A stretch of 64,000 nt of DNA from Granulicella rosea (lineage in GTDB: Bacteria; Acidobacteriota; Terriglobia; Terriglobales; Acidobacteriaceae), in NCBI RefSeq assembly GCF_900188085.1, contig NZ_FZOU01000002.1, forward strand, positions 310,001 to 374,000, given 5' to 3'. The notes under the pieces are model-generated. The model had not been told where the DNA came from. It saw nothing but the letters and a program-made list of their open reading frames with translations, and ran no database searches. Each line of letters opens with the position of its first letter. Position 1 is the first letter of the stretch. Position numbers and translations under genes: made by a program. This document shows, piece by piece, positions 1 through 64,000 of the stretch.

Positions 1-1
1 C

Positions 2-382
2 CGGTCCAAGGGCATGCTGCTAGTCGACGAAGAGCCGGACAGTCGCAGCGCTGGATCGTTCTTCAAGAATCCCGTCGTCCCTCTGGCTGCCTTGTCCGCG
101 ATCGCCGAGCGACTCAACATGACCGAGGAGGCGATCCCGAACTGGCCGGCAGGCGGGGGAAGGACGAAGCTGCCGGCAGCCTGGCTGCTCGACCAGGCTG
201 GCTTCCACCGGGGGTACGAGATGGGGCATGCCGGCATCTCCAGCCGCCACACACTCGCACTCATCAACCGCACGGGGCTTGCGACATGCGCCGACATCTG
301 CCAACTGCGCGACGCCATCGTCGCCGAGGTTGCTGCGCGATTCGGCATCCAGCTCGAACAGGAGCCGGTCTACCTGCGTTAA
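2..382 (+). CDS. murB: UDP-N-acetylenolpyruvoylglucosamine reductase, C-terminal part
   Basis: The frame is open from the window edge, so the N-terminal FAD-binding part lies outside. MurB reduces UDP-GlcNAc-enolpyruvate to UDP-MurNAc in the cytoplasm, the second committed step of peptidoglycan precursor synthesis. The visible part carries the family signature SAGSFFKNP near the start, with the Ser that donates a proton in MurB. It also has the substrate-domain segments AAWLLDQAGF and GHAGISSRHTLALIN, and a C-terminal LEQEPVYL close to the usual LEPEV-type end with the catalytic Glu. The length from the signature to the stop fits the MurB C-terminal domain. The gene ends 22 bp from the convergent modC. 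Confidence 0.93.
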   Translation, partial: RSKGMLLVDEEPDSRSAGSFFKNPVVPLAALSAIAERLNMTEEAIPNWPAGGGRTKLPAAWLLDQAGFHRGYEMGHAGISSRHTLALINRTGLATCADICQLRDAIVAEVAARFGIQLEQEPVYLR

Positions 383-404
383 GCGTTCCTGTCTTTCTTG
401 GTTG

Positions 405-1184
405 TCATCCTTGCAGAGGATCTGCTGTCCGTCCGAGCAAGCCCAGCAGCCGCTCCCGCTCCGCGGCCAGCACAATCTCCGCCGGACCAACGGCGACGAT
501 CCTTCCGTTCTCCATCCGCATCACCTCGGCGCCGGTGGCGAATACCTCGCCGATGTCGTGGGTCACCATCAGGATCGGAGCACCCTGTTTTGCCTGCCAC
601 TCCTTCAATCCGGCGATCAACTCGTCCCGCAGGACGCCGTCCATGCCGGTGAAGGGTTCGTCCAGCATCAACAGGCGACCGAAGCCGGCGGCGATAGCGC
701 GCGCGATCGCCACGCGCTGACTCTCTCCGCCTGAGAGCTGACTTGGCATTTTGTAGAGCAGCGGCGAGATGCGGCAGAGCTCGACGACCGAGTCAAGAAG
801 GGCAAAATGCTTATCCAACGACTGCCGGTTACGTTCTGGAGTCGGCATGCCATATTGAAGATTGAGAATCACGCTCCGGTTCGGAAACAAGGCAGGCCGT
901 TGCGCGACCAGTCGTACCGCCCGAAGGTGCGGCGGAATCATGATGCGCCGTGAGGTGTCCGTGAGGACGACCTTCTGCTCGCCGTAGCGCAGGGCGACCC
1001 GGCCAGTGTTCGGCGCCGCCAACCCGGCGATCATACGCAGAATCGTGCTCTTGCCTGCGCCGGAGGGTGCGAACAGGACCGTCCACGGCTTGGTCAGCTC
1101 GAAGCGCACGTCGAGCGAGAGTGGCCCTGTCCGGTGGCTAAGTTCGACCTCATGGTGAAAGCTCGTTTCAGGAGCCTGACTCAA
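405..1184 (-). CDS. modC: Molybdate ABC transporter ATP-binding protein
   Basis: This is the cytoplasmic ATPase of the molybdate importer. Visible motifs are Walker A (APSGAGKST), a Q-loop region (LVAQRPALFPNRSV), the ABC signature LSGGESQRVAIARA, Walker B LLMLDEP and the switch His in MVTHD. I chose the TTG start at 1184 because a GGAGG (1189-1193) lies 4 nt upstream and it overlaps the end of modB by 17 bp. A longer open frame runs to 1268 but lies inside modB. At about 259 residues the protein ends soon after the ATPase fold, so the C-terminal TOBE (molybdate-sensing) domain of classical ModC is absent. The molybdate assignment rests mainly on neighbouring modB and modA. Confidence 0.85.
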   Translation of the reverse strand: MSQAPETSFHHEVELSHRTGPLSLDVRFELTKPWTVLFAPSGAGKSTILRMIAGLAAPNTGRVALRYGEQKVVLTDTSRRIMIPPHLRAVRLVAQRPALFPNRSVILNLQYGMPTPERNRQSLDKHFALLDSVVELCRISPLLYKMPSQLSGGESQRVAIARAIAAGFGRLLMLDEPFTGMDGVLRDELIAGLKEWQAKQGAPILMVTHDIGEVFATGAEVMRMENGRIVAVGPAEIVLAAERERLLGLLGRTADPLQG

Positions 1185-1839
1185 CGCCCCTCCAGCCTCG
1201 TCGCGTGTAGATTGCCAGTAATGCGACGACCGAAAACGCCACGAGCACCAGCGCCGTCCGGCTGGCATCCGCGTACTGCGCGTCCTGCACCTGGTCGAAG
1301 ATCGCGACCGACAGCGTCCGCGTTCGGCCGGGAATATTGCCGCCCAGCATCAGCACCACGCCGAACTCGCCGACCGTGTGGGTGAAGCTGAGCACCGCGG
1401 CGGTCACCAGCGCAGGACGCGACATCGGCAGCACGACGTCGAAGAACGAACGCAGCGGCGACGCGCCCAGCATGCTCGCCGCTTCGACATACTCCCGGCC
1501 GATCGACTGAAATCCAGCAACCAGCGGCTGCACAGCGAAGGGAAGCGAGTACAGAATCGACCCCAGCAGCAGCCCCGCAAAACTGAACGCCAGCGAATGC
1601 CCCAGCATGCGGGTGACGGCTCGACCGACCGGCGTCAGCGGTCCCAATCCCACCAGCAGGTAGAAGCCGATCACCGTCGGCGGTAAAACCAGCGGCAGCG
1701 CCACCACCGCCTGCACCAGCGCCCGCGCTACGCCGGAGCCCGAGGCGATCCACCAGGCCAGCGGCAGCGCCACGGCCAGCAGCACGACCGTCGTCGTCCC
1801 CGCCAGCCGCAACGTCAACCAGAGCGCCTCAGTATCCAT
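1168..1839 (-). CDS. modB: Molybdate ABC transporter permease
   Basis: This inner-membrane permease of the molybdate importer has 223 residues, the usual ModB size. The hydrophobic segments fit five or six membrane helices, beginning with LAGTTTVVLLAVALPLAWWI. The cytoplasmic coupling loop reads EAASMLGASPLRSFFDVVLP, the typical EAA motif. It also has the family pattern PLVLPPTVIGFYLLVGLG and VGEFGVVLMLGGNIPG, which is characteristic of ModB-type permeases. It lies 9 bp after modA and overlaps modC, so the three genes are probably one transcript. Confidence 0.93.
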   Translation of the reverse strand: MDTEALWLTLRLAGTTTVVLLAVALPLAWWIASGSGVARALVQAVVALPLVLPPTVIGFYLLVGLGPLTPVGRAVTRMLGHSLAFSFAGLLLGSILYSLPFAVQPLVAGFQSIGREYVEAASMLGASPLRSFFDVVLPMSRPALVTAAVLSFTHTVGEFGVVLMLGGNIPGRTRTLSVAIFDQVQDAQYADASRTALVLVAFSVVALLAIYTRRGWRGVESGS

Positions 1840-1848
1840 CTCGGCAGT

Positions 1849-2622
1849 CTACTTCACCGGCGAGATCCCGAAATCCTTCAGCCGGCCCTGCACCTTGTCG
1901 GAAAGCACCCAATCCAGAAACAGCTTCGCATCCGCCGCATGGTCCGAGCCCTTCACGACCACGGCGCACTGCCGGATCTCCGGGTAGACGAACGGCATGA
2001 GCACGAACTGGCCCACCTGCCTGTAATGCTCCGAACTCGCGAGCGTGAGCGAGATGAGCCCCACCTGCGCGTTGCCCGACTCGACGAACTGCCCGGTCTG
2101 GGCGACGTTCTCCGCCACCACCAGCTTCGGCTTTACGGCGTCGTAGATCTTCAGCTTCTCAAGCGCCGCGACGGCCGCACGGCCATACGGCGCATGCTCG
2201 GCGTTGGCGATTGCCACGGTCTTGATACGTGGGTCCGTCAGCAGTTCGACATGCAGCGGAGCGATGCCCAGGTCCTTCCGGGCCCAGAGCACGAGCGTGC
2301 CCTTCGCGTAGGCCACCGGCGCAGCCTCCGCCTTGCCCGCCGCGACGACCTTCTCCGGAAAGGTAAAGTCCGCTCCAAGGAACACATCGAACGGCGCGCC
2401 GTTCACAATCTGCGTCGCCAGCGTGCCGGACGAACCGAGCGAGACCACCAGCTTGATGCCCGTCTCCTTCTCGAACTCCTGCGCGAAGATCAGCATCACC
2501 GGCTGCAGGTCGGCCGCCGCCGCCACCCGCACGACGCGGGAATTCTGCGCCTGCATGGCAAAAGGGAACAAAATACCGAGACAAAGCGCAAGGAACGACG
2601 GCAGGAGCTTGGGTGGTCGCAT
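1849..2622 (-). CDS. modA: Molybdate ABC transporter substrate-binding protein
   Basis: This periplasmic binding protein delivers molybdate (or tungstate) to ModBC. It has an N-terminal signal peptide with a hydrophobic core (LLPSFLALCLGILFPFA) and a probable cleavage site after AMQA. The mature start VVRVAAAADLQPVM and the segment SLGSSGTLATQIVNGAPFDVFLGAD are the usual ModA oxyanion-binding strands and Ser-rich loop. There is no lipobox cysteine, so it should be soluble in the periplasm. It is the first gene of a modA-modB-modC run. Its start lies only 26 bp from the divergent thrC start, so promoters for the two genes must overlap each other's 5' coding ends or be very compact. Confidence 0.93.
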   Translation of the reverse strand: MRPPKLLPSFLALCLGILFPFAMQAQNSRVVRVAAAADLQPVMLIFAQEFEKETGIKLVVSLGSSGTLATQIVNGAPFDVFLGADFTFPEKVVAAGKAEAAPVAYAKGTLVLWARKDLGIAPLHVELLTDPRIKTVAIANAEHAPYGRAAVAALEKLKIYDAVKPKLVVAENVAQTGQFVESGNAQVGLISLTLASSEHYRQVGQFVLMPFVYPEIRQCAVVVKGSDHAADAKLFLDWVLSDKVQGRLKDFGISPVK

Positions 2623-2648
2623 GAAGTTACGGTACCCTAGAAGAGATC

Positions 2649-4052
2649 ATGATCGCCACACATCAGCTTCGATGCACCGATTGCAATACCGAGATCTCCG
2701 GCGACGCCGTTAGCGCAAACTTCCGCTGCCCGCTCTGCTCCGGCCTCTACGAGGTCGTCTACCCGTGGAGTGCGTCCACCAAGACCGGCGAGCCGGCGAA
2801 CAAGACGCTGCTGCCGAACCCCAGCGCACTGCGCTACCTCTGGACCGAGCGCCGGTCGTCGACGCTCGCCGAAGACCAGTCCGGCGTGTGGCGCTTCCGC
2901 AACCTGCTGCCCATCGTGCAGGACAAGAACATCACCACGCTGCGCGAGGGCAATACGCCGCTCTACGATCTGCCGCGCTGCGCCAAGGCTCTTGGCCTGC
3001 ACTGGCTGCTGGCCAAGCACCAGGGCATGAATCCGACCGGCTCGTTCAAGGACACCGGCATGACCGCCGCGCTCTCGGTCGCGGTCGAACGCGGCTTTGA
3101 GTGGGTCGCCTGTGCGTCGACCGGCAACACCTCCGCCGCGATGGCTGCGTATGCCGCGCGCGCCGGCCTGCGCTCGATCGTCTTCATCCCCGAGGGCAAG
3201 ATCGCCTGGGGCAAGCTCTCGCAGTCGATGGACTACGGCGCGCTGACCGTGCAGCTCAAGACGGACTTCGACGGTTGCGTCCGGCTTGTCAACGAACTCG
3301 TCAAGGCCCACCCGATCTACCTGCTCAACTCCGTGAACCCGTACCGGCTCGAAGGCCAAAAGACGCCCGCCTTCGAGATGGTCGAGCAGATGGACTGGCA
3401 GGTGCCCGAACATGTCATCGTCCCCGGCGGCAACCTCGCCAACTCCGCCGCGCTCGCCAAGGGCTTCGCGGAGATGAAGCTGCTCGGCCTCATCCCGCGC
3501 GTGCCGAAGATCAGCATCATCCAGGCGCAGGGAGCCAACCCGCTCTACCTGTCCATGCAGGCCAACGGCGGCAGGGAACTCATCCCCGTCGTCGCCGAGA
3601 CCCGCGCCTCCGCCATCCGTATCGGCCATCCCGCGTCGTTCGGCAAGGCCGTGCGCGCGCTGGCGACTCACGGCGGCTGGTGCGAGGAGGTCTCCGAGCA
3701 GGAGATTGCGCTCGCGAAGGCGCAGATCGGCGCCGAGGGCGTGGGCTGCGAACCCGCCTCCGCCGTCACGCTGGCCGGGTTGAAGAAGCTGGTTGCGCAG
3801 GGCAAGGTCGGGCCGGAGGAGCGCGTCGTGCTCATCCTCACCGGCCACACGCTCAAGGATTCGGACTACACGATCCACTATCACAAGGGCGACCTGCTGA
3901 CCGCCGAAGAAAAGGCAGCGATCTCGCCCGCGGACGCGGAGCTGAACTCGCTGCTCCAGAAGCCGCCGATCGTACTCGAAGCCAACCGCGACGTCGTGCT
4001 GCGTACGCTCGACGAGCACATGGCTCGCACCCTGCAGGTTCAGCCCGCATGA
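2649..4052 (+). CDS. thrC: Threonine synthase
   Basis: ThrC converts O-phosphohomoserine to threonine with pyridoxal phosphate. The PLP lysine is Lys134 in NPTGSFKDTGM, and the phosphate-binding segment is CASTGNTSAAMAAYA. The N-terminus carries a CxxC...CxxC zinc ribbon (RCTDCNTEI and FRCPLCSG), a feature of the ribbon-containing threonine synthase subfamily. The protein has 467 residues, in the normal range. The stop overlaps the start of thrB as ATGA, so the two are translationally coupled. The ribosome binding site is weak (AGAAGAG). Confidence 0.94.
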   Translation: MIATHQLRCTDCNTEISGDAVSANFRCPLCSGLYEVVYPWSASTKTGEPANKTLLPNPSALRYLWTERRSSTLAEDQSGVWRFRNLLPIVQDKNITTLREGNTPLYDLPRCAKALGLHWLLAKHQGMNPTGSFKDTGMTAALSVAVERGFEWVACASTGNTSAAMAAYAARAGLRSIVFIPEGKIAWGKLSQSMDYGALTVQLKTDFDGCVRLVNELVKAHPIYLLNSVNPYRLEGQKTPAFEMVEQMDWQVPEHVIVPGGNLANSAALAKGFAEMKLLGLIPRVPKISIIQAQGANPLYLSMQANGGRELIPVVAETRASAIRIGHPASFGKAVRALATHGGWCEEVSEQEIALAKAQIGAEGVGCEPASAVTLAGLKKLVAQGKVGPEERVVLILTGHTLKDSDYTIHYHKGDLLTAEEKAAISPADAELNSLLQKPPIVLEANRDVVLRTLDEHMARTLQVQPA

Positions 4053-4951
4053 GCCGGTACCACCTCCGCATCCCGGCAACGTCGGCCAACCTCGGCCCAG
4101 GTTTCGATGCACTCGGACTCGCCATGGGGCTCTACCTTGACATCGAGGCGGAGCCCGCAGCGGAGTTCGTCATCGAGGCGACGGGTCGCGACGCCGAACT
4201 CTGCGCGAAACTCGATCGCAACCTCATCCTCACCACCTACCATCATCTGCTGGGTCTGAAGCATAGGCCGATCGTGAAGCTGCGTCTCATCCTGCGCAAC
4301 GAGATCCCGCTTGGCATGGGCTGCGGATCAAGCGCGGCAGCGCTGCTGGCGGGGGTGCTGCTGGCGAATCATTACGGCCAGCTTCGCATGACCGGGCAGC
4401 AGATTCTCGAAGAAGCCTGCCGCCGCGAAGGCCACCCGGACAACGTCGCCGCCGCCTGGCTGGGTGGCATGACCGCCTCCGCCATGACCGGAACTCACGT
4501 GATTGCAACGGCTTGCGGTGAAAACCTGACGTGGAAGCTATTGATCGCCATGCCGAAGGCCTCGCTCGCGACCGAGAAGGCGCGTGCGTTGCTGCCGGAG
4601 AGCTACAGCCGCGCCGATGCCGTCGCCAATGTGCAATCGACCGCGCTCCTGGTGGCTGCCTTCGCGCTCGACCGGCCGGAGCTGCTGCGTACCGCCATGC
4701 AGGATCGTATCCACCAGCCGTATCGCATGGCCGCCTGTCCGCTGCTGCCGAAGCTGCTGCCGATGCACCGCGCCAAAGGCGTTTATGGCGTGGCGCTGAG
4801 CGGCGCCGGTCCGTCGGTGCTGGTCATCGCGGATCCATCCGCGTCCACTGAGGCGCTGGTCGCCTCGATGCGGGAGCTATCCGGCGACGCCGCGCTGGAG
4901 GTGGTGGAGACCCAGGTCTCTGCCGGTGGAGCAGGCTTTTCCGGGTTCTAG
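4049..4951 (+). CDS. thrB: Homoserine kinase
   Basis: ThrB phosphorylates L-homoserine, making the substrate of the ThrC encoded just upstream. The start ATG at 4049 overlaps the thrC stop (ATGA). The protein begins YHLRIPATSANLGPGFDALG, the typical GHMP-kinase N-terminus. The ATP-binding glycine/serine loop is PLGMGCGSSAAALL, and the C-terminal GHMP motif is GVALSGAGPSVLV. At about 300 residues it matches the family length. With thrC it supplies the last two steps of threonine synthesis; no homoserine dehydrogenase is in the window. A strong hairpin terminator follows about 100 bp later. Confidence 0.94.
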   Translation: MSRYHLRIPATSANLGPGFDALGLAMGLYLDIEAEPAAEFVIEATGRDAELCAKLDRNLILTTYHHLLGLKHRPIVKLRLILRNEIPLGMGCGSSAAALLAGVLLANHYGQLRMTGQQILEEACRREGHPDNVAAAWLGGMTASAMTGTHVIATACGENLTWKLLIAMPKASLATEKARALLPESYSRADAVANVQSTALLVAAFALDRPELLRTAMQDRIHQPYRMAACPLLPKLLPMHRAKGVYGVALSGAGPSVLVIADPSASTEALVASMRELSGDAALEVVETQVSAGGAGFSGF

Positions 4952-5048
4952 CCGCGCTGTTCGGGTAACATTACTAAAGATACCTTTACAGCGGATAACG
5001 AAACACTTAGGGTTACGACGTGGGCAGTTCTGGGGAGGGCTGCTTCGC

Positions 5049-5090
5049 CGCCCGTTGACCTCGTTCGCGAGGTCCGGGCGTTTACTCTTT
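5049..5090 (+). terminator. Rho-independent terminator after thrCB
   Basis: The arms are CGCCCG-TT-GACCTCG and CGAGGTC-CGGGCG, giving 13 base pairs with a 2-nt bulge closed on a TTCG tetraloop. A T-rich stretch (TTTACTCTTT) follows. It separates the threonine genes from trxA. Confidence 0.85.
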
Positions 5091-5203
5091 AAGTGGCAGG
5101 CCCGTTCCGATCGCAAGACCCGATTGAATCGTCAGCCGCGCGTTTGCATCTACTAAATGACACATGACGCTGGCGGGTTCTAACGCAGCGGGAGGAATGA
5201 AAG

Positions 5204-5536
5204 ATGGCTGGACAGTTTGTAACCGAAGTGAACGATGGCAACTTTGAGAAGGATGTTCTGCAGTCGGAGCAGCCCGTCCTGGTGGACTTCTGGGCGGCCT
5301 GGTGCGGTCCTTGTCGCGCGCTCGCTCCGGTCGTCGACGAGGTCGCAACGCAGTACAACGGCCAGTTGAAGGTCATGAAGATGGACGTCGACAAGAATAG
5401 CGCGACGCCCTCGCGTTACGGCATCCGCGGCATTCCCGCGCTTCTGATCTTTAAGGACGGCAAGGTTGCGGACCAGATCGTCGGATTCGTTCCCAAGGAT
5501 ACGATCGACAAGTCCATCACGAAGATCCTCGCGTAA
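5204..5536 (+). CDS. trxA: Thioredoxin
   Basis: This is a small cytoplasmic disulfide reductase of 110 residues. The active site is WCGPC with Cys34 and Cys37, preceded by the usual LVDFWAA strand. The cis-proline loop is GIRGIPALLIF. The start has a clear GGAGG at 5191-5195, 8 nt upstream of ATG. The gene is monocistronic: it is flanked by the thrCB terminator upstream and its own hairpin terminator downstream. Confidence 0.95.
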   Translation: MAGQFVTEVNDGNFEKDVLQSEQPVLVDFWAAWCGPCRALAPVVDEVATQYNGQLKVMKMDVDKNSATPSRYGIRGIPALLIFKDGKVADQIVGFVPKDTIDKSITKILA

Positions 5537-5550
5537 CTTCAGATTGCAGC

Positions 5551-5594
5551 AAGGCCCGGCTCGCCCATCGCGGAGAGCCGGGCCTTTTGCTTTT
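5551..5594 (+). terminator. Rho-independent terminator after trxA
   Basis: The 12-bp arms AAGGCCCGGCTC and GAGCCGGGCCTT surround a 12-nt loop, followed by TTGCTTTT. It starts 15 bp after the trxA stop. Confidence 0.9.
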
Positions 5595-5627
5595 CGCCAA
5601 TAGCGTCGCAACTGCTAGCATCGAAAC

Positions 5628-7022
5628 ATGCTCGAATGGATGCTGATCCGGGGAACCATGGTGGCCTTTTTCATTCTGGCCAACAGCTTCTTCGTTGCGG
5701 CGGAGTTCGCCCTCGTCAGCATTCGCGAGACCCGCATCGAGCAGCTCATCGCAGCCGGACGACCAGGCGCGCGTACGGTTCTGCAACTCAAACACACGAT
5801 GGACGATTTCCTGCCCGCCGTGCAGTTCGGCGTCACGCTGGCGGCGCTGGCGCTTGGATGGGTTGGCGAGCCGGCGATCGCGGAGATCCTGCTTACCGCC
5901 GCCTCGGGCATCCTGCACATGCTGCCGCCGCACGCAAGCGTCTATGCGAATGCCATTGCGATTGCGCTCGCGTTCGCGATCATCACGTACTTCGAGGTTC
6001 TTCTGGGCGAGCTGGTGCCGAAGTCGCTGGCGCTGCAACGTGCTGAACGCATTGCACTTGCGGTCGCCGGGCCCATGGAGGTCTTCATTCGCATGACGCG
6101 ACCGGCGGTCCGGCTGATGAACGGCTCGGCGGCGCTGGTGCTCAAGGTCTTCCGCGCGCCGCTCTCGGGCGAGGGTGGAGCCGTCCACTCGCCGGAGGAG
6201 CTGAAGCTGATCGCCACGGCCACGCGTCGCATGGGGCTTCTGCCGGTCTTCCAGGAGGAGATCATTCACCGGGCGATCGAGCTGAACCATGTGGTCGTGC
6301 GCGAGATCATGACGCCGCGCGGCAAGATCTTCTCGCTCCCGGCCGACATGCCGGTCGAGCGGGCGAGCGCGCGCATCGTCGACGAGCAGCACTCGCGCGT
6401 GCCGGTCTACGACCCCGTGGAGGGAACCGAGCACATTGTCGGCATCGTCTACTCGAAGGACATCTCGCGCCTGATGCACTTCCGTTCCACCGCATTGGCG
6501 CTTGGCGCGACCGGGCCTTCCGGCCTGACGCTGCGGCAGGTGATGCGTGACGTCATCTTCGTTCCGGAGACGAAGCTGGCCGTGGAACTGCTGCAGGACT
6601 TCCAGGAGCGCCGCCGCCAGATCGCCGTCGTCGTGGATGAGTTTGGCTCGACCGTCGGCCTCGTGACTGCGGAGGACGCGGTTGAGCAGGTCGTCGGCGA
6701 ATTGAACGACGAGTTCGACATCGCCGCGCGCACCACGCCCTTCAGCAATGCGGGCGTAGCCTCGCTCGACGGCAGCACCAGCCTGCGCGACCTGAACACG
6801 CAGCTCCACTGGAGCTTTCCGCGCGAGCCCGGCATCGAGACGCTCGCCGGGTTCATGCTCGCCGAGCTGGGTCATATTCCGACAGCGGGAGAAAGCGTCA
6901 CGCACGCCGGACGCCGGTACACCGTGGCCGAGATGGACGGCCGCCGCATCGCGCGCGTGCGCGTCGAGGTCGTCGCGCCGCCGCTGCCGACCGAGGACGA
7001 CGGGCTGGAGGCCTCCGCGTGA
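5628..7022 (+). CDS. CNNM/CBS-domain membrane protein (HlyC/CorC family)
   Basis: The protein has 464 residues with the usual three-part layout. An N-terminal DUF21/CNNM membrane region spans roughly residues 1-190 (hydrophobic segments near MVAFFILANSFFVAAEFALV, GVTLAALALGWVGEP and IAIALAFAIITYFEVLLGEL). A pair of CBS domains spans about 205-335 (EIMTPRGKIFSLPADMPVE, then VVDEFGSTVGLVTAEDAVEQ). A C-terminal transporter-associated CorC/HlyC domain ends the protein. The family is linked to magnesium/cobalt or sodium efflux; older annotations call it hemolysin. The exact substrate cannot be read from sequence. Its stop overlaps the GTG start of the next gene (GTGA). Confidence 0.9.
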   Translation: MLEWMLIRGTMVAFFILANSFFVAAEFALVSIRETRIEQLIAAGRPGARTVLQLKHTMDDFLPAVQFGVTLAALALGWVGEPAIAEILLTAASGILHMLPPHASVYANAIAIALAFAIITYFEVLLGELVPKSLALQRAERIALAVAGPMEVFIRMTRPAVRLMNGSAALVLKVFRAPLSGEGGAVHSPEELKLIATATRRMGLLPVFQEEIIHRAIELNHVVVREIMTPRGKIFSLPADMPVERASARIVDEQHSRVPVYDPVEGTEHIVGIVYSKDISRLMHFRSTALALGATGPSGLTLRQVMRDVIFVPETKLAVELLQDFQERRRQIAVVVDEFGSTVGLVTAEDAVEQVVGELNDEFDIAARTTPFSNAGVASLDGSTSLRDLNTQLHWSFPREPGIETLAGFMLAELGHIPTAGESVTHAGRRYTVAEMDGRRIARVRVEVVAPPLPTEDDGLEASA

Positions 7023-7963
7023 GGCCTTTTCTCGCGACCTTCAAGCGGCTCGCCCTCGCGTTGCCGGTACTCTGGGTGGTCATCTCGGTCGTCTTCCTGC
7101 TGATCCATCTGGTGCCGGGAGACCCGGTCGCGCAGATGCTCGGCGAGGGCGCCACGGCGGCGGACCTCTCCACGCTGCGGCACGCGAACGGGTTGGACGC
7201 GCCGCTGCCGACGCAGTACGCGCGGTACTTGCGCGGAGTCGTCCACGCCGATCTTGGGCAGTCGCTGCGGCTGCACGATTCGGTGATGCACCTGATTCTG
7301 CAGCGCTACCCTTACACGTTGTCGCTGTCGCTGGCGGCGTTGCTGCTGGGCGTGGCGGTGGCGGCTCCGGCGGGCATCTGGTCGGCGCTGCGTCGAGGCG
7401 GCTGGCAGGATCGCACGGTTGGCGTGGTCTCGCTGGTCGGGCTGTCGTTTCCGAACTTCGCGCTGGGGCCGATCCTGATCGTGGTCTTTTCGATTGGCCT
7501 CGGCTGGCTGCCGGTCTCGGGCGCCGGGAATCGGGGTACCGTGCAGGATTTTCTGCTGCATCTCATCCTGCCCGCAGTCACGCTCGGCAGCGGGCTAGCG
7601 GCGATCCTGACGCGCATGGTCCGGACGGCGATGCTCGAGGAACTGAGCCAGGACTACATCCGCACCGCGCGCGCCAAGGGGCTGACCGAGCGCCAGGTCG
7701 TCTACCGGCATGCGCTGCGCAACGCGCTGGTCCCGGTGCTGACGGTGATCGGGCTGCAGTTCGGCTCGCTGCTCGCCGGCGCCATTGTCACGGAGACGAT
7801 CTTCAGCCTGCCGGGCATCGGCCGTTTGACTCTTTCCGCCATCTCGAATCGCGATTATGCTCTGGTACAGGGCTGCATCCTCGCCATTGGGCTCACGTAT
7901 GTCGCGGTCAACATGCTCACCGATATCGCCTATACCCTGGCTAACCCACGCATGCGCTCGTGA
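7019..7963 (+). CDS. Peptide/nickel-type ABC transporter permease, DppB family
   Basis: This inner-membrane subunit of a dipeptide/oligopeptide/nickel-type importer has 314 residues. It begins with the typical first helix LALPVLWVVISVVFLLIHLVPGDPV, and six helices are expected. The coupling loop is RTARAKGLTERQVVYRHALRNALVPV, the DppB-type EAA motif, and the end carries TETIFSLPGIGRLTLSAISNRDY. The GTG start overlaps the stop of the CNNM/CBS gene. The matching DppC-type permease lies 1.2 kb away on the opposite strand, which is unusual. No ATPase or peptide-binding protein of the system is in the window. Confidence 0.92.
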   Translation: MRPFLATFKRLALALPVLWVVISVVFLLIHLVPGDPVAQMLGEGATAADLSTLRHANGLDAPLPTQYARYLRGVVHADLGQSLRLHDSVMHLILQRYPYTLSLSLAALLLGVAVAAPAGIWSALRRGGWQDRTVGVVSLVGLSFPNFALGPILIVVFSIGLGWLPVSGAGNRGTVQDFLLHLILPAVTLGSGLAAILTRMVRTAMLEELSQDYIRTARAKGLTERQVVYRHALRNALVPVLTVIGLQFGSLLAGAIVTETIFSLPGIGRLTLSAISNRDYALVQGCILAIGLTYVAVNMLTDIAYTLANPRMRS

Positions 7964-7988
7964 AGCCACCGAGGAGACACCTGAACCG

Positions 7989-8648
7989 ATGAACAAATGC
8001 CTCCGCCTGCTCCCGCTTCTTGCAGCGCTGCCGTCCTTCGCGCAGGATCTGCAGATTCCCAGGATCACGCCGCACATCACGCTGCCGGCGCCGACGCCCG
8101 CGCCCAGGGAGCCGACCAATCCGCCGGCGCGTGACGTACGCGATCCTCGCGCCGGTATCCAGTTTCATCTCCCGGCTGGTTGGAACACCTCGCGCACGGA
8201 CGGCGAACTGAGCACCTTCCGGACCGACGCTCGCACTGCGCCCGCCGCGACGCGGTTCAGCATGGTCGCTGCGCTTGGCTTCAACCCTTATCCGTCTTCG
8301 ACCTTCGCCAGCGCGCTGGTCTACGTCAGCACGACGCCGCGCGTCACGCCCGAGGCATGCGCCGCGCAGGCCACCGCCGCGCCCGCACAGCCGGCGCCGA
8401 AGACCATGGTCGCCGGTCAGCCCTTCGACCGCGGACACGACGAGTACGGCAAGATCTGCACCGAGGCGCGCGACGATATCTTCACCGCCATGCACGCCGG
8501 GACGTGCGTCCGCTTCGACCTTGCCATCAACACCTTCTGCGGCGGAGAGGTGAGTGGCGCACGGGACATGACCGAGAGGGAACTAGAAAACATCCATCTG
8601 AGGATGGAGTCGATTCTTGCTACGGTGAAGTTTGCCGGGTCGAAGTGA
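7989..8648 (+). CDS. Secreted protein of unknown function
   Basis: This is a 219-residue protein with a signal peptide (CLRLLPLLAALPSFAQ) and probable cleavage after SFAQ. A Pro/Thr-rich stretch (LPAPTPAPREPTNPPA) follows. The rest looks like one compact domain starting GIQFHLPAGWN, with several cysteines that could pair in the periplasm. I do not recognise the family. I chose ATG 7989 because it places the signal peptide at the N-terminus; the open frame extends further upstream without a signal. It starts 25 bp after the DppB-type gene and may be cotranscribed. Confidence 0.72.
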   Translation: MNKCLRLLPLLAALPSFAQDLQIPRITPHITLPAPTPAPREPTNPPARDVRDPRAGIQFHLPAGWNTSRTDGELSTFRTDARTAPAATRFSMVAALGFNPYPSSTFASALVYVSTTPRVTPEACAAQATAAPAQPAPKTMVAGQPFDRGHDEYGKICTEARDDIFTAMHAGTCVRFDLAINTFCGGEVSGARDMTERELENIHLRMESILATVKFAGSK

Positions 8649-8656
8649 TGCTCCCA

Positions 8657-8693
8657 GTGGCAAAGACCAAAGCAGATCCTCCGCTGCGCGAAG
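8657..8693. repeat. Short intergenic repeat, copy 1
   Basis: This segment contains AAGCAGATCCTCCGCTGCG, preceded by GTGGCAAAGACC. A related copy lies at 10122-10150 before rfbF. Both sit outside genes. It resembles dispersed intergenic repeats that I recall from Terriglobia genomes, but only two copies can be compared here. Confidence 0.45.
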
Positions 8694-8731
8694 GCTGATA
8701 ATCGATGCTGGCCGCCCAAGGGGCATTTGCT

Positions 8732-9196
8732 TCAGAGATCGGGCAGCACCTTTACGATTCGCGCGCGCAGGCCGGCGGGTTCGCTTTCGACGATGGCTAT
8801 CGTTACCGGCAGCCGGAACCGTCTCGGCCCTGCGCTGCCGGGATTGAGGTAGAGCACCGAACCGCGTATCTCAAGCTCCGGCTTATGCGAGTGCCCGCTC
8901 ACGACTACGTCGATCCCGCCTGCGACCGGGTCGACATCCAGGTCGCGGACGGAGTGTACGAGGTAGAAGACCCGGCCGTCGAGTTCGACGACCTCGGTCG
9001 GGGGCAGCTCCGCGCAGGGGCCGTAGGTGTCGACGTTGCCCGAAATCGCTGTCACGGGAGCGATCCCACGCAGGGTGTCGAGGATCTTCGGGTCGCCGAC
9101 GTCGCCCGCGTGCAGGATGTGGTCGACGCCAGCCAGCGCCGCCAGCGCCTCCGGGCGCAGCAGGCCGTGCGTGTCCGAGATGACGCCGATACGCAC
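8732..9196 (-). CDS. YfcE/MJ0936-type metallophosphoesterase
   Basis: This is a small cytoplasmic phosphodiesterase of about 154 residues. All metal-binding motifs of the calcineurin-like fold are visible: GVISDTHG (Asp, His), HAGDVG (Asp), GNVD (Asn) and GHSHKP (His x His). The family hydrolyses phosphodiesters in vitro; the natural substrate is unknown. The GTG start at 9196 follows the upstream permease stop (TAA at 9199-9201) by 2 bp, so the two are cotranscribed. A longer reading into the permease gene in another frame is only a shadow. Confidence 0.88.
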   Translation of the reverse strand: MRIGVISDTHGLLRPEALAALAGVDHILHAGDVGDPKILDTLRGIAPVTAISGNVDTYGPCAELPPTEVVELDGRVFYLVHSVRDLDVDPVAGGIDVVVSGHSHKPELEIRGSVLYLNPGSAGPRRFRLPVTIAIVESEPAGLRARIVKVLPDL

Positions 9197-9198
9197 CG

Positions 9199-10053
9199 TT
9201 ACAGCCCCGCCGAAAGCCGCGTGCGCGGGTCGAGCAGATCGCGCAGCGCGTCGCCGATGAAGTTGAACGAAAGCACGCACAACATGACTGCAACTGCTGG
9301 GAAAAAGACGAGATGCGGGGACTCGAACAGGTGAGACCGGCCGTCGTTCAGCATCGATCCCCAGGACGCCGCGGGTGCCGCGATGCCAAGGCCCAGAAAG
9401 CTGAGCGTCGCCTCCGCCAGCACCGCGCCGGCCATGCCGATCGCCGCCTGCACGATCAGCGGCTGCAGGATATTGGGCAGGATGTGCCGGCCCAGAATCC
9501 GCGCGTCGGAGGCGCCGAGCGCACGCGCCGCCTCGACGAACTCGCGCCCTTTCACGGTCATCACCTGCGCCCGGACCAGACGCGCATAGCCCACCCAGCC
9601 CGAGATCGCAAGCGCCAGGATCAGGTTGAACAGCCCCGGCCCGAGGAAGGCGACGAAGGCGATGGCCAGCAGGATGCCAGGCAGCGCGAGGAAGGCGTTG
9701 CTGAGGTAGTCGTTCACGATGGCGTCGGTGATGCCGCCGTAGAAGCCCGCCAGACCGCCAGCGACGACGCCGATCGCGAGCGACAGAGCCACGACCGAGA
9801 TCGCCACCGTCAGCGAGATGCGCGCCCCGTAGAGCGTGCGGGAGAGGATGTCGCGGCCAAGCTCGTCCGTGCCGAACCAGTGGCCGAGGCCGGGTCTCAG
9901 CAGGCGTCCGTCGAGGTTGAGCTGGTTCGGATCGTGCGGCGCGAGCCACGGCGCGAAGACCGCGCAGAGGACGAAGAACGCGAGCAACGCGATGCCAAGC
10001 GAGGCCAGGGGCTGGCTTCGGATCGTACGCGCGATGCTGGCTGAGTGGACCAT
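9199..10053 (-). CDS. Peptide/nickel-type ABC transporter permease, DppC family
   Basis: This is the second permease type of dipeptide/oligopeptide importers, 284 residues. The N-terminal helix is SLGIALLAFFVLCAVFAPWL, followed by the family segment HWFGTDELGRDILSR. The coupling loop reads EAARALGASDARILGRHILP. In most genomes the DppB- and DppC-type genes are adjacent on one strand. Here the DppC gene is convergent to the DppB gene at 7019-7963, with two other genes in between. They could still pair in one transporter. The end leads straight into the phosphoesterase gene. Confidence 0.92.
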   Translation of the reverse strand: MVHSASIARTIRSQPLASLGIALLAFFVLCAVFAPWLAPHDPNQLNLDGRLLRPGLGHWFGTDELGRDILSRTLYGARISLTVAISVVALSLAIGVVAGGLAGFYGGITDAIVNDYLSNAFLALPGILLAIAFVAFLGPGLFNLILALAISGWVGYARLVRAQVMTVKGREFVEAARALGASDARILGRHILPNILQPLIVQAAIGMAGAVLAEATLSFLGLGIAAPAASWGSMLNDGRSHLFESPHLVFFPAVAVMLCVLSFNFIGDALRDLLDPRTRLSAGL

Positions 10054-10121
10054 CGATCTTCAGGATGGCGTATGCGGTCTGGTTGTGCAAGTCGTTGTTA
10101 TGATGGTCCGAAGACAGAGGC

Positions 10122-10150
10122 AGAAGCAGATCCGCTGCGGGAATGGCAAA
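10122..10150. repeat. Short intergenic repeat, copy 2
   Basis: This segment contains AAGCAGATCCGCTGCGGGAA followed by TGGCAAA. It is related to the segment at 8657-8693 with a 3-bp gap and lies in the leader of rfbF. Confidence 0.4.
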
Positions 10151-10178
10151 GAGAAGCAGGGACGAAGGAACATTGCGC

Positions 10179-10949
10179 ATGAAGGCAGTCATTCTCGCCG
10201 GCGGCTACGGCACACGCATCGCCGAAGAGACCAGCCTGCGGCCCAAGCCGATGGTCGAGATCGGTGGACGGCCGATTCTGTGGCATATCCTCAAGATCTA
10301 CTCGCAGCACGGCATCACCGACTTTGTCATCTGTTGTGGTTACAAGGGTTACGTCATCAAGGAGTTCTTCGCGAACTACTTTCTGCACACCGCCGACGTG
10401 ACCTTCGACATGGTCGAGAACCGCATGACCGTGCATAACTCCGTCGCAGAGCCGTGGCGGGTGACGCTGGTCGACACGGGCGAGGCGACCGGCACGGGCG
10501 GCCGTCTGCGCCGCGTCGCCCATCACCTCAACCCCGGCGAGCCCTTCTGCATGACCTACGGGGACGGCGTCGCGGACGTCGACATCACCGCGACGATCGC
10601 CTTCCACAAGGCGCATGGCAAGGCCGCGACCCTGACGAGTGTGCAGCCCGCCGCGCGCTTCGGAGCGCTCGGCCTGAACGACACGCAGATCTACAGCTTT
10701 CGCGAGAAGCCGTCGGACGAGGGCGGTTGGGTGAACGGCGGCTTCTTCGTCCTGTCGCCCTCGGCCATCGACGCCGTCACGGACGACGCCCAGATGTTCG
10801 AGCAGCAGCCTATCGAGACGCTGGTCGCACAGGGCGAGGTACACGCGTTTTTCCACCGCGGATTCTGGCAGCCGATGGACACGCTCCGCGACAAGCAGCA
10901 GCTCGAGGCACTCTGGAGCAGCGGAAAGGCGCCATGGAAGGTCTGGTAA
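10179..10949 (+). CDS. rfbF: Glucose-1-phosphate cytidylyltransferase
   Basis: The enzyme makes CDP-glucose from CTP and glucose-1-phosphate, the entry step to CDP-linked dideoxy sugars of surface polysaccharides. The nucleotide-binding signature is LAGGYGTRIAEETSLRPKPM, followed by VEIGGRPILWHILKIY. Metal and sugar-phosphate segments are MTYGDGVADV and FREKPSDEGGWVNGGFFV. At 256 residues the length is typical. ATG 10179 was chosen because AAGGA lies upstream and the family N-terminus MKAVILAGG starts there. The 3' end overlaps rfbG by 16 bp. Confidence 0.95.
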   Translation: MKAVILAGGYGTRIAEETSLRPKPMVEIGGRPILWHILKIYSQHGITDFVICCGYKGYVIKEFFANYFLHTADVTFDMVENRMTVHNSVAEPWRVTLVDTGEATGTGGRLRRVAHHLNPGEPFCMTYGDGVADVDITATIAFHKAHGKAATLTSVQPAARFGALGLNDTQIYSFREKPSDEGGWVNGGFFVLSPSAIDAVTDDAQMFEQQPIETLVAQGEVHAFFHRGFWQPMDTLRDKQQLEALWSSGKAPWKVW

Positions 10950-12007
10950 CTGCATCCTTATGGCGCGGCCGCCGCGTCTTCGTGACCGGGCATACCGGCT
11001 TCAAGGGCGGTTGGCTGGCGCTGTATTTGACGCATCTGGGTGCGCAGGTTCGGGGGTATGCGCTCGATCCAGACACGACGCCGAATTTTTTCGACGCCGT
11101 TCAGCTTGGCGACCGCGTCGAAGATATTCGCGGGGATATCCGCGATGCGGCAAAGCTGGACGCCGCGATGCACAGCTTTCAGCCGGAGGTGATCTTTCAC
11201 CTGGCCGCGCAGCCGCTGGTGCGTTTGTCTTATGCCGATCCGATCGGCACGTACGAGACGAATGTGATCGGTACGGCGCGCGTGCTGGACGCGGTCCGGC
11301 GGACGCCGTCGGTCCGGGCGGTCGTCTCGGTCACGACCGACAAGGTCTACGAGAACAGGGAATGGTCGTGGCCGTACCGCGAGACAGACCGGCTCGGCGG
11401 TTACGATCCATACTCGTCGTCGAAGGCGTGCGCGGAGCTCGTGACTGCCGCCTATCGATCTTCTTATTTTTCCAGTGGCGAGGTACGGATCGCTACGGCT
11501 CGTGCGGGCAACGTCATCGGCGGAGGAGACTGGTCGGACGACCGCCTGCTGCCGGACCTCGTGCGCGGCTTTCTGGCGGGCGAGCCGGTGAGAATTCGCC
11601 ATCCTCACGCGGTGCGCCCGTGGCAGCACGTGCTGGAGCCGATCCACGGCTATCTGCTGCTGGCCGAGAGTCTTCTGGCGAGCAAGAAATGTGCCGCGGC
11701 TTACAACTTCGGGCCACCGGACGAAGATGCAAGACCAGTGGAGTGGATCGCCGCACACATGGCCGAGCTATGGGGCGACGGGGCGTCGTGGGTGCTCGAT
11801 CCGGAGCCTGGCGTGCATGAGGCGGGGCGCCTGCGGCTGGACGCCAGCCTTGCCCGCAACGAACTTTCGTGGACTCCGCAACTTCGGCTCGCATCTGCGT
11901 TAGACTGGCTCGTCCAGTGGCGCCGGGCGCATGCCGCCGGGCAGCCAATGCAGCCGTTTTCACTGGATCAGATTGCAATGTATGAAGCGTTGGTGCAGCG
12001 GCTTTGA
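10934..12007 (+). CDS. rfbG: CDP-glucose 4,6-dehydratase
   Basis: This enzyme converts CDP-glucose to CDP-4-keto-6-deoxyglucose with bound NAD, directly after RfbF. It is a short-chain dehydrogenase fold of 357 residues. The Rossmann glycine motif is VTGHTGFKGGWL. The catalytic Tyr and Lys are in DPYSSSKACAE, and the Ser/Thr segment is VSVTTDKVYEN. The CDP-glucose dehydratase pattern GNVIGGGDWSDDRLLPD is clear. Translation starts inside the end of rfbF with AAAGG upstream. No further genes of the CDP-sugar pathway follow here. Confidence 0.94.
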   Translation: MEGLVTASLWRGRRVFVTGHTGFKGGWLALYLTHLGAQVRGYALDPDTTPNFFDAVQLGDRVEDIRGDIRDAAKLDAAMHSFQPEVIFHLAAQPLVRLSYADPIGTYETNVIGTARVLDAVRRTPSVRAVVSVTTDKVYENREWSWPYRETDRLGGYDPYSSSKACAELVTAAYRSSYFSSGEVRIATARAGNVIGGGDWSDDRLLPDLVRGFLAGEPVRIRHPHAVRPWQHVLEPIHGYLLLAESLLASKKCAAAYNFGPPDEDARPVEWIAAHMAELWGDGASWVLDPEPGVHEAGRLRLDASLARNELSWTPQLRLASALDWLVQWRRAHAAGQPMQPFSLDQIAMYEALVQRL

Positions 12008-12169
12008 AGCCATCGCACAACACCCATTTTCGGGCGCGAGCATCTTTCCCAGCCCGCACGCTCTCCAACCAGCAAGGTAGTACTGTAATGTGGGCGACGA
12101 TATTCTCAACCTGAATCCGCAGGCTGAGCGAGAATCGATTCAAGGCATATCAGCAAGAGGCGTCCAGGC

Positions 12170-15100
12170 ATGGAATTTCATATCGCGCGGATCGTTCGGG
12201 AACGGTACAACGTCGACGGAGCACTGTTCAGCTATACCGGAAATGTAGTCTTCGGCAATCTGGCCGCGAGCCGTGCGCTCGCCGCCCGCATCCACGAGGT
12301 GCGCGAGCGAGAGGGCGCGTCCGCGTTGGAGTCGGAGCAGATCAACGCCGGCGCGCTCTTCGCGATGGGGTTGATCGATGAACTCAGCCACGCGCTGATG
12401 GCGCGCTATCGCGCGACGAAGGATCCGCAGGTGCTCTCGGCCGCGCTGGCGTGGTTCAGCGCGGAGGCCAACGCTGAAAAGGTCGGCGAGCTGCTCGCGA
12501 CCTTCACCGCTCAGTTTCCGAACTCGGCGATCTACCAGGGCAAGCAGACGGTCGCCGAATGGCTGACCCAGACGGTCGAGGATCTGCCCAATCGCGAGGC
12601 GGCGGTCGAGGAGCTTTTGCTGCTCTGGCTGGCGAATATCAATCCGGCGTACAAGCCGTTCAAGGAGTTCTTCGACGACCGCGGGCTGAAGTCGCGGACC
12701 GTCTACGAGAAGATCACGCAACAGTTCGCGCCGTTTTTCGCGACGCGTCCGCTGGTGGACCCGGAGCAGGGAACGCTGCTGGACGTGTTGATCGCGCCGA
12801 TGCTCGCATCGCCCGACTCGCTGACCGGCCAACTGGAGTTCATTCAGCAGCACTGGGCGGAGCACATCGGTGAGGAGCTGCGGCGCATCCTGCTCGCCAT
12901 CGACGTGCTGAAGGAAGAGGACATCGCCATCTGGATGCGCTTTCACCCGTCGTCGAGGCATAAGCACCACGACTACGAAGACCCGAAGTGGGGCAGCGGC
13001 GGCTTCGAGGGCGATGAGTTCGTCGGCTTCGGGCCGGGCGGCAAGGGCGGGGTCTTCGGCCCGCCGACCGAAGCTCCCGTCAACGAGTACGAGGCCTTTA
13101 GCCCCGACCAGGCATGGATGCCGACCGTCGTGCTGATGGCGAAGAGCACCTACGTGTGGCTCGAGCAGCTCTCGAAGAAGTACCAGCGACACATCCATCG
13201 GCTCGACCAGATTCCGGACGAGGAGCTGCGCCTGCTGGCCAGCCGCGGGATCAACGGTCTGTGGCTGATCGGGCTCTGGGAGCGGTCGAACGCCTCGCAG
13301 ACGATCAAGCGGCTGCGCGGCCAGCACGACGCCGTCGCCTCGGCCTACTCGCTGAAGGACTATCACATTGCGACCGACCTGGGCGGCGAGCATGCCTACG
13401 CCCATCTGCGCGACCGCTCCGCCGCGGCTGGCATCCGGCTCGCAAGCGATATGGTGCCGAACCACATGGGAATCGACTCCAACTGGCTGATCGAGCATCC
13501 GGAGTGGTTTCTCTCGCGCCCCGACAGCCCGTTTCCGTCCTACCGGTTCGACGGCCCGGACGTCTCGAGCGACCATCGCGTCGAGATCAAGATCGAGGAC
13601 AAGTACTACGACCAGACCGACGCGGCCGTGGTCTTCCGCCGTCGCGACCGGCACTCGGGCCACACGGACTATGTCTACCACGGCAACGACGGCACCACCT
13701 TCGCATGGAACGACACCGCGCAACTGAATTACTCAAAGGCCGAGGTGCGCGAGGTGGTCATGCAGACCATCCTGCAGGTCGCGCGGCTGTTTCCGATCAT
13801 CCGCTTCGACGCCGCGATGACGCTGGCGAAGAAACATGTGCAGCGCCTCTGGTTTCCGCTGCCGGGCGCCGGGGGAGCGATCCCGTCGCGCGCCGAATCC
13901 GCGATTCCGCAGGCCGAGTTCGACGCGCTGATGCCGAACGAGTTCTGGCGCGAAGTGGTCGACCGCGTCGCCGTGGAGGTGCCCGGCACGCTGCTGCTGG
14001 CCGAGGCGTTCTGGCTGCTGGAGGGCTACTTCGTCCGCACGCTGGGCATGCACCGCGTCTACAACTCCGCCTTCATGCATATGCTGCGGGATGAGGAGAA
14101 CGCGAAGTATCGCTCGTATCTGAAGAAAACAATCGACTTCGACCCCGACATCCTGAAGCGGTACGTCAACTTCATGAGCAATCCGGACGAGCGGACGGCC
14201 ATCGATCAGTTCGGCGACGGCGACAAATACTTCGGCGTGGCGACCATGCTCGCGACGATTCCGGGTCTGCCGATGTTCGGCCACGGGCAGATCGAGGGCT
14301 TCACCGAGAAATACGGCATGGAGTACAAACGCGCCCGCATGGACGAGTGGCCGAACGAGGGTCTCGCCGCCAGGCACCAGCGCGAGATCGCTCCGCTGCT
14401 CAAGAACCGCGCGCTCTTCGCCGAGTCGGTCAACTTCGCCATGTACGACTTCTGGGCCGGCTCGACGGTGGACGAAAACGTATTCGCCTACTCAAACCGC
14501 CTGGGGCATCAGCGCGCCATCGTGCTCTTCAACAATCGCTACGAGAGCACGCACGGCACGATTCACGGCTCGGTGGAGTATATGGACAAGGGCGCCGGCG
14601 CGCTGCGGACTCGTCAGCTTGCCGACGCGCTTGCCCTGCCGCACGAAGACTCGCGCATTCTTGCCTATCGCGATACGGTGACCAATCTCGAATATCTGCG
14701 GCGGCCGTCCGCCTTCCACGAGCATGGCCTGACCGTCAGCCTGCGCGGATACCAGTACGTCGTGCTGCAGGACTGGCGCGAGTTCACCTCGACCGCCGAG
14801 CAGCCGTGGGACGCTCTGTGCGACGCGCTGCGCGGGGAGGGCGTCCACGATCTGTGGGATGCGCTCACCACCATGCGGCTCCGCCCGCTGCATGAGTCTG
14901 TCCGTAAGCTCATCAGCCACGCGACGCTCTTCCACCTGAGCAGGTCTGCCGCGGAAGAGGCGGTGAAGCCGGTCGCGGCCGGGATCGAAGCGGCCGCCCA
15001 GGTCGATGCAAAGCCCGTTGCCGAGGATGCTGCGTCGGCGCCCGAGCCAGCCCAGGCCGCCGAAGCGGCCGATTCTGGGGTAGCGAACGATCTTGAGATG

Positions 15101-15799
15101 GTCACACGCGCGGCGACGGCCGTGCTCTCGATCAGCGATAAGCTGGGCGAACGTACCTCAAAGGCCGATCTAAAGGCCGACATGGAGGCGCTGGCTCTTC
15201 TGCCCGCCCACACGGCGGCGTTCACGGCGGCATGGCCGCCTGCGGCGCGCGCATTCTTTCCAACCGCCGCGACCCTCTACGATAACCGCGTTTGGGCTCC
15301 GGTGCTTGCGTGGAGTACGCTGCGGCGTCTGGCGTCGAAGCCAGCCGATGCGACCGCCGGATTCGACCGGTTGCGTTTACGGACGGTGCTGGCGGAGTGC
15401 TTCTCCGAACGCGGCCTGCATGGCGAAGATAGCTGGCGGGCCGCCGCGCGCGTCCGTCTGCTGCTCTCCGGCATGACGCCCATCTCGAAGGAATTCTGGC
15501 GCGATCCCGACGTTCGCTGGCTGGCCGGTGTGACCGAGTACAAATCGGTCACTTACTTCGCCAAGGAGTCGTTCGAGCAGTTGATCTGCTGGCTGCACCT
15601 GCCGGTCCTGCTGGTGGTGAAACCCGGCGGCGCCGAGATGCAGGGTATCTTCTCCATGCTGGAGAAGGTCTGGGCCATGGCGGCCGAGGCCGGTTACGAG
15701 GTGGACAAGTTCGACGCAGCCGTCCATGCAAAGCCCGTCCCGAGCGCACCGGGACCGGTTGCCGAACTCGAGCTCGAGGTCGCGAAGTCCAGTCGTTGA
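12170..15799 (+). CDS. Very large GH13 alpha-amylase-family enzyme
   Basis: This is a 1209-residue protein with no signal peptide. Residues 1-320 are mostly helical and unlike known amylases. The central part (about 330-760) is a GH13 barrel. Region I is SDMVPNHMG (Asp427, Asn431, His432). The probable nucleophile is Asp547 in IIRFDAAM, the acid/base Glu612 in LLLAEAFW, and the third acid Asp673 in SNPDER, where classical enzymes have an NHD-type motif. An Ala/Glu/Pro-rich linker (about 930-970) leads to a helical C-terminal region. The substrate is unknown; intracellular alpha-glucan processing is an inference. The gene stands alone. Confidence 0.82.
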   Translation: MEFHIARIVRERYNVDGALFSYTGNVVFGNLAASRALAARIHEVREREGASALESEQINAGALFAMGLIDELSHALMARYRATKDPQVLSAALAWFSAEANAEKVGELLATFTAQFPNSAIYQGKQTVAEWLTQTVEDLPNREAAVEELLLLWLANINPAYKPFKEFFDDRGLKSRTVYEKITQQFAPFFATRPLVDPEQGTLLDVLIAPMLASPDSLTGQLEFIQQHWAEHIGEELRRILLAIDVLKEEDIAIWMRFHPSSRHKHHDYEDPKWGSGGFEGDEFVGFGPGGKGGVFGPPTEAPVNEYEAFSPDQAWMPTVVLMAKSTYVWLEQLSKKYQRHIHRLDQIPDEELRLLASRGINGLWLIGLWERSNASQTIKRLRGQHDAVASAYSLKDYHIATDLGGEHAYAHLRDRSAAAGIRLASDMVPNHMGIDSNWLIEHPEWFLSRPDSPFPSYRFDGPDVSSDHRVEIKIEDKYYDQTDAAVVFRRRDRHSGHTDYVYHGNDGTTFAWNDTAQLNYSKAEVREVVMQTILQVARLFPIIRFDAAMTLAKKHVQRLWFPLPGAGGAIPSRAESAIPQAEFDALMPNEFWREVVDRVAVEVPGTLLLAEAFWLLEGYFVRTLGMHRVYNSAFMHMLRDEENAKYRSYLKKTIDFDPDILKRYVNFMSNPDERTAIDQFGDGDKYFGVATMLATIPGLPMFGHGQIEGFTEKYGMEYKRARMDEWPNEGLAARHQREIAPLLKNRALFAESVNFAMYDFWAGSTVDENVFAYSNRLGHQRAIVLFNNRYESTHGTIHGSVEYMDKGAGALRTRQLADALALPHEDSRILAYRDTVTNLEYLRRPSAFHEHGLTVSLRGYQYVVLQDWREFTSTAEQPWDALCDALRGEGVHDLWDALTTMRLRPLHESVRKLISHATLFHLSRSAAEEAVKPVAAGIEAAAQVDAKPVAEDAASAPEPAQAAEAADSGVANDLEMVTRAATAVLSISDKLGERTSKADLKADMEALALLPAHTAAFTAAWPPAARAFFPTAATLYDNRVWAPVLAWSTLRRLASKPADATAGFDRLRLRTVLAECFSERGLHGEDSWRAAARVRLLLSGMTPISKEFWRDPDVRWLAGVTEYKSVTYFAKESFEQLICWLHLPVLLVVKPGGAEMQGIFSMLEKVWAMAAEAGYEVDKFDAAVHAKPVPSAPGPVAELELEVAKSSR

Positions 15800-15861
15800 A
15801 ACGCGTCATGGGGAGAGACGTTTGCCGGCCTTCGGGATGTCGTCGAATGGGGAAGAGGGCG

Positions 15862-16962
15862 TTACTCCGCCTCCGGGCCGGTATCGGAATGATCTCCCAG
15901 GTCGCCATCGATCGGCAGCAGCAGGGAAAAGGTGGTGCCCCGTTGCGCCGCTCGCTGGCTGGACCTCAACAGCAGGAGACCGCCGTGTTTTTCGACGATC
16001 TGCTTCGAGATCCATAGCCCCAATCCGGTTCCGTCGATGCCCTTGGTGGTGAAGAAGGCGCTGAAAAGCCGGGTGAGGGTATCGGCGGACATGCCCACCC
16101 CGTTGTCCGATACGGTGATGCGGATGCCCGGTCGGCCGGTGTGCCACAGTGTCGCCTTGCGTACGCGGATCGCCAGCTTGCCGCCGTCCGGCATGGCGTC
16201 GATGGCGTTGCCGACGAGGTTGTTCAGCACCTGGCGAATCTCGCCCTCGTAGCAGACGAAGTGGATCGATTCGCCCAGATCGGGCTGAATCCGGACTCGG
16301 TGGCGGCTCGCCTTGTCCTCGTAGATCAGGATCAGGCCGCGCAGCAGGTCGTCGGACCCGACGCGCGTGGGCTTATTCGACTTCTTGTTCACGCGCAATG
16401 TCTGGCGCGTGATCGCGGTGATCCGGTCGAGCTCTGTCCGCGCCATCTCCACGTAGCTGTTCGCCTCGGCCGTATCTTCGCTGCCGAGCGCGAGATAGAG
16501 CGCGTTCTGCGCCGTCTCCAGCGGATTGTTGATCTCATGCGCGATCACCGCCGAAAGCCGTCCCAGCGCAGCCAGCTTCTCGTTCGAGACCAGGCTGGCC
16601 GTCATGCGCTTCTGCAGCGTCGTATTCCGGGTGAAGAGGATGATGCCCATCGCCGTGGGCCGGACCTGCACATGAAACCAGAGATCGAGCGGCGGGGGAT
16701 AGTAGGCCTCGATGTCGCCGGGCACTCCCTCATCCATCGCCTTGTAGTAGGCCGCGAGATAGGGCGAACCGGGATAGACGGCGTCCGGAAAGCAGGTCCA
16801 GAACTCGCGCCCGATCGGGCTGTAGCCGATCGGATTGGTGATCTCCAGAGCCGGCGCATTCATATATACGGTGATCCAGTCGCGGTTGATCACCATGATG
16901 GCGTCGGTGATTGCGGTCAGGATCTCCTGCAGCAACACCTTATCCTGGAATACATCGATCAT
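15862..16962 (-). CDS. PAS-domain sensor histidine kinase, soluble
   Basis: The protein has 366 residues and no membrane segments. An N-terminal PAS-like domain (about 8-115, including AITDAIMVINRDWITVYMNA) precedes the HisKA region with phospho-accepting His142 in VIAHEINNPLE. The HATPase domain has the N box NNLVGNAIDAM, G1 box VSDNGVGM and G2 box GTGLGLWI. It should sense a cytoplasmic signal and phosphorylate an unlinked response regulator, since none is adjacent. It is convergent with the GH13 gene. Confidence 0.9.
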   Translation of the reverse strand: MIDVFQDKVLLQEILTAITDAIMVINRDWITVYMNAPALEITNPIGYSPIGREFWTCFPDAVYPGSPYLAAYYKAMDEGVPGDIEAYYPPPLDLWFHVQVRPTAMGIILFTRNTTLQKRMTASLVSNEKLAALGRLSAVIAHEINNPLETAQNALYLALGSEDTAEANSYVEMARTELDRITAITRQTLRVNKKSNKPTRVGSDDLLRGLILIYEDKASRHRVRIQPDLGESIHFVCYEGEIRQVLNNLVGNAIDAMPDGGKLAIRVRKATLWHTGRPGIRITVSDNGVGMSADTLTRLFSAFFTTKGIDGTGLGLWISKQIVEKHGGLLLLRSSQRAAQRGTTFSLLLPIDGDLGDHSDTGPEAE

Positions 16963-17067
16963 GCAGCGGACTCCATGCCTCTTTCATCGGCCGAAGGGAA
17001 GGCTACGCCAAGTCTAAGCGATGCCGGGGCGCGCGTTCGTCTTTCCGCGCACAATTACACTGGACAG

Positions 17068-17844
17068 ATGTTACGAACGATACGCGCGACACGCTACGTG
17101 CTTCCGCTGCGAGAGGGCGGCTCGTTGCCCGGTCTGATCGAGGCGGACGACGAGGGCATGTATGTGCTCAAATTTCGCGGCGCCGGGCAGGGCGCGCTGG
17201 CCCTGGTGGCCGAACTCGTCGCGGGCGAGATTGGCCGTGTGCTGGGCCTTGCCGTGCCGGAGCTGGTCTTCGTCGAGGTCGATCCGGCGCTGGGACGCAA
17301 CGAGCCGGACGCCGAGATACGCCACCTGCTGAAGGCAAGCGCAGGCCTCAACCTCGCGCTCGACTACCTGCCCGGGTCGACGATGTTCGATCCCGCCGCG
17401 GGAGACGTCGCCGACGCGGCCACGGCCTCCACGGCGGTCTGGTTCGACGCATTCGTCCAGAACGTCGACCGGACCGCGCGGAACGCGAACCTGCTCGTCT
17501 GGCAGCGGCGTCTGTATTTCATCGATCACGGCGCGGCGTTATTCTTCCACCACAACTGGCCGACCGCCGGGTTGAAGGCCGCATCGGCCTTTCCTGAAAG
17601 CCAGCACCACGTCCTGCTGCGCTGGGCGAGCGCCATCGCCGAAGCAGGCGCCAGAGCGCGTCAGCTTCTGACGCCTGCGGTGCTGCATGAGATTCTGGAG
17701 GGTGTGCCGGACGATTGGCTCGTCGCCGAAGACGCCACCGCCGAAGACCGGCGAGCAGCTTATCTGGCATACCTGACCCAGCGGCTCGCCGCCGCAGGAA
17801 CGTTCGAAGAGGAGGCCCAGCGTGCATACCAGCGCCTCCTATGA
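17068..17844 (+). CDS. HipA-like kinase-fold protein
   Basis: This is a 258-residue protein. The N-terminal half has the HipA/PI4K-like pattern: GLIEADDEGMYVLKFRGAGQ, where the Lys is a candidate ATP-binding residue, then ELVAGEIGRVLGLAVPEL. The catalytic loop resembles DAFVQNVDRTARNANLLVW, with the Asp and Asn expected for this kinase fold, and the metal site is LYFIDHGAALFF. It is shorter than the HipA toxin and lacks its N-terminal subdomain. The downstream DUF3037 gene starts inside its 3' end. This pairing recurs in other bacteria, but the function is unknown; a toxin-antitoxin role should not be assumed. Confidence 0.8.
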   Translation: MLRTIRATRYVLPLREGGSLPGLIEADDEGMYVLKFRGAGQGALALVAELVAGEIGRVLGLAVPELVFVEVDPALGRNEPDAEIRHLLKASAGLNLALDYLPGSTMFDPAAGDVADAATASTAVWFDAFVQNVDRTARNANLLVWQRRLYFIDHGAALFFHHNWPTAGLKAASAFPESQHHVLLRWASAIAEAGARARQLLTPAVLHEILEGVPDDWLVAEDATAEDRRAAYLAYLTQRLAAAGTFEEEAQRAYQRLL

Positions 17845-18220
17845 CTACGCCGTCCTGCGCGTCGTGCCCAGGGTCGACCGGCAGGAGTTCGTCAACATCG
17901 GGGTGATCGTGCTCTGCCGCGAACGGCGATACCTCGCCGCCAGGATCCACGTCGACGAGGCCCGGCTGCGCGCCCTATGGCCTCAGCTCGACATCGACGC
18001 CGTACGCCGGCATGCCGACGCCGTGCTGCTCATCTGCGCCGGCGAGGATGCCGGCGGCCCGATCGCACGCCTCTCCCAGAGCGAACGCTTTCACTGGCTG
18101 ACCTCACCCAGAAGCACAATCATGCAGACTTCGCCGGTCCACACCGGACTGTGTGTCGAGACGGGGGAGCTGTTGGAACGACTGTATCGGGGGCTGGTAG
18201 CTTTAATCGCGAGATTCTAA
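17822..18220 (+). CDS. DUF3037 family protein
   Basis: This 132-residue protein starts with the DUF3037 pattern YDYAVLRVVPRVDRQEFVNI followed by GVIVLCRERRYLAARI. The GTG start at 17822 has GAGGAGG just upstream and overlaps the HipA-like gene by 23 bp, so the two are coupled. The function of the family is unknown. The C-terminal part (SPVHTGLCVETGELLERLYR) is also typical of the family. It is the last host gene before the integrated element. Confidence 0.85.
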   Translation: MHTSASYDYAVLRVVPRVDRQEFVNIGVIVLCRERRYLAARIHVDEARLRALWPQLDIDAVRRHADAVLLICAGEDAGGPIARLSQSERFHWLTSPRSTIMQTSPVHTGLCVETGELLERLYRGLVALIARF

Positions 18221-18267
18221 AAGACGGAATATGTGTTATCGGACATATTCATCGTCGAATATGGATA

Positions 18268-18297
18268 TAAACAAAGAACCCTGCGATCAACGCAGGG
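18268..18297 (-). terminator. Hairpin terminator, probably the original one of tRNA-Ser
   Basis: The arms CCCTGCG and CGCAGGG surround a 5-nt loop. Read on the minus strand the hairpin is followed by TTCTTTGTTTA. It lies immediately outside the left attachment repeat, so before integration it would have followed the minus-strand tRNA-Ser now at 33430-33517. Confidence 0.65.
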
Positions 18298-18309
18298 CTT
18301 TGCAAAATT

Positions 18310-18332
18310 TATGGCGGAGAGACAGGGATTCG
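18310..18332. repeat. Left attachment repeat (tRNA-Ser 3' fragment)
   Basis: This 23-bp copy of the last part of tRNA-Ser (T-arm 3' side, acceptor arm and CCA, in reverse orientation) is identical to 33428-33450. The sequences diverge immediately on both sides, which defines the core of the site. Confidence 0.92.
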
Positions 18333-18360
18333 CCGAGTATCTCCACTTATGGGCATAACT

Positions 18361-18389
18361 TTGACAAATAGATCATTTAGTCATACGTT
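18361..18389 (+). promoter_or_regulatory. Probable integrase promoter
   Basis: A consensus TTGACA at 18361-18366, a 17-bp spacer and TACGTT at 18384-18389 lie about 50 bp before the integrase start. The first TAGTCATAC motif overlaps the -10 hexamer. Confidence 0.6.
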
Positions 18390-18397
18390 AGTCATAC
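18378..18397 (+). promoter_or_regulatory. Paired TAGTCATAC motifs, probable integrase arm sites (left)
   Basis: TAGTCATAC occurs at 18378-18386 and 18389-18397, 11 bp start to start. The same 9-mer occurs twice near the right end (33295-33303 and 33314-33322). The position next to the attachment repeats is what is expected for integrase arm-type sites. Confidence 0.6.
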
Positions 18398-18438
18398 ATT
18401 CGGGTCTGTAGCTCACGGGTGTGGTGGAGAGACTACGG

Positions 18439-19632
18439 ATGATTTCGGCGAAGAAAACCGCCCTCGTTTGGTACTGCAAAACAGCTAAAGGCTGGAGAAG
18501 ACTACCGGTTACGCTCGGTGCCAACAACAGGATTAAGCATGGCTACGTGACTCTCGACGGAGTGCTCACATACTGCCCTGAGGGACGCTACGAGATCCGT
18601 ACCTACGTGGACCGCAAAGCCGTCTACAAGCCCGCTGGAACCAATGCGGCTGACGCTATGGCGGCGCGGGACCGTGAGGCGAACCTGGTAGCTGCCAAGG
18701 GATACGCAGAAGCAGCAGGTGTCAAAGTTGAGGAAGATCCTGGCCGCGTGGTCCTTCGGAAGGCTGCTCTGAGGTTTGAGAATGATGCCAAAGAACGCGG
18801 CGCGTTGGAGGCAGCCGAAGTCAATCGGAATGTGACAGATGAGTTCCTAGCAGTTACGGGCAGAACGTATGCGGATGAAGTCACCCGAGACGACGTGTTC
18901 AAGTTTTACCGGGCGCTGAAGAATCGGGGCTGTGGCAGCCGGACCGTGAGCAACAAACACAAACGGCTCCGCAGCTTCTTCCGGTTCTGCAAACTAGACT
19001 ACAGCGAGATCCTGCCCCCGACCCCCAAGTATGACGCGACCGTTCCCAATACATACGGAGCCGACGACAGAGGCGACATTCTCAAGGTGGCAGACCTCTA
19101 TATGCGCTTGGTCATCGAACTCGGGATGATGTGCGGTCTCCGCGATCAGGAGATTCAACATCTCGAATGGGGAGACATCCGCTGGGACGATTCAACACTG
19201 AGGGTCACCAGCAAGCCTCACTGGAACTTCAAAATCAAGGACTCGGAAGAACGAGACATCCCGATTCCCTCTGTTCTCTTGGCGCACCTGAAGGAACGCA
19301 AGGCAGAATTTCCAGACGGCCGGCTGGTGGTCCCCACGGCCGCAGGCAAGCCCAACGGCAAGCTGCTCCGTTCCCTCAAACGGTTGGCAAAGGCCAAAGG
19401 ATTGAATTGCGGACTCTGCAAAGGCTGCCAGTCTTCCCTCGCCGAATGCCAGCAGTGGACATTACACAAGTTGCGGCGAACATACGGAACTACGCTGCTC
19501 CGCTCGGGCTTGGACCTGAGCACGGTTCAGAAGTTCATGGGGCATTCTGACCTCGCCTCCACCATGCGCTATTTGCAGCCTGCGACCTCCGCAGCATCGC
19601 AGGCTGCTATCAACGCCATCCATTGGGGCTAG
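18439..19632 (+). CDS. int: Tyrosine recombinase (element integrase)
   Basis: This site-specific recombinase of about 397 residues should insert the element at tRNA-Ser. It has an N-terminal core-binding domain (NVTDEFLAVTGRTYADEVTR onward) and a catalytic domain. The conserved residues are Arg235 in GLRDQEI, His343 and Arg346 in HKLRR, His369 in GHSD, and the nucleophile Tyr378 in STMRYLQ. A cysteine cluster, NCGLCKGCQSSLAEC, sits between the sheet region and the HxxR motif and may bind zinc. I prefer ATG 18439 with GGAG upstream; GTG codons at 18421 and 18424 are alternatives. The gene is next to the left attachment repeat, and its 3' end overlaps the convergent excisionase gene by 4 bp. 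Confidence 0.95.
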   Translation: MISAKKTALVWYCKTAKGWRRLPVTLGANNRIKHGYVTLDGVLTYCPEGRYEIRTYVDRKAVYKPAGTNAADAMAARDREANLVAAKGYAEAAGVKVEEDPGRVVLRKAALRFENDAKERGALEAAEVNRNVTDEFLAVTGRTYADEVTRDDVFKFYRALKNRGCGSRTVSNKHKRLRSFFRFCKLDYSEILPPTPKYDATVPNTYGADDRGDILKVADLYMRLVIELGMMCGLRDQEIQHLEWGDIRWDDSTLRVTSKPHWNFKIKDSEERDIPIPSVLLAHLKERKAEFPDGRLVVPTAAGKPNGKLLRSLKRLAKAKGLNCGLCKGCQSSLAECQQWTLHKLRRTYGTTLLRSGLDLSTVQKFMGHSDLASTMRYLQPATSAASQAAINAIHWG

Positions 19633-19856
19633 GCGACTGCCCTGTCCTCCAACCAGTCAGCCGTCGCCTGAGGATCGAATCTGACTGCTCCACCTACGCG
19701 GTAGCTGGGCATCCTTCCTTGTTTGGCCAGCCTGTATATATGTTTCTTGCTCAAGCTAAGGAGTTCCGCGAGATTCTCCGCTGTCCATGCCGAACGTCGG
19801 CAACGGATGTGAGAAACGATATTTCCTTCCTGTTTACCCTCAAGAGCCACGATCAC
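19629..19856 (-). CDS. Excisionase-like small helix-turn-helix protein
   Basis: This is a 75-residue protein with the MerR/AlpA-type DNA-binding pattern of excisionases: WTAENLAELLSLSKKHIYRL, then QGRMPSYRVGGAVRFDPQAT and WLEDR. Proteins of this kind steer the integrase towards excision or regulate early genes. The GTG start overlaps the stop of the upstream sigma-like gene (GTGA), which suggests translational coupling. It sits tail to tail with the integrase. Confidence 0.85.
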   Translation of the reverse strand: MIVALEGKQEGNIVSHIRCRRSAWTAENLAELLSLSKKHIYRLAKQGRMPSYRVGGAVRFDPQATADWLEDRAVA

Positions 19857-21319
19857 AGGGACACCCCCGCATTGTTCTTGCGGATGTCTGAGTGAGAGAC
19901 AAACGTGGTTTCACGCATCGTCTTGAGTTTCTCGAAGAATTTGTCTGCCCCACGCTTCGACAGTCCAGAGACTTCGATGGCCTGCCCCTTGGTCTTGCCT
20001 TGGACGAGTGCCCGAATGATTGCTTTGCCCGATTCGGACAGCTTGCCCCATTCGGAGTCAGGATCATTTAGCTGGCTCATCATCCTCTCAATGCGCCTGT
20101 CAGGTGCGTTCCAATCCTCCCGGTCACGGTTTGCGATCTCCCGCTCAACGTCAATCCAATAGAGCACCCCTGGCTCTCTCTCTTCCGTCTCGGCTTCATC
20201 GTTGTCAAACTCGTCATTGCTGACACGCGATTCCAAATTGTGTGTTTCGTGAAACTCGGTGACCCGCTCTGGGAAGAACCACCTCTTCCAGAGCATCTTT
20301 ATCCAGCTAGACAGGTTGCGCTCGGGGTCGCAATGTTGGCCTTTCTTCAGCCGGTCTGCAACATCAATAACGAAGTCTCCAAGGATGTCATCAGGCTCAA
20401 GGTCCGTCTCATAGCGCTTTAGCAAGTTCTCACAGTCGGAGTATCGACCGGCAAGAGGAGCAAAGGCATACAAGGCAGCTTGCAGGTTCCCGATCTCTGC
20501 CTCGGGATCAATGACGTAAGCCCGGTAGACCTGTTCCAAGGTGTGCTTATCGACCTTGTTGGTGGCCTTCAGGGACATCTTCTTGTAATCCGTGACGGCA
20601 TCTCGGGACTGAAGACGGATGGCATCTGTGAGCCATACACTGACCTCAGGTGCGGTCTCTCGATAGTCCTCAGACTCAACCCTAGCTGTAGTTGCCACGG
20701 GGGCAGGCTGGTCCGCTATGGACTCCCAATGACCGTCATCCTCGGTAGTCTTGATCCAAATCTTCTCGCCATAGACAAAGCCCTTCCACGGACTCCACTT
20801 CCAAGACGCTAGGGCAGCGCGGGCTTCCCTGGCATTCTCCATGTCGACGGCTTCGGCTTCATCCGTGGCACGCTGGTACGCGATCTCATCAAAGGACTCA
20901 GACTGACGTGCAATAGCGAGTTGCTCAGGTGTGAGTCCGAAGCGGCCACTAAGAACCGCAAGGATGAATTTCTCGGCTGGTTCCTTGCTCTTCCAGTCAC
21001 GGCGAGGGCTGACCTCATTGCGGTTGCCGTCGAAGTCGTGCGTCCTCGACTTTCCTTCCATCCCATAGGCAGACAGGGTCGTCGTGATTATGGCTTTGAC
21101 CGTCTCAGTTTTGGCTTGCAGGCGGGCAGCAGTCGCAACTTTTTTGGCTTTCCAAGTCGTTACCTGAGGGCTGGTCTCTGCACTTTGAGGCGCAAGAATC
21201 CACTCATCGACGGGCTGGCCGTCTTTGTTAATGGTGTGAAGTGGTTGAGGGTTAAGTTCGTTTTGGTCTGGTCCGATAGCTGAAAAAGGCACAAATCTCC
21301 AAGAGCCCGAGAGGCTCAA
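19853..21319 (-). CDS. Large element protein with sigma-factor-like segments
   Basis: This is a 488-residue hypothetical. Residues about 285-345 (SDCENLLKRYETDLEPDDIL, then DPERNLSSWIKMLWKRW) resemble region 2 of ECF sigma factors, with a DDIL-type acidic motif and a DPER-x-SSW helix. An acidic linker follows. Residues about 425-470 (ESGKAIIRALVQGKTKGQAI, then VSGLSKRGADKFFEKLK) look like a region-4 helix-turn-helix. The N-terminal 280 residues are unfamiliar. The sigma comparison is mine, from pattern only; another DNA-binding regulator is possible. The TTG start at 21319 is uncertain. It is coupled to the excisionase gene downstream. Confidence 0.6.
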   Translation of the reverse strand: MSLSGSWRFVPFSAIGPDQNELNPQPLHTINKDGQPVDEWILAPQSAETSPQVTTWKAKKVATAARLQAKTETVKAIITTTLSAYGMEGKSRTHDFDGNRNEVSPRRDWKSKEPAEKFILAVLSGRFGLTPEQLAIARQSESFDEIAYQRATDEAEAVDMENAREARAALASWKWSPWKGFVYGEKIWIKTTEDDGHWESIADQPAPVATTARVESEDYRETAPEVSVWLTDAIRLQSRDAVTDYKKMSLKATNKVDKHTLEQVYRAYVIDPEAEIGNLQAALYAFAPLAGRYSDCENLLKRYETDLEPDDILGDFVIDVADRLKKGQHCDPERNLSSWIKMLWKRWFFPERVTEFHETHNLESRVSNDEFDNDEAETEEREPGVLYWIDVEREIANRDREDWNAPDRRIERMMSQLNDPDSEWGKLSESGKAIIRALVQGKTKGQAIEVSGLSKRGADKFFEKLKTMRETTFVSHSDIRKNNAGVSL

Positions 21320-21564
21320 AGAGTCGATTTATGGATTTTTCCCGCTCATGCCCGGGCCGGCTCTCCCGAAACTGACAACCCCGACATTGGGTGTCGTTCC
21401 GGCTGGGGATGAATCTTTTGGGGACCGCTGTCCCCTTCTCTGCCCCTTCAGCTACCCCACGTCTGTCATAAATCCGCGTGGGTTCCGATTCTCACGGCCA
21501 AGTAACATCCTGTCCCCGAAGGGCAGACACCGGCTTTCATCAAGCCTTACACTTAGGAGAACAC

Positions 21565-21783
21565 ATGAATACCCTTGCGTCAAGAGAAATCTTGAAGTAT
21601 TATGCGTTTCTTGTGAAAAGGCTGTCAAACGGCCCTGTTAAAGAGATTAGGAAAGCAAATGCTGTGAGGGGGACACTTCTCATGGCTGTCGGGATGCTTG
21701 CACACTCTGCAAGCGTCTCAAGTCTCTGCCTGATAAACAGAGCACATGTCACGTTCTTGAGGGTGACAGAATCCAGCCGGTAA
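21565..21783 (+). CDS. Small protein of unknown function
   Basis: This 72-residue frame starts at ATG 21565 with AGGAGA at 21555-21560, a good ribosome binding site. The product begins MNTLASREILKYYAFLVKRL and is basic, with a hydrophobic middle (GTLLMAVGMLAHSASVSSL). I do not recognise it. The coding region overlaps the 40-bp direct repeat (21611-21650) and an inverted repeat (21697-21713), which makes it less certain to be a gene. Confidence 0.4.
   Translation: MNTLASREILKYYAFLVKRLSNGPVKEIRKANAVRGTLLMAVGMLAHSASVSSLCLINRAHVTFLRVTESSR
21611..21650 (+). repeat. 40-bp direct repeat, copy A
   Basis: It matches 22066-22105 at 36 of 40 positions, 455 bp away. It contains CTGTCAAACGG and TGTTAAAGAGA. 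Confidence 0.75.
21697..21713. promoter_or_regulatory. Inverted repeat CTTGCACACTCTGCAAG, copy 1
   Basis: The arms CTTGCA and TGCAAG surround CACTC. An identical 17-mer lies at 22982-22998, and its 13-bp core is at 22883-22895. It is a possible operator of an element regulator. Confidence 0.5.
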
Positions 21784-22183
21784 CGGTTGGCGGGTGTGGC
21801 TAGGTTCCAAGTTTAAAACCTCGTCCTGGGCTCGATAGACCAATCAACCTTGTGACAGCGAGGTTGTCAAACAAGCCGGGCGCTACTTGGCTCCATGCTC
21901 AAGATTTTTTGAGAGTTGGCGGAAGATAGGTTAACTATAGCTCCGTCTCAAGATAAGTAACACCTCGATAAGATCGCTAGAGCTTTATAGAAACAGTCTG
22001 TTCACAGGCTGTATATATGGGCGCGATTCACATAAAACACCGAGATAGAAAATATCTTTGAGTATTTGTGAAAAGCCTGTCAAACAGACCTGTTAAAGAG
22101 ACTAGAGGGGACATGTTGCCTTTCTCCGATAGCGGGGTGTGCCCTGGTCCGGTACACCCCACCTTTACAGAAAGCGAGTCCTG
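21784..22183 (+). promoter_or_regulatory. Leader region of the small early operon, no gene seen
   Basis: This 400-bp stretch holds no convincing gene. It contains two TGTCAAAC motifs (21865-21872 and 22078-22085), the second copy of the 40-bp repeat (22066-22105), and a hairpin with arms GGGGTGT (22134-22140) and ACACCCC (22154-22160) just before the start of the 136-residue gene. It looks like a regulated leader; an attenuator is possible. Confidence 0.4.
22066..22105 (+). repeat. 40-bp direct repeat, copy B
   Basis: It is 36/40 identical to 21611-21650. It contains the perfect palindrome CTGTCAAACAG. Confidence 0.75.
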
Positions 22184-22594
22184 ATGATTTCCCTTCCCCA
22201 GATTGAATTGAACGTTGTCCGTGCATACATCCAGCACGTACAGGCCCGATTCCCTGCCGGTCATTACCTGAATGATCGTTATGTTCAGATTCTCAAGATT
22301 CGAGAGTGGCAACTCCGACGGAGACTCCTAAATGAAACCGGCACCCTGGCCGACCTTGAGCCTCTGAATACGGGGCACAGAGAGGCAGAACGCTTCCTGT
22401 TCGATGTCGACAAGGGCAGCCGCAAGGATGTCATTAGAGAGATCAACGACATTCTGCAACTCATCGCCATGGAGTTCTTCGCAGAGATCACCACCATCGA
22501 AGCACAACACCCGCACTTGGGGCAGGAGTTCGCCCGCGAACAAGAGGCCTACCGCTTGATGTGGAACAGCTATGTAGAAGAGGCAGAAGCATGA
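22184..22594 (+). CDS. Element protein of unknown function, mainly helical
   Basis: This 136-residue protein is charged, rich in Glu, Arg and Leu, and predicted helical throughout (for example LNDRYVQILKIREWQLRRRL and REAERFLFDVDKGSRKDVIR). There is no signal peptide or known motif. ATG 22184 was chosen because the upstream 15 codons overlap a hairpin; the ribosome binding site is weak. Its stop overlaps the next start (ATGA). The position between regulators and head genes suggests an early or packaging-related role, but this is a guess. Confidence 0.65.
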   Translation: MISLPQIELNVVRAYIQHVQARFPAGHYLNDRYVQILKIREWQLRRRLLNETGTLADLEPLNTGHREAERFLFDVDKGSRKDVIREINDILQLIAMEFFAEITTIEAQHPHLGQEFAREQEAYRLMWNSYVEEAEA

Positions 22595-22842
22595 AGTTTG
22601 AAGAACCAGCACTAAGTCACAATGCCAAGCGCCTATTCTGGATCGTGGTTCGCATCGCCACTGACAGAGGAACGGAAAGCGTCAGCATCAGAGACCAAGA
22701 GGTTGCCAGTCGCGCTGGCTTCCCATTGAAGTATCTCAAGGACGCACAGCTTGAACTCAAGACCGCAGACCTCTTAACCATTCGGCAGGGCGGTACGCGG
22801 GCAACGTATGAACTCATTCCGGTAGATCCCTCACCCATTTAG
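22591..22842 (+). CDS. Small winged-helix-like protein
   Basis: This 83-residue protein is coupled to the upstream gene by ATGA. The pattern SHNAKRLFWIVVRIATDRGT, then SIRDQEVASRAGFPLKYLKD and a beta-hairpin (LTIRQGGTRATYELI), fits a winged helix-turn-helix of the kind found in replication initiators and small regulators. It may bind DNA, for example the inverted repeats that follow at 22883 and 22982. No close family was recognised. Confidence 0.6.
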   Translation: MKFEEPALSHNAKRLFWIVVRIATDRGTESVSIRDQEVASRAGFPLKYLKDAQLELKTADLLTIRQGGTRATYELIPVDPSPI

Positions 22843-23286
22843 ACATGCGTAGACGCCCTTCCTGTGCGTCTATGAGCAGGGCTGCACACTCTGCAACAGT
22901 TGGCCGCGATCCTTCTGTTGCTGCTGTGCAGTCCGACTGACGATGGATGGTGACGCACAACTGCTCCCATCCATCACTCACCTTGCACACTCTGCAAGAC
23001 ACATTGCCAGCGGCCCCTACACCGCTGGCATGGGCACGGCTTCAGCAGACGCTCAGTAACTCAGCAAAGTGAATGAAGCTTCCCTCCTAGCCGTGCCCTA
23101 AAAAGATTGCTGATGGCCACGCACCCATCAGCAGTAACCGGTTGGCCTCACTCCCTTTAGACTCCAACCTAAGGTGTGCCAACCTCATGGCGTCGTGGTG
23201 CGTCGAGCCATCGCTCCGCACCCGGACCCTCACCCTTTGACCTCCAATGGCCCACAACTCCCTATGCAGCATGAAAGCCCACACAC
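22843..23286. promoter_or_regulatory. Non-coding stretch with two TGCA-N5-TGCA sites
   Basis: No gene with support is seen in these 444 bp. The stretch holds TGCACACTCTGCA at 22883-22895 and CTTGCACACTCTGCAAG at 22982-22998. It precedes the head genes and could be their control region. A 62-codon minus-strand frame here lacks support. Confidence 0.45.
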
Positions 23287-23712
23287 ATGGAAGTGACATG
23301 CACCGTCAACCTCAACGGTATCGCTGAGAAGCTCCAAGAACTAGGTCCAAAACTCGCGCGCAGAGCCCTACGCAAGGCTGTAGCAGCCTCAGGTGACATG
23401 TGGGTTGATGAGATGAAGTCTCGCGTACCTGTAGACACTGGTGGCCTCAGAGACTCTATCAAGGCCAAAGTGAGCTCAAGAGGTGGCAAGAACTCTGCCT
23501 CTGCCAAGGTAAGCGTTGGCCCTACCTACGACACAAAGACCGCAAAGAAGAATGGTGCACCTTCCCAGCAGCCTGGCGTCTACGGAATGTTCGTTGAGTT
23601 CGGGACCAAAGACGCCAAAGCCACACCGTTCATGCGTCCGACCTTTGACGCGACTACAGACAAGGCAGTTGAGATCTTCGCCAACGTGATACGCGAAGAC
23701 CTGGGCCTCTAA
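23287..23712 (+). CDS. HK97 gp10-like phage protein
   Basis: This 141-residue protein of the HK97 gp10 family is a head-tail completion or minor tail component. The family pattern is clear: LARRALRKAVAASGDMWVDE, then SRVPVDTGGLRDSIK, and a C-terminal GMFVEFGTKDAKATPFMRPT. In tailed phages this gene usually follows the capsid gene and the connectors; here it comes before the portal gene and no tail genes are present. There is no clear ribosome binding site before ATG 23287. Confidence 0.88.
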   Translation: MEVTCTVNLNGIAEKLQELGPKLARRALRKAVAASGDMWVDEMKSRVPVDTGGLRDSIKAKVSSRGGKNSASAKVSVGPTYDTKTAKKNGAPSQQPGVYGMFVEFGTKDAKATPFMRPTFDATTDKAVEIFANVIREDLGL

Positions 23713-24041
23713 CTGTAAAGAGTTTGGGTCAAACCAGCCTGACCAAGCGACGAAAGAAAGCCCCGAAGGGGGTATGGGCCTCTTCAAACAGGCGATTATT
23801 CCCCTTGCAGACCGACTGGGGAACCAAATTTTTATGTCCACAAATCAATAAAACGGTGTCAAACGTGACCATTTCCGCTTGCACAGTGTGCGTGTGTGAG
23901 TTGAGGGGCAGCCGTAGTCAGGCGCTTACCAGACTTACCAGCCGCTCTGCCTCAGTTTAGCAGCGATATCCAATCAATTCAGCAGGCTCTAGCGATCAGT
24001 GAGTTTACTTGGTGGCCCTGCCCTCCACATGAAAGAACCCT
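23713..24041. other. Gap before the portal gene
   Basis: No confident gene is seen. The gap contains one TGTCAAAC motif (23857-23864), a half-similar CTTGCACAGTGTGC near 23878, a 25-codon frame from ATG 23772 after AAGGGGG, and an open frame without a start (23905-24045, listed separately). It may hold a promoter for the head genes or a decayed gene. Confidence 0.35.
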
Positions 24042-24045
24042 ATGA
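23905..24045 (+). pseudogene. Open frame without start, ending inside the portal start codon
   Basis: From a TGA at 23902 this frame stays open for 46 codons and stops at a TGA that overlaps the portal ATG (ATGA). The product ends SISEF-like as LAISEFTWWPCPPHERTL, which looks protein-like. No ATG, GTG or TTG is present, so it may be the remnant of a gene (perhaps the end of a lost packaging gene) or chance. Confidence 0.25.
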
Positions 24046-25307
24046 ATCTACGAAGTCTTTTCTCCCTTGGGCCTTCCCAGCCTGAGCAGCGGAGCACTGC
24101 CGGCCCGTTTGTTGGTCTCGGCTCCTCTACCCCGTGGCAAATCTTCAGTGGGGGCAGACAGTCTGATGCTGGTGAAGTTGTTAATTCCATCACCGCAATG
24201 CAGCAATCCAGCGTGAACTCCTGCGTTCGGCTGATTAGTGAATCGGTGGCGAGTATGAGTCCAATCCTCTATGTGAAGTCTGGAGAGGGACGGGCTGAGG
24301 CGTTCAGCAATCCTTTGCATGACATCCTCTGCCTACAGCCGAACCCCGACTGTAGCGCGTTCACCATGTGGGATTCCTTTGTTGGTTCCATCGCCCTGAC
24401 CGGCAATGGCTACCTAGAGATAACTCGCAACGGTAGCGGCACGATCAACGGACTCTGGTACCTTCATCCCCTTCAGACCACGGCATACAGAGCAACAGAC
24501 GGCTCTCTCTTCTATCGAACCACTGATGGTCTATCGGCTCGTGAGAGTAGAGAGCTACCAGCCAAAGACGTGATTCATGTGCCTTGGCACAGCACCAACG
24601 GCGTAACGGGCATGAGCGTCATTGAGCAGAACCGCAATGCAATCGGCGGCGCTATCGCAATGGATAAGCACGCTGGCAGGTTCTTTGCGAACAATGCTAC
24701 GCCTTCCGGTGTCCTGACTACGGATAAACAGGTCAAGCCTGAAGTAAAGCTCCAGATGCGGAATGACTGGGAGGAAATGCAGTCAGGCACCAACCAGCAT
24801 CGTGTTGCGGTGCTGGATCAGGATTTGAAATTTCAGCAGATCACTATCAGCAACGAGGACAGCCAGTTCCTTGAGAGTCGCAACATGAGCAGGCAGGAAA
24901 TCTGTGGCCTGTTCCGTATAAACCCTTCGCAGATAGGTGACACATCCCGCGTAGCTGGCGAGACATTCGCCGCGCAGCAGTTGACCTTCCTTGTGGATTG
25001 TTTGCGTCCGTGGCTCAACAGGATCTCTCAGGAGCTTCATAGAAAGCTCTTGGTTGGTTTGCCTGGCTACACCATCGAGCACGACATCAGCGACCGCCTC
25101 CGCGTTGACTTCAAGACTCAGATGGACGGCTTTGCTGTGGCCCGTCAGTGGGGCTTTGCAACCGCCAATGAAGTACGCAAGGAACTCGGGCAGAATCCGT
25201 TTCCTGGTGAAGAGGCCAACGTCCTGCTCTCGCCCGTGAACATGATGGATGCGAAGAAATTGCTTCTGCCTCCCGCACCAGCAACACAGGTAACCCTCAA
25301 TGAATAG
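24042..25307 (+). CDS. HK97-family phage portal protein
   Basis: The protein has 421 residues, the usual portal size. The portal forms the dodecameric channel at one head vertex for DNA entry. Visible family segments are VNSCVRLISESVASMSPILY, NPLHDILCLQPN, then GNGYLEITRNGSGTINGLWY, VIHVPWHSTNGVTGMSVIEQ and SRNMSRQEICGLFRINPSQI. The ATG at 24042 overlaps an upstream stop. The 3' end overlaps the protease start by 8 bp. A functional portal normally needs a terminase; none is seen in the element. Confidence 0.93.
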   Translation: MNLRSLFSLGPSQPEQRSTAGPFVGLGSSTPWQIFSGGRQSDAGEVVNSITAMQQSSVNSCVRLISESVASMSPILYVKSGEGRAEAFSNPLHDILCLQPNPDCSAFTMWDSFVGSIALTGNGYLEITRNGSGTINGLWYLHPLQTTAYRATDGSLFYRTTDGLSARESRELPAKDVIHVPWHSTNGVTGMSVIEQNRNAIGGAIAMDKHAGRFFANNATPSGVLTTDKQVKPEVKLQMRNDWEEMQSGTNQHRVAVLDQDLKFQQITISNEDSQFLESRNMSRQEICGLFRINPSQIGDTSRVAGETFAAQQLTFLVDCLRPWLNRISQELHRKLLVGLPGYTIEHDISDRLRVDFKTQMDGFAVARQWGFATANEVRKELGQNPFPGEEANVLLSPVNMMDAKKLLLPPAPATQVTLNE

Positions 25308-25998
25308 ACGTGAACAGCTTTACCTTCCCGCAAAGGAACTGCGCGTGCAGACGGGGGCAGACGGGTCTAAGACTTTGGGCGGTTATGCCCTCGTCTACAA
25401 CAGCCGCTCTGTCGACCTTGGTGGCTTCACCGAGTTGATTGCACCTGGTGCAGTGACAGAAAGCCTGAAACAGAATCCTGATGTCCTTATGCTCCGCGAT
25501 CACAAGCAAGAGTTACTGATGGGCAGGACTAAGGCAGGCACGCTGACGCTCATAGATGACCCTGTGGGGCTTCGGTTCAGTTGTAAGCTACCTGACACTC
25601 AACAGGCTATCGACCTTGCCACCTCGGTCACCAGAGGCGATCTAGACGGCGTTTCCTTCGGCTTCCAGACCATTGAAGACAGTTGGACTTCTGACGGTGA
25701 AGGCAATGTCATTCGGACCCTGCTCAAGATCAACTTGTTTGAGATCAGCCCAACATCGTTTGCGGCGTACCCGGCAGCCAATGTCTCGGTTCGCTCCTGC
25801 CCGCCCGAACTCCGCAGTCTGCTTCGTTCCAAGCGGGACGATCAAGACGAGGATGAATGCGACTGTGAAAAGAACCCTGACGGAACACATGTGGACCCTG
25901 ATTGCACATGTGACGACGAGGATGAGCAGGACCGCTCCACGCTCTTGAACTGGTCTGAACGAACGCTGTTGCGCATTGAAGTAGCCCGCCGCAAGTAG
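25300..25998 (+). CDS. HK97-family prohead protease with Asp/Cys-rich tail
   Basis: This 232-residue prohead protease processes the capsid protein during head maturation. Catalytic candidates are His in LMLRDHKQELLMGRT and Ser in LDGVSFGFQT, as in HK97 gp4-type proteases. The fold is preceded by GGYALVYNSRSVDLGGFTEL. After the protease domain comes an unusual acidic, cysteine-bearing tail (DDQDEDECDCEKNPDG, then DPDCTCDDEDEQD) with two CxC motifs, which might bind metal or act as a scaffold or DNA-mimic segment. It overlaps portal by 8 bp. Confidence 0.88.
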   Translation: MNRREQLYLPAKELRVQTGADGSKTLGGYALVYNSRSVDLGGFTELIAPGAVTESLKQNPDVLMLRDHKQELLMGRTKAGTLTLIDDPVGLRFSCKLPDTQQAIDLATSVTRGDLDGVSFGFQTIEDSWTSDGEGNVIRTLLKINLFEISPTSFAAYPAANVSVRSCPPELRSLLRSKRDDQDEDECDCEKNPDGTHVDPDCTCDDEDEQDRSTLLNWSERTLLRIEVARRK

Positions 25999-26083
25999 TA
26001 CCCAACCCCACCTTCCGCACTTGAAGAACACACCTCCCGCAATGGGGGGATGGCGGCCCCGTGCCCCAAAGAAAAGAGAACCA

Positions 26084-27250
26084 ATGACTTTTGCAGAACT
26101 CTCCGAACGTCGCAATAAGCTGATGAACGATGCAACCACCCTGGCCCGCACGAAGGACATCACCATCGAGCAGAGACAGCAGGTTAAGCGGATGCTTGCC
26201 GACGTTGACGACCTTGAGGAACAGCGCAGCGTTGCACAGCGCATCGAGGCATTTGAAGCTGAACAGCGTGCGTTCACTCGCCCGCCCCGTGGCAATCTTT
26301 CGGAGACTGTTGTAGACGCGGAAGCGCAGAAGCGTGCACTCCGTAACTTCATCTGTGGTGAAAAGCGTGACCTTGGCGTTGGTGCTGTCGCTGGCAACAT
26401 CACTGGTGGCAGCCAGCTTGTAGCCCCTGCGTTCTATCCGCTCTTGACGGCCGCACAGCAGGCTTATGGCGGCCTGGTGAACATCGTCAATCAGCGCACG
26501 ACGGACACTGGCGCGAGTATGAAGGTTGGGTTCGTCAATGACGTGACCGACGGCCTTCAGAGTTGGGCAGAGGATTCGGCTGCGTCGACCGTTGATCCTA
26601 CCCTGTCGACCGAGACCAGCAATACCGAGATGTACAACACGGGTGTCATCCTGGTGACGTTGGAAGAGCTTCAGGATAGCTTCTTCGATCTTGACGCATT
26701 CATCCGTGATGCCTTCGGCCAGCGTCTCTATCGTGGCCTTGCCAAGTACATCTCGCAGGGCAGCACGTCTGGAAACTACATCAGCTATCTGACCGGCGCA
26801 ACGTCTGGTGCAACTTCGGCAAATCCCACCGCTATTGGATACGTGGATATCGCTGCCCTGTATGCTTCGCTCGATCCCGCATACGTCAGCAATGCAACGT
26901 GGGTGATGAACTCGGCAACCCGTGGCGCACTCATTGGAGTGACTGACACGCTTGGCCGTCCGCTGTTCATCCCGTCGCCGAACGCGGGTGCATTCGATAC
27001 ACTGCTTGGCCGTCCTGTGGTTCTGGACCAGTTCGCCCCGAACATCGGTGCGGGCAATAAGGCACTCGCATTCGGTGACTTCAAGGCAGGCTATACGCTC
27101 CGCAGCGTTGGTCAATTTGAGATTGCGAAAGATCCTTACACTTACCTGATTAGCAAGGGTGCCGTTGCCTTCATCGGTTATGGCCGTGGTGGTTCGTTCG
27201 TTACGGATGCTGGCACCCACCCCATCAAGGTACTGACGCAGCACGCATAA
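26084..27250 (+). CDS. HK97-fold major capsid protein
   Basis: This 388-residue protein should form the head shell. The N-terminal ~90 residues (FAELSERRNKLMNDATTLAR onward) are a coiled-coil delta/scaffold domain, normally removed by the protease encoded just upstream. The shell domain starts around GGSQLVAPAFYPLL and includes NIVNQRTTDTGASMKVGFVN, the P-domain segment TLEELQDSFFDLDAFIRD and the C-terminal VGQFEIAKDPYTYLISKG. ATG 26084 follows AAAGAGA; an upstream in-frame ATG at 26021 lacks a site and would add unrelated residues. A terminator follows 17 bp after the stop. Confidence 0.93.
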   Translation: MTFAELSERRNKLMNDATTLARTKDITIEQRQQVKRMLADVDDLEEQRSVAQRIEAFEAEQRAFTRPPRGNLSETVVDAEAQKRALRNFICGEKRDLGVGAVAGNITGGSQLVAPAFYPLLTAAQQAYGGLVNIVNQRTTDTGASMKVGFVNDVTDGLQSWAEDSAASTVDPTLSTETSNTEMYNTGVILVTLEELQDSFFDLDAFIRDAFGQRLYRGLAKYISQGSTSGNYISYLTGATSGATSANPTAIGYVDIAALYASLDPAYVSNATWVMNSATRGALIGVTDTLGRPLFIPSPNAGAFDTLLGRPVVLDQFAPNIGAGNKALAFGDFKAGYTLRSVGQFEIAKDPYTYLISKGAVAFIGYGRGGSFVTDAGTHPIKVLTQHA

Positions 27251-27267
27251 GCAACAGCAACAAAGAA

Positions 27268-27303
27268 CCCCACACTCAAATCAACGAGTGTGGGGCTTTT
27301 CGT
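27268..27303 (+). terminator. Rho-independent terminator after the capsid gene
   Basis: The arms CCCCACACTC and GAGTGTGGGG (10 bp, 8-nt loop) are followed by CTTTTCG. It closes the portal-protease-capsid transcript. Confidence 0.9.
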
Positions 27304-27321
27304 CGTTTACGGGTAATCTAC

Positions 27322-27852
27322 TTAGAAATAGACGCAGAGACCAGAATTTGGCCCAGCGGGTAAACCCAGCGCAGTATCTAACCCAATATTGTTGCGTAGA
27401 TCAGCTAAGAGTGATGCTGCGTTAACCGTTGTGCCGATCTTCGGTTCAGAATCCGGTCGCGGATTTTCTACAGCTTTAGCTCTGTAAACCGTAACGTCTG
27501 CATGACCTAATTCTATTGCTCTCAAGCACACTCCCCGAATGTAGTATCGGTTAAACTCACCTTCCGCTAACATTTCATGAGCATTAGACCGCATTATGGG
27601 AGGTTTGGAGAGTGCTCCAGACTTGAGTTGACGTGGTTTTTCATGAGAGTTGAGGCGCGGCAAAATCTGCGCGGCCAGCGTGCTGTCTGTACCATTGGCG
27701 GCAGCGCCTTTGAGAAGATCCGGATAGTCCACCTGCCCCTGAGGGCTCAAGTTTCCGCTCTTATAGAGTGTGTTTTTGGCTAGATCGCCGTCAATTTCGG
27801 TAGTCATCAACTGCCGAACCTCAGGAACAAGGTTCTTGTAATCGAGCGCCAT
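27322..27852 (-). CDS. Conserved hypothetical protein, cargo
   Basis: This is a 176-residue protein. ATG 27852 was chosen because GAGG lies 6 nt upstream; a TTG four codons earlier is also in frame. The central block GEFNRYYIRGVCLRAIELGH, then VTVYRAKAVENPRPDSEPKI, and the end DTALGLPAGPNSGLCVYF resemble a small hypothetical family that I recall from environmental bacteria, without a known function. There are no membrane segments or signal peptide. It is convergent to the capsid operon and separated by the terminator. Confidence 0.7.
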   Translation of the reverse strand: MALDYKNLVPEVRQLMTTEIDGDLAKNTLYKSGNLSPQGQVDYPDLLKGAAANGTDSTLAAQILPRLNSHEKPRQLKSGALSKPPIMRSNAHEMLAEGEFNRYYIRGVCLRAIELGHADVTVYRAKAVENPRPDSEPKIGTTVNAASLLADLRNNIGLDTALGLPAGPNSGLCVYF

Positions 27853-28029
27853 GAGAATCCTCAAGTTATGGTCAAGTTTGATCCAAGTTGGAGATAGACC
27901 GATATCGCGGGCAAGTCTATAAAAAAGAATACCTAAGCAGCACTCTCATTGAGAGAGTCGAGAGCGGCGCACAGAGAGCCAAGTTGCGATTCCTGGCAGT
28001 CTATCCTGCTACTGCGTAAAGGACATGCC

Positions 28030-28203
28030 CTAGAGGGCACCACCCGGTCTCTTCTTCGCTTCTTCAACTTCTTTCGTCTTGTCTGAACTCTCATCCGCCT
28101 GACCGTTGAAGTCCCTTGGACCGATATACTCCGCTTTTTGCTTTTCTATTTCTTCAGTACGTTGTGTAGATTCGAATAGCTGGTCAGTTGTACGCGACTT
28201 CAT
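28030..28203 (-). CDS. Small charged protein, cargo
   Basis: This is a 57-residue frame. AGGAG sits 6 nt before ATG 28203, an excellent ribosome binding site. The product starts MKSRTTDQLFESTQRTEEIE and ends EVEEAKKRPGGAL. It is very hydrophilic and probably helical or disordered. It starts 1 bp after the stop of the frameshifted gene upstream, so the two were one operon. No family was recognised. Confidence 0.6.
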   Translation of the reverse strand: MKSRTTDQLFESTQRTEEIEKQKAEYIGPRDFNGQADESSDKTKEVEEAKKRPGGAL

Positions 28204-28204
28204 G

Positions 28205-28598
28205 TCAATCTCCTGGGAGAACTTGAGGTGTGACTGTTGCTTTTTCTATGCCTTTCTCTCGCAAAATACAACTAGCATTCCATTCAACACCTTTCGAGAC
28301 AACTCGCAAACCGAGCCGTAGGCCCACAAAGGTTGCGGGATCAGGAACCCGCAGGATCAAAGACTCATCTATCTGTTCCCCGGGCTCGATCCAAGCATGA
28401 TCTTTGAAGATTTCTGCGCCTGGGATAGACTCACGCCCTGACCGCCTGAGGCAGGCTGCGCTAAGGTATGTTCCCTTCTGCTTGATGATGTATTTGGACT
28501 GACCAAGGTTCTTGAGACGACATAGAAGCCTCTAGCTGATTGCCTTTTGCCACCAATGCAGCGATGTCCTTGGTGTATCTCTCAATAGAAGAACTCAT
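28205..28598 (-). pseudogene. Frameshifted gene
   Basis: A good start (ATG 28598 with GAGG upstream) gives MSSSIERYTKDIAALVAKGN, but this frame stops at 28461. A second frame, open from 28531 to the TGA at 28205, reads as convincing protein (for example RSGRESIPGAEIFKDHAWIE and SLILRVPDPATFVGLRLGLR) yet has no start codon of its own in its first half. The two overlap near 28520-28540, so one gene was probably split by a small indel or deletion. The second half resembles beta-sandwich regions of membrane-anchored hypotheticals, but I cannot name it. Confidence 0.6.
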
Positions 28599-28778
28599 CT
28601 GGACCTCATGCGCGAATTCTAGCAGCCCGTGTGAGGAATTCGAGTGCTAATAGTCAAAGAACGGCATGGCCTACCCCAGTGTCACGACCGCTACGCTTTT
28701 CCCGTTGAAAGATTCCTCTTCCGTTCCCGACACATACGGTGCTATCCTCCCCGTGATTCTTCAGCGAGGGCTGACACG

Positions 28779-28949
28779 ATGGCGACAAAAAAGGCGGCAA
28801 AGAAGCATGTCGTAAAGTTCACCGATACGACGACGGTGAAGAAGAAAGTAGAAGTAAAGTTCCCAACCAAGGACGGCACAGTCGACTTCATCGCAAAAAA
28901 GCCAGTCAAGGTTAAAGAGAAAGTTAAGTTCTTGGCCAAAGAAAGGTAG
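28779..28949 (+). CDS. Small lysine-rich protein, cargo
   Basis: This 56-residue, strongly basic protein (about one third Lys) starts MATKKAAKKHVVKFTDTTTV. Two alternating basic/hydrophobic strands follow, such as KKKVEVKFPTKDGTVDF and KKPVKVKEKVKFLAKER, which look like a repeated beta motif. ATG 28779 is preceded by GAGGG; the frame continues upstream to 28644 without a better start. It may bind nucleic acid. It is monocistronic with its own terminator. Confidence 0.65.
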   Translation: MATKKAAKKHVVKFTDTTTVKKKVEVKFPTKDGTVDFIAKKPVKVKEKVKFLAKER

Positions 28950-28960
28950 ACGTAGGCAGC

Positions 28961-29008
28961 AAAAGAGCCCCACCTGTCCAAAACATCGGAACAGGTCGGG
29001 CTCTTTTT
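28961..29008 (+). terminator. Rho-independent terminator
   Basis: The arms AAAGAGCCCCACCTGTCC and GGAACAGGTCGGGCTCTTT pair with a few mismatches and are followed by a T run. It terminates the lysine-rich protein gene. Confidence 0.85.
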
Positions 29009-29035
29009 GCGTTTGAGCGGTGATACCTTATCAAG

Positions 29036-29683
29036 ATGCACACCGACTATGTAGCCCCACAACTTAGGGGTGATGCTTTCAATTGTCCCGCCTGCTATGC
29101 CTACGCGCAGCAGCTTTGGCTTAACTATGGCCAGCAGCTTCCGCCATACCACAGCCATACAGAGTGGTCGGGGGATCTGATGGGAGCCTTTTGTACGCAC
29201 TGCAAGAAAGTGTCTCTCTGGTTGAATCAGAAGATGATCTACCCAGCCACTTTGACGGCTCCCGCAGCCCATGCGGATACGCCAACGGACATCGCGAAAG
29301 ATTTTGACGAGGCAAGAAGCGTCCTAGCCTCATCTCCGCGATCTGCCGCAGCCTTATTACGCCTATGTGTTCAAAAGCTGTGCATCGTGTTGGGGGAGCC
29401 TGGCCAAAACATCAACGCGGACATAGGCAGTTTGGTCGCGAAAGGTCTCTCCCCTCACATTCAACAGGCCCTCGATATCGTTCGAGTGGTTGGGAATGAA
29501 CAGGTTCATCCTGGCACCTTAGATGTCCGAGACAATCCAGAGATCGCGCTGAGACTCTTCGCACTGGTCAACTTTATTGTTGACGACCAGATCAGCAAGC
29601 CCAAAGCTATCGCAGAACTGTACGCTCAGTTGCCACCTTCAAAGTTGAACGGTATAGCAAACCGAGACAAGACAAAGCCCTGA
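29036..29683 (+). CDS. DUF4145 protein with N-terminal zinc ribbon, cargo
   Basis: This is a 215-residue protein. The N-terminal part has CPACYAYAQ and CTHCKKVSLW, a two-CxxC zinc ribbon. The C-terminal half fits DUF4145: DFDEARSVLASSPRSAAALL, RLCVQKLC, then IVRVVGNEQVHPGTLDVRDN and LFALVNFIVDD. DUF4145 occurs alone and fused to restriction and other defence proteins; its activity is unknown. The start is ATG 29036. The gene lies between two terminators, so it is its own transcription unit. Confidence 0.8.
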   Translation: MHTDYVAPQLRGDAFNCPACYAYAQQLWLNYGQQLPPYHSHTEWSGDLMGAFCTHCKKVSLWLNQKMIYPATLTAPAAHADTPTDIAKDFDEARSVLASSPRSAAALLRLCVQKLCIVLGEPGQNINADIGSLVAKGLSPHIQQALDIVRVVGNEQVHPGTLDVRDNPEIALRLFALVNFIVDDQISKPKAIAELYAQLPPSKLNGIANRDKTKP

Positions 29684-29708
29684 GTTTCTGTTGATATCAA
29701 AATCGTGA

Positions 29709-29751
29709 AGCCCGACACCAAAGTCTACTTGAGGGGTGTCGGGCTCTTTTG
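29709..29751 (+). terminator. Rho-independent terminator after the DUF4145 gene
   Basis: The 11-bp arms AGCCCGACACC and GGTGTCGGGCT are followed by CTTTTG. Confidence 0.9.
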
Positions 29752-29772
29752 CGACTGAACCTGCCATTTGAG

Positions 29773-30048
29773 CTACTCAATCCAGCCAAGTTCTCTCGCA
29801 CATTCATCGGACAGCGGGATCTCTCGTCCCCGAAGATCACAGATGCCATCCTCATCCGCCATCTTTATCACCTCGTTCACGAGGATGTCTTTGGAGAGGC
29901 ACTTTGACAGAACTTGCCGCAGAACGTCTGCCTCGGTGAAGTTTGTTTCCCGAACGCGTGCTCCACCTCCCCCGTTTGGAAAAATATGTAGAGTGAAATG
30001 CTTGACTGGGTCTGGCGGTGATGTGATCCAAATGCTGTATGTCTTCAT
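29773..30048 (-). CDS. Small hypothetical protein, cargo
   Basis: This 91-residue protein starts at ATG 30048 with GAGGAG 5 nt upstream. It begins MKTYSIWITSPPDPVKHFTL with a strand-rich first part, then NFTEADVLRQVLSKCLSK and an acidic end. There is no signal peptide, and I do not recognise the family. It follows the next minus-strand gene (30100-30384) by about 50 bp and may share its transcript. Confidence 0.65.
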   Translation of the reverse strand: MKTYSIWITSPPDPVKHFTLHIFPNGGGGARVRETNFTEADVLRQVLSKCLSKDILVNEVIKMADEDGICDLRGREIPLSDECARELGWIE

Positions 30049-30099
30049 GATTGCTCCTCTTTTATGGGTGTCATCTGAGTCTAGGTGCTTTCCACGCGA

Positions 30100-30384
30100 C
30101 TAGGCTGCTCTCTGTGCCCTGGTGATGTAAGCGGCAGATGGAAGCTGCCCCAGATCCCGCATATAGACCTCGTACGTGTCCAAGCTGCTATTCAGGTCGC
30201 ACAGACGCAGGCGCTCGACTTCGGATAGTCCACAAGGCTGTGAGGCACGGAGGGAGAGCAGGACAGACCGCTCATCGTTCCATTTCTGGAGCGTGTGAGC
30301 AATGGTCCATGCCTGGTCGGCTAAGGGCTGGTAGGGGTTTGGGGTGTTTGAACCAAGCGGAGATGCTGCAATCAAAACGTTCAT
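30100..30384 (-). CDS. Small hypothetical protein, cargo
   Basis: This 94-residue protein starts at ATG 30384, with GAGG 8 nt upstream. It begins MNVLIAASPLGSNTPNPYQP and continues with helices (ADQAWTIAHTLQKWNDERSV, SEVERLRLCDLNSSLDTYEV). The frame is open further upstream to 30510, but no site supports those starts. An AT-rich region and a 13-bp palindrome (30495-30507) lie in its leader. The function is unknown. Confidence 0.6.
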   Translation of the reverse strand: MNVLIAASPLGSNTPNPYQPLADQAWTIAHTLQKWNDERSVLLSLRASQPCGLSEVERLRLCDLNSSLDTYEVYMRDLGQLPSAAYITRAQRAA

Positions 30385-30494
30385 AGGTGGTGCCTCATCC
30401 GGTCCATGTTTTCTGACCTGAGGCAACACTACATCACATTCCGGTTGGAAACCGAAAAATATTATTAATTTAGATGTGGTACCATGCCCTAAAA

Positions 30495-30507
30495 TATCGT
30501 GACGATA
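30495..30507. promoter_or_regulatory. 13-bp palindrome TATCGTGACGATA
   Basis: A perfect inverted repeat (TATCGT, G, ACGATA) sits in the AT-rich leader of the minus-strand gene 30100-30384. It is a possible operator; only one copy was seen. Confidence 0.35.
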
Positions 30508-30597
30508 CACATAAGGAACTTTCTGATGATGCGCTTACAGAGCCGGCATGTCAATGTTTTTAATGCTGCATCAGAGGTTTTTCTTACTGCTTGCTTT

Positions 30598-31153
30598 TCA
30601 CGCGCTGTTGAGCATGTTTGGCCCGTTGTTCCTGACGTTCCCAACCAGCGGATTCGCAGCCGTCATCTCCATGTCCTCAGCCTCATACGGCCGCAGGAGA
30701 TCTAAGGGCAGTTGCTCCGTCACCTCGCGGGACAACCAGCGGTCGTAATCCCGGCTGTGGAGAATGACCGGCATTCGGGTATGAACCCGCTGCATGAGCT
30801 CGTTAGCCTCTGTGGTCACGATGCTAAAGGACTGAAGCCAGTGCCCCTGGCCGTCCTTCCATGCGTCCCAGAGCCCCGCAAACGCGAATAGCGGGCTGCC
30901 CCTGACCGTGAACGCATACGGCTGTTTCGTCTTGGCGTCGATCTTTTTCCACTCATAGAACGCTGAGGCAGGAATGAGGCAGGAATGAGGCAGGAATGAG
31001 GCAGCGGCGCTTCTTGAACGGTTCACGCCATTTAGGGCTGGTGCGGACGTTCTCGGCCTTGGCATTGATAGTCGAGATGCCCTTGATATCGGATAGCTGC
31101 TTTGTGAATATATTCGCCTTTGTTTCGCCTATGATCTGCTGATGCGTGAACTC
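30598..31153 (-). pseudogene. SRAP (YedK/HMCES-type) protein gene, broken
   Basis: SRAP proteins crosslink to abasic sites in single-stranded DNA through Cys2. The family core is visible but split between frames. One frame gives STINAKAENVRTSPKWREPF and KKRRCLIPAS; the other gives AFYEWKKIDAKTKQPYAF, then FAGLWDAWKDGQG, SIVTTEANELMQRVHTRMPV and ILHSRDYDRWL. The break is at an 11-bp tandem repeat (30964-31004) with two extra units (22 bp). The start is also lost: the upstream frame runs into a stop without the MCGRY N-terminus that holds the catalytic Cys. It is almost certainly non-functional. Confidence 0.82.
30964..31004. repeat. 11-bp tandem repeat inside the SRAP pseudogene
   Basis: TGAGGCAGGAA is repeated three times plus an 8-bp partial copy. 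Removal of two units (22 bp) would restore one reading frame across LIPAS-AFYEW. Confidence 0.92.
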
Positions 31154-31331
31154 TCACCTTGTCCAAGTGCTCACTATCATTCTTCAGCGGCTAGAGAAGA
31201 GGGCAGAGATCCTGGAAGGAGTTCGATTGCCAGCGTTCGACATGGCAATCCTGGACCTCAGGATGTTTGCAGTGATGGTGCGGAAGGCAAGAGACTACCT
31301 GCAATCGAAGCAGATATCAGGGCGAGGGTGA
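31146..31331 (+). CDS. Possible small hypothetical protein
   Basis: This 61-codon frame begins at GTG 31146 without a clear ribosome binding site. The product looks helical (HLVQVLTIILQRLEKRAEIL, then FAVMVRKARDYLQSKQI). It overlaps the decayed 5' end of the SRAP gene. It could be real or chance; no family was recognised. Confidence 0.3.
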   Translation: MNSHLVQVLTIILQRLEKRAEILEGVRLPAFDMAILDLRMFAVMVRKARDYLQSKQISGRG

Positions 31332-31387
31332 TTCTGCCTGATTAGTTGTATACCTTCGCATCGGTCGGGATGCTAGAATCGCAATCT

Positions 31388-31975
31388 ATGAAAAACAATC
31401 TGTCCCGTTTGTTCGTTGTAGTCCTTTGTGCGCCGTTAACCGTTCTCGCACAAAACGCTCCACCAGCGTGTCCGGTGGCAACGGGGGCATATTTCCTGAA
31501 GGGTGCAGATTGGATTTCGATGGACCCCAGCCACTCGATAGGATTCAAGACAACGAACGTGGCTGGAGCAGCGTTCAGCTACGGGGCTGCGAAGGCGCGT
31601 ATCAAAGCTCAGTTCCGCGACGCCAAATCCCCCTATCAACTAAGAGACAGTTCGTTGGCCATGTGCCTGGTGGGACTCTTGGATAGTGGGCGAGATCTCA
31701 CGCTTGCTCGCTTTCAGGAAGAAAAGGACAGAAGAGAACTGCCGATGGCCAGCATGCGCTTGTGGACTGGCATCAATTCTCAGATGGATCCCAAGGTTGT
31801 GATTCCCATTCAGGTAGATAAAAAAGGAGACAAGGTTTATCTGCTGACGAGCAAAGAGCCGTTGCCTCTTGGAGAATATATCTTGTTCACGATCATTCCA
31901 GACGTAGCAGCGATGGTAAAAGCGAACCAAGGGACATCACTTGGTGGTTACGACTTCGGAAACCACGCTAAGTAG
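31388..31975 (+). CDS. Secreted hypothetical protein, cargo
   Basis: This is a 195-residue protein with a signal peptide (KNNLSRLFVVVLCAPLTVLA) cleaved near LAQNAPP. The mature part starts ACPVATGAYFLKGADWISMD and has alternating strands, ending PLPLGEYILFTIIPDVAAM. This layout (signal peptide, then a beta-rich domain describing glycine/valine turns) is common in acidobacterial exported proteins of unknown role. ATG 31388 was chosen because it places the signal peptide first. It has no partner gene nearby. Confidence 0.7.
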   Translation: MKNNLSRLFVVVLCAPLTVLAQNAPPACPVATGAYFLKGADWISMDPSHSIGFKTTNVAGAAFSYGAAKARIKAQFRDAKSPYQLRDSSLAMCLVGLLDSGRDLTLARFQEEKDRRELPMASMRLWTGINSQMDPKVVIPIQVDKKGDKVYLLTSKEPLPLGEYILFTIIPDVAAMVKANQGTSLGGYDFGNHAK

Positions 31976-32332
31976 CAGCATCCTACGTGTGAACTTCGCC
32001 TCCAAATGCCGTAAATTGGCTTCTGAGCACGAAAGAGCCACACCGTAGTGTGGCCTGGTCATTTGCAGTGGGCTGGGCTTGATACCAGCTTGCGGAGCTT
32101 CCCCAACAATTTTCGGAATTGATCCCCCGCGTATCGAAGGGCTGTTCTTCGCGGGGTCGTTGGTTGTGACCTCTAAACCCTTGTCCGGTAATCCGGTAGG
32201 CGTCCCTTACCGCTCTGCTCTCGCTGTCACTCTAACCTTTCGGCCACCTGTATGGTTGCGTGTCCTTCCACGCCGCCACTGCCCTACCAGCCTACCGGGT
32301 AACAGTTCAGATTAGCAACCGTCACGACGCGG
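31976..32332. other. Gap with hairpins, no gene seen
   Basis: The gap holds a perfect hairpin with arms GCCACAC and GTGTGGC (32037-32054), a weak terminator candidate for the secreted protein. It also has a second stem-loop with arms CCCCGCG and CGCGGGG near 32124-32156. The rest (32160-32330) is GC-richer but has no convincing frame or tRNA fold. Confidence 0.4.
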
Positions 32333-32596
32333 TCAATCTGGATTATCCGGGAACATCGGATATTGGTCTATAGTCTCGAAAGCAACTTCCTCTCCCTTAT
32401 GCGCCTTGCGCCAGTTCTTTTTCCAGAACCCTTCAAGGGCGATAGTGTTTTCAAAGCCCTGCCGGAGTCCCACGCCGTGATTCGTTCCGCCACAGATGCA
32501 CGTGCACTGATCTGAGCGGATTGTCCGTGCGTTGTAGCAGTTGGCGTCACACCGGACGATCTTATCGTTGTGACGTGCGGTGATGAGTGCGGCCAT
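32333..32596 (-). CDS. Small Cys-rich hypothetical protein, cargo
   Basis: This 87-residue protein has a cysteine pattern, KIVRCDANCYNARTI then DQCTCICGGTNHGVGLRQG, that suggests a small zinc or metal-binding fold. The block C-x-C-x-CGG-x-NHG looks conserved and resembles short hypothetical proteins found in phages and islands, but I cannot name a family. The C-terminal part (GFWKKNWRKAHKGEEVAFET) is charged. It is the rightmost minus-strand gene of the cargo block. The start is ATG 32596 with only a weak AGGG site. Confidence 0.65.
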   Translation of the reverse strand: MAALITARHNDKIVRCDANCYNARTIRSDQCTCICGGTNHGVGLRQGFENTIALEGFWKKNWRKAHKGEEVAFETIDQYPMFPDNPD

Positions 32597-32777
32597 GCCC
32601 TAAAGCATACTGCGTCGTCAATCTGTGGAATGCGAGGTACAAATTAGCCGACACGAATTGTGAAGCCGGGCTATTTCGCGGCTAGGCATAATCTGGGTAT
32701 CTTGTAGACGAAATAGACTTGACACGACCTATAAGGCCACCTAACCTGTCAACAGGTGGCTGCCATGAGAAGACATC

Positions 32778-32963
32778 ATGCCCGACGTGTTGCCCACCAT
32801 ACGGAAGGCGAAATATAGTGCGAGGGGACCCGGTAGCCCTAGTCAGGAACGGGTCCACCCGTGGGAACAACTTACGCTGTTCAACCATGAGGCTTCCGTT
32901 CACGCGGAGGCCTCAATCTTTTGCAATCGGTCCGTGCAATCAATTGCACGTATGAACTTTTGA
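32778..32963 (+). CDS. Possible small protein near the right end
   Basis: This 61-codon frame starts MPDVLPTIRKAKYSARGPGS and continues SQERVHPWEQLTLFNHEA. The first 40 residues look protein-like. A strong hairpin with terminator features (32889-32921) lies inside the frame, which argues against it or means the real end was lost. Treat as tentative. Confidence 0.3.
   Translation: MPDVLPTIRKAKYSARGPGSPSQERVHPWEQLTLFNHEASVHAEASIFCNRSVQSIARMNF
32889..32921 (+). terminator. Hairpin with terminator features
   Basis: The 10-bp arms GAGGCTTCCG and CGGAGGCCTC (one G-U pair) have a 6-nt loop and are followed by AATCTTTTG. It overlaps the tentative frame 32778-32963. Confidence 0.5.
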
Positions 32964-33002
32964 AAGTTCTCCGTTGCAACTACAAATTTATGTGACTACA
33001 CA

Positions 33003-33070
33003 TTTAGAGTCAAGTTCAAAGCGTGTTTTTGACGCACATTTTGTAGCGCGTCACAAAATGACTCTCTAAA
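33003..33070. ncRNA. Candidate branched RNA or DNA structure near the right end
   Basis: Three nested stems fit together. The outer one is TTTAGAGTCA (33003-33012) with TGACTCTCTAAA (33059-33070, 2-nt bulge). Inside are GCGT/ACGC (33021-33035) and CATTTTGT/ACAAAATG (33037-33060). The surrounding 32964-33427 is AT-rich and has no gene. It could be a small RNA, an origin-like structure or part of the recombination site. Confidence 0.35.
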
Positions 33071-33176
33071 GATGCGTTCTAAAAAGACTTCATCAAACCA
33101 AGCGTCGTATTTAGGACGAACATTAGTGATCCTCTATAACGAAGTTGAAACGAGCAACAACATAATCTGAGCGCGT

Positions 33177-33211
33177 TTCTAAACAGTGCGTGAGATGAGC
33201 ACTGTTTAGAA
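33177..33211. repeat. Perfect 13-bp inverted repeat
   Basis: The arms TTCTAAACAGTGC (33177-33189) and GCACTGTTTAGAA (33199-33211) surround a 9-nt loop. It lies 84 bp before the right arm sites. No T tract follows, so it is not a simple terminator. Confidence 0.7.
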
Positions 33212-33294
33212 CGGCTGAATTTAGTACAACGAATCTGGATCACGTGTAGACCCGACGCAGATATGTACTTGTCGTAATTGACTGGATGGTGCTG

Positions 33295-33322
33295 TAGTCA
33301 TACATTTTCTCCGTAGTCATAC
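33295..33322 (+). promoter_or_regulatory. Paired TAGTCATAC motifs, probable integrase arm sites (right)
   Basis: Copies at 33295-33303 and 33314-33322 (19 bp start to start), each followed by A, match the pair at the left end in sequence and orientation. Confidence 0.6.
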
Positions 33323-33427
33323 AAACGGGAGGCAGTATGGGGAATCAAGGAGACAGAGGCGACTTTGGCCGACTTCCCTGCCCTTTGTTTTCTTATGTTT
33401 AGAAGTATTTACCGCAAGACACAGGTC

Positions 33428-33450
33428 TATGGCGGAGAGACAGGGATTCG
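33428..33450. repeat. Right attachment repeat (inside tRNA-Ser)
   Basis: This is a 23-bp identical copy of 18310-18332, covering the 3' part of the intact tRNA-Ser. Confidence 0.92.
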
Positions 33451-33517
33451 AACCCTGGATACCTTGCGGTATACACGCTTTCCAAGCGTGCGCCTTCAGC
33501 CACTCGGCCATCTCTCC
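33430..33517 (-). tRNA. tRNA-Ser (anticodon GGA)
   Basis: The gene is 88 nt including an encoded CCA. The acceptor arms are GGAGAGA and TCTCTCC, the anticodon stem CACGC/GCGTG has loop TTGGAAA, a long variable arm (TACCGCAAGGTA) is typical of serine tRNA, and the T loop is GGTTCGAATCC. It is the integration target: its 3' end is duplicated at 18310-18332, and its old downstream sequence now lies left of the element. Confidence 0.96.
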
Positions 33518-33551
33518 GCGATGTGACGCGACCTTTTCAAGGTAACACAGA

Positions 33552-36500
33552 TCAGCGTGTGCGAGACTCCGCTTCCGACAACAGAGGCTGTCCGGGGTCG
33601 GCGTTCTTCCACAGTTCGAGGAAGCTCTTATAGGCGCTGGCGCTGTTGCCGTGGTCGCCGGTGTCGGCAAAGGCGCGCGCCACGCCGATCTCGGCCATGG
33701 GGTAGACGTCGCTGCCCACCGTGAAGGTGATGCCGCGATGAGACAGCAGCGTCTGGAAATCGACGATGCCGATCTGCACCTGACGCAACGCGACGTGCGC
33801 CCTGCCCCGCAGGTACGGCGTCAGCGAGATCAGGTCGTACTGCCGGGCGGACTTCAGCGCTTCGAGCGCGGCCTCCGGGTCGTTCGCTCCCAGCGCCAGC
33901 GCCGCCTTCAGGTCCGGAATGTAGTAGCCGTTGACGCTGGTGCTCTGCGGATACCCGGACGCAAGCGCGTCGATCGCCGCATTGGCGGTCGAGGTGTCGC
34001 CGCAGAGGGCCGACGCCATCCCAATGTTGAACGTGGCGATCGGTCCCCTGGGTTGCGCGCCAGCCTCGCGCGCCATGCTCAGCGCCTCGCCACAACTGCC
34101 GATCAGGGCCCGGTTCAGCGCGCCCTGGCTCAGCAGGGTCGAGCTGGACGAAGCAAGGCCCGGAACCTCCAGCGCGGTTGCCGCCCGGTCGCGCCAGAAC
34201 GCCGTGCCTGCCTCGATGCGGCCAGAGTTGTCAAGGTACAGGCCGTGGTTCCACGCCAGCGTGAAGTGCTTCGTCTTGGTCTGCGACTCGGCTACGGCCG
34301 CGTCGATAAGGTCTTGCCGGCCAGCGAGGTATGCCGCGATGAGGCTGACGCCGTCGCGCGGTCCGCCCAGCCGCTGCACCTGCATATCCAACTGCAGCGC
34401 GGCGTCGTAACGATCCAGGCCAATCAGCGCGATCTCGGCCTGCGTATACGCGTCGCCGCTGAGCGGATCGGCGGCATAAGCCTGCTGCGCCGCCTGCAGC
34501 GCCTCGCTCAGGTGCCCCTGCAGCCGCAGCGCGCGGGCCAGGTCGGAGAGCACCTCCGCGTCATGCGGATAGGTCGTCAACATCTGCCGGATGATCGCGG
34601 TCGCGCGCAGATAGTCGCCGCTGGCGTTCATCTCGTAGGTGTACTGCGCGATCAGGCGGGTGCGCTCGCTGGCGGCGTTCGCCCCGTCGAGCGCTGCTCT
34701 GGCAGCCTCCGCCGCCGCGACCTCGGCCCGCTGTTGCCGGTAGATCAGGGTCAGCCGCAGGTTGGCCCGCACAAACTTTGGATCCAGCGTAGCTGCCTGC
34801 TTGTAGGCTGCGAGCGCCTCGACGGGCTGGCCCATCCGCGCGGCGGCCTCGCCCAGCGTGTACGCGTGCAGCGCTTCCATGCTCGCCGTCGCCTCGCGCG
34901 AGAGCGGCACATGGGTGCGGGCGATCGAATCGCTGTCCTCGCCCGCATCCGAGCGCAGCGTGTCCGAGATGCGGTCGATGGTGGTAGCGATCTGCTCCTG
35001 ACTGGGAACGTGCTCTTCCACCGTTGCCATCGTCTCGTTCGAGACCGTGTCCTGCATCTCCACGTGGATTGTGTAGGGCGCGCCCGAACCCGTGATCGTG
35101 CCGTAAATGTAGGCCTTCGCGCCGAGCCGCTCGGCGACCTTGTGCGCCATCACCGGGTTCACCTCGCCCGGCAGACCGCTGCCATCGCCGCCAAGCTGCT
35201 GCAAGGTCGAGCGATAGTCGTCGCGCGTCAACAGCGCAAGATACGGCGACTGGCGCAGCGCCATCTGCAGCCCCTCGGAGACGGAACCGTCCAGGGCCTT
35301 GTCGCCCGTGCGGTTCTCGATCGAGGTCAGAATCAGCGTGTCCTTCTCGGTCAGCATCATCGGACGGAAGCGTCCGCCATGCACCGCGAAGACGATGCCC
35401 GTAACCAGCGCGCCGGCGCCGACGATGCCTGCGACGGCCCATACCCACGGAGGGGTGCGCTTCACCCGCCTGGGCTCAAGATAACCCGAATCGTCGTAAT
35501 GTGTGCGCGTCGTCTCGGAGTCCGACTCGCGTGCCGCGGCCGGCCAGCGTCCGGTCGGGTCCAGATCGGTGGGGACAAGCGCGGGCGGCTCCTGCTCCCA
35601 GGACGTCGCCTGACCGGAGATCTCGCCCGATTCGACCGCCGCCGCTGTCTCGGGCGGCGCGCTTTGCGCCTGGAAGGCGGCAGGCGACACGGGCCCGGTG
35701 GGGATTCCTGGGATCGCCGGCAATGCACCGCTCTGGTTCAACGGCGCCGGAGAGCCGGAGCCACGCGGCACACGCGCCACCGGCCGTAGAAACGCCTCTT
35801 CGCCAGAGCGCGGACGCGCTGCGGGAGGCTCCGGCCGGGATGGAATGCGGGGCGGCGAGTCCGGATAGATCTTCTCGTCGAAATTTTCGGTCGGCGCCTC
35901 GGAGAGCCGCTGACGCTGTCTGCGTTCGCGCGCGATCGGGTCCGGCGCCTTGACCAGAGGGATCGTCGCACGCCGCAGCCAACCGCCGCCGGTTCCCTTT
36001 TCGGAGAACTTTCTCAGCGCCTCTTCGAGCTCGGTGGCGGTCTGGTAGCGCTGCGTGCGCTCCTTGGCCAGCAGCTTGAAGATGATTTTTTCGAGCTCGC
36101 GCGGCACGCTGTCGTTCCAGTCGCGCACCGGTTCCGGCGGATGATTCAGCAGCTTGACGAAGACGAGCGCGCTGGTCGTACCTTTGAACGGCACCTGCCG
36201 CGTCGCCATCTCGTACATCACCACGCCCAGAGAGAAGAGGTCCGAACGCGAGTCGAGCACCTCTCCCCTGGCCTGCTCGGGCGACATGTACGCCAGCGTG
36301 CCGACGGTTGCGCCGGCGGTCGTCAGGTCCAGACTGCGTCCGCCGCGTCCGCTTCGCGCGTTCGATTCGATCTTGGCAAGGCCGAAGTCCAGCACCTTTG
36401 CCTGACTCTTGCCGTTCGGCTTGTTGACGAGAAAGATGTTCGCCGGCTTCACGTCGCGGTGGACGATTCCCTTCGCATGCGCCGCGGCCAGCGCCTCGGC

Positions 36501-36851
36501 GACCTCCCTGGCGTAACAGACGATCTCGTCGACCGGAATGATCTTGTGCATGATCCGGTCTTTGAGCGTCTCGCCTTCGAGCAGTTCCATGACGAGGTAG
36601 GGGTCGCCGTCGCGATCGCCGATGTCGAAGATCGTACAGATATTGGGGTGATTCAGAGCCGAAGCGGCCCGCGCCTCCCGAAGGAAGCGTTCGCGCATGC
36701 CGGACATCGAGAACTCATCGTGCAGCAGCTTGATCGCCACCTCACGATGCAGACGCGCGTCCCACGCACGAAAGACGAGTCCCATGCCACCGCCACCCAG
36801 GCGGCCCAGGATCTCGTATGGCCCGAACCTCTGCCCTGGCTCAGGAATCAT
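33552..36851 (-). CDS. Ser/Thr protein kinase with C-terminal TPR-like region
   Basis: This is a 1099-residue membrane-anchored Hanks-type kinase. Residues 10-280 hold the kinase: glycine loop GRLGGGGMGLVF, Lys41 in VAIKLL, HRDVKPANIF with Asp133, DFG at 155-157, and GTLAYMSPEQARGE. A Pro/Glu-rich linker follows, then one membrane helix (VWAVAGIVGAGALVTGIVFA) near residue 470. The outer region starts with a segment like TLILTSIENRTGDKALDGSV, as in CadC/TolB-like domains. Several TPR-type helical pairs follow (GQPVEALAAYKQAATLDPKF). This layout is common in Acidobacteria. Its targets are unknown. Confidence 0.93.
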   Translation of the reverse strand: MIPEPGQRFGPYEILGRLGGGGMGLVFRAWDARLHREVAIKLLHDEFSMSGMRERFLREARAASALNHPNICTIFDIGDRDGDPYLVMELLEGETLKDRIMHKIIPVDEIVCYAREVAEALAAAHAKGIVHRDVKPANIFLVNKPNGKSQAKVLDFGLAKIESNARSGRGGRSLDLTTAGATVGTLAYMSPEQARGEVLDSRSDLFSLGVVMYEMATRQVPFKGTTSALVFVKLLNHPPEPVRDWNDSVPRELEKIIFKLLAKERTQRYQTATELEEALRKFSEKGTGGGWLRRATIPLVKAPDPIARERRQRQRLSEAPTENFDEKIYPDSPPRIPSRPEPPAARPRSGEEAFLRPVARVPRGSGSPAPLNQSGALPAIPGIPTGPVSPAAFQAQSAPPETAAAVESGEISGQATSWEQEPPALVPTDLDPTGRWPAAARESDSETTRTHYDDSGYLEPRRVKRTPPWVWAVAGIVGAGALVTGIVFAVHGGRFRPMMLTEKDTLILTSIENRTGDKALDGSVSEGLQMALRQSPYLALLTRDDYRSTLQQLGGDGSGLPGEVNPVMAHKVAERLGAKAYIYGTITGSGAPYTIHVEMQDTVSNETMATVEEHVPSQEQIATTIDRISDTLRSDAGEDSDSIARTHVPLSREATASMEALHAYTLGEAAARMGQPVEALAAYKQAATLDPKFVRANLRLTLIYRQQRAEVAAAEAARAALDGANAASERTRLIAQYTYEMNASGDYLRATAIIRQMLTTYPHDAEVLSDLARALRLQGHLSEALQAAQQAYAADPLSGDAYTQAEIALIGLDRYDAALQLDMQVQRLGGPRDGVSLIAAYLAGRQDLIDAAVAESQTKTKHFTLAWNHGLYLDNSGRIEAGTAFWRDRAATALEVPGLASSSSTLLSQGALNRALIGSCGEALSMAREAGAQPRGPIATFNIGMASALCGDTSTANAAIDALASGYPQSTSVNGYYIPDLKAALALGANDPEAALEALKSARQYDLISLTPYLRGRAHVALRQVQIGIVDFQTLLSHRGITFTVGSDVYPMAEIGVARAFADTGDHGNSASAYKSFLELWKNADPGQPLLSEAESRTR

Positions 36852-37060
36852 TCTTCGTTCTTCTCCCGCATCCCGGCTTGACGCATAGATGTTGTATCGA
36901 AACCTACTCTAAGTAATGGCCGTAAGGGGAATCATACTCCGGCGACGTACCGCATCAATCAAGTTCCGACTCTGAGTGTATGTCATTATCACGCATCGGA
37001 CAGCCGCTTGGTTTGCCCAAAGATTGATTCAACTCTAACAGCCTTCAGGGCGTCTGTTTC

Positions 37061-39181
37061 TCAACGTCCACAGCTTACGATATGCACCGCGTCCGTTGCG
37101 ACGACGGGCGGCAGCGTCCACGCCCAACTGCCGGGGCGAGTCCAAACCGCATCCCAGCGAGTGGCAACGAGGTAGTCCGCGTTCATCGAACGGCATAGGT
37201 TCTGGGCCTCGGGACCCGGTAATTTCACCGCATCATATATAGATGCAAGGTTTTTCCGTATTCCGGCACAGGGCACGGCGCTTCCGCCAAAGGCTGTATT
37301 GCACTCGGGGATCGCATTCAACGCCTGGCGCCCGAGGTTCAGAGTGACGACGAGGTTGTAAAAGTCCAGCGTCTCGGGCCGGTATGCGATCACCGCATCG
37401 CGCGGGACACGCTGCCCCATCTCGTTGAACGCCGTGTGGAAGGCGGCGTTTCGCTCCGCGAGATCCACGTAGCCCGCGCGTTGGCGCGACTCTTCAAATG
37501 GTAGAAATCCGCGCAGCCAGACCGCCTGCACGACGGTTCCGAGGACTCCGAAGCCCGCGAGAGCCAGCATCGCCAGCCGGGCGTCGCCCTTCCAACCGCC
37601 GAACATGCGCGCCGCCAACAGCAGCAGAAGGAACTGCGCGACCAGCGTGACGCGCATGGCGAAGTCGTTATTCGCGATCACGGTCGAACGCACCAGCCCG
37701 GTCAGGATAAGACACGCAATCGCCAGTGCGAGGCCCGTTCGATTCGCCTCGCCCAGAATCCGCCAGCGTCGAAGACCCAGCACCAGAACGACGCCGAAAA
37801 ATCCCAGCTCCAGAACGTATCCGGGGGCCAGCAGGACTATGCCTGCAAGTTGTTCTTCCCCATAGGGATGCGTCTCGCGCAGAGACCGGAATCCAGGGAC
37901 GGACGAAAGTATGCCGGACGAAAGGATCCGGCGCGGGCCGAATCCCAGCAGATGCGTCGCGGGCGCGGGCGAGCCAGCGGTCGTTGCAACGGCTGCCTGA
38001 TCCGCTCCGCGCAGCTCCCGCAGATACGGCAGCAGCAGGACGGCGGCGACGGCTCCCGCCGCAAGCAACAGACTGGCGCGTCTGCGCGAACCCGTGGCCA
38101 GCAGCCACGCCAACCAGCCGCACATCAGAATGGCGAAGCCGAGCGCCACCCAGGTCGAAAGCCCGAAGGCCCCGGCGAACCCCGCTCCAGCGACGACGGC
38201 GACCAGCCACCGCCTGCGTTCGCCCTCCACCCATATCAGCAGAAAGCCCGTCAGGCATGCGATCACGGCGGCCATGTGGTGCGGCGCCCAGAGCAGCGCG
38301 TCCATCCACGAGGTCACCTGATCCTGCGCCCACCACTCCGGATCGGCGAGCGACTTGCCCGCCGCGACGCTGCCCAGCACCGGCAGCAGGTCGAAGCCCG
38401 TGACTGTCAGGAGCGCCAGCCCGGTCAGGACGCGCTGCCGCACGCGCGCCGGAGGTACGTCGTCGAAGTAGCGGGTAAAGAGTGCGATGAGACTCGCCAG
38501 CCCGTATCCGGACCAGACGCAACTCGCGATCAAGGCCGAACGAGCCGAGACCCCGGCCAGCTTTACCACGACCGCGCAAAGCACATACCAGAAATAGTAG
38601 TAGCGCATGGTCGAGGCGTGACCTGGCCAGTAGAGCGGGTTGACCGGAGGCACGCCCGTCCGCGCGACCGCATCGACGAAGGCTGTCCGCAGCGCGTGGT
38701 CGTAGACCGCCGAGCTCATGTAAAGCCGCGCGCCGACGGGCAGGTCGATCAGTTCGAAGATGGCGAAGAGCGTCCAACCGGCCAGCATCGCCAAGGCCCA
38801 CCGGCCGCTGCGTCCAAGGCCCGTTTCGCCGCCCCCGCCGCGAGCCTCCCGCACCACGGTCCCGCCAAAGGCAAGCCCGAAGGCGCCGGCGAGCCAGCAC
38901 AGCACTTCGACAGAAAGCAGCTTGCCCACCAGCACTGCCGCAATCGTCACGACACAGAGCGAGAGCGGCACGCTCCAGACCACGCGCTCCGCAGTCGACC
39001 TGGCGCGGAATTCGAAGAAGTCGAAGGCCCAGGCGAAGACATATCCGGGACAGAACAGCACCAGCGAGAACGTCGCAACCGCCAGGAGACAGCCGCCCAC
39101 CTCCGGCGCCATCTGCGAAGTAGAGAGAGTCAAGGCGTTCAAAGGCTCCGTCCCGTGTCCTCGAAAGCCTGAGTCTACCAC
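37061..39181 (-). CDS. Large multi-pass membrane protein, GT-C or DUF2298-like
   Basis: The protein has about 706 residues with about 14 hydrophobic segments across the first 560. Features such as TGVPPVNPLYWPGHASTMRY followed by YYFWYVLCAVVVKL recall DUF2298 (YYY-motif) proteins and GT-C glycosyltransferases. The C-terminal ~130 residues are soluble and contain AYRPETLDFYNLVVTLNLGR. The sugar donor and acceptor are unknown. The start is uncertain: GTG 39181 gives the longest frame, and ATG 39112 (APEVGGCLL) sits just before the first helix. It is divergent from the HAD gene. Confidence 0.75.
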   Translation of the reverse strand: MVDSGFRGHGTEPLNALTLSTSQMAPEVGGCLLAVATFSLVLFCPGYVFAWAFDFFEFRARSTAERVVWSVPLSLCVVTIAAVLVGKLLSVEVLCWLAGAFGLAFGGTVVREARGGGGETGLGRSGRWALAMLAGWTLFAIFELIDLPVGARLYMSSAVYDHALRTAFVDAVARTGVPPVNPLYWPGHASTMRYYYFWYVLCAVVVKLAGVSARSALIASCVWSGYGLASLIALFTRYFDDVPPARVRQRVLTGLALLTVTGFDLLPVLGSVAAGKSLADPEWWAQDQVTSWMDALLWAPHHMAAVIACLTGFLLIWVEGERRRWLVAVVAGAGFAGAFGLSTWVALGFAILMCGWLAWLLATGSRRRASLLLAAGAVAAVLLLPYLRELRGADQAAVATTAGSPAPATHLLGFGPRRILSSGILSSVPGFRSLRETHPYGEEQLAGIVLLAPGYVLELGFFGVVLVLGLRRWRILGEANRTGLALAIACLILTGLVRSTVIANNDFAMRVTLVAQFLLLLLAARMFGGWKGDARLAMLALAGFGVLGTVVQAVWLRGFLPFEESRQRAGYVDLAERNAAFHTAFNEMGQRVPRDAVIAYRPETLDFYNLVVTLNLGRQALNAIPECNTAFGGSAVPCAGIRKNLASIYDAVKLPGPEAQNLCRSMNADYLVATRWDAVWTRPGSWAWTLPPVVATDAVHIVSCGR

Positions 39182-39217
39182 CCGCTCTTATGCACAGAGC
39201 CCTTTTATACTGATCGA

Positions 39218-39934
39218 GTGACCGCCCAAAATGCAGACCGGCTCCTCTCTCAGACCCTCTTCTTCGACGCGGACGATACGCTCTGGGAGAACAATATCTA
39301 CTTCGAGCGCGCGATCGCGGCCTTCATCTCCTACCTCGATCACCGCGTCCATACGCCGGAGGAGGTTCGCGAGCACCTGAACGTCTGCGAGCGCGCCACG
39401 ATCGCAGAGCATGGCTACGGCCTGCAGAGCTTTCGCCGCTCGCTGATCGCCTGCTTCGAGCGCCTCTCCAGCAGTCCGGTGACTCCGGAGAAGCATGCCC
39501 GCATCGTCAGCTTCGCGAACTCCATCGCGGAGGCGGAGATCGAACTGCTGCCCGGCGTCGGCGCCACGATCGCGGAGCTGGCCACGCGCCACCGCGTCAT
39601 CCTCGTGACCAAGGGCAATCTGGAGGAGCAGACCGATAAGCTGAAGCGCTCCGGTCTTGCGGCGCACTTTGCCGCGGTCGAGGTGCTCGCCGAGAAGAAT
39701 ACCGAGGCCTACCTCGAACTGATCGAGCGCCACGCCTGCGAGCCGGCCTGCACCTGGATGATCGGCAACAGCCCCCGCTCGGACATCAATCCGTCGCTCG
39801 CGGCAGGCATCAACGCCATCTTCATTCCGCACGATTTTACCTGGGTGCTCGAGCACGAGACCGTCAACCCGGCGCCCGAAGGCCGGGTGCTGCTGGAGCT
39901 GCCGGCCTTCAGCGACCTGCTCTATCGCTTCTAA
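39218..39934 (+). CDS. HAD-superfamily hydrolase
   Basis: This is a 238-residue cytoplasmic phosphatase-type enzyme. Motif I is LFFDADDTLWENN (nucleophile Asp and general acid Asp), motif II is VILVTKGN, the motif III Lys lies around VLAEKNTEAYLELI, and motif IV is MIGNSPRSDINPSLAAGIN. An alpha-helical cap lies between motifs I and II. The start is GTG 39218. The substrate cannot be read from the sequence. The family covers small phosphatases such as phosphoglycolate phosphatase. Confidence 0.88.
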   Translation: MTAQNADRLLSQTLFFDADDTLWENNIYFERAIAAFISYLDHRVHTPEEVREHLNVCERATIAEHGYGLQSFRRSLIACFERLSSSPVTPEKHARIVSFANSIAEAEIELLPGVGATIAELATRHRVILVTKGNLEEQTDKLKRSGLAAHFAAVEVLAEKNTEAYLELIERHACEPACTWMIGNSPRSDINPSLAAGINAIFIPHDFTWVLEHETVNPAPEGRVLLELPAFSDLLYRF

Positions 39935-40061
39935 TGTGACCGCAGGTTACCAAAGAAGGTGTTGTACCACCAGAGTTGCAGACCGCCCTCGCCAAGCGGT
40001 ACATACCGGACGCCCCACCCCGCCTACACTTGAAATTCAGGGCAAGTAAGCGGAGACTTTA

Positions 40062-42749
40062 GTGGATTCAGCAGTTGAGAGCAGCGTGTTGCAGGGGCCG
40101 GGCGAGCTCTCTTCCTTTCGGAAGCTGAGCCTTCGCCTGGTGGGTTTGCCCGCGCTGGTCTGTCTGTTGCCGGCTCTTGCAGTCTGGATGCGCGGCGGTC
40201 TGCGGCTCTCGCACTCCTACCTCTGGCACTTCCAGAGCCACTCGCTCTTCGCGCTCCACTTCTTCTCCGACCTGGCCATCTTTGTTTCCTACCTGTTCAT
40301 CGCGGCGATTCTGCTGCTGAGGCTGCGGCGGGAGTGGTCGAGGCTACGCGCCAACTGGGTCGTACCCTTCTTCGTGCTCTTTCTCGCTGCCTGCGCCTTC
40401 ACCCAGGTCGTCGACATGCTGGAGCTGTGGCGTCCCTTTCTGTGGGTTGCGGGCGCGCTGAAGCTCGTCACCGCCGTCGCCTCCATCATCACGGTGGCGA
40501 CCCTGCCGCCGATTCTGATGAAGCTGCACCGCGTGCTGGAGTCCTCCGACCGTTCGCGCCTGAACGCCGAACGTTTTCGCGCCGCGGCCGAGAGCAGCCT
40601 CGACGCCTTCTATATTCTCGACAGCGTGCGCGACGACGCAGGCCAGATCGTCGACTTCCGCTTCGTCTACCTGAACGACAACGGCGCGCGTATGACCACC
40701 TACGACCGCGACTCTCTGTTAGGCAAATACATCTGCGAGGTCATCCCGGTCAACCGTACGGGCGGCTTCTTCGACCACTACAAGCAGGTGGTCGAGACCG
40801 GCGTCCCGATGGACTATGAGTTCCCCATCTCGTCGCCGGAGACGACCTGCAACTGGATGAGCTCGCGCGTCGTCCGGGTCGGCGACGGTGTCGCGCTGAC
40901 CTGCCGCGATATCTCCGCGCGCAAAGAGGCCGAGCGGGAGCTGCACAACAATCTCGATACGCTGCGCGTCTCCGAGTCCGAGCATCGCTCGTTCAGCGAC
41001 CGGCTGCAGCTCGCCAATCAGGTCGCGCAGGTCGGCGTCTGGGAGTGGGATCTCGCGACCGACCACCTCATCTGGGACGACACCATGACCCAGCTCTACG
41101 GCATCGAAAGCCTCCCGGTGATCGAGTACGACCGCTGGCGCCAGATGGTCCACCCATCCGATCGGCCCGAGGTCGAATCCGTCCTGAAGAGCGTCATCTC
41201 GAACGGTAAGTCGGCCAGCGTGGACTTCCGCATGTTTCGCGCTGACGGCGCCGTGCGCTATATCTCTTCCTCGCAGGGTGTCGTGCGCGATCCCTCCGGG
41301 CGGGTGACGCGCGTGGTTGGGGTCAACGTCGACGTAACCGACCGTCGCGTCGCCAACGCCCGCATCTCGCACCTCGCGCACCACGACGCCTTGACCGGTC
41401 TGCCCAACCGCGAGCTGCTGCAGGACCGCCTGCGCGTCTGCCTGGATCGCTCCAAGCGCTTCAAGACCCGGCTCGGCGTGCTCGTCATCGACATCGACCA
41501 CTTCAAGAAGACGAACGATCACCTCGGCCATCGCCAGGGCGACGAGGTGCTGAAGATCGCCGCCACCCGGCTGAAGGCGCAGTTCCGCAGCGTCGACACG
41601 GTCGGCCGCCTGGGCGGAGACGAGTTCGTCGCCGTCCTGCCCGACCTGCAGAGCGTGCAGGACGCCCGTCGCCTCGGACAGAAGGCGCTGGTCGCCCTGC
41701 ATGAGCCGATCACCATCGCCGGGCAGGAGATCCGCATCACCGCCAGCATCGGCATCGCCACGTTCCCGGACGGCGGCATGGACCCCGACCTGCTGCTGCA
41801 CAACGCCGACACGGCGATGTACTTCGCCAAGTCCGCCGGACGCAACAACCTGCAGATTTTCACCGAAGAACTGGACGACGCGGCCGCGCGCAAGAACCGC
41901 ATGGAAGATGCGCTGCGCCTGGGCATCGCAAACGGCGAGTTCGAACTCTTCTACCAGCCGCAGGTCTCGCTCCAGAACCACACCGTCACCGGGGTCGAGG
42001 CGCTGATCCGCTGGAACTCCGCCACCCTCGGCGTCGTGCTTCCGCTGGAGTTCATTCCCCTCGCCGAGGAGACCGGCCTCATCGTCGCCATCGGAGAGTG
42101 GGCGCTCAAGACCGCCTGTAACGACGCGATCAAGATTCAGCGGATGGTCGATCACCCGGTCACCATGGCCGTCAACCTGTCGCCGCGCCAGTTCGAGCAG
42201 GACAACCTCTCGCAGCGCATCGAGCTCATCCTTGCCGAAAGCGGCCTTGCGCCCAGCCTGCTCGAGATCGAACTGACGGAGAACATGCTGGTCAGCGACA
42301 CGTCCGACGCGCTCGCCATCCTCAACCGCATCCGCAATCTCGGCGTGCGGCTCTCGATCGACGACTTCGGCACCGGCTTCTCCAGCATGTCGTACATCGT
42401 CAAGTTTGCCATCGACCGGTTGAAGATCGACCGCTCCTTCATCTCCGCCTCGGTCAACGATCTCTCCTGCCGCACCGTCACCAAGGCCATCATCGGACTG
42501 GCGCGCGACCTGAAGATCGAGGTCGTCGCGGAGGGCGTCGAAGACGAGGAGCAGCGCGCATTCCTCGCGCGGCTGGGCTGCGACGACGGCCAGGGCTATC
42601 TCTTCTCGCGCCCCAGAACCATCGCCGAACTGCCCGCCACGCTGCGCGGCCTCGAAGAAAAAGCCGCTCGTCATCGCCTGGGCGGGTTGCCGAAGGCATG
42701 GCCGGCCGGACCGTTCCTGATCGATACGGAGCCCTCGCGGACGGCGTAA
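40062..42749 (+). CDS. Membrane GGDEF-EAL protein with PAS domains
   Basis: This is an 895-residue c-di-GMP enzyme. The N-terminal part (about 25-150) has four membrane helices. Two PAS domains follow (about 175-290 and 310-435). The GGDEF domain has GRLGGDEF with GGDEF at 518-522 and an intact inhibitory I-site RSVD five residues before. The EAL domain has GVEALIRWN with EAL at 646-648, plus ELTENML and IDDFGTGFSS. Both domains look catalytically complete, so it could make and break c-di-GMP. The gene is not in an operon. Confidence 0.93.
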   Translation: MDSAVESSVLQGPGELSSFRKLSLRLVGLPALVCLLPALAVWMRGGLRLSHSYLWHFQSHSLFALHFFSDLAIFVSYLFIAAILLLRLRREWSRLRANWVVPFFVLFLAACAFTQVVDMLELWRPFLWVAGALKLVTAVASIITVATLPPILMKLHRVLESSDRSRLNAERFRAAAESSLDAFYILDSVRDDAGQIVDFRFVYLNDNGARMTTYDRDSLLGKYICEVIPVNRTGGFFDHYKQVVETGVPMDYEFPISSPETTCNWMSSRVVRVGDGVALTCRDISARKEAERELHNNLDTLRVSESEHRSFSDRLQLANQVAQVGVWEWDLATDHLIWDDTMTQLYGIESLPVIEYDRWRQMVHPSDRPEVESVLKSVISNGKSASVDFRMFRADGAVRYISSSQGVVRDPSGRVTRVVGVNVDVTDRRVANARISHLAHHDALTGLPNRELLQDRLRVCLDRSKRFKTRLGVLVIDIDHFKKTNDHLGHRQGDEVLKIAATRLKAQFRSVDTVGRLGGDEFVAVLPDLQSVQDARRLGQKALVALHEPITIAGQEIRITASIGIATFPDGGMDPDLLLHNADTAMYFAKSAGRNNLQIFTEELDDAAARKNRMEDALRLGIANGEFELFYQPQVSLQNHTVTGVEALIRWNSATLGVVLPLEFIPLAEETGLIVAIGEWALKTACNDAIKIQRMVDHPVTMAVNLSPRQFEQDNLSQRIELILAESGLAPSLLEIELTENMLVSDTSDALAILNRIRNLGVRLSIDDFGTGFSSMSYIVKFAIDRLKIDRSFISASVNDLSCRTVTKAIIGLARDLKIEVVAEGVEDEEQRAFLARLGCDDGQGYLFSRPRTIAELPATLRGLEEKAARHRLGGLPKAWPAGPFLIDTEPSRTA

Positions 42750-42780
42750 CGGCTGCCTCAGAAACTGTGCATAACCCGGT

Positions 42781-42809
42781 TTGGAAAAGCCCGTCGCGAA
42801 TGCTATACT
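42781..42809 (+). promoter_or_regulatory. Promoter of tRNA-Leu
   Basis: TTGGAA at 42781-42786, a 17-bp spacer and TATACT at 42804-42809 lie about 60 bp before the tRNA. Confidence 0.65.
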
Positions 42810-42871
42810 CATTTTCAGGATTGCACGTCACACCTGTTCCCCACGAACCAGATTCCAAGGGCAGGCCTCAT

Positions 42872-42956
42872 GCGGAGGTGGCGAAATTGGCAGACGCACT
42901 AGCTTGAGGTGCTAGCGCCGCAAGGCATAGGGGTTCAAGTCCCCTCCTCCGCACCA
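42872..42956 (+). tRNA. tRNA-Leu (anticodon GAG)
   Basis: The gene is 85 nt with encoded CCA. The acceptor arms are GCGGAGG and CCTCCGC, the anticodon stem CTAGC/GCTAG has loop TTGAGGT, a long variable arm is present, and the T loop is GGTTCAAGTCC. Confidence 0.96.
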
Positions 42957-43011
42957 ATCCGAACTATTCCCGCCTTGCAGAAGGTTACCGAAGGATTTAG
43001 CCCCGCCTCCT

Positions 43012-43332
43012 ATGACAGCTCTTCTTTATCTTCTCGTGGTTCTGCATGTCATCATCAGCCTGTTCCTGATTGGCGTGGTTCTCCTCCAGCAGGGCAAGTC
43101 CGCCGATCTCGCAGCAGCCTTCGGCGGTCAGGGTTCGCAGACCGCCTTCGGTCCCCGCGGCGCGGCCAACCTACTCACCAAGCTGACCACCTATGCGGCG
43201 GTCTTCTTCATGGTCACCTCCATCGGCCTCACCATTCTGATGGCCCGCACCGGCTCCGACCACTCGGTCCTCTCCGGCATGAGCGGCAAGGCCAAGACCA
43301 CGCAGACCACCCCGGCTCCGGCCAAGAAGTAA
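43012..43332 (+). CDS. secG: Protein-export membrane protein SecG
   Basis: This is a 106-residue subunit of the SecYEG translocon. It has two membrane helices, LYLLVVLHVIISLFLIGVVL and YAAVFFMVTSIGLTILMA. The conserved cytoplasmic loop QQGKSADLAAAFGG-QGSQTAFG lies between them, a clear SecG signature. The C-terminus is a short Lys/Pro tail. The gene starts 55 bp after tRNA-Leu and may share its promoter. A hairpin terminator follows 21 bp after the stop. Confidence 0.94.
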   Translation: MTALLYLLVVLHVIISLFLIGVVLLQQGKSADLAAAFGGQGSQTAFGPRGAANLLTKLTTYAAVFFMVTSIGLTILMARTGSDHSVLSGMSGKAKTTQTTPAPAKK

Positions 43333-43353
43333 CTCAACTTTCGAGATCGACCC

Positions 43354-43387
43354 AATGCACAAGCTCCGGCTTGTGCATTTTGCTTTT
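43354..43387 (+). terminator. Rho-independent terminator after secG
   Basis: The arms AATGCACAAG and CTTGTGCATT surround a 6-nt loop, followed by TTGCTTTT. Confidence 0.9.
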
Positions 43388-43448
43388 CCTGTTTGCCCTC
43401 CTTTGAAGGCTCTGCTGTTTCTTTCGCTCTTGATACCCAGGTGAGCCC

Positions 43449-44087
43449 ATGATCCATGAAGTCCTCCGCGTCGGCGCGCTCCAATGCAACTGCAGCATCC
43501 TCGGAGACGAGACCTCCCGCGAGGCGATCGTCGTCGATCCGGGCGACGACATCCCGAAGATACTCGCACTGCTGGCAAAGCACCGCCTGACTGTCCGGCA
43601 GATCCTCATCACCCACGCGCATATCGACCATATCGCCGGGGCGCAGCGGCTGAAGCAGGTCACCGGGGCGCCTATTTTTTATAACCAGGCCGACCTGCCG
43701 CTGGTCGCCATGATGGACATTCAGGCGGGTTGGCTCGGTCTACTCACGCCGCCCGAGGTTTTGCCGCCCGACGCCGATCTTGCCGATCTGCAGACCGTCA
43801 CGATCGAAGGTCTCTCGGGCACGGTCCACCACACGCCGGGACACACCGAGGGCAGCATCTGCCTGCATCTCCCCGCCCATGGCCTGCTCATCGCGGGCGA
43901 TACCCTCTTCGCTGGCAGCGTGGGCCGCACCGACCTGCCCGGCGGCGATATGAAGAAGCTGCTCAGCTCGGTTCACGAGCGGCTGCTCACCCTGCCGGAC
44001 GACACCGTCGTCATTCCCGGTCACGGCAGTCGCACGACGATCGGCGAGGAGCGCGAGCACAATCCATTTCTTGTGAAGCGGCGCTAG
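43449..44087 (+). CDS. Metallo-beta-lactamase-fold hydrolase (glyoxalase II-like)
   Basis: This 212-residue cytoplasmic protein has the metal motif LITHAHIDHIAGAQ (HxHxDH). Further ligands are in HHTPGHTEGS, LLIAGDTLFAGSVGRTDLPG and VVIPGHGSRTTIGEE. The YcbL/glyoxalase II-like subgroup hydrolyses thioesters such as S-lactoyl derivatives; since this organism probably makes bacillithiol, a bacillithiol thioester is a possible substrate (inference). The gene stands alone after the secG terminator. Confidence 0.9.
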   Translation: MIHEVLRVGALQCNCSILGDETSREAIVVDPGDDIPKILALLAKHRLTVRQILITHAHIDHIAGAQRLKQVTGAPIFYNQADLPLVAMMDIQAGWLGLLTPPEVLPPDADLADLQTVTIEGLSGTVHHTPGHTEGSICLHLPAHGLLIAGDTLFAGSVGRTDLPGGDMKKLLSSVHERLLTLPDDTVVIPGHGSRTTIGEEREHNPFLVKRR

Positions 44088-44153
44088 TTTATTTATCAAT
44101 CAGTTAGCCGGAACAGCTCAACCGGAGGACGACCTGCCTGCTTGCCGGGTTAA

Positions 44154-45314
44154 TCAATTAGGTTCAAAAGCCCTGCGCAACTCCATGATCCCAGCGCGGA
44201 ACTCCTCCAACGGCCCCAGCAGGCTGATGACCACCCGGCTTCGCTCCCGCATCCCGTAGAACGAGCCGGAGTGTACGACCACGCCAAACTCCGCAATCAG
44301 TCGCACCAGCAGCGACGCAGACGATTCAAGGTCCGGCAGCCGTACCACGGCGCACCAGCCTGCCTCCGGCGTCAGCACCTCGAACCCGGCGGACGTCAGC
44401 AGCTCCAGATTCGCACGCACCCTTTCGAGAATGTGCTCCTGAATTCCCTGCCGTTCCCGCAACCACGCGGGCATCGCCAGTTGCACCGGCGCGTTCATCG
44501 AGAGGAAGGTATCGGCGACGATCTCCAGCCGCCCGAGCGCCCCTCGCCGGACCGCCTCCGGGCCGAACGCAGCCAGCCATGCAGCCTTCATCTGCGGCAG
44601 CCCGCAGATCTTGCTCAGTCCGCTGACCACGAAGGTCAGCGCCGCGTGCGGTCCCTGCGCAAAGCTGTCGATCGGTCCGTCGAGTCCGTAGTCCACAAAG
44701 ACCTCATCCACGATCAACGCCAGGCCGTGCCACGCACAAAGCTCCTCGAGCCGCGTTCTTTCGAGTGCGCGCGTCGCGTGGCCGGTCGGGTTGTTCGGAT
44801 GCACAAGCAGCACGGCCCGCGTGCGTGGGCCGATCGCGGCTTCCAGAGCGGCGAAGTCGATCCACCAGCCGAAGTCGTAGAACAGCGGGTACGGCTTCAG
44901 CCGCACGTCGTCGAGGTCGGCGAGAAAGTCGAAGAGTGGATAGCTCGGCTGGGCGACCAGCACCTCGTCGCCGGCGTCGCACAGCAACCGGAAGAGGTAG
45001 CTGTAGGCCTCGCTCGTGCTCGTCGTCAGGATGACGTCGTCCGGATCGATCTGCGCGTCGTGGTCGGCGTAGTACGCAGCGACCGCCTCGCGGGCCACTC
45101 GCATCCCGCGTGGGTCGGGGTCGTAGAGCATCGCCGCGGGCTGCGCCAGCGCGCCAAGCACCGCCGCCTCGTCGTACGCGAAGCCGCAGGCCGTGGGGTT
45201 CGAAAGCGTCAGATCGTGGATGCGCCGGCCGGATGCGCGTGCGTGGCGCACCTCTTCGGCGAGTGCGCTTTCGCGGGTGTCCCAGTTCGTGCGTGTTGAA
45301 AATCGTGCCTTCAC
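44154..45314 (-). CDS. PLP-dependent class I/II aminotransferase
   Basis: This is a 386-residue fold-type I enzyme. The PLP lysine is in VVSGLSKICGLPQMK, the substrate-phosphate region is TTSTSEAYSYLFRLLCDAGD, and HPNNPTGHA and LIVDEVFVDYG hold the conserved Asn and Asp. The tail has the Arg-bearing SRVVISLLGP. It resembles aspartate/alanine-type or valine-pyruvate aminotransferases; the exact amino acid cannot be told. It is divergent from a HAD gene that begins 45 bp away. Confidence 0.9.
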   Translation of the reverse strand: MKARFSTRTNWDTRESALAEEVRHARASGRRIHDLTLSNPTACGFAYDEAAVLGALAQPAAMLYDPDPRGMRVAREAVAAYYADHDAQIDPDDVILTTSTSEAYSYLFRLLCDAGDEVLVAQPSYPLFDFLADLDDVRLKPYPLFYDFGWWIDFAALEAAIGPRTRAVLLVHPNNPTGHATRALERTRLEELCAWHGLALIVDEVFVDYGLDGPIDSFAQGPHAALTFVVSGLSKICGLPQMKAAWLAAFGPEAVRRGALGRLEIVADTFLSMNAPVQLAMPAWLRERQGIQEHILERVRANLELLTSAGFEVLTPEAGWCAVVRLPDLESSASLLVRLIAEFGVVVHSGSFYGMRERSRVVISLLGPLEEFRAGIMELRRAFEPN

Positions 45315-45359
45315 CCCTTCATCTTAACGGCTCGCCGATCCCCTACAATAAGTCCATCC

Positions 45360-45989
45360 ATGTCCTCCGTTCACGCAGTTCTCTTCGACTACGGCCTTGT
45401 CCTTTGCGGGCCGCCCGACCCCGCCGCCTGGGCTCGGATGCGCGCCATCACCGGTTTCGACGAGCCAACGCTCCAGAAGGCGTATTGGACGCCGCGCCAT
45501 GAGTATGACCGAGGCACGTACACCGGCCAGGGCTTCTGGCTGGAAGCGGGTCGCATCGGCGGCGTCGCGCTCTCCGATGCGCAGGTTGAGGAACTCATCG
45601 AAGCCGACACCGATCTTTGGACGCAGCCCAACCAGCCGATGATCGACTGGGCCGCCCGGTTGCAGGCCGCAGGCGTCAAGACCGGCATCCTGTCCAACAT
45701 CGGAGACGCGATGGAGATTGGGGTTCGCGCGCGCATGCCTTGGCTCGCGGCCTTCGCGCACCATACCTTCTCGCACAACCTCAAGCTGGCGAAGCCCGAG
45801 CAGGCGATCTATCGCCATGCGGCCGAGGGCCTCCGCACCGCCCCGGAACACATCCTCTTCATCGACGACAAGCCCGAGAACGTCGCCGCCGCGCATGAGG
45901 CCGGAATGCAGGCCCTCCAGTACACGGACCACGCGGTCTTCCTGCGGGAGCTGGCTACGCTCGATCCAGCCAACCTTTGGACGTCTTGA
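45360..45989 (+). CDS. HAD-IA family hydrolase
   Basis: This is a 209-residue protein. Motif I reads AVLFDYGLVLCGP: the nucleophile Asp is present, but the usual second Asp is Gly, as in the YihX/acyl-phosphate and haloacid dehalogenase-like subgroup. Motif II is TGILSNIGD, motif III is around LKLAKPEQAIYRHA, and motif IV is ILFIDDKPENVAAA. The substrate is unknown. The start is ATG 45360. Confidence 0.87.
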   Translation: MSSVHAVLFDYGLVLCGPPDPAAWARMRAITGFDEPTLQKAYWTPRHEYDRGTYTGQGFWLEAGRIGGVALSDAQVEELIEADTDLWTQPNQPMIDWAARLQAAGVKTGILSNIGDAMEIGVRARMPWLAAFAHHTFSHNLKLAKPEQAIYRHAAEGLRTAPEHILFIDDKPENVAAAHEAGMQALQYTDHAVFLRELATLDPANLWTS

Positions 45990-46118
45990 ATTCCCATTCT
46001 GGGACACATCGCCACACCAACGTTCCACATTCGTACCGAACCGACCGCACAACCACCCCAGAACCGTGGATAGTGAAGGACAGGCTGCAACCTGGGCAAC
46101 GCCGCAGCCAACACCACC

Positions 46119-49100
46119 ATGACGATTCCCGCGCCTCTTCGCCGACGCCCCCTGCTCCAGCTTCTCCTGTTGTTTGCCGCGCTGACCCTGACGGCGGACG
46201 CGGCGGCTCAGCAGCTTGCCTTCGCGGGTCTTCGCTCGGCCGCGCAGCAGGGACAGTTCAATGCGGTTCAGACGGATGCGGCCGGTAACCTCTACCTGCT
46301 GCTGGACGAGAAGGATGGCGTTCGACTGCTCAAGACCGACAACGCCGCCCAGACGGTTCTGGCGCAGGCGAAGCTGGGCGCCGCCGGCGACATCGGCCTC
46401 GCCATGGCGCTCGACCCCAGCGGAAACGTCTACATCGCCGGGACGACGACCTCGACCACGCTGACCGCGACCGCCGGAGCGGCCATCACCACGCGCGCCG
46501 ACGGCTCGACCAACACGTTTGTGGCGCGTTTCGATGCGAGCCTCAACCCCGTCTTCGTCACGCTGGCCGGAGGGAGCCGGATCGTTCCCACCGGCATCGC
46601 CGCCACGGCGGACGCGGTCTTCATCACGGGCTTCACCTACGGCGCGAACCTGCCCGTGACCGCCTCCGCCATCCAGCAGGCCCCGGCCTACGCGAGCTCG
46701 CAGAATGGCTTTGCCGAGCGATTCAACTCGGCCGGAAGCCAGCTCGTCTACGCCACCTATCTCTCCGGCGCCAACGGAGACACCGCGCCCGCGGCCATCG
46801 CCGCCGACGCATCCGACAACGCCTACATCGCCGGCGAGACCTCCGCTACCGGATACCCCACAGTCGCCGCCGTCGTCCCGGCGATGCTCGGCAGCCCGTC
46901 GGGCTTCCTGACAAAACTGACCCCCGCCGGAGACGGGATCGCCTTCTCCACGTTTATCCCCGGCTCCGGCATCACGTCGGTTGCGGTTGGGGCGAACGTC
47001 CTTGCTCTCGCTGGCGGCGTCTCATTCGGGCAGTTCCCTATCGATACGGTCACGGCGCCGCTCGTTCCGGCGACCTGGCAGGCGCTGGTCCGCATGCCGC
47101 TCGACGGCTCCACGGTCCTTTCCTCCACGGCGATCGCGCCCGGCGCGCAGACCTCGGTGGCCTTCGCTCCGGATGGAACGCTCTGGGTCGACGGCGTATT
47201 CTCGGCGCCGCTTCTTCCCGTTGCGGCGCCTGCGAGTGTCGGCCAAGCCTTCGCGGCGCACGTGAATGCGCAGAGCCAGGTCGACCGGACGGCCCGGCTC
47301 GGCGGACTGCCGAACGGCAACCCCAGCTTCGCCAGCCTGCCGATCGTGGTGACATCGTTGGGGATCGATCCCGCCGGCGAGCCGCTTGTCGCGGGCGGAG
47401 TCCAGCCGACCGCCGGTTCGAGCCTGCTCGCGACCCAGACCTACGATCTGCCGCTGCTGAACGCGCCGACTGCGGCTCTTCCTTCGACGCTGCGTTCCGC
47501 CATCCCCGCCACCGCAAGCTGCAACGGCAGCCTCTGCCCCGGCTACGCGGCCTATCTCGCGAAGCTCAATCCAGCCGGGACGGCTCCCGCTCTCGCGCTC
47601 TCGGTCGACGCGGCCCCGTTCGTCACCCTGCGGAACCTCGGCACTGCTGTGGCGACCGGCCTGCAGATCGCCGCAACCGGACCGGCCGTCCTGGGGAGCA
47701 GTTGCGGCACGACTCTCAACTCCGGCGCCGAATGCAGCGTCCTGTTGAACACGACCGCAGGAAGCCTTACGGTATCCGCCGCCAACGCCGGCTCGCAGAC
47801 GGTGACCATTCCGGCAAGCACAGCGCCCGCAAGCACCATCCTCTTCGCTCCTCGAGAGATCGACTTCGGCATCCAGAGCTCAACCAGTCCGGCGGCGACC
47901 CGCACGGTGACGGTTACGAACCTCGGCCAGCAGAGCCAGAGCTTCCCGTCGAACCTCGACAGCTCGGCCAAGACCGCCTCCCCTTTCACACAGACCTCGA
48001 CGGACTGTACTTTGTCCACAGCCAACACCTACACGCTCCCCGCCGGCGGTTCGTGCCACATCACACTCGCCTTCACCGCGCTTTCGACCTCGGTCAGCGA
48101 CGGTTTCCTGCAGGCTCAGTGGCTGATCGGCGCGCGGGACGTCGTGCTCACCGGATACACGCAGGCCGCGGCGCTCTCCGTCTCCTCGACCGAGATCGAC
48201 TTCGGCACGCAGATCGGCGGCGGTCTGCGTCTGCCACGCTACCTTTACCTATCGAACAACTCGGCCAGCGCAGTCGCTCATACGGCGGTCACTCTGCCCG
48301 CAAGCTCGCCCTTCACGGTGGCCGATGCCTGTCCCGCGACGCTCGCCCCGGCCAGCGTCTGCCGCATCCAGCTCAACTATCTCTCCTCTGTCGCCACGTC
48401 GACCGATTCGGTGACCATGGCGCTCGACGATGGGATCAGCGTCCTCGTGACCGGGCAGACGCTGCCGGCGAAGACGGGTACGGCCACGAGCGTCAATCCG
48501 AACCTGACCGTGACCCCCGTGTCCGTCAGCTTTGCCAACGCTGTGCCGGTCACCGGCGTATCGAATTCTACCCAGACGGTCGGCATTGCCAACACCGGCG
48601 CCTCGTCTTTTACGCTGAACCTTGCGCTTTCGGGGGACTTCACCGACTCGACCAACTGCGGCGCGACGCTGGCTGGCGGCGCCTCCTGTTCGGTCGTCGT
48701 CAGCTTCGTCCCCGGCCAGCCGGGTACGCGCGACGGGCTGCTCGCCGTCACAGCCGGGGCCAACACGACGCCCGCTTACACGACACTCACCGGCTCGGCG
48801 ACGGCCATTCTGCCGGCAAACAATGGCACGCTTGCCTTCGGCTCGGAGCCGGTTGGACAGCCTACGGTCCAGTGGTACAAGATCTCGCAGCCATTCAGCG
48901 CGCTGACCGCGACGACGACCGGCCCCTTCGCGGTCCTGCTGGTCGAAGACACCGGCTACGGCCACGGGCAACCGTCAACCGCCGCCTACACCAACTCCGC
49001 CGCCGGAAGCTGTCTGAACTGCTACCTCGGCCTGGAGTTCACCCCGACGGCGACTGGAGTGCAGACCGGCTCCCTCAGCCTCAGTTCGGCCAGCGGCGGC

Positions 49101-51917
49101 AACCCCTACGTGCTGGCGCTTACGGGAACCGGAACCGCCTCGACCGGACTCATTCTCACACCGCTTGCGCAGGACTTTGGGACGGTCGCGCTCCACAGTC
49201 GAAGCGCGCCCGTGCTCTTCCAGTTGACGAACGCGACCACGGCTCCCGTCACGCTGCCGGCGCCTGCGGTCACCGGCGACTTCGTCCAGAGCACGGCCCC
49301 GAGCGGCGGACAGACCTGCGCCGCCGGACCGCTTGCCGCGGCGGCGACCTGCTACCTGCAACTCGCCTTCGTCCCGACGGCGACCGGAGCGCGCAGCGGA
49401 ACGCTTACCTTCGGGACCTCCAGCGGGACCGTCGCTTCGACCCTCACAGGATTCGGCGGCGCCGATCCGGGCGTCTCGTTCAGCCCGGTCTCGCTTACGT
49501 TCCTGAATGTCCCGAGCGCGGCGGCGACTGTCCAGACCATCACCATCGGCAATACGGGTACGGCTTCGATCCAGATCGGCGCGCCGACTACATCGACCAC
49601 GAGCTTTGCCGTCGCCTCCACCTGTTCGACGCTGGCGGCGGGAGCGACCTGCGGCGTCCAGGTCACCTTTACTCCATCAACCGCGACGGTAGCCGACACA
49701 CTGCAGATTCCCGTCACGACCGCAAGCGGATCGGCCACCTACACCGTACCGCTCAGCGGCGCCTACACCAGCGAGAACGCCGGGCTGCAGATCCTGCCGC
49801 TCCAGATGGAGTATGGCCCGCAAGCTGTAGGCAGTGAAAGTGTTGCGCGCCAGATCACGATCACCAACCTGACCGCGAAGTCGCTGACGCTGAACGTTGT
49901 GCTGCCCCGCCAGTTCGTCCTTACCGGGTCGGCGTGCGCGGGCCTGGCGCCGAACGCGAGCTGCAGCTTTCCCGTTGCGTTTCTGCCGCTGACCAACGGC
50001 GATGTTCCCGGCACGATCTTCGCCCAGGGCACGCCGACGGATAGCTCCGCAACGCTGAACGGCATCGGTTATGTCGAGGGCTATGGCGTCGGCACGGCCA
50101 CGCTCGCGCTGCCCCTGGCTCTGGGGGCGGCCAGGTTGGTCAACTTTGGACAGGTTGTCAGCGGCCAGACCCTGACCGCTCTGCTGACCCTAACGAACAC
50201 CGCCGCCACGCCGTTGACCGTCCGCCGTATCACCAGCCAGGCGCCGTTCTTCACCACCACCACCTGCGGCGCGACCCTCGCGCAGGGGCAGACCTGCACG
50301 GCCAGCGTGGTCTACACCCCCATCAATCAGGTCGCGACCGGGACGACCTCGCCCGCGACTACAAACGATGCGGGCGTGCTCGTCATCGAGAGCGACGCGG
50401 CCTCCAGTCCGGATACGGTCACACTTGCGGGTTCGGCGCTGCCTATCGCCGTCGCCAGTCCGGTCAATGTCACTCCGCTCGCGACCTTCGCGGTCTCGCA
50501 GAGTTCGCTGACCTTCGCGAGCACGCAGGTGGGCAAGGCCTCCGCACCGCAGGTCGTCACGCTCTCGAACACAGGCACGAGCACGATCCATATCCTCAGC
50601 CTGCAGACGACCACCGACTTTTCGCTGCAGAGCGCCTGCGGGACGCTCGTCGCCGGCTCAAGCTGCAATGTCACCGTGACCTTTCTGCCACAGTCCACCG
50701 GGACGCACGCCGCCGCGCTTGAGATCGGCTCGGACTCGGTCACGCCGCTGGAGTTCGTCAGTCTGCTCGGCCCGGCTACGCCGTCGTCGCTCGCGCTCAG
50801 TCCGGCTGTGCTGGCCTTCGGCCTCGTTCCGGTTGGAACCACCGTCACCCTTCCCGTGCAGGTGACGAATCAGGGCACAACGCCCATCGTCTTCGCAGCC
50901 GTGACCGTGACCGGCGATTACGCGGTCTCCGGCAACTGCCCGGCCGCCGGTGCGTCGCTCGCAGCAGCAGCGACCTGCACGCTCCAGGTCGCGTTTTCCC
51001 CAACTGCCGAGGGCGCGCGGAGCGGCACACTCAGTGTGGGTTCTTCGGCCAGCGTGTCGCCGTTGACCGTGCCGCTGACGGGTACGGGCGGTCTGGCTCA
51101 TCTGCTGGTCGCTCCCGGCGCGCTCGCCTTCGGCAGCCTCTCGCTGGGGCAATCGACCAGCCTGACCGTGACGCTGACGAACACCGGCGCGATCCCGCTG
51201 CGGAGTCTTGCCCTGTCGACCACGGGAGATTTCAGCATCGCGGTTCCCTGCGGCGCGACCAGCCTTGCGGCGGGCGCATCCTGCACCGTTCAGGTAAACT
51301 TTACCCCGACCGTGGTCGGCCCGCGGACCGGCGTCCTGACGATCGTGAGCACGGACAGCGGCTCGCCCGCCAGCATTCCGCTTACCGGAACGGCAGTCGC
51401 CGGCGGAGGCTTTACCCTGACGGTCGATGGCGGCGCCAGCTCTTCGGCCTCGGTTTCGAGCGGCAATCCGGCGACCTACCAGCTCGTCCTTACGCCGACC
51501 GGCGGCTTCACCGGCACGGTCGCGCTCACATGCAACCCGGTTGCAGCGGCGGCGTACGCGAGTTGCTCGCTCCTTCCACCAAGCCTGACGCTGGCAGGCT
51601 CGGCGCAGACCTCGGTCGCGACCATCAACACGATTACCTCGGTCGCGGCGGCGCCGGCCGGACGTCCTACCGGCGTTCTGCTCTGCCTGCTGGCGCCGGC
51701 TGTGCTGCTTGCCTGGCGCCGGCGGGCGCGGCTATTCCTGCTCGCGATGATGGTCGGCGCGATGCTGGGAGCGCTCGGAGGCTGCGGCGGCGGTAGCCCC
51801 GCCAATCCGCATCTCCGCTATACCCCGGCCGGGAGCTATCAGTTTCAGATCACCGCCAGCTCGACTGCCGGACCGTCGATCGTCCAGAGCGTCAATGTCA
51901 CGCTGACGGTTCAGTAG
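46119..51917 (+). CDS. Giant secreted Ig-repeat protein (SBBP propeller plus ASH-like repeats)
   Basis: The protein has 1932 residues. The signal peptide (LLLFAALTLTADAAAQQ) is followed by a beta-propeller-like region to about 330 with SBBP motifs (DAAGNLYLLL, DPSGNVYIAGTTT, DASDNAYIAGET). Twelve tandem Ig-like repeats of about 100 residues follow, of the choice-of-anchor D/ASH type, each starting near x-L-x-F-G-x-V-x-G-x-S and ending with SC-V-V-F-P-x-x-G-x-R-x-G. A last Ig-like part (TYQLVLTPTGGFTGTVALTC), two short hydrophobic stretches and a TPAGSYQFQITASST tail end it. It is probably a cell-surface or exported structural or adhesive protein. The GC content is high like the host. Confidence 0.85.
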   Translation: MTIPAPLRRRPLLQLLLLFAALTLTADAAAQQLAFAGLRSAAQQGQFNAVQTDAAGNLYLLLDEKDGVRLLKTDNAAQTVLAQAKLGAAGDIGLAMALDPSGNVYIAGTTTSTTLTATAGAAITTRADGSTNTFVARFDASLNPVFVTLAGGSRIVPTGIAATADAVFITGFTYGANLPVTASAIQQAPAYASSQNGFAERFNSAGSQLVYATYLSGANGDTAPAAIAADASDNAYIAGETSATGYPTVAAVVPAMLGSPSGFLTKLTPAGDGIAFSTFIPGSGITSVAVGANVLALAGGVSFGQFPIDTVTAPLVPATWQALVRMPLDGSTVLSSTAIAPGAQTSVAFAPDGTLWVDGVFSAPLLPVAAPASVGQAFAAHVNAQSQVDRTARLGGLPNGNPSFASLPIVVTSLGIDPAGEPLVAGGVQPTAGSSLLATQTYDLPLLNAPTAALPSTLRSAIPATASCNGSLCPGYAAYLAKLNPAGTAPALALSVDAAPFVTLRNLGTAVATGLQIAATGPAVLGSSCGTTLNSGAECSVLLNTTAGSLTVSAANAGSQTVTIPASTAPASTILFAPREIDFGIQSSTSPAATRTVTVTNLGQQSQSFPSNLDSSAKTASPFTQTSTDCTLSTANTYTLPAGGSCHITLAFTALSTSVSDGFLQAQWLIGARDVVLTGYTQAAALSVSSTEIDFGTQIGGGLRLPRYLYLSNNSASAVAHTAVTLPASSPFTVADACPATLAPASVCRIQLNYLSSVATSTDSVTMALDDGISVLVTGQTLPAKTGTATSVNPNLTVTPVSVSFANAVPVTGVSNSTQTVGIANTGASSFTLNLALSGDFTDSTNCGATLAGGASCSVVVSFVPGQPGTRDGLLAVTAGANTTPAYTTLTGSATAILPANNGTLAFGSEPVGQPTVQWYKISQPFSALTATTTGPFAVLLVEDTGYGHGQPSTAAYTNSAAGSCLNCYLGLEFTPTATGVQTGSLSLSSASGGNPYVLALTGTGTASTGLILTPLAQDFGTVALHSRSAPVLFQLTNATTAPVTLPAPAVTGDFVQSTAPSGGQTCAAGPLAAAATCYLQLAFVPTATGARSGTLTFGTSSGTVASTLTGFGGADPGVSFSPVSLTFLNVPSAAATVQTITIGNTGTASIQIGAPTTSTTSFAVASTCSTLAAGATCGVQVTFTPSTATVADTLQIPVTTASGSATYTVPLSGAYTSENAGLQILPLQMEYGPQAVGSESVARQITITNLTAKSLTLNVVLPRQFVLTGSACAGLAPNASCSFPVAFLPLTNGDVPGTIFAQGTPTDSSATLNGIGYVEGYGVGTATLALPLALGAARLVNFGQVVSGQTLTALLTLTNTAATPLTVRRITSQAPFFTTTTCGATLAQGQTCTASVVYTPINQVATGTTSPATTNDAGVLVIESDAASSPDTVTLAGSALPIAVASPVNVTPLATFAVSQSSLTFASTQVGKASAPQVVTLSNTGTSTIHILSLQTTTDFSLQSACGTLVAGSSCNVTVTFLPQSTGTHAAALEIGSDSVTPLEFVSLLGPATPSSLALSPAVLAFGLVPVGTTVTLPVQVTNQGTTPIVFAAVTVTGDYAVSGNCPAAGASLAAAATCTLQVAFSPTAEGARSGTLSVGSSASVSPLTVPLTGTGGLAHLLVAPGALAFGSLSLGQSTSLTVTLTNTGAIPLRSLALSTTGDFSIAVPCGATSLAAGASCTVQVNFTPTVVGPRTGVLTIVSTDSGSPASIPLTGTAVAGGGFTLTVDGGASSSASVSSGNPATYQLVLTPTGGFTGTVALTCNPVAAAAYASCSLLPPSLTLAGSAQTSVATINTITSVAAAPAGRPTGVLLCLLAPAVLLAWRRRARLFLLAMMVGAMLGALGGCGGGSPANPHLRYTPAGSYQFQITASSTAGPSIVQSVNVTLTVQ

Positions 51918-51924
51918 CGCCAGC

Positions 51925-53088
51925 CTACCTGGCCAGAACCCGCTCATAGTAGCTCTCATAGTGCGGAATGATCCGGCTGGCGCAGAACTTATCCTGAGCC
52001 GTCTTGCGTGCGGCGTTCGCCATCGCAAGCAGCCGGTCTTCGTCGTTCAGCAGCGAGATCGCCGCCGCAGCCATCGCTTCCACATCGCCGATGGGAAAGA
52101 GATAACCGTTCACGCCGTCTTCGATCAGCTCCGGAACGCCGCCCACCTGGGTAGCGATCGCCGGCACGCGGCAGGCCATGGCTTCGAGCGCCGCCAGCCC
52201 GAAGGACTCCATCTCCGACGGCATGATCATCAGGTCGGCCAGCGGCAGCAGTTCGTTGACGTTGTCCTGCTTGCCCAGAAAGTGGACGCGATCCTGAATG
52301 CCATGTTTGCGCGCCAGATACTCGGCGGTCGACCGGTCCGGGCCATCGCCGATCAGCATCAGTCGCGATGGAACCGACTTCGCCACGCGCGCGAAGACCT
52401 CGACCACGTCCTGAACCCGTTTGACGGGGCGGAAGTTCGACAGGTGGACGATCAGCCGTTCGTTCGCCGCGGCGTAGCGCGGACGCATCGCGGCGACCAG
52501 TTCCGGGTCGCGCTTGTAGACGTCGCAGTTGACGAAGTTGCGGATGACCTCGATCGGGCTCTCGATGGTGAAGGCCTGGTGCGTGCGATCGCGCAGATAG
52601 CTCGAGATCGCGGTTACGCCGTCCGACTGCTCGATGCCGAACTTCGTGATCGGCAGGTACGACCGGTCGAGTCCTACCAGCGTGATGTCCGTGCCGTGAA
52701 GCGTCGTAATGAACGGCAGCGTCAGCCCGCGGTCGGCCAGCATCTGCCGCGCCAGGTACGCCGAGACCGAGTGCGGAATGGCGTAGTGAACATGTAACAG
52801 GTCGAGCTGATAGAACTCGGCCACCTCGGCCATCCTAGTCGCCAGCGCCAGGTCGTACGGCGGATGCTCGAAGAGTGGGTAGTGATAGACCTCCACCTGA
52901 TGAAAGTGGATATTGGCCTCACGTCCGGTGAGCCGGAATGGCGCAGACGAGGTGATGAAGTGGATCTCGTGCCCGCGTGCGGCAAGCTCGATGCCAAGCT
53001 CGGTGGCGACCACGCCGGAGCCGCCATAGGTGGGATAGCAGGTGATGCCAATCTTGAGCGGACGAGGGCAGGGGTGAGGCAAATCCAT
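51925..53088 (-). CDS. bshA: N-acetyl-alpha-D-glucosaminyl L-malate synthase
   Basis: BshA is a GT4 glycosyltransferase that joins GlcNAc to L-malate, the first step of bacillithiol synthesis. It has 387 residues. Visible signatures are GITCYPTYGGSGVVATELG near the N-terminus, HVHYAIPHSVSAYLARQM, LHGTDITLVG, IPNF-like EVIRNFVNCDVYKRD, HLSNFRPVKRV and the C-terminal EX7E motif EMESFGLAALEAMAC. It is two bases downstream of the YdjC-family gene, so one transcript is likely. No bshB (LmbE) or bshC is in the window. Confidence 0.93.
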   Translation of the reverse strand: MDLPHPCPRPLKIGITCYPTYGGSGVVATELGIELAARGHEIHFITSSAPFRLTGREANIHFHQVEVYHYPLFEHPPYDLALATRMAEVAEFYQLDLLHVHYAIPHSVSAYLARQMLADRGLTLPFITTLHGTDITLVGLDRSYLPITKFGIEQSDGVTAISSYLRDRTHQAFTIESPIEVIRNFVNCDVYKRDPELVAAMRPRYAAANERLIVHLSNFRPVKRVQDVVEVFARVAKSVPSRLMLIGDGPDRSTAEYLARKHGIQDRVHFLGKQDNVNELLPLADLMIMPSEMESFGLAALEAMACRVPAIATQVGGVPELIEDGVNGYLFPIGDVEAMAAAAISLLNDEDRLLAMANAARKTAQDKFCASRIIPHYESYYERVLAR

Positions 53089-53090
53089 GG

Positions 53091-54035
53091 CTAAAGCACG
53101 CTTTCATAACCGGTGTTGGGTCGGTGCTGCCCGGACTCGCGCAGCAGTCCAGTCACGCCGAGGTTCCCGTAGTGGATGAGTTCGGGAGCGTTTGGTTGCT
53201 GAAGAATCTCAGGCACGACTGTGAGCAGGGCTTCGCGCTCGATGTCGCGCGTCTCGCGCAGCCGGGTGTGAATCATGTCCAGCGCCGCGTCGTTGTATCC
53301 GGGGTGGCAGCAGAGCTCGTAGAGGCTGTTTTGTTCGGATGGCTGGGTGAGCGAGCCGAGCAGGCTGCGCAGGCGGTCGGCGTCGAGCGTGCCCGTGGCG
53401 GCGATGCCCAGGGTGCCGTCCGTGGTGAGGATGTCAGCGGACTTCAACTGCGGCAGCAGCCGGAACTGCGGCTGAAACCTCCGCAGCAGGCGGATCTGGG
53501 TGCGGCGGATGAACGGCGTGCGCTTCCCTTGCGCGTCGGTTTCGATCGGGCCGAAGGGGTTGCGCACGGCGGTCACTCCGCAGCGCTGCGCCACGTGGAG
53601 CAGAGGCTCGGCGATCGCTGGGAAGAGGTGCGTGTGTTTGTGCGTGTCGACGTGGGTGACGTCGATGCCGGCGCGCTGCAGCCTCTGAATCTGCGCCTGC
53701 ACCTCGCGCGCGACGTCTCGCGGATGCACCGTGCCGCGCAGGACCGCCTGCACGAAGTCCAGCAGCGATGGGCGAAAGGTCTTGCCATCGGCGCCGAGCA
53801 GCGACGGGATCGACTCCGGATGCGAGACGGGGATATCGTCGACCAGTACGATGTGGCAGCCGACGCCGAGGCCGGGATTACGCAGCGCAATGCGCACGGC
53901 GTCGTCGAAGGCGCTGCCGGTCGCCATCAGCGTCGTGGAATGCACGACGCCTGCCCGGTGCAGCTCTTCGATGGCGCGATTGATACCCGTGGTCAGCCCG
54001 AAGTCGTCAGCGTTGATGATGAGGCGCGCGGGCAT
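53091..54035 (-). CDS. YdjC/ChbG-family deacetylase
   Basis: This protein of about 314 residues belongs to a family of metal-dependent carbohydrate deacetylases (ChbG, HpnK). Metal-site motifs are INADDFGLTTGIN (Asp-Asp) and THVDTHKHTHLFP (His-rich); others are GVGCHIVLVDDIPVSHP and ELCCHPGYND. ATG 54035 was chosen because earlier in-frame codons would run into tRNA-Val. The gene ends two bases before bshA. BshA product needs a deacetylase, normally an LmbE-type BshB; this enzyme could fill that role, which is only a hypothesis. Confidence 0.85.
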   Translation of the reverse strand: MPARLIINADDFGLTTGINRAIEELHRAGVVHSTTLMATGSAFDDAVRIALRNPGLGVGCHIVLVDDIPVSHPESIPSLLGADGKTFRPSLLDFVQAVLRGTVHPRDVAREVQAQIQRLQRAGIDVTHVDTHKHTHLFPAIAEPLLHVAQRCGVTAVRNPFGPIETDAQGKRTPFIRRTQIRLLRRFQPQFRLLPQLKSADILTTDGTLGIAATGTLDADRLRSLLGSLTQPSEQNSLYELCCHPGYNDAALDMIHTRLRETRDIEREALLTVVPEILQQPNAPELIHYGNLGVTGLLRESGQHRPNTGYESVL

Positions 54036-54059
54036 GTACGGGTTGTCGAGGTGGGAAAA

Positions 54060-54136
54060 TGGTGGGCAGAGAGGGATTCGAACCCCCGACACCCTCGGTG
54101 TAAGCGAGGTGCTCTAACCAGCTGAGCTATCCGCCC
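54060..54136 (-). tRNA. tRNA-Val (anticodon TAC)
   Basis: The gene is 77 nt with encoded CCA. The acceptor stem GGGCGGA/TCTGCCC has one G-U pair, the anticodon stem CCTCG/CGAGG has loop CTTACAC, and the T loop is GGTTCGAATCC. It lies 24 bp upstream of the YdjC-family gene on the same strand. Confidence 0.96.
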
Positions 54137-54410
54137 GGTCCAGTAGTACGTTTGGGCCAACCCCAGTGTAGGGCAGTCGGGCCAAGGATGCAACGCCGGA
54201 GGAATCCACAACTTTTCTGTCGCATACGGTGTGCAAACTCGCACAAACCGTTGTTCGATCTGATAGACTCAGTCTTGTAGTCGAGAGCGCGTCACCGAGT
54301 GGGAGCGAACATCCTCCGCCGGAAGAGCGCAGGCTGACTTGGTAGATTTGCGAGTAGCCAATACTTCGAATCTATGTGACAGTAGTATCTGGATTGCTTC
54401 AAACGCAATT

Positions 54411-54488
<78 letters not shown>

Positions 54489-54536
54489 TAAACTCCTGAG
54501 AGTTTACGGCAACAAACAAGAGTATGTTTGATCGAG

Positions 54537-54559
54537 GGCGCTGAATACAGCGCCTTTTT
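54537..54559 (+). terminator. Rho-independent terminator after tRNA-Asp
   Basis: The arms GGCGCTG and CAGCGCC surround a 4-nt loop, followed by TTTTT. Confidence 0.9.
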
Positions 54560-54575
54560 CGTGTTCCCACGACTC

Positions 54576-55928
54576 TTATCGTAGCGCTGTTCCGTCGCGA
54601 TTGCCGCCCCATCCGCCTCCACCTTCCATCACCGGCATCATCAGCGTGACGCGCGTGCCTCTTCCCGGGCTGCTCTGCACCGTTACTTCGGCGCCGATGC
54701 CGTAGAGCACCTCCATCCGTTCGCGAACGTTCCTCATGCCGATGCCGGTTCCCCGCTGTCCGACCGCGCGACCCAGGCTGACTTTTCCGTTGGGAGGCAT
54801 CCCGATACCGTCGTCTTCGACCTCGATCGTCAGACGGCCGTCGTCGGTGATGCGGCTGCGCAGCGTTACCGTGCCTCCGCCGATCCTCGGTTCGAGTCCG
54901 TGCTTGATGCTGTTTTCAATCAGCGGCTGCAGCAGCATGCTGGGCACGACGATGGATAGCGTCTCCGGCGCTATCTCCTTCACCACGCGTAGTTTATCGC
55001 CGAAGCGAACCACCTCGATGTCGAGATAGTCGTCGGTGAAGGCGAGCTCGTCCGAGAACGGCACGAAGGCCTCGCGATCCTTCAGGAGCATGCGCAGGAT
55101 GTTGGCCAGCTTGACGATCATCTCGCGCGCCAGCTCGGGCTTCGACCGGACCAGCGAGGTGATCGAGTTGAGCGTGTTGAAGAGGAAGTGCGGATTGATC
55201 TGGCGCTGCAGCGCGTCCAGCCGGGCCTCGAGCAACAGGCGCGACTGCTCCTCGAGCTTTTGCTCGATGCGAATCTGGTTCCAGATCTTCAAAGGAATGC
55301 CGACTACGACCGGCGCGCAGACGCAGATGGCGAGTTCCACAAGCCATGATGGGGAGTACAGCCCGAAGAGCCAGTGTGGGCGAAAGTGCGACAGCAGGCT
55401 GGTTCCGAAGGCGACCAGCGTGATCAGCACCAGAAGCAGAATCTGGCGGTCGAGCTGCGGCTTCTTGAGGTTGCGCGTAAACCAGCGATAGATGCTGAGG
55501 TCGACCAGCGGGGAGAACGACCAGACGTCTTCCGGGTTGGCGAAGTTGCCGAAGGCTCCGGCAAGCGCGCCGACGAGGAGGTTCACCGGCAGCGACCAGA
55601 TCTCGAAGTGCAGCAGCGCGGGCAGGGCCAGCGCCGCGCCGCCGGCCATCGCGGAGAGTGGTCCGACCAGCACGCCGAGCAGAATGACCGTCTCGATCGA
55701 GAGATCGGCCGCCAGAAAATTCGGCACACGCACGCGGATCGCCACGCCGAGCACCAGCGGCACGCAGATCCATGCGACCAGCCGGAAGGTCTCGCGCGCC
55801 GAGCGGTATGGCGCAAGGAGCAGCCGTTTGAAAGTGTTCGACCGCGCCAGCGAGCTGGAGACCGCGGCGGCGACGCCCAGCTTGACCAGCAGCGTAATCA
55901 AAATCAGACTGGATGCGACCTGAGCCAT
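54576..55928 (-). CDS. LytS/YehU-type sensor histidine kinase
   Basis: This 450-residue membrane kinase has an N-terminal 5TM-LYT-type region (about 1-210, with FNPVL-like IETVILLGVLVGPLSAMAGG and GALAGAFGN). A short coiled linker follows, then the His_kinase domain with LQRQINPHFLFNTLNSI, where the His accepts phosphate. The HATPase domain has LIENSIKHGLEP, EVEDDGIGMPP and GTGIGMRNVRERME. Partners are usually LytTR-type regulators; none is adjacent. It is divergent from ribA. Confidence 0.92.
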   Translation of the reverse strand: MAQVASSLILITLLVKLGVAAAVSSSLARSNTFKRLLLAPYRSARETFRLVAWICVPLVLGVAIRVRVPNFLAADLSIETVILLGVLVGPLSAMAGGAALALPALLHFEIWSLPVNLLVGALAGAFGNFANPEDVWSFSPLVDLSIYRWFTRNLKKPQLDRQILLLVLITLVAFGTSLLSHFRPHWLFGLYSPSWLVELAICVCAPVVVGIPLKIWNQIRIEQKLEEQSRLLLEARLDALQRQINPHFLFNTLNSITSLVRSKPELAREMIVKLANILRMLLKDREAFVPFSDELAFTDDYLDIEVVRFGDKLRVVKEIAPETLSIVVPSMLLQPLIENSIKHGLEPRIGGGTVTLRSRITDDGRLTIEVEDDGIGMPPNGKVSLGRAVGQRGTGIGMRNVRERMEVLYGIGAEVTVQSSPGRGTRVTLMMPVMEGGGGWGGNRDGTALR

Positions 55929-55948
55929 CTATCCTTACTCTAATCTGC

Positions 55949-56617
55949 ATGACGCAGTTCGAAACGTATAATCAGACGATGCCTTTTCTCGCCGTACGCA
56001 AGCTGGCCGACGCCGATTTTCCCACCCGCTGGGGACACTTTCGCATCCTGGGGTTCGAAGGTGTGGTCGCCAATCCGGAGCCATGCAACGATGTAACGCC
56101 CGCCCCGGCGACTCGGATCGAGTCCGCTGTCGCCCTGGTGATGGGGGATATCCACTCCGCGCCGCCGATCGTTCGTATTCATTCGCAGTGCCTTACCGGC
56201 GATGTCTTCCACTCGCTGCGTTGCGATTGCCACGACCAGTTGCATCTCGCCCTGCGTACAATCTCGGAGGCCGGTTCAGGCATCCTGCTCTACGAGCAGC
56301 AGGAGGGACGCGGCATCGGCCTGATGGCGAAGCTGCGCGCCTACGAACTGCAGGACAACGGACGCGACACCATCGAGGCCAACCTGGAGCTTGGGTACAA
56401 GGCGGACTGCCGCCACTTCGAGCTGCCGGCCGAGATTCTGAAGCTGCTCAAGGTGCCCGCGGTACGCCTGATCACGAACAATCCCGAGAAGGTCGAGGCG
56501 CTGGAGGTGGCCGGTGTGCGGGTGGTCGAGCGGCTTTCGGCCGTCGTTGCCAGCGACCCGAACAGCGAGTTCTATCTGCAGACCAAGCGTGAGAAGATGG
56601 GGCATCTGGTCGGGTAG
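55949..56617 (+). CDS. ribA: GTP cyclohydrolase II
   Basis: RibA opens GTP to start riboflavin synthesis. It is a stand-alone form of about 222 residues without the RibB domain. The zinc cysteines are in HSQCLTGDVFHSLRCDCHDQL, the catalytic region is LLYEQQEGRGIGLMAKLRAY, and the substrate loop contains NNPEKVEAL. The C-terminus has KREKMGHLV. Start candidates are ATG 55949 and ATG 55979; neither has a clear ribosome binding site. A TATAAT lies at about 55968-55973, just upstream of the second ATG, so the shorter form is possible. Confidence 0.9.
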   Translation: MTQFETYNQTMPFLAVRKLADADFPTRWGHFRILGFEGVVANPEPCNDVTPAPATRIESAVALVMGDIHSAPPIVRIHSQCLTGDVFHSLRCDCHDQLHLALRTISEAGSGILLYEQQEGRGIGLMAKLRAYELQDNGRDTIEANLELGYKADCRHFELPAEILKLLKVPAVRLITNNPEKVEALEVAGVRVVERLSAVVASDPNSEFYLQTKREKMGHLVG

Positions 56618-56646
56618 CCGGTCTGCCAAGGTAAGCCGCAGCAGCT

Positions 56647-57180
56647 CTATTGCGGCGGCGCCAATTCGAACTGCACTGTATTGGTACGCAACCATTTGCC
56701 AGACCCATCCTGAGGGCCCGATTGATCGTAAACTTCCATGTACACGGTGTACCTTCCCGGCACGCTGAAATTGTAGAATTTTGTTAAATCGTACATGCGA
56801 TCGTTTGACGATTCAGGCGCAATATCGATGCCGTAGTTCGGTCCATCGACGAGAGTCGGACCATCTCCTGAACGATAATCACCGTATAGATGGCGATGCC
56901 ACTCCGTTTTCGGAAGCTCACTGTCTTTGTCCTCAACATGGACTCGGAAAAGATGCGAAGCTATCGACCAACTAATTTGCTGGTGGCTTGAATTCTTAAA
57001 TGTAAGGAAGACTCGGGGCTTCTGACCTATCGGTATATGGTCTTTCTCTATCGCTAGCCTTATTGCCACCAAAGGCGCCTGGTGAGCGACCGAAGCAGCC
57101 TGAGCGTGCATGAACATGCTCTGGGGAGCGAACAAAGCGATTGCCGTCATGGAAAGCGCGGAATTGCGAAATCGTAGCAT
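56647..57180 (-). CDS. Secreted hypothetical protein
   Basis: This 177-residue protein has a signal peptide (ALSMTAIALFAPQSMFMHAQA). The mature part is beta-rich and includes IPIGQKPRVFLTFKNSSHQQ and FSVPGRYTVYMEVYDQS, a pattern like small Ig-fold domains of unknown function. ATG 57180 has GGAG 6 nt upstream. The base composition is clearly poorer in GC than its neighbours, which suggests recent transfer. It sits between ribA and the dinB-like gene. Confidence 0.72.
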   Translation of the reverse strand: MLRFRNSALSMTAIALFAPQSMFMHAQAASVAHQAPLVAIRLAIEKDHIPIGQKPRVFLTFKNSSHQQISWSIASHLFRVHVEDKDSELPKTEWHRHLYGDYRSGDGPTLVDGPNYGIDIAPESSNDRMYDLTKFYNFSVPGRYTVYMEVYDQSGPQDGSGKWLRTNTVQFELAPPQ

Positions 57181-57190
57181 GACATCTCCT

Positions 57191-57736
57191 TTACTGCGAG
57201 GTTGGCTGCTCCCACTCCTCGGGCATCAGCAGGATGCTGCGCTGCTGCATCGCCGCGACCAGCTTGGCTGTGGTGACCATCTGTCCGGAGTGGCGCTGGG
57301 TGTGTTCGGCACAGTGGATGAGCAGACCGCCGACGGTGCTCGGCAGGGACTCCCGTCCGACTCCGCGCGAAATCTCATAGGCGCCGGGCTGAATCCTGCG
57401 GATGCGCGCAGCAGCGGTCGCCATGCCGATCTCGAATTCGGCAAAGAGTTCGGCGCGCGAGGCCGGCACGGTGTGCTCGGTGCGGAGATCGGCCATCTGA
57501 CCGGGACTCAACGGCGAGCCTTCGAGGTATGTCAGCAGGCGGTCCAGGCTGCGCACAGTGTGAAGCATATGGAAGCTCACCGACGGCAGATCGAACGGAC
57601 ACTCGGTGAGTTGCTGAAGCGACAGCTCCACACACCAGCGGCTGCAGTCCTCCTCGGCCAGCAGCAATGCGTGCAAGACCTGCCGCCGCACCGCATCGAC
57701 CTCCGTTAGCGTACCTCTCAACCAAGGCTCAACCAT
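57191..57736 (-). CDS. DinB-like protein
   Basis: This is a 181-residue four-helix-bundle protein of the DinB/YfiT type. The metal-ligand pattern is visible: SFHMLHTVRSLDRLLTYLEG (first His) and LLIHCAEHTQRHSGQMVTTA (HxxxH). The family contains metal-dependent thiol transferases, including bacillithiol S-transferases, which would suit a bacillithiol-making host (inference). The start immediately follows the stop of the betaine-binding protein gene, so they share a transcript. Confidence 0.8.
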   Translation of the reverse strand: MVEPWLRGTLTEVDAVRRQVLHALLLAEEDCSRWCVELSLQQLTECPFDLPSVSFHMLHTVRSLDRLLTYLEGSPLSPGQMADLRTEHTVPASRAELFAEFEIGMATAAARIRRIQPGAYEISRGVGRESLPSTVGGLLIHCAEHTQRHSGQMVTTAKLVAAMQQRSILLMPEEWEQPTSQ

Positions 57737-58666
57737 CTAAAATCCCTTCTGCCGCCGATATGCGCGGACGACCTCTTCGACATCGCGATGCTGGCCATCG
57801 ACCGCATCGTTCATTGCCTGCATCTCCCCGGCCGAGACCTTCCCCGCCATGCGATCGAGCGCCGTTTGTATCTCTGGATGGGTCCGCAGGGAGTCCTCAC
57901 GGAAGAGCGGCACGGCCTCATACGGCGGGAAATAATGCAGGTCGTCTTTCAGTACGCTGAAGCCAAGAGACCGGATGGCTCCATCCGTAGAATTACCCGC
58001 CACAATGTCAACCTGGTTGGACGCGAGCGCTCGATAAAGCAAGCCCAGGTCCATCACTCTTTGTCGCTTATCGAATACAAGATGATACCGCTGGATTAAA
58101 CCAGCCAGTCCGTCGGGGCGCGACTGAAACTCGTACCCCACACCCAGCCGCCATGGCTGCCCCGGCGCCGGGGTGAGCCGCGCGACATCGGAGATCGTCC
58201 GCACGCCCAGCCGCTTCGCGTCGCTGTCCCGTATGACCATGGCAAAGGTATCCTCGAAGCCGAGTGGAGCTTCGGCGCGAACATGGTAACGCTGCTCGTA
58301 CATCGTCCGCACGTTCGCGAGCACACGCGTGGCGTCGCGGTCGAGCGGTTGCTTCAGCACCGCGGACAGGGCGGTGCCGGTGTATTCGACATAGCCATCG
58401 ATGCGCCCGCTGATCAGCGCCTGATGGCAGAGATAGCTGCCGGCAAGATAGAACCGGCGCTCCACGCGCTGCGGTCTTCCCTCTTCGGCCGAGACTGCCT
58501 CAATCTCCTGCGCGACAAGCTCTCCCAGCACGACCTGCTCGGTGAAGTTCTTCGCGCCGATCGTGATGCGCGAGGAACGCGGCGGAGCGCAGCCCAGCAG
58601 AAGCGAAAGTGTGCCCCAGATCACGCCTGCTATGAACCCTGAGCCTCGGACCCGGAACGCTTGCAT
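57737..58666 (-). CDS. Glycine betaine/choline-type ABC transporter binding lipoprotein
   Basis: This is a 309-residue OpuC/OsmF-type binding protein. The lipobox is LLLGC with Cys26, so it should be a lipoprotein. The mature part starts ITIGAKNFTEQVVLGELVAQ, the classic family opening. ISGRIDGYVEYTGTALSAV and ASNQVDIVAGNSTDGAIRSL hold the aromatic and Asp ligand residues. ATG 58666 overlaps the permease stop as TGATG. With the permease and ATPase it forms a complete importer of a quaternary amine or similar osmolyte. Confidence 0.9.
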   Translation of the reverse strand: MQAFRVRGSGFIAGVIWGTLSLLLGCAPPRSSRITIGAKNFTEQVVLGELVAQEIEAVSAEEGRPQRVERRFYLAGSYLCHQALISGRIDGYVEYTGTALSAVLKQPLDRDATRVLANVRTMYEQRYHVRAEAPLGFEDTFAMVIRDSDAKRLGVRTISDVARLTPAPGQPWRLGVGYEFQSRPDGLAGLIQRYHLVFDKRQRVMDLGLLYRALASNQVDIVAGNSTDGAIRSLGFSVLKDDLHYFPPYEAVPLFREDSLRTHPEIQTALDRMAGKVSAGEMQAMNDAVDGQHRDVEEVVRAYRRQKGF

Positions 58667-59294
58667 CACCGCCGCACCGCCACGCGCTTCTCGATGAAGC
58701 CGAGCAAGGCGTCCGCGACCAGGGCGAGCAGCGCCGCCGGTATGGCTCCTGCAAGTACAAGGCCGTTGTCGACGCTCGCCACGCCGCGAAAGATAAGTTC
58801 GCCCAAACCACCGGCTCCAATGGCCGCCGCGATCGTCGCCACCCCCACGCAGGTTACGGTCGCGGTCCGCAGCCCGGCAAGGATGACGCTTGAGGCCAGC
58901 GGCAGCTCCACCTTTGTCAACCGTTGCCAGCCCGTCATGCCCATCGCCCGCGCGACGTCGATCAGCGCCGGATCCACGCTGCGGACCCCAGCGTAGGTAT
59001 TGCGCAGGATCGGCAGCAGCGCGTAGCCGGTAAGCGCGAGGATGGCGAGACGCGCCGCGTTTTCGCCCAGGAACGGCACCGGCAGCAGCAGGCCGAAGAG
59101 CGCGAGGCTCGGGATGACCTGCACGACGTTGGCGAAGGCGATCGCCGGACGCGCGGCCCACTCGTACCGCGTGAGCAGCACGCCTGCCGGAAGCCCGATC
59201 GCGATGGCCAGCAGCATGGCGAAGCCCGTAAGCCACAGATGTTCGAAGCTGAGGCGGGCGATCTCGGCGCCATGCTGATGCAGGAATACGCCCA

Positions 59295-59295
<1 letters not shown>
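58666..59295 (-). CDS. Glycine betaine/choline-type ABC transporter permease
   Basis: This 209-residue OpuBB/ProW-type permease has the family segments GLPAGVLLTRYEWAARPAIA, NVVQVIPSLALFGLLLPV and the coupling motif DVARAMGMTGWQRLTKVELP. Five to six helices are expected. It ends inside the start of the binding-protein gene and starts one base from the ATPase stop, so the order in the operon is ATPase, permease, binding protein. Confidence 0.92.
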
Positions 59296-60038
<743 letters not shown>

Positions 60039-60054
60039 GTAGGCTCCTGGGAAT

Positions 60055-61110
60055 TTACGTTGCGGCGTCGTAGTCGGCGTCCGCTCCCCACTGCTTGCCG
60101 AGCGGCTCGGCTTCATCGGTGGGCGGCACGACGAACGCGGGTACAGCCTCCGGAGCTGCCGCGACCGGCTTCGGCTCTGGCGATTCCGGCGCCACGACCG
60201 GTTCGGCGATCGGCTCCGACGGGGCCGCGCCCTTGACGCGTACGACCGTTATCTTGTCGAAGCCCTCTTTGAAGGCCGGCGGACGCAGGCGTTCCGCCAT
60301 CTTCTGCATTACCTCGTCCGTGACCTGGCGGTCGCGCTTGGAGTTGCGATCCATGCATACGGCCAGCGGCACGTCGAAGAACACAGCCTGAACCTCGTAG
60401 CCGAAGCTCTTCGCCATTTTGATCCACTGCTTGCGCTCGTGCGGGCTCAGGTTGGTCGCGTCGACGTAGTTCCACGGCATCTTCGCGATCAGACGCGCAC
60501 GCAGCAGGCTGCGGAGGGTCGAAAAGACGAGGCCCTGATAGCGCTGTTCGGTGATGTCGTCGAAGAGGATCGAGCGCAGCATGTCGCTCGAAAGCGGGGT
60601 GACGCCGCGGCGCTTGTACCAGGTCGTCTTGCCCGAACCGGGCAGCCCGATGGTCAGCACGACGTATCCGCGCGGGCTCTTGACCGCGGTCTGCTCGGCT
60701 GGCGGGGTTGCAAGCGAGTCCGGCTGGGTCTCGACCACGACCTTCTTCTCCGCTTCGGCCGGCGCGAATCCCTCGGGCGCCGTGAGATCGGGCTGCGACT
60801 CTTCCGGGGGGCCGCCTGCGCTCTCGCCGGCGTCGTCCACAGCGACGGCGTAGTCGGTCTGCCGATCGGCCTGGGGCGCGTCCTGTATGTCCTGCACCTC
60901 TTCGTGGGCCGAGGTTGCCGGCTCCGCGGACGCTTCGAGTTCGACCGGATCCTCAGGCCGTACGATGGGTTCTGGGTAAGTGGGCCGCAGAGGAGCTAGC
61001 TGTCCGGTGGGTAATCCCTGTCCGCTTTTTCCCGTGGACTCCGACTCATTCGGTCCACGTCTGGAACGTCTTCTCATTTTGTCCGATATCCATTCGCGCA
61101 CATTGCGCAT
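60055..61110 (-). CDS. Polynucleotide-kinase-like ATPase with disordered N-terminus
   Basis: The protein has about 350 residues. The first ~160 are Glu/Pro/Ala-rich and probably disordered. The kinase domain begins YVVLTIGLPGSGKTTWYKRR (Walker A), has SSDMLRSILFDD with the catalytic Asp, and YVDATNLSPHERKQWIKMAK, typical of the T4 Pnk / AAA_33 group. VQAVFFDVPLAVCMDRNSKR is the lid region. The substrate, RNA 5' ends or a small molecule, is unknown. ATG 61110 is my choice; ATG 61074 or starts up to 61188 are possible. A Pro/Ala-rich tail ends the protein. Confidence 0.75.
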   Translation of the reverse strand: MRNVREWISDKMRRRSRRGPNESESTGKSGQGLPTGQLAPLRPTYPEPIVRPEDPVELEASAEPATSAHEEVQDIQDAPQADRQTDYAVAVDDAGESAGGPPEESQPDLTAPEGFAPAEAEKKVVVETQPDSLATPPAEQTAVKSPRGYVVLTIGLPGSGKTTWYKRRGVTPLSSDMLRSILFDDITEQRYQGLVFSTLRSLLRARLIAKMPWNYVDATNLSPHERKQWIKMAKSFGYEVQAVFFDVPLAVCMDRNSKRDRQVTDEVMQKMAERLRPPAFKEGFDKITVVRVKGAAPSEPIAEPVVAPESPEPKPVAAAPEAVPAFVVPPTDEAEPLGKQWGADADYDAAT

Positions 61111-61348
61111 AAGTTCAAGCACCTGAAAACAATGTCTGTCGCCAGCGTGTAACACGTCCATACTACCCGCTGACACCCGGCGCGCCAATCCCCCGTTCCC
61201 CGGGGCGTACCAGAATGGATGCGGCGCGGGACAGATTTGCGCCCGCCGAACCCCGGTGATAGCCTTTCGGATGGGGATACCCGTGCGTATATCGGACTGA
61301 AAACCCCGGAACCATAGCGCATTTCAAATCGTCAGGAGCAAACTGAAC

Positions 61349-62356
61349 ATGGCAGTCAAGGTTGGCATCAACGGATTCGGCCGCATCGGCCGCAACGTAT
61401 TCCGCACGGCGCTCGGCAACCCCGAGATCGATTTCGTCGCCGTCAACGACCTCACCACCCCGGCCACCCTTGCACACCTGTTGAAGTACGACTCCATCCT
61501 CGGCAACCTGAAGAACGAGATCAGCTTCGGCGAGGACTTTATCTCGGTCGACGGCAAGAAGATCAAGGTCTTCGCCGAGCGCGACCCGGCAAAGCTCGAC
61601 TGGGCGTCCGTTGGCGCGGAGGTCGTTGTCGAATCGACCGGCTTCTTCACCGACGCGACCAAGGCGAAGGCTCATCTCGGATCGACCGTCAAGAAAGTCA
61701 TCATCTCCGCCCCGGCAACGAATGAGGATCTGACCATCGTTCTGGGCGTGAACTCGGACAAGTACGACCCGGCGGCGCACCACGTCATCTCGAACGCGAG
61801 CTGCACGACCAACTGTCTCGCGCCGGTGGTCAAGGTGCTGCACGACACGTTCGGCATCGCCAGCGGCATCATGACGACGATCCACAGTTACACGAACGAT
61901 CAGGTGATCCTCGACACGCCGCACAAGGATATCCGCCGCGCCCGCGCCGCTGCCCTTTCGATGATTCCCTCTTCGACCGGCGCCGCGAAGGCTCTGAAGC
62001 TGGTCATTCCCGCGATGTCCGGCAAGCTGGACGGCTTTGCGATCCGCGTCCCGACCCCGAACGTCTCGGTCGTCGACCTTACGTTCGTTGCCGAAAAGCC
62101 GATCTCGGTCGCCGCGATCAACGAGGCAATCAAGGCCGCCAGTGAATCGGGCGCGCTCAAGGGCATCCTTGGCTATACCGAAGAGGAGCTGGTCTCGGTG
62201 GACTTCCGTGGCGACGCCCGCTCGAGCATCTTCGACTCCAAGCTGACGAAGGTGGTCGGCACGACCGGTAAGGTGATCAGCTGGTACGACAACGAGTGGG
62301 GCTACTCCAGCCGAGTGAAAGACCTGATCCTGTTCCTGGTTGAAAAAGGTCTGTAA
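61349..62356 (+). CDS. gap: Glyceraldehyde-3-phosphate dehydrogenase
   Basis: This glycolytic enzyme has 335 residues. The NAD motif is VGINGFGRIGRNVF, the catalytic Cys152 is in SNASCTTNCLAPV, and the catalytic His lies in TTIHSYTNDQ. The C-terminal SWYDNEWGYSSRVKDL is diagnostic. The start is preceded by AGGAG (61334-61338). A terminator follows at 62382. The gene is monocistronic. Confidence 0.96.
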   Translation: MAVKVGINGFGRIGRNVFRTALGNPEIDFVAVNDLTTPATLAHLLKYDSILGNLKNEISFGEDFISVDGKKIKVFAERDPAKLDWASVGAEVVVESTGFFTDATKAKAHLGSTVKKVIISAPATNEDLTIVLGVNSDKYDPAAHHVISNASCTTNCLAPVVKVLHDTFGIASGIMTTIHSYTNDQVILDTPHKDIRRARAAALSMIPSSTGAAKALKLVIPAMSGKLDGFAIRVPTPNVSVVDLTFVAEKPISVAAINEAIKAASESGALKGILGYTEEELVSVDFRGDARSSIFDSKLTKVVGTTGKVISWYDNEWGYSSRVKDLILFLVEKGL

Positions 62357-62381
62357 CTTAAAACCATTCGCATTTGACGTC

Positions 62382-62416
62382 GCCGAACGAGCAACCCTCG
62401 TTCGGCTTCCTTTCTT
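62382..62416 (+). terminator. Rho-independent terminator after gap
   Basis: The 10-bp arms GCCGAACGAG and CTCGTTCGGC surround a 5-nt loop, followed by TTCCTTTCTT. It overlaps the first codons of a longer reading of the next gene, which favours the start at 62437. Confidence 0.88.
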
Positions 62417-62436
62417 CTGCTAAAAGTCGGGTGCTT

Positions 62437-63795
62437 ATGCTGGAACGCGGATACGTGATCGACTATCGCATTCGGGCCATTGTGGTCTGCGCCGTGTTCG
62501 GCATGCTGACCTACGCGGGACGACACTTTCGCCTCGACGATGCGTACATCTACGCGCGGTACATCGACCACGCGCTGGCGGGCCGTGGGTTGGTCTTCAA
62601 CGACGGCGAGCAGGTCAATGCGTTGACCTCGATCCTCGACACCTGGCTTCAACTGGCGATCGCCTATCTGGCGCACGGGCACATCCTCGTGATTCAGGCG
62701 GTTTTGAGCGGAATCTTTTTTCTCGCTGCCGCTCTCATGGCGGAGAGCCTCGTCCCACTCTCCGGCATCATCATCGCCGCCAGCTCCTACTTCTATTTCA
62801 CGGTCGGGATGGAGACATCCCTATTTCTGTTTTTGCTTATGCTGACCATTCACGCATATGCGCGCGAGAAGGTAGAGTGGCTGCCGCTTCTCTGTGCGCT
62901 CACGCTGCTGACCCGCTTTGAGGGCGGAGCGCTGGTCGCGGTGATCGCGTGGCGGCTTTGGAGCACGCGGCGGCTTCCCTCGCTGCGATCCATGCTGGCG
63001 CCGGCGGTTCTGGCCGTCATCTACTTTGCGTTCAATGAGTTTTTCTACCAGCGGATCCTGCCGCAGTCGGCGAGCGCGAAGCTGGGGCAGGGATTCTCCG
63101 GCTTCTGGGGGCGCTGGCCGACTGCATTTCTGCGATTCCCCGAACTTGTCTACCGTCCCCTCGGCGGGGTCTGGACCTTCGTTCCCCTGTTACTTGTTCT
63201 TGCCTGCTTCGGAGCGTTGGACCCCCGTATGAAGAAACGCAACGAGGTCGCGGTTCCGTTCCTCTTCATCCTCGGTTGCTTTTATGTGCTCTTCAATATT
63301 CCGAACTACCACTGGTACTACGCGCCATTCCTCTACTTCTTTGCGATCTATGCGGTTCGCCTGATTCCAGATACGAAGGCCGCCACCTGGGCGACGCTGG
63401 CCCTGGTCCTGCTGCTCTTCAAGGGTAGCTTCAACTATCTTCGCGACAATGCCGTCGAAAATCCGCAGTACGCGAAGATTGGACAGTGGCTGATGCAGAA
63501 TACCGCCCCCAACGAGCGTATCGCCGCGATTGAGACCGGCACCATTGCCTGGTACTGCGACCGGAACATCATCGATATCGTCGGGCTGACGACTCCGCAG
63601 AATGGAAGATTCACGGCGAAGCGAGACTTTTCTTCATGGATCAAGGACAAGCCCGACCTGATCGTCGTCCATCCGGACCTTCCTTTTGCCTGGGAAAAAG
63701 TAGCCTTCCAGAGCCCCGACTATGAATACGTCCCGGTTCATTTCGACGGAGTCTATCTGCTGCGTCGAAAGCGCACCGAGGCAAAGCTCCCCTGA
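62437..63795 (+). CDS. Multi-pass membrane protein, GT-C-like
   Basis: The protein has about 452 residues with about ten hydrophobic helices. The first loop contains FRLDDAYIYARYIDHALAGR, similar to the DD/DE motif that GT-C glycosyltransferases and the mycobacterial AftB type carry in the first periplasmic loop. The C-terminal ~100 residues are soluble (APNERIAAIETGTIAWYCDR, then IIDIVGLTTPQNG). Donor and acceptor are unknown. ATG 62437 is preferred over TTG 62374, because the gap terminator hairpin lies between the two. Confidence 0.78.
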   Translation: MLERGYVIDYRIRAIVVCAVFGMLTYAGRHFRLDDAYIYARYIDHALAGRGLVFNDGEQVNALTSILDTWLQLAIAYLAHGHILVIQAVLSGIFFLAAALMAESLVPLSGIIIAASSYFYFTVGMETSLFLFLLMLTIHAYAREKVEWLPLLCALTLLTRFEGGALVAVIAWRLWSTRRLPSLRSMLAPAVLAVIYFAFNEFFYQRILPQSASAKLGQGFSGFWGRWPTAFLRFPELVYRPLGGVWTFVPLLLVLACFGALDPRMKKRNEVAVPFLFILGCFYVLFNIPNYHWYYAPFLYFFAIYAVRLIPDTKAATWATLALVLLLFKGSFNYLRDNAVENPQYAKIGQWLMQNTAPNERIAAIETGTIAWYCDRNIIDIVGLTTPQNGRFTAKRDFSSWIKDKPDLIVVHPDLPFAWEKVAFQSPDYEYVPVHFDGVYLLRRKRTEAKLP

Positions 63796-63878
63796 TCGGA
63801 ATTTCTGAAACGGACGGCAACCGTTCCGAATCAAAGAATTGGCAGCGAGTCCACCTGCCGGGATCGAGCACCAAGCCG

Positions 63879-64000
63879 ATGAGCCGTGCATTCAGCGAAA
63901 TTGCCTTCACCCCCAACGTTAAAGCACTCCAGCAGCAACACGGCAGCCGCCGTCAGTACGAGCGCATGGAGCAGTCCGCGCCGGAGGACAGCGGTAAGAC
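63879..64000 (+). CDS. Start of a pyridoxamine 5'-phosphate oxidase-like gene
   Basis: The first 40 codons read MSRAFSEIAFTPNVKALQQQ, then HGSRRQYERMEQ. This N-terminus resembles a subgroup of FMN-binding PNPOx-like proteins that open with F-x-x-IAFT-P-x-V-x-x-x-Q. The rest is beyond the window. The assignment rests on the short N-terminus only, so it is tentative. No strong ribosome binding site is visible. Confidence 0.5.
   Translation, partial: MSRAFSEIAFTPNVKALQQQHGSRRQYERMEQSAPEDSGK

Follow-up and report, generated by a model that had tools for sequence, protein, structure and literature searches.

The gene at 19853..21319 (− strand) of the window, by which is meant the whole 64 kb stretch of DNA analysed, probably encodes a diverged ECF-like sigma factor that is co-expressed with an excisionase (Xis) and redirects the host RNA polymerase to the late genes of a satellite. 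Its product belongs to a family of proteins whose genes lie, in Edaphobacter and its relatives, in elements with an integrase or a capsid, and the homology of this product to the sigma-70 family is supported at the level of that family.

The open reading frame is uninterrupted and specifies 488 amino acid residues from a TTG start; a GTG at 21292 (residue 10), with GGAG 4 nt upstream, is a plausible alternative start. Two short motifs had been pointed out in the preliminary description of this DNA. DDIL is present at residues 310-313, but the second, given as DPER-x-SSW, was one residue short, the actual sequence being DPERNLSSW (residues 331-339). Both fall within a segment (residues about 258-359; 20243..20548, −) that aligns as sigma region 2, and a region-4-like helix-turn-helix follows at residues about 429-473 (19901..20035, −), located by the alignments and by helices at 429-439, 444-451, and 455-479 in the full-length model. 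The N-terminus is long, as had been remarked: approximately 255 residues precede region 2, and no fold can be assigned to them.

Searched alone, the 488-residue protein matched no Pfam family up to E = 10, no NCBIfam model up to 0.05, and no phage record up to E = 1; its best PHROG match (0.12) was not significant and its best match among PDB sequences (0.95) was not a sigma factor. Single-sequence searches of phages, genome contigs, and viral contigs gained no relatives. A two-row profile of this protein and its closest relative, G025, retrieved only these two, at a limit of 0.1, from 62 genomes of the genus to which Edaphobacter lichenicola M8US30 belongs, and no sigma factor from the PDB. 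Against the viral contigs, A2 and the G025 protein gained nothing and P0005 recovered itself only. The sigma likeness is, therefore, not demonstrable from the protein's own sequence, and emerges through its relatives.

Searches for capsids and integrases led to the elements in which the sigma-like genes were first spotted on visual inspection; most of them have an excisionase-like gene on one side and the head genes on the other. Thirteen family genes are counted here: those of the window, G025, L049 (V49), L051 (V51), L053 (G023), L064 (G045), L066 (G037), L067 (G057), L069 (G002), L101 (G400), L103 (G318), L102 (G031b), and L068 (G031a). G400 and G318 belong to other genera of the same bacterial family, V49 and V51 are contigs from viral collections, and L051, L101, L102, and L103 were added by profiles. 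The core identity of the members to the 488-residue protein is 11-21%. The G025 protein (526 aa) is encoded on a contig of Edaphobacter lichenicola M8US30 by a gene that adjoins tRNA-Ser(GGA), and its C-terminus is an HTH_17 excisionase domain (2.3e-9); the two coupled genes of the window are thus a single gene in G025. L068 (170 aa) is the outlier (leave-one-out 0.0095, no adjoining xis gene) and is nevertheless retained in the counts of 13. A capsid match was found in 10 of the 62 genomes of the genus; within the stretches examined, six of these contain a sigma-like gene and G031 the short L068 version, and the capsid-positive G036, G055, and G053 have no family gene among the ORFs of at least 80 aa. 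L006 and L007 were dropped as relatives, their matches being marginal (0.002 and 0.008) and their frames overlapping other ORFs. L058 (G053), in which no sigma core was found, was likewise left out; in its 461-aa protein (L058:538-1923, −) a C-terminal excisionase domain is joined to an N-terminal part of another kind.

In a tree of the 13 members and 22 ECF factors the 488-residue protein pairs with G025 (0.855). The tree does not set the family apart from the ECF factors as a single group; V49, G045, G400, and G318 fall nearer to those factors, so that several origins are possible. Across the class, profile A4 matched 393 of 399 genomes (at most seven candidates scored per genome), a count that gives no abundance of the satellite family because A4 also picks ordinary ECF factors.

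An ECF-like region 2 and a later region-4 helix-turn-helix had been proposed from the single sequence; it is the family alignments that support them. Leave-one-out searches were run against a background of 1,087 ORFs and 1,800 shuffled proteins. The profile of eight other members matched the 488-residue protein at E = 1.2e-10 (best shuffled protein 0.034), falling to 6.2e-9 without G025 and to 7.5e-7 without G025 and L068 (best shuffle 0.42, best non-family ORF 0.07). Over the four runs leaving this protein out, the best shuffle ranged from 0.034 to 0.42, and ORFs other than the 13 reached 0.037 to 0.093 at best. In the PDB the nine-member profile aligned with ECF sigma factors from region 2 through region 4 (best 60 of 96 sequences), with AlgU/SigH at 3.8e-9, RpoE at 4.5e-7, CnrH at 4.8e-6, and SigW at 4.1e-5; it also matched non-sigma helix-turn-helix proteins by region 4 alone, among them the designed repeat 8vd6 (3.6e-7), GerE (1.7e-4), and NarL (4.5e-4). 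A profile of six relatives, without the 488-residue protein, G025, and L068, still found SigH in the PDB at 1.8e-5 over both regions. The family profile and the leave-one-out results take in region 2 with its conserved 2.2 Asp and the 2.3-2.4 helix, and the profile matches extend through the region 4 helix-turn-helix located C-terminally of it. The Asp of region 2.2 is retained in 12 of the 13 members and an acidic residue four positions on in 10, while the Gln of the DxxQE motif is replaced by Gly in the 488-residue protein; a region-3 model gave no match in it.

TIGR02937 (sigma70-ECF), applied to 10 of the 13 members at E up to 0.05, matched eight (6.4e-9 to 0.047), each below the curated cut-off, and neither the 488-residue protein nor L067; no scanned member passed a curated sigma cut-off, and the 488-residue protein is without any match. 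Region 4 was matched weakly in the relatives P0005 (5.4e-4), P0004 (0.008), and L053 (0.0086), all below the gathering scores, and PHROG 1740 (RNA polymerase sigma factor) matched L101 at 4.7e-9. A profile built from 22 ECF factors of other genomes, themselves chosen by the nine-member family profile, recognized V49 (3.1e-13), G045 (1.2e-9), G002 (1.9e-6), V51 (2.1e-5), G057 (4e-5), and G023 (4.6e-5), and weakly G037 (0.066); the 488-residue protein and G025 are not among the 23 matches listed. In hhalign comparisons the six relatives align with the 22 ECF factors at 99.3% and with the pair formed by the 488-residue protein and G025 at 88.6%, versus 1.4% for that pair aligned with the ECF factors directly. 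The assignment of the window's protein consequently runs along a chain, from window to family to ECF factors: the protein alone fits no sigma profile, whereas the family profile fits ECF regions 2 to 4.

The region comprising residues 255-475 was modeled using AlphaFold from an alignment with three relatives, these having the clearer sigma likeness. The core model is all helical and of low confidence (mean pLDDT 62, pTM 0.38). Foldseek returned no E under 0.001; judging from their titles, its seven leading rows out of 36 are either sigma factors or chains from sigma and phage transcription-initiation complexes. With VIA-align, the first 18 rows are all sigma factors or phage sigma-type chains, named by title except for rows 1 and 15, which were named by likely chain, and rows 10 and 12, which we take to be sigma factors from their codes. 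The top row, 7d7c_F from a gp55-dependent polymerase complex, superposes at 2.9 Å over 88 residues (Z 7.6), followed by ShbA (7.5) and RpoE (7.3); row 19 is a chain of a polymerase III initiation complex (Z 5.0). Eleven of the 18 superpose region 2 at 2.7 to 5.0 Å, one extending further, and the other seven span the core at 14 to 20 Å only. The structural comparison thus gives sigma-type first rows at low model confidence, and all its Z scores are below 8, values below 13 being common for helical bundles. No unrelated fold was matched with confidence, and the two segments do fit sigma domains, a fit that needs the relatives. The full-length model is poor (46.8), with residues 1-254 mostly under 50 and no usable N-terminal fold.

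The excisionase gene (19629..19856, −) encodes a protein of 75 aa with a winged-helix domain of the excisionase type (HTH_17 at 2.8e-10, which exceeds the gathering score; PHROG "excisionase and regulator" 6.5e-8), which a leave-one-out profile of 11 other excisionase-like proteins matches at 5.4e-9. The stop codon of the sigma-like gene overlaps its start by 4 nt (GTGA, 19856-19853), so the coupling described earlier stands, and the pairing is conserved among the relatives: an excisionase-like gene is fused to, or lies within 155 nt of, 12 of the 13 family genes. The excisionase gene comes before the sigma-like gene in V49, G023, G045, G037, G057, G002, G400, G318, and G031b and after it in the window and V51; the two are fused in G025, and L068 has no excisionase gene. 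Among 10 such neighbours scanned, six carry HTH_17 at 0.01 or better, two of them above the gathering score, and the remaining four were found by a leave-one-out excisionase profile at 2e-19 or better; that profile missed the excisionase-like genes of G045 and V51. By comparison, such an ORF occurs near one of 22 other ECF loci, assumed to be chromosomal (limit 0.01, up to about 1.5 kb on each side). The family loci had been found by capsid, integrase, or sigma searches, with proximity to an excisionase gene as no criterion, though in some of them the ORFs around that gene were read first.

A near-consensus housekeeping-type promoter, TTGACA-18-CATAAT (21599..21628, −; 11 of 12 positions), points toward the sigma-like and excisionase genes, although sigma-70-type sites in 19500-28700 are not above chance (three found versus 4.6 expected in shuffles). 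The excisionase gene shares an operon with the sigma-like gene, which it follows, downstream of this ordinary-looking putative promoter. Excision and the sigma gene may accordingly be turned on at the same time, without the sigma factor itself being the switch.

The virus-like element of a soil bacterium that carries this operon is approximately 15.1 kb in length and is bounded by 23-bp repeats at a tRNA-Ser gene. The left copy of the attachment-type repeat (18310..18332) is identical to the right copy (33428..33450), which lies at the 3′-end of tRNA-Ser(GGA) (33430-33517, −); a 21-bp part of the repeat has two occurrences in the window and no more, even when three mismatches are allowed, and none in shuffles. 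A tyrosine integrase gene (18421..19632, +; Pfam Phage_integrase 2.7e-22, PHROG integrase 6.6e-39) is convergent with the leftward sigma-excisionase pair. Rightward run the conserved genes g2 (22139..22594, +; ATG probably at 22184) and g3 (22561..22842, +), followed by those for an HK97-gp10-like neck protein (23287..23712, +; Pfam 1e-11, PHROG 7.8e-20), portal protein (24042..25307, +; Pfam 7.1e-93), prohead protease (25300..25998, +; Pfam Peptidase_S78 1.1e-43), and major capsid protein (26021..27250, +; Pfam Phage_capsid 1.9e-35). Homologues of g2 are found downstream of the sigma gene in L064 (1.9e-7) and L066 (2.7e-8), and g3 has homologues in L049, L051, L053, and L064; a small ORF, "g1", used as a query, matched only itself. 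The ORFs of at least 300 aa in the element are the integrase, the sigma-like gene, the portal, the capsid, and one antisense to the capsid. A terminator-like hairpin, on both strands, lies directly after the capsid gene (27266-27297), and the cargo end of the element encodes a DUF4145 protein (29036-29683) and an SRAP-type peptidase (30598-31065), model positions 1-90 being absent from the Pfam match of the latter.

The large terminase is absent from the element, in which two Pfam-confirmed TerL queries match nothing, and the 17 ORFs scanned with Pfam and/or PHROGs yielded no recognizable small terminase, HNH endonuclease, or tail gene, the sole exception being a weak TerS-type helix-turn-helix match of the excisionase (1.5e-5). 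These general scans did not bring an anti-sigma gene to light either, a point against the sigma reading. Elsewhere TerL is present in L053, L065, and L068, and a small terminase in L066 and L101 (by Pfam) and in L049 and L069 (by PHROGs); the candidate in L067 gave no match. Since L053 carries TerL at L053:5421-7097, the pairing of sigma-like and excisionase genes is not restricted to elements that lack a terminase. Iteron-like repeats (TTATTACATTAT four times and TTGATTATCCAT three times), possibly a replication origin, occur at about 14985-15067 of L069.

Two sequences are candidate control sites. Five copies of TGTCAAAC occur in the 64 kb, all inside the element and on the + strand (20203, 21623, 21865, 22078, and 23857), with four of the copies lying in spacers upstream of g2 and of the portal gene. 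No 8-mer reached four copies in 300 shuffles, but two of the copies share one 40-bp duplication (21611-21650 and 22066-22105, 90% identical). Reading TGTCAAAC as a promoter led nowhere, its direction being ambiguous because its reverse complement contains TTGACA. A 72-aa ORF without a family match (ATG at 21565, AGGAG upstream) overlies the first copy of the duplication. The other sequence, TGCACACTCTGCAA, has three occurrences and is part of a dyad, CTTGCA-N5-TGCAAG, located at 21697-21713, 22881-22897, and 22982-22998 in spacers before head genes (two exact, one altered), which is a possible operator. A simple scan of 19500-28700 revealed no sigma-70-type site on the head-gene strand, which was counted in favour of the sigma reading. 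No promoter motif common to ten elements was found in a two-block search, which yielded five motifs common to three elements versus zero to eight in five shuffles.

We infer that, upon an inducing signal, the operon would be derepressed and both products made; Xis would direct the integrase, so that the element is excised, and the sigma factor would bind the host core RNA polymerase, which would be redirected to satellite promoters before the rightward head genes and thus control them. That the sigma likeness arose by chance in an unrelated helical protein is very improbable: the single sequence has no significant match, but the leave-one-out statistics with their ORF and shuffle backgrounds, together with the uniform structural rows, led us to reject this explanation. 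We hold it just as doubtful that the protein is a satellite weapon, occupying RNA polymerase and disturbing the transcription of the helper phage or host. Satellites are reported to manipulate the gene expression of invading viruses (PMC7567579), and the motif search found no promoter of the element's own. The conserved pairing with the excisionase gene, however, points to the element's own life cycle.

The main rival, rather unlikely in our estimation though well ahead of those two, is that the protein derives from a sigma factor and keeps the folds of regions 2 and 4 but, no longer having sigma activity, regulates by binding DNA or assists in excision. Such a protein would join Xis at attachment or regulatory sites, or would be an activator resembling the late regulators of the ArpU/RinA type. 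The fusion to an excisionase domain in G025 is congruent with this explanation, as are the linkage to xis rather than to the head genes, the loss of the region 2.2 Gln, the great divergence of the members, and the lack of a shared promoter motif. Against it, both sigma segments are kept in order and the 2.2 Asp in nearly every member, features that a pure DNA-binding protein would not need. A sigma factor acting on the satellite's own late genes is the explanation that we favour. As to its wider scope, we see roughly even chances that phage satellites in Terriglobia repeatedly use a "sigma-Xis" operon for their control, each element producing a diverged sigma factor of its own along with its excisionase; excision and the switch of the polymerase to head genes would then become one decision, partly independent of the transcription factors of the helper phage.

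Phage-encoded sigma factors exist, and orf7 of Tn916 may be a sigma-like neighbour of xis. T4 gp55 is the late sigma factor of a lytic phage with further late factors; the protein described here may resemble it, in that the top structural row of the predicted core comes from a gp55-dependent complex and an element-encoded factor would be expected to drive head genes. The ECF (group 4) sigma factors AlgU/SigH, RpoE, SigW, and CnrH likewise consist of region 2 followed by region 4, whereas the family protein has its long N-terminal part, scores below the curated cut-offs, and resides in mobile elements with an excisionase-like gene as regular neighbour. Another mobile-element-encoded sigma factor is SigN (ZpdN) of Bacillus subtilis plasmid pBS32, which, according to the abstract, is first transcribed from housekeeping promoters and guides RNA polymerase to the plasmid's own genes (PMC6751061); this is a plasmid, not a satellite, and that abstract mentions no pairing with an excisionase. 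In Staphylococcus aureus the alternative sigma factor sigma-H is reported to control prophage int and excision (PMC2869324), a likeness in that a sigma factor governs an integration gene; sigma-H, by contrast, is the host's and not the element's.

The capsid-forming PICIs are described, in the portion of PMC10690885 used here, as having their own capsid, protease, portal, and connector genes with tails supplied by a helper, and as carrying both terminase subunits and HNH. The window's element shares the former genes, but differs in its missing large terminase and in having no recognizable small terminase or HNH among the ORFs scanned. The word "sigma" is absent from the main text of a review of capsid-forming PICI-type elements (PMC11389934) and from the available text of PMC11924767, as is "sigma factor" from that of PMC5900883. 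Neither a satellite-encoded sigma factor nor a satellite sigma-type factor in one operon with an excisionase was met in the literature searched, most subscription papers lying outside it. Sigma factors of mobile elements and capsid-forming satellites are both known; the new part, as read from the sequences, would be the combination of a sigma-type factor and an excisionase in one operon.

The timing of satellite gene expression is usually explained by signals from the helper phage or the host. If our reading is true, a satellite could conduct its late programme by itself through a sigma factor of its own that is coupled to excision, and the sigma-70 family would gain a deeply divergent branch that escapes current models. 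The conserved pairing of sigma-like and excisionase genes offers a simple, testable handle on this question and, as related elements repeat it, activation of their genes may lie partly with the elements themselves and not only with the host or a helper virus.
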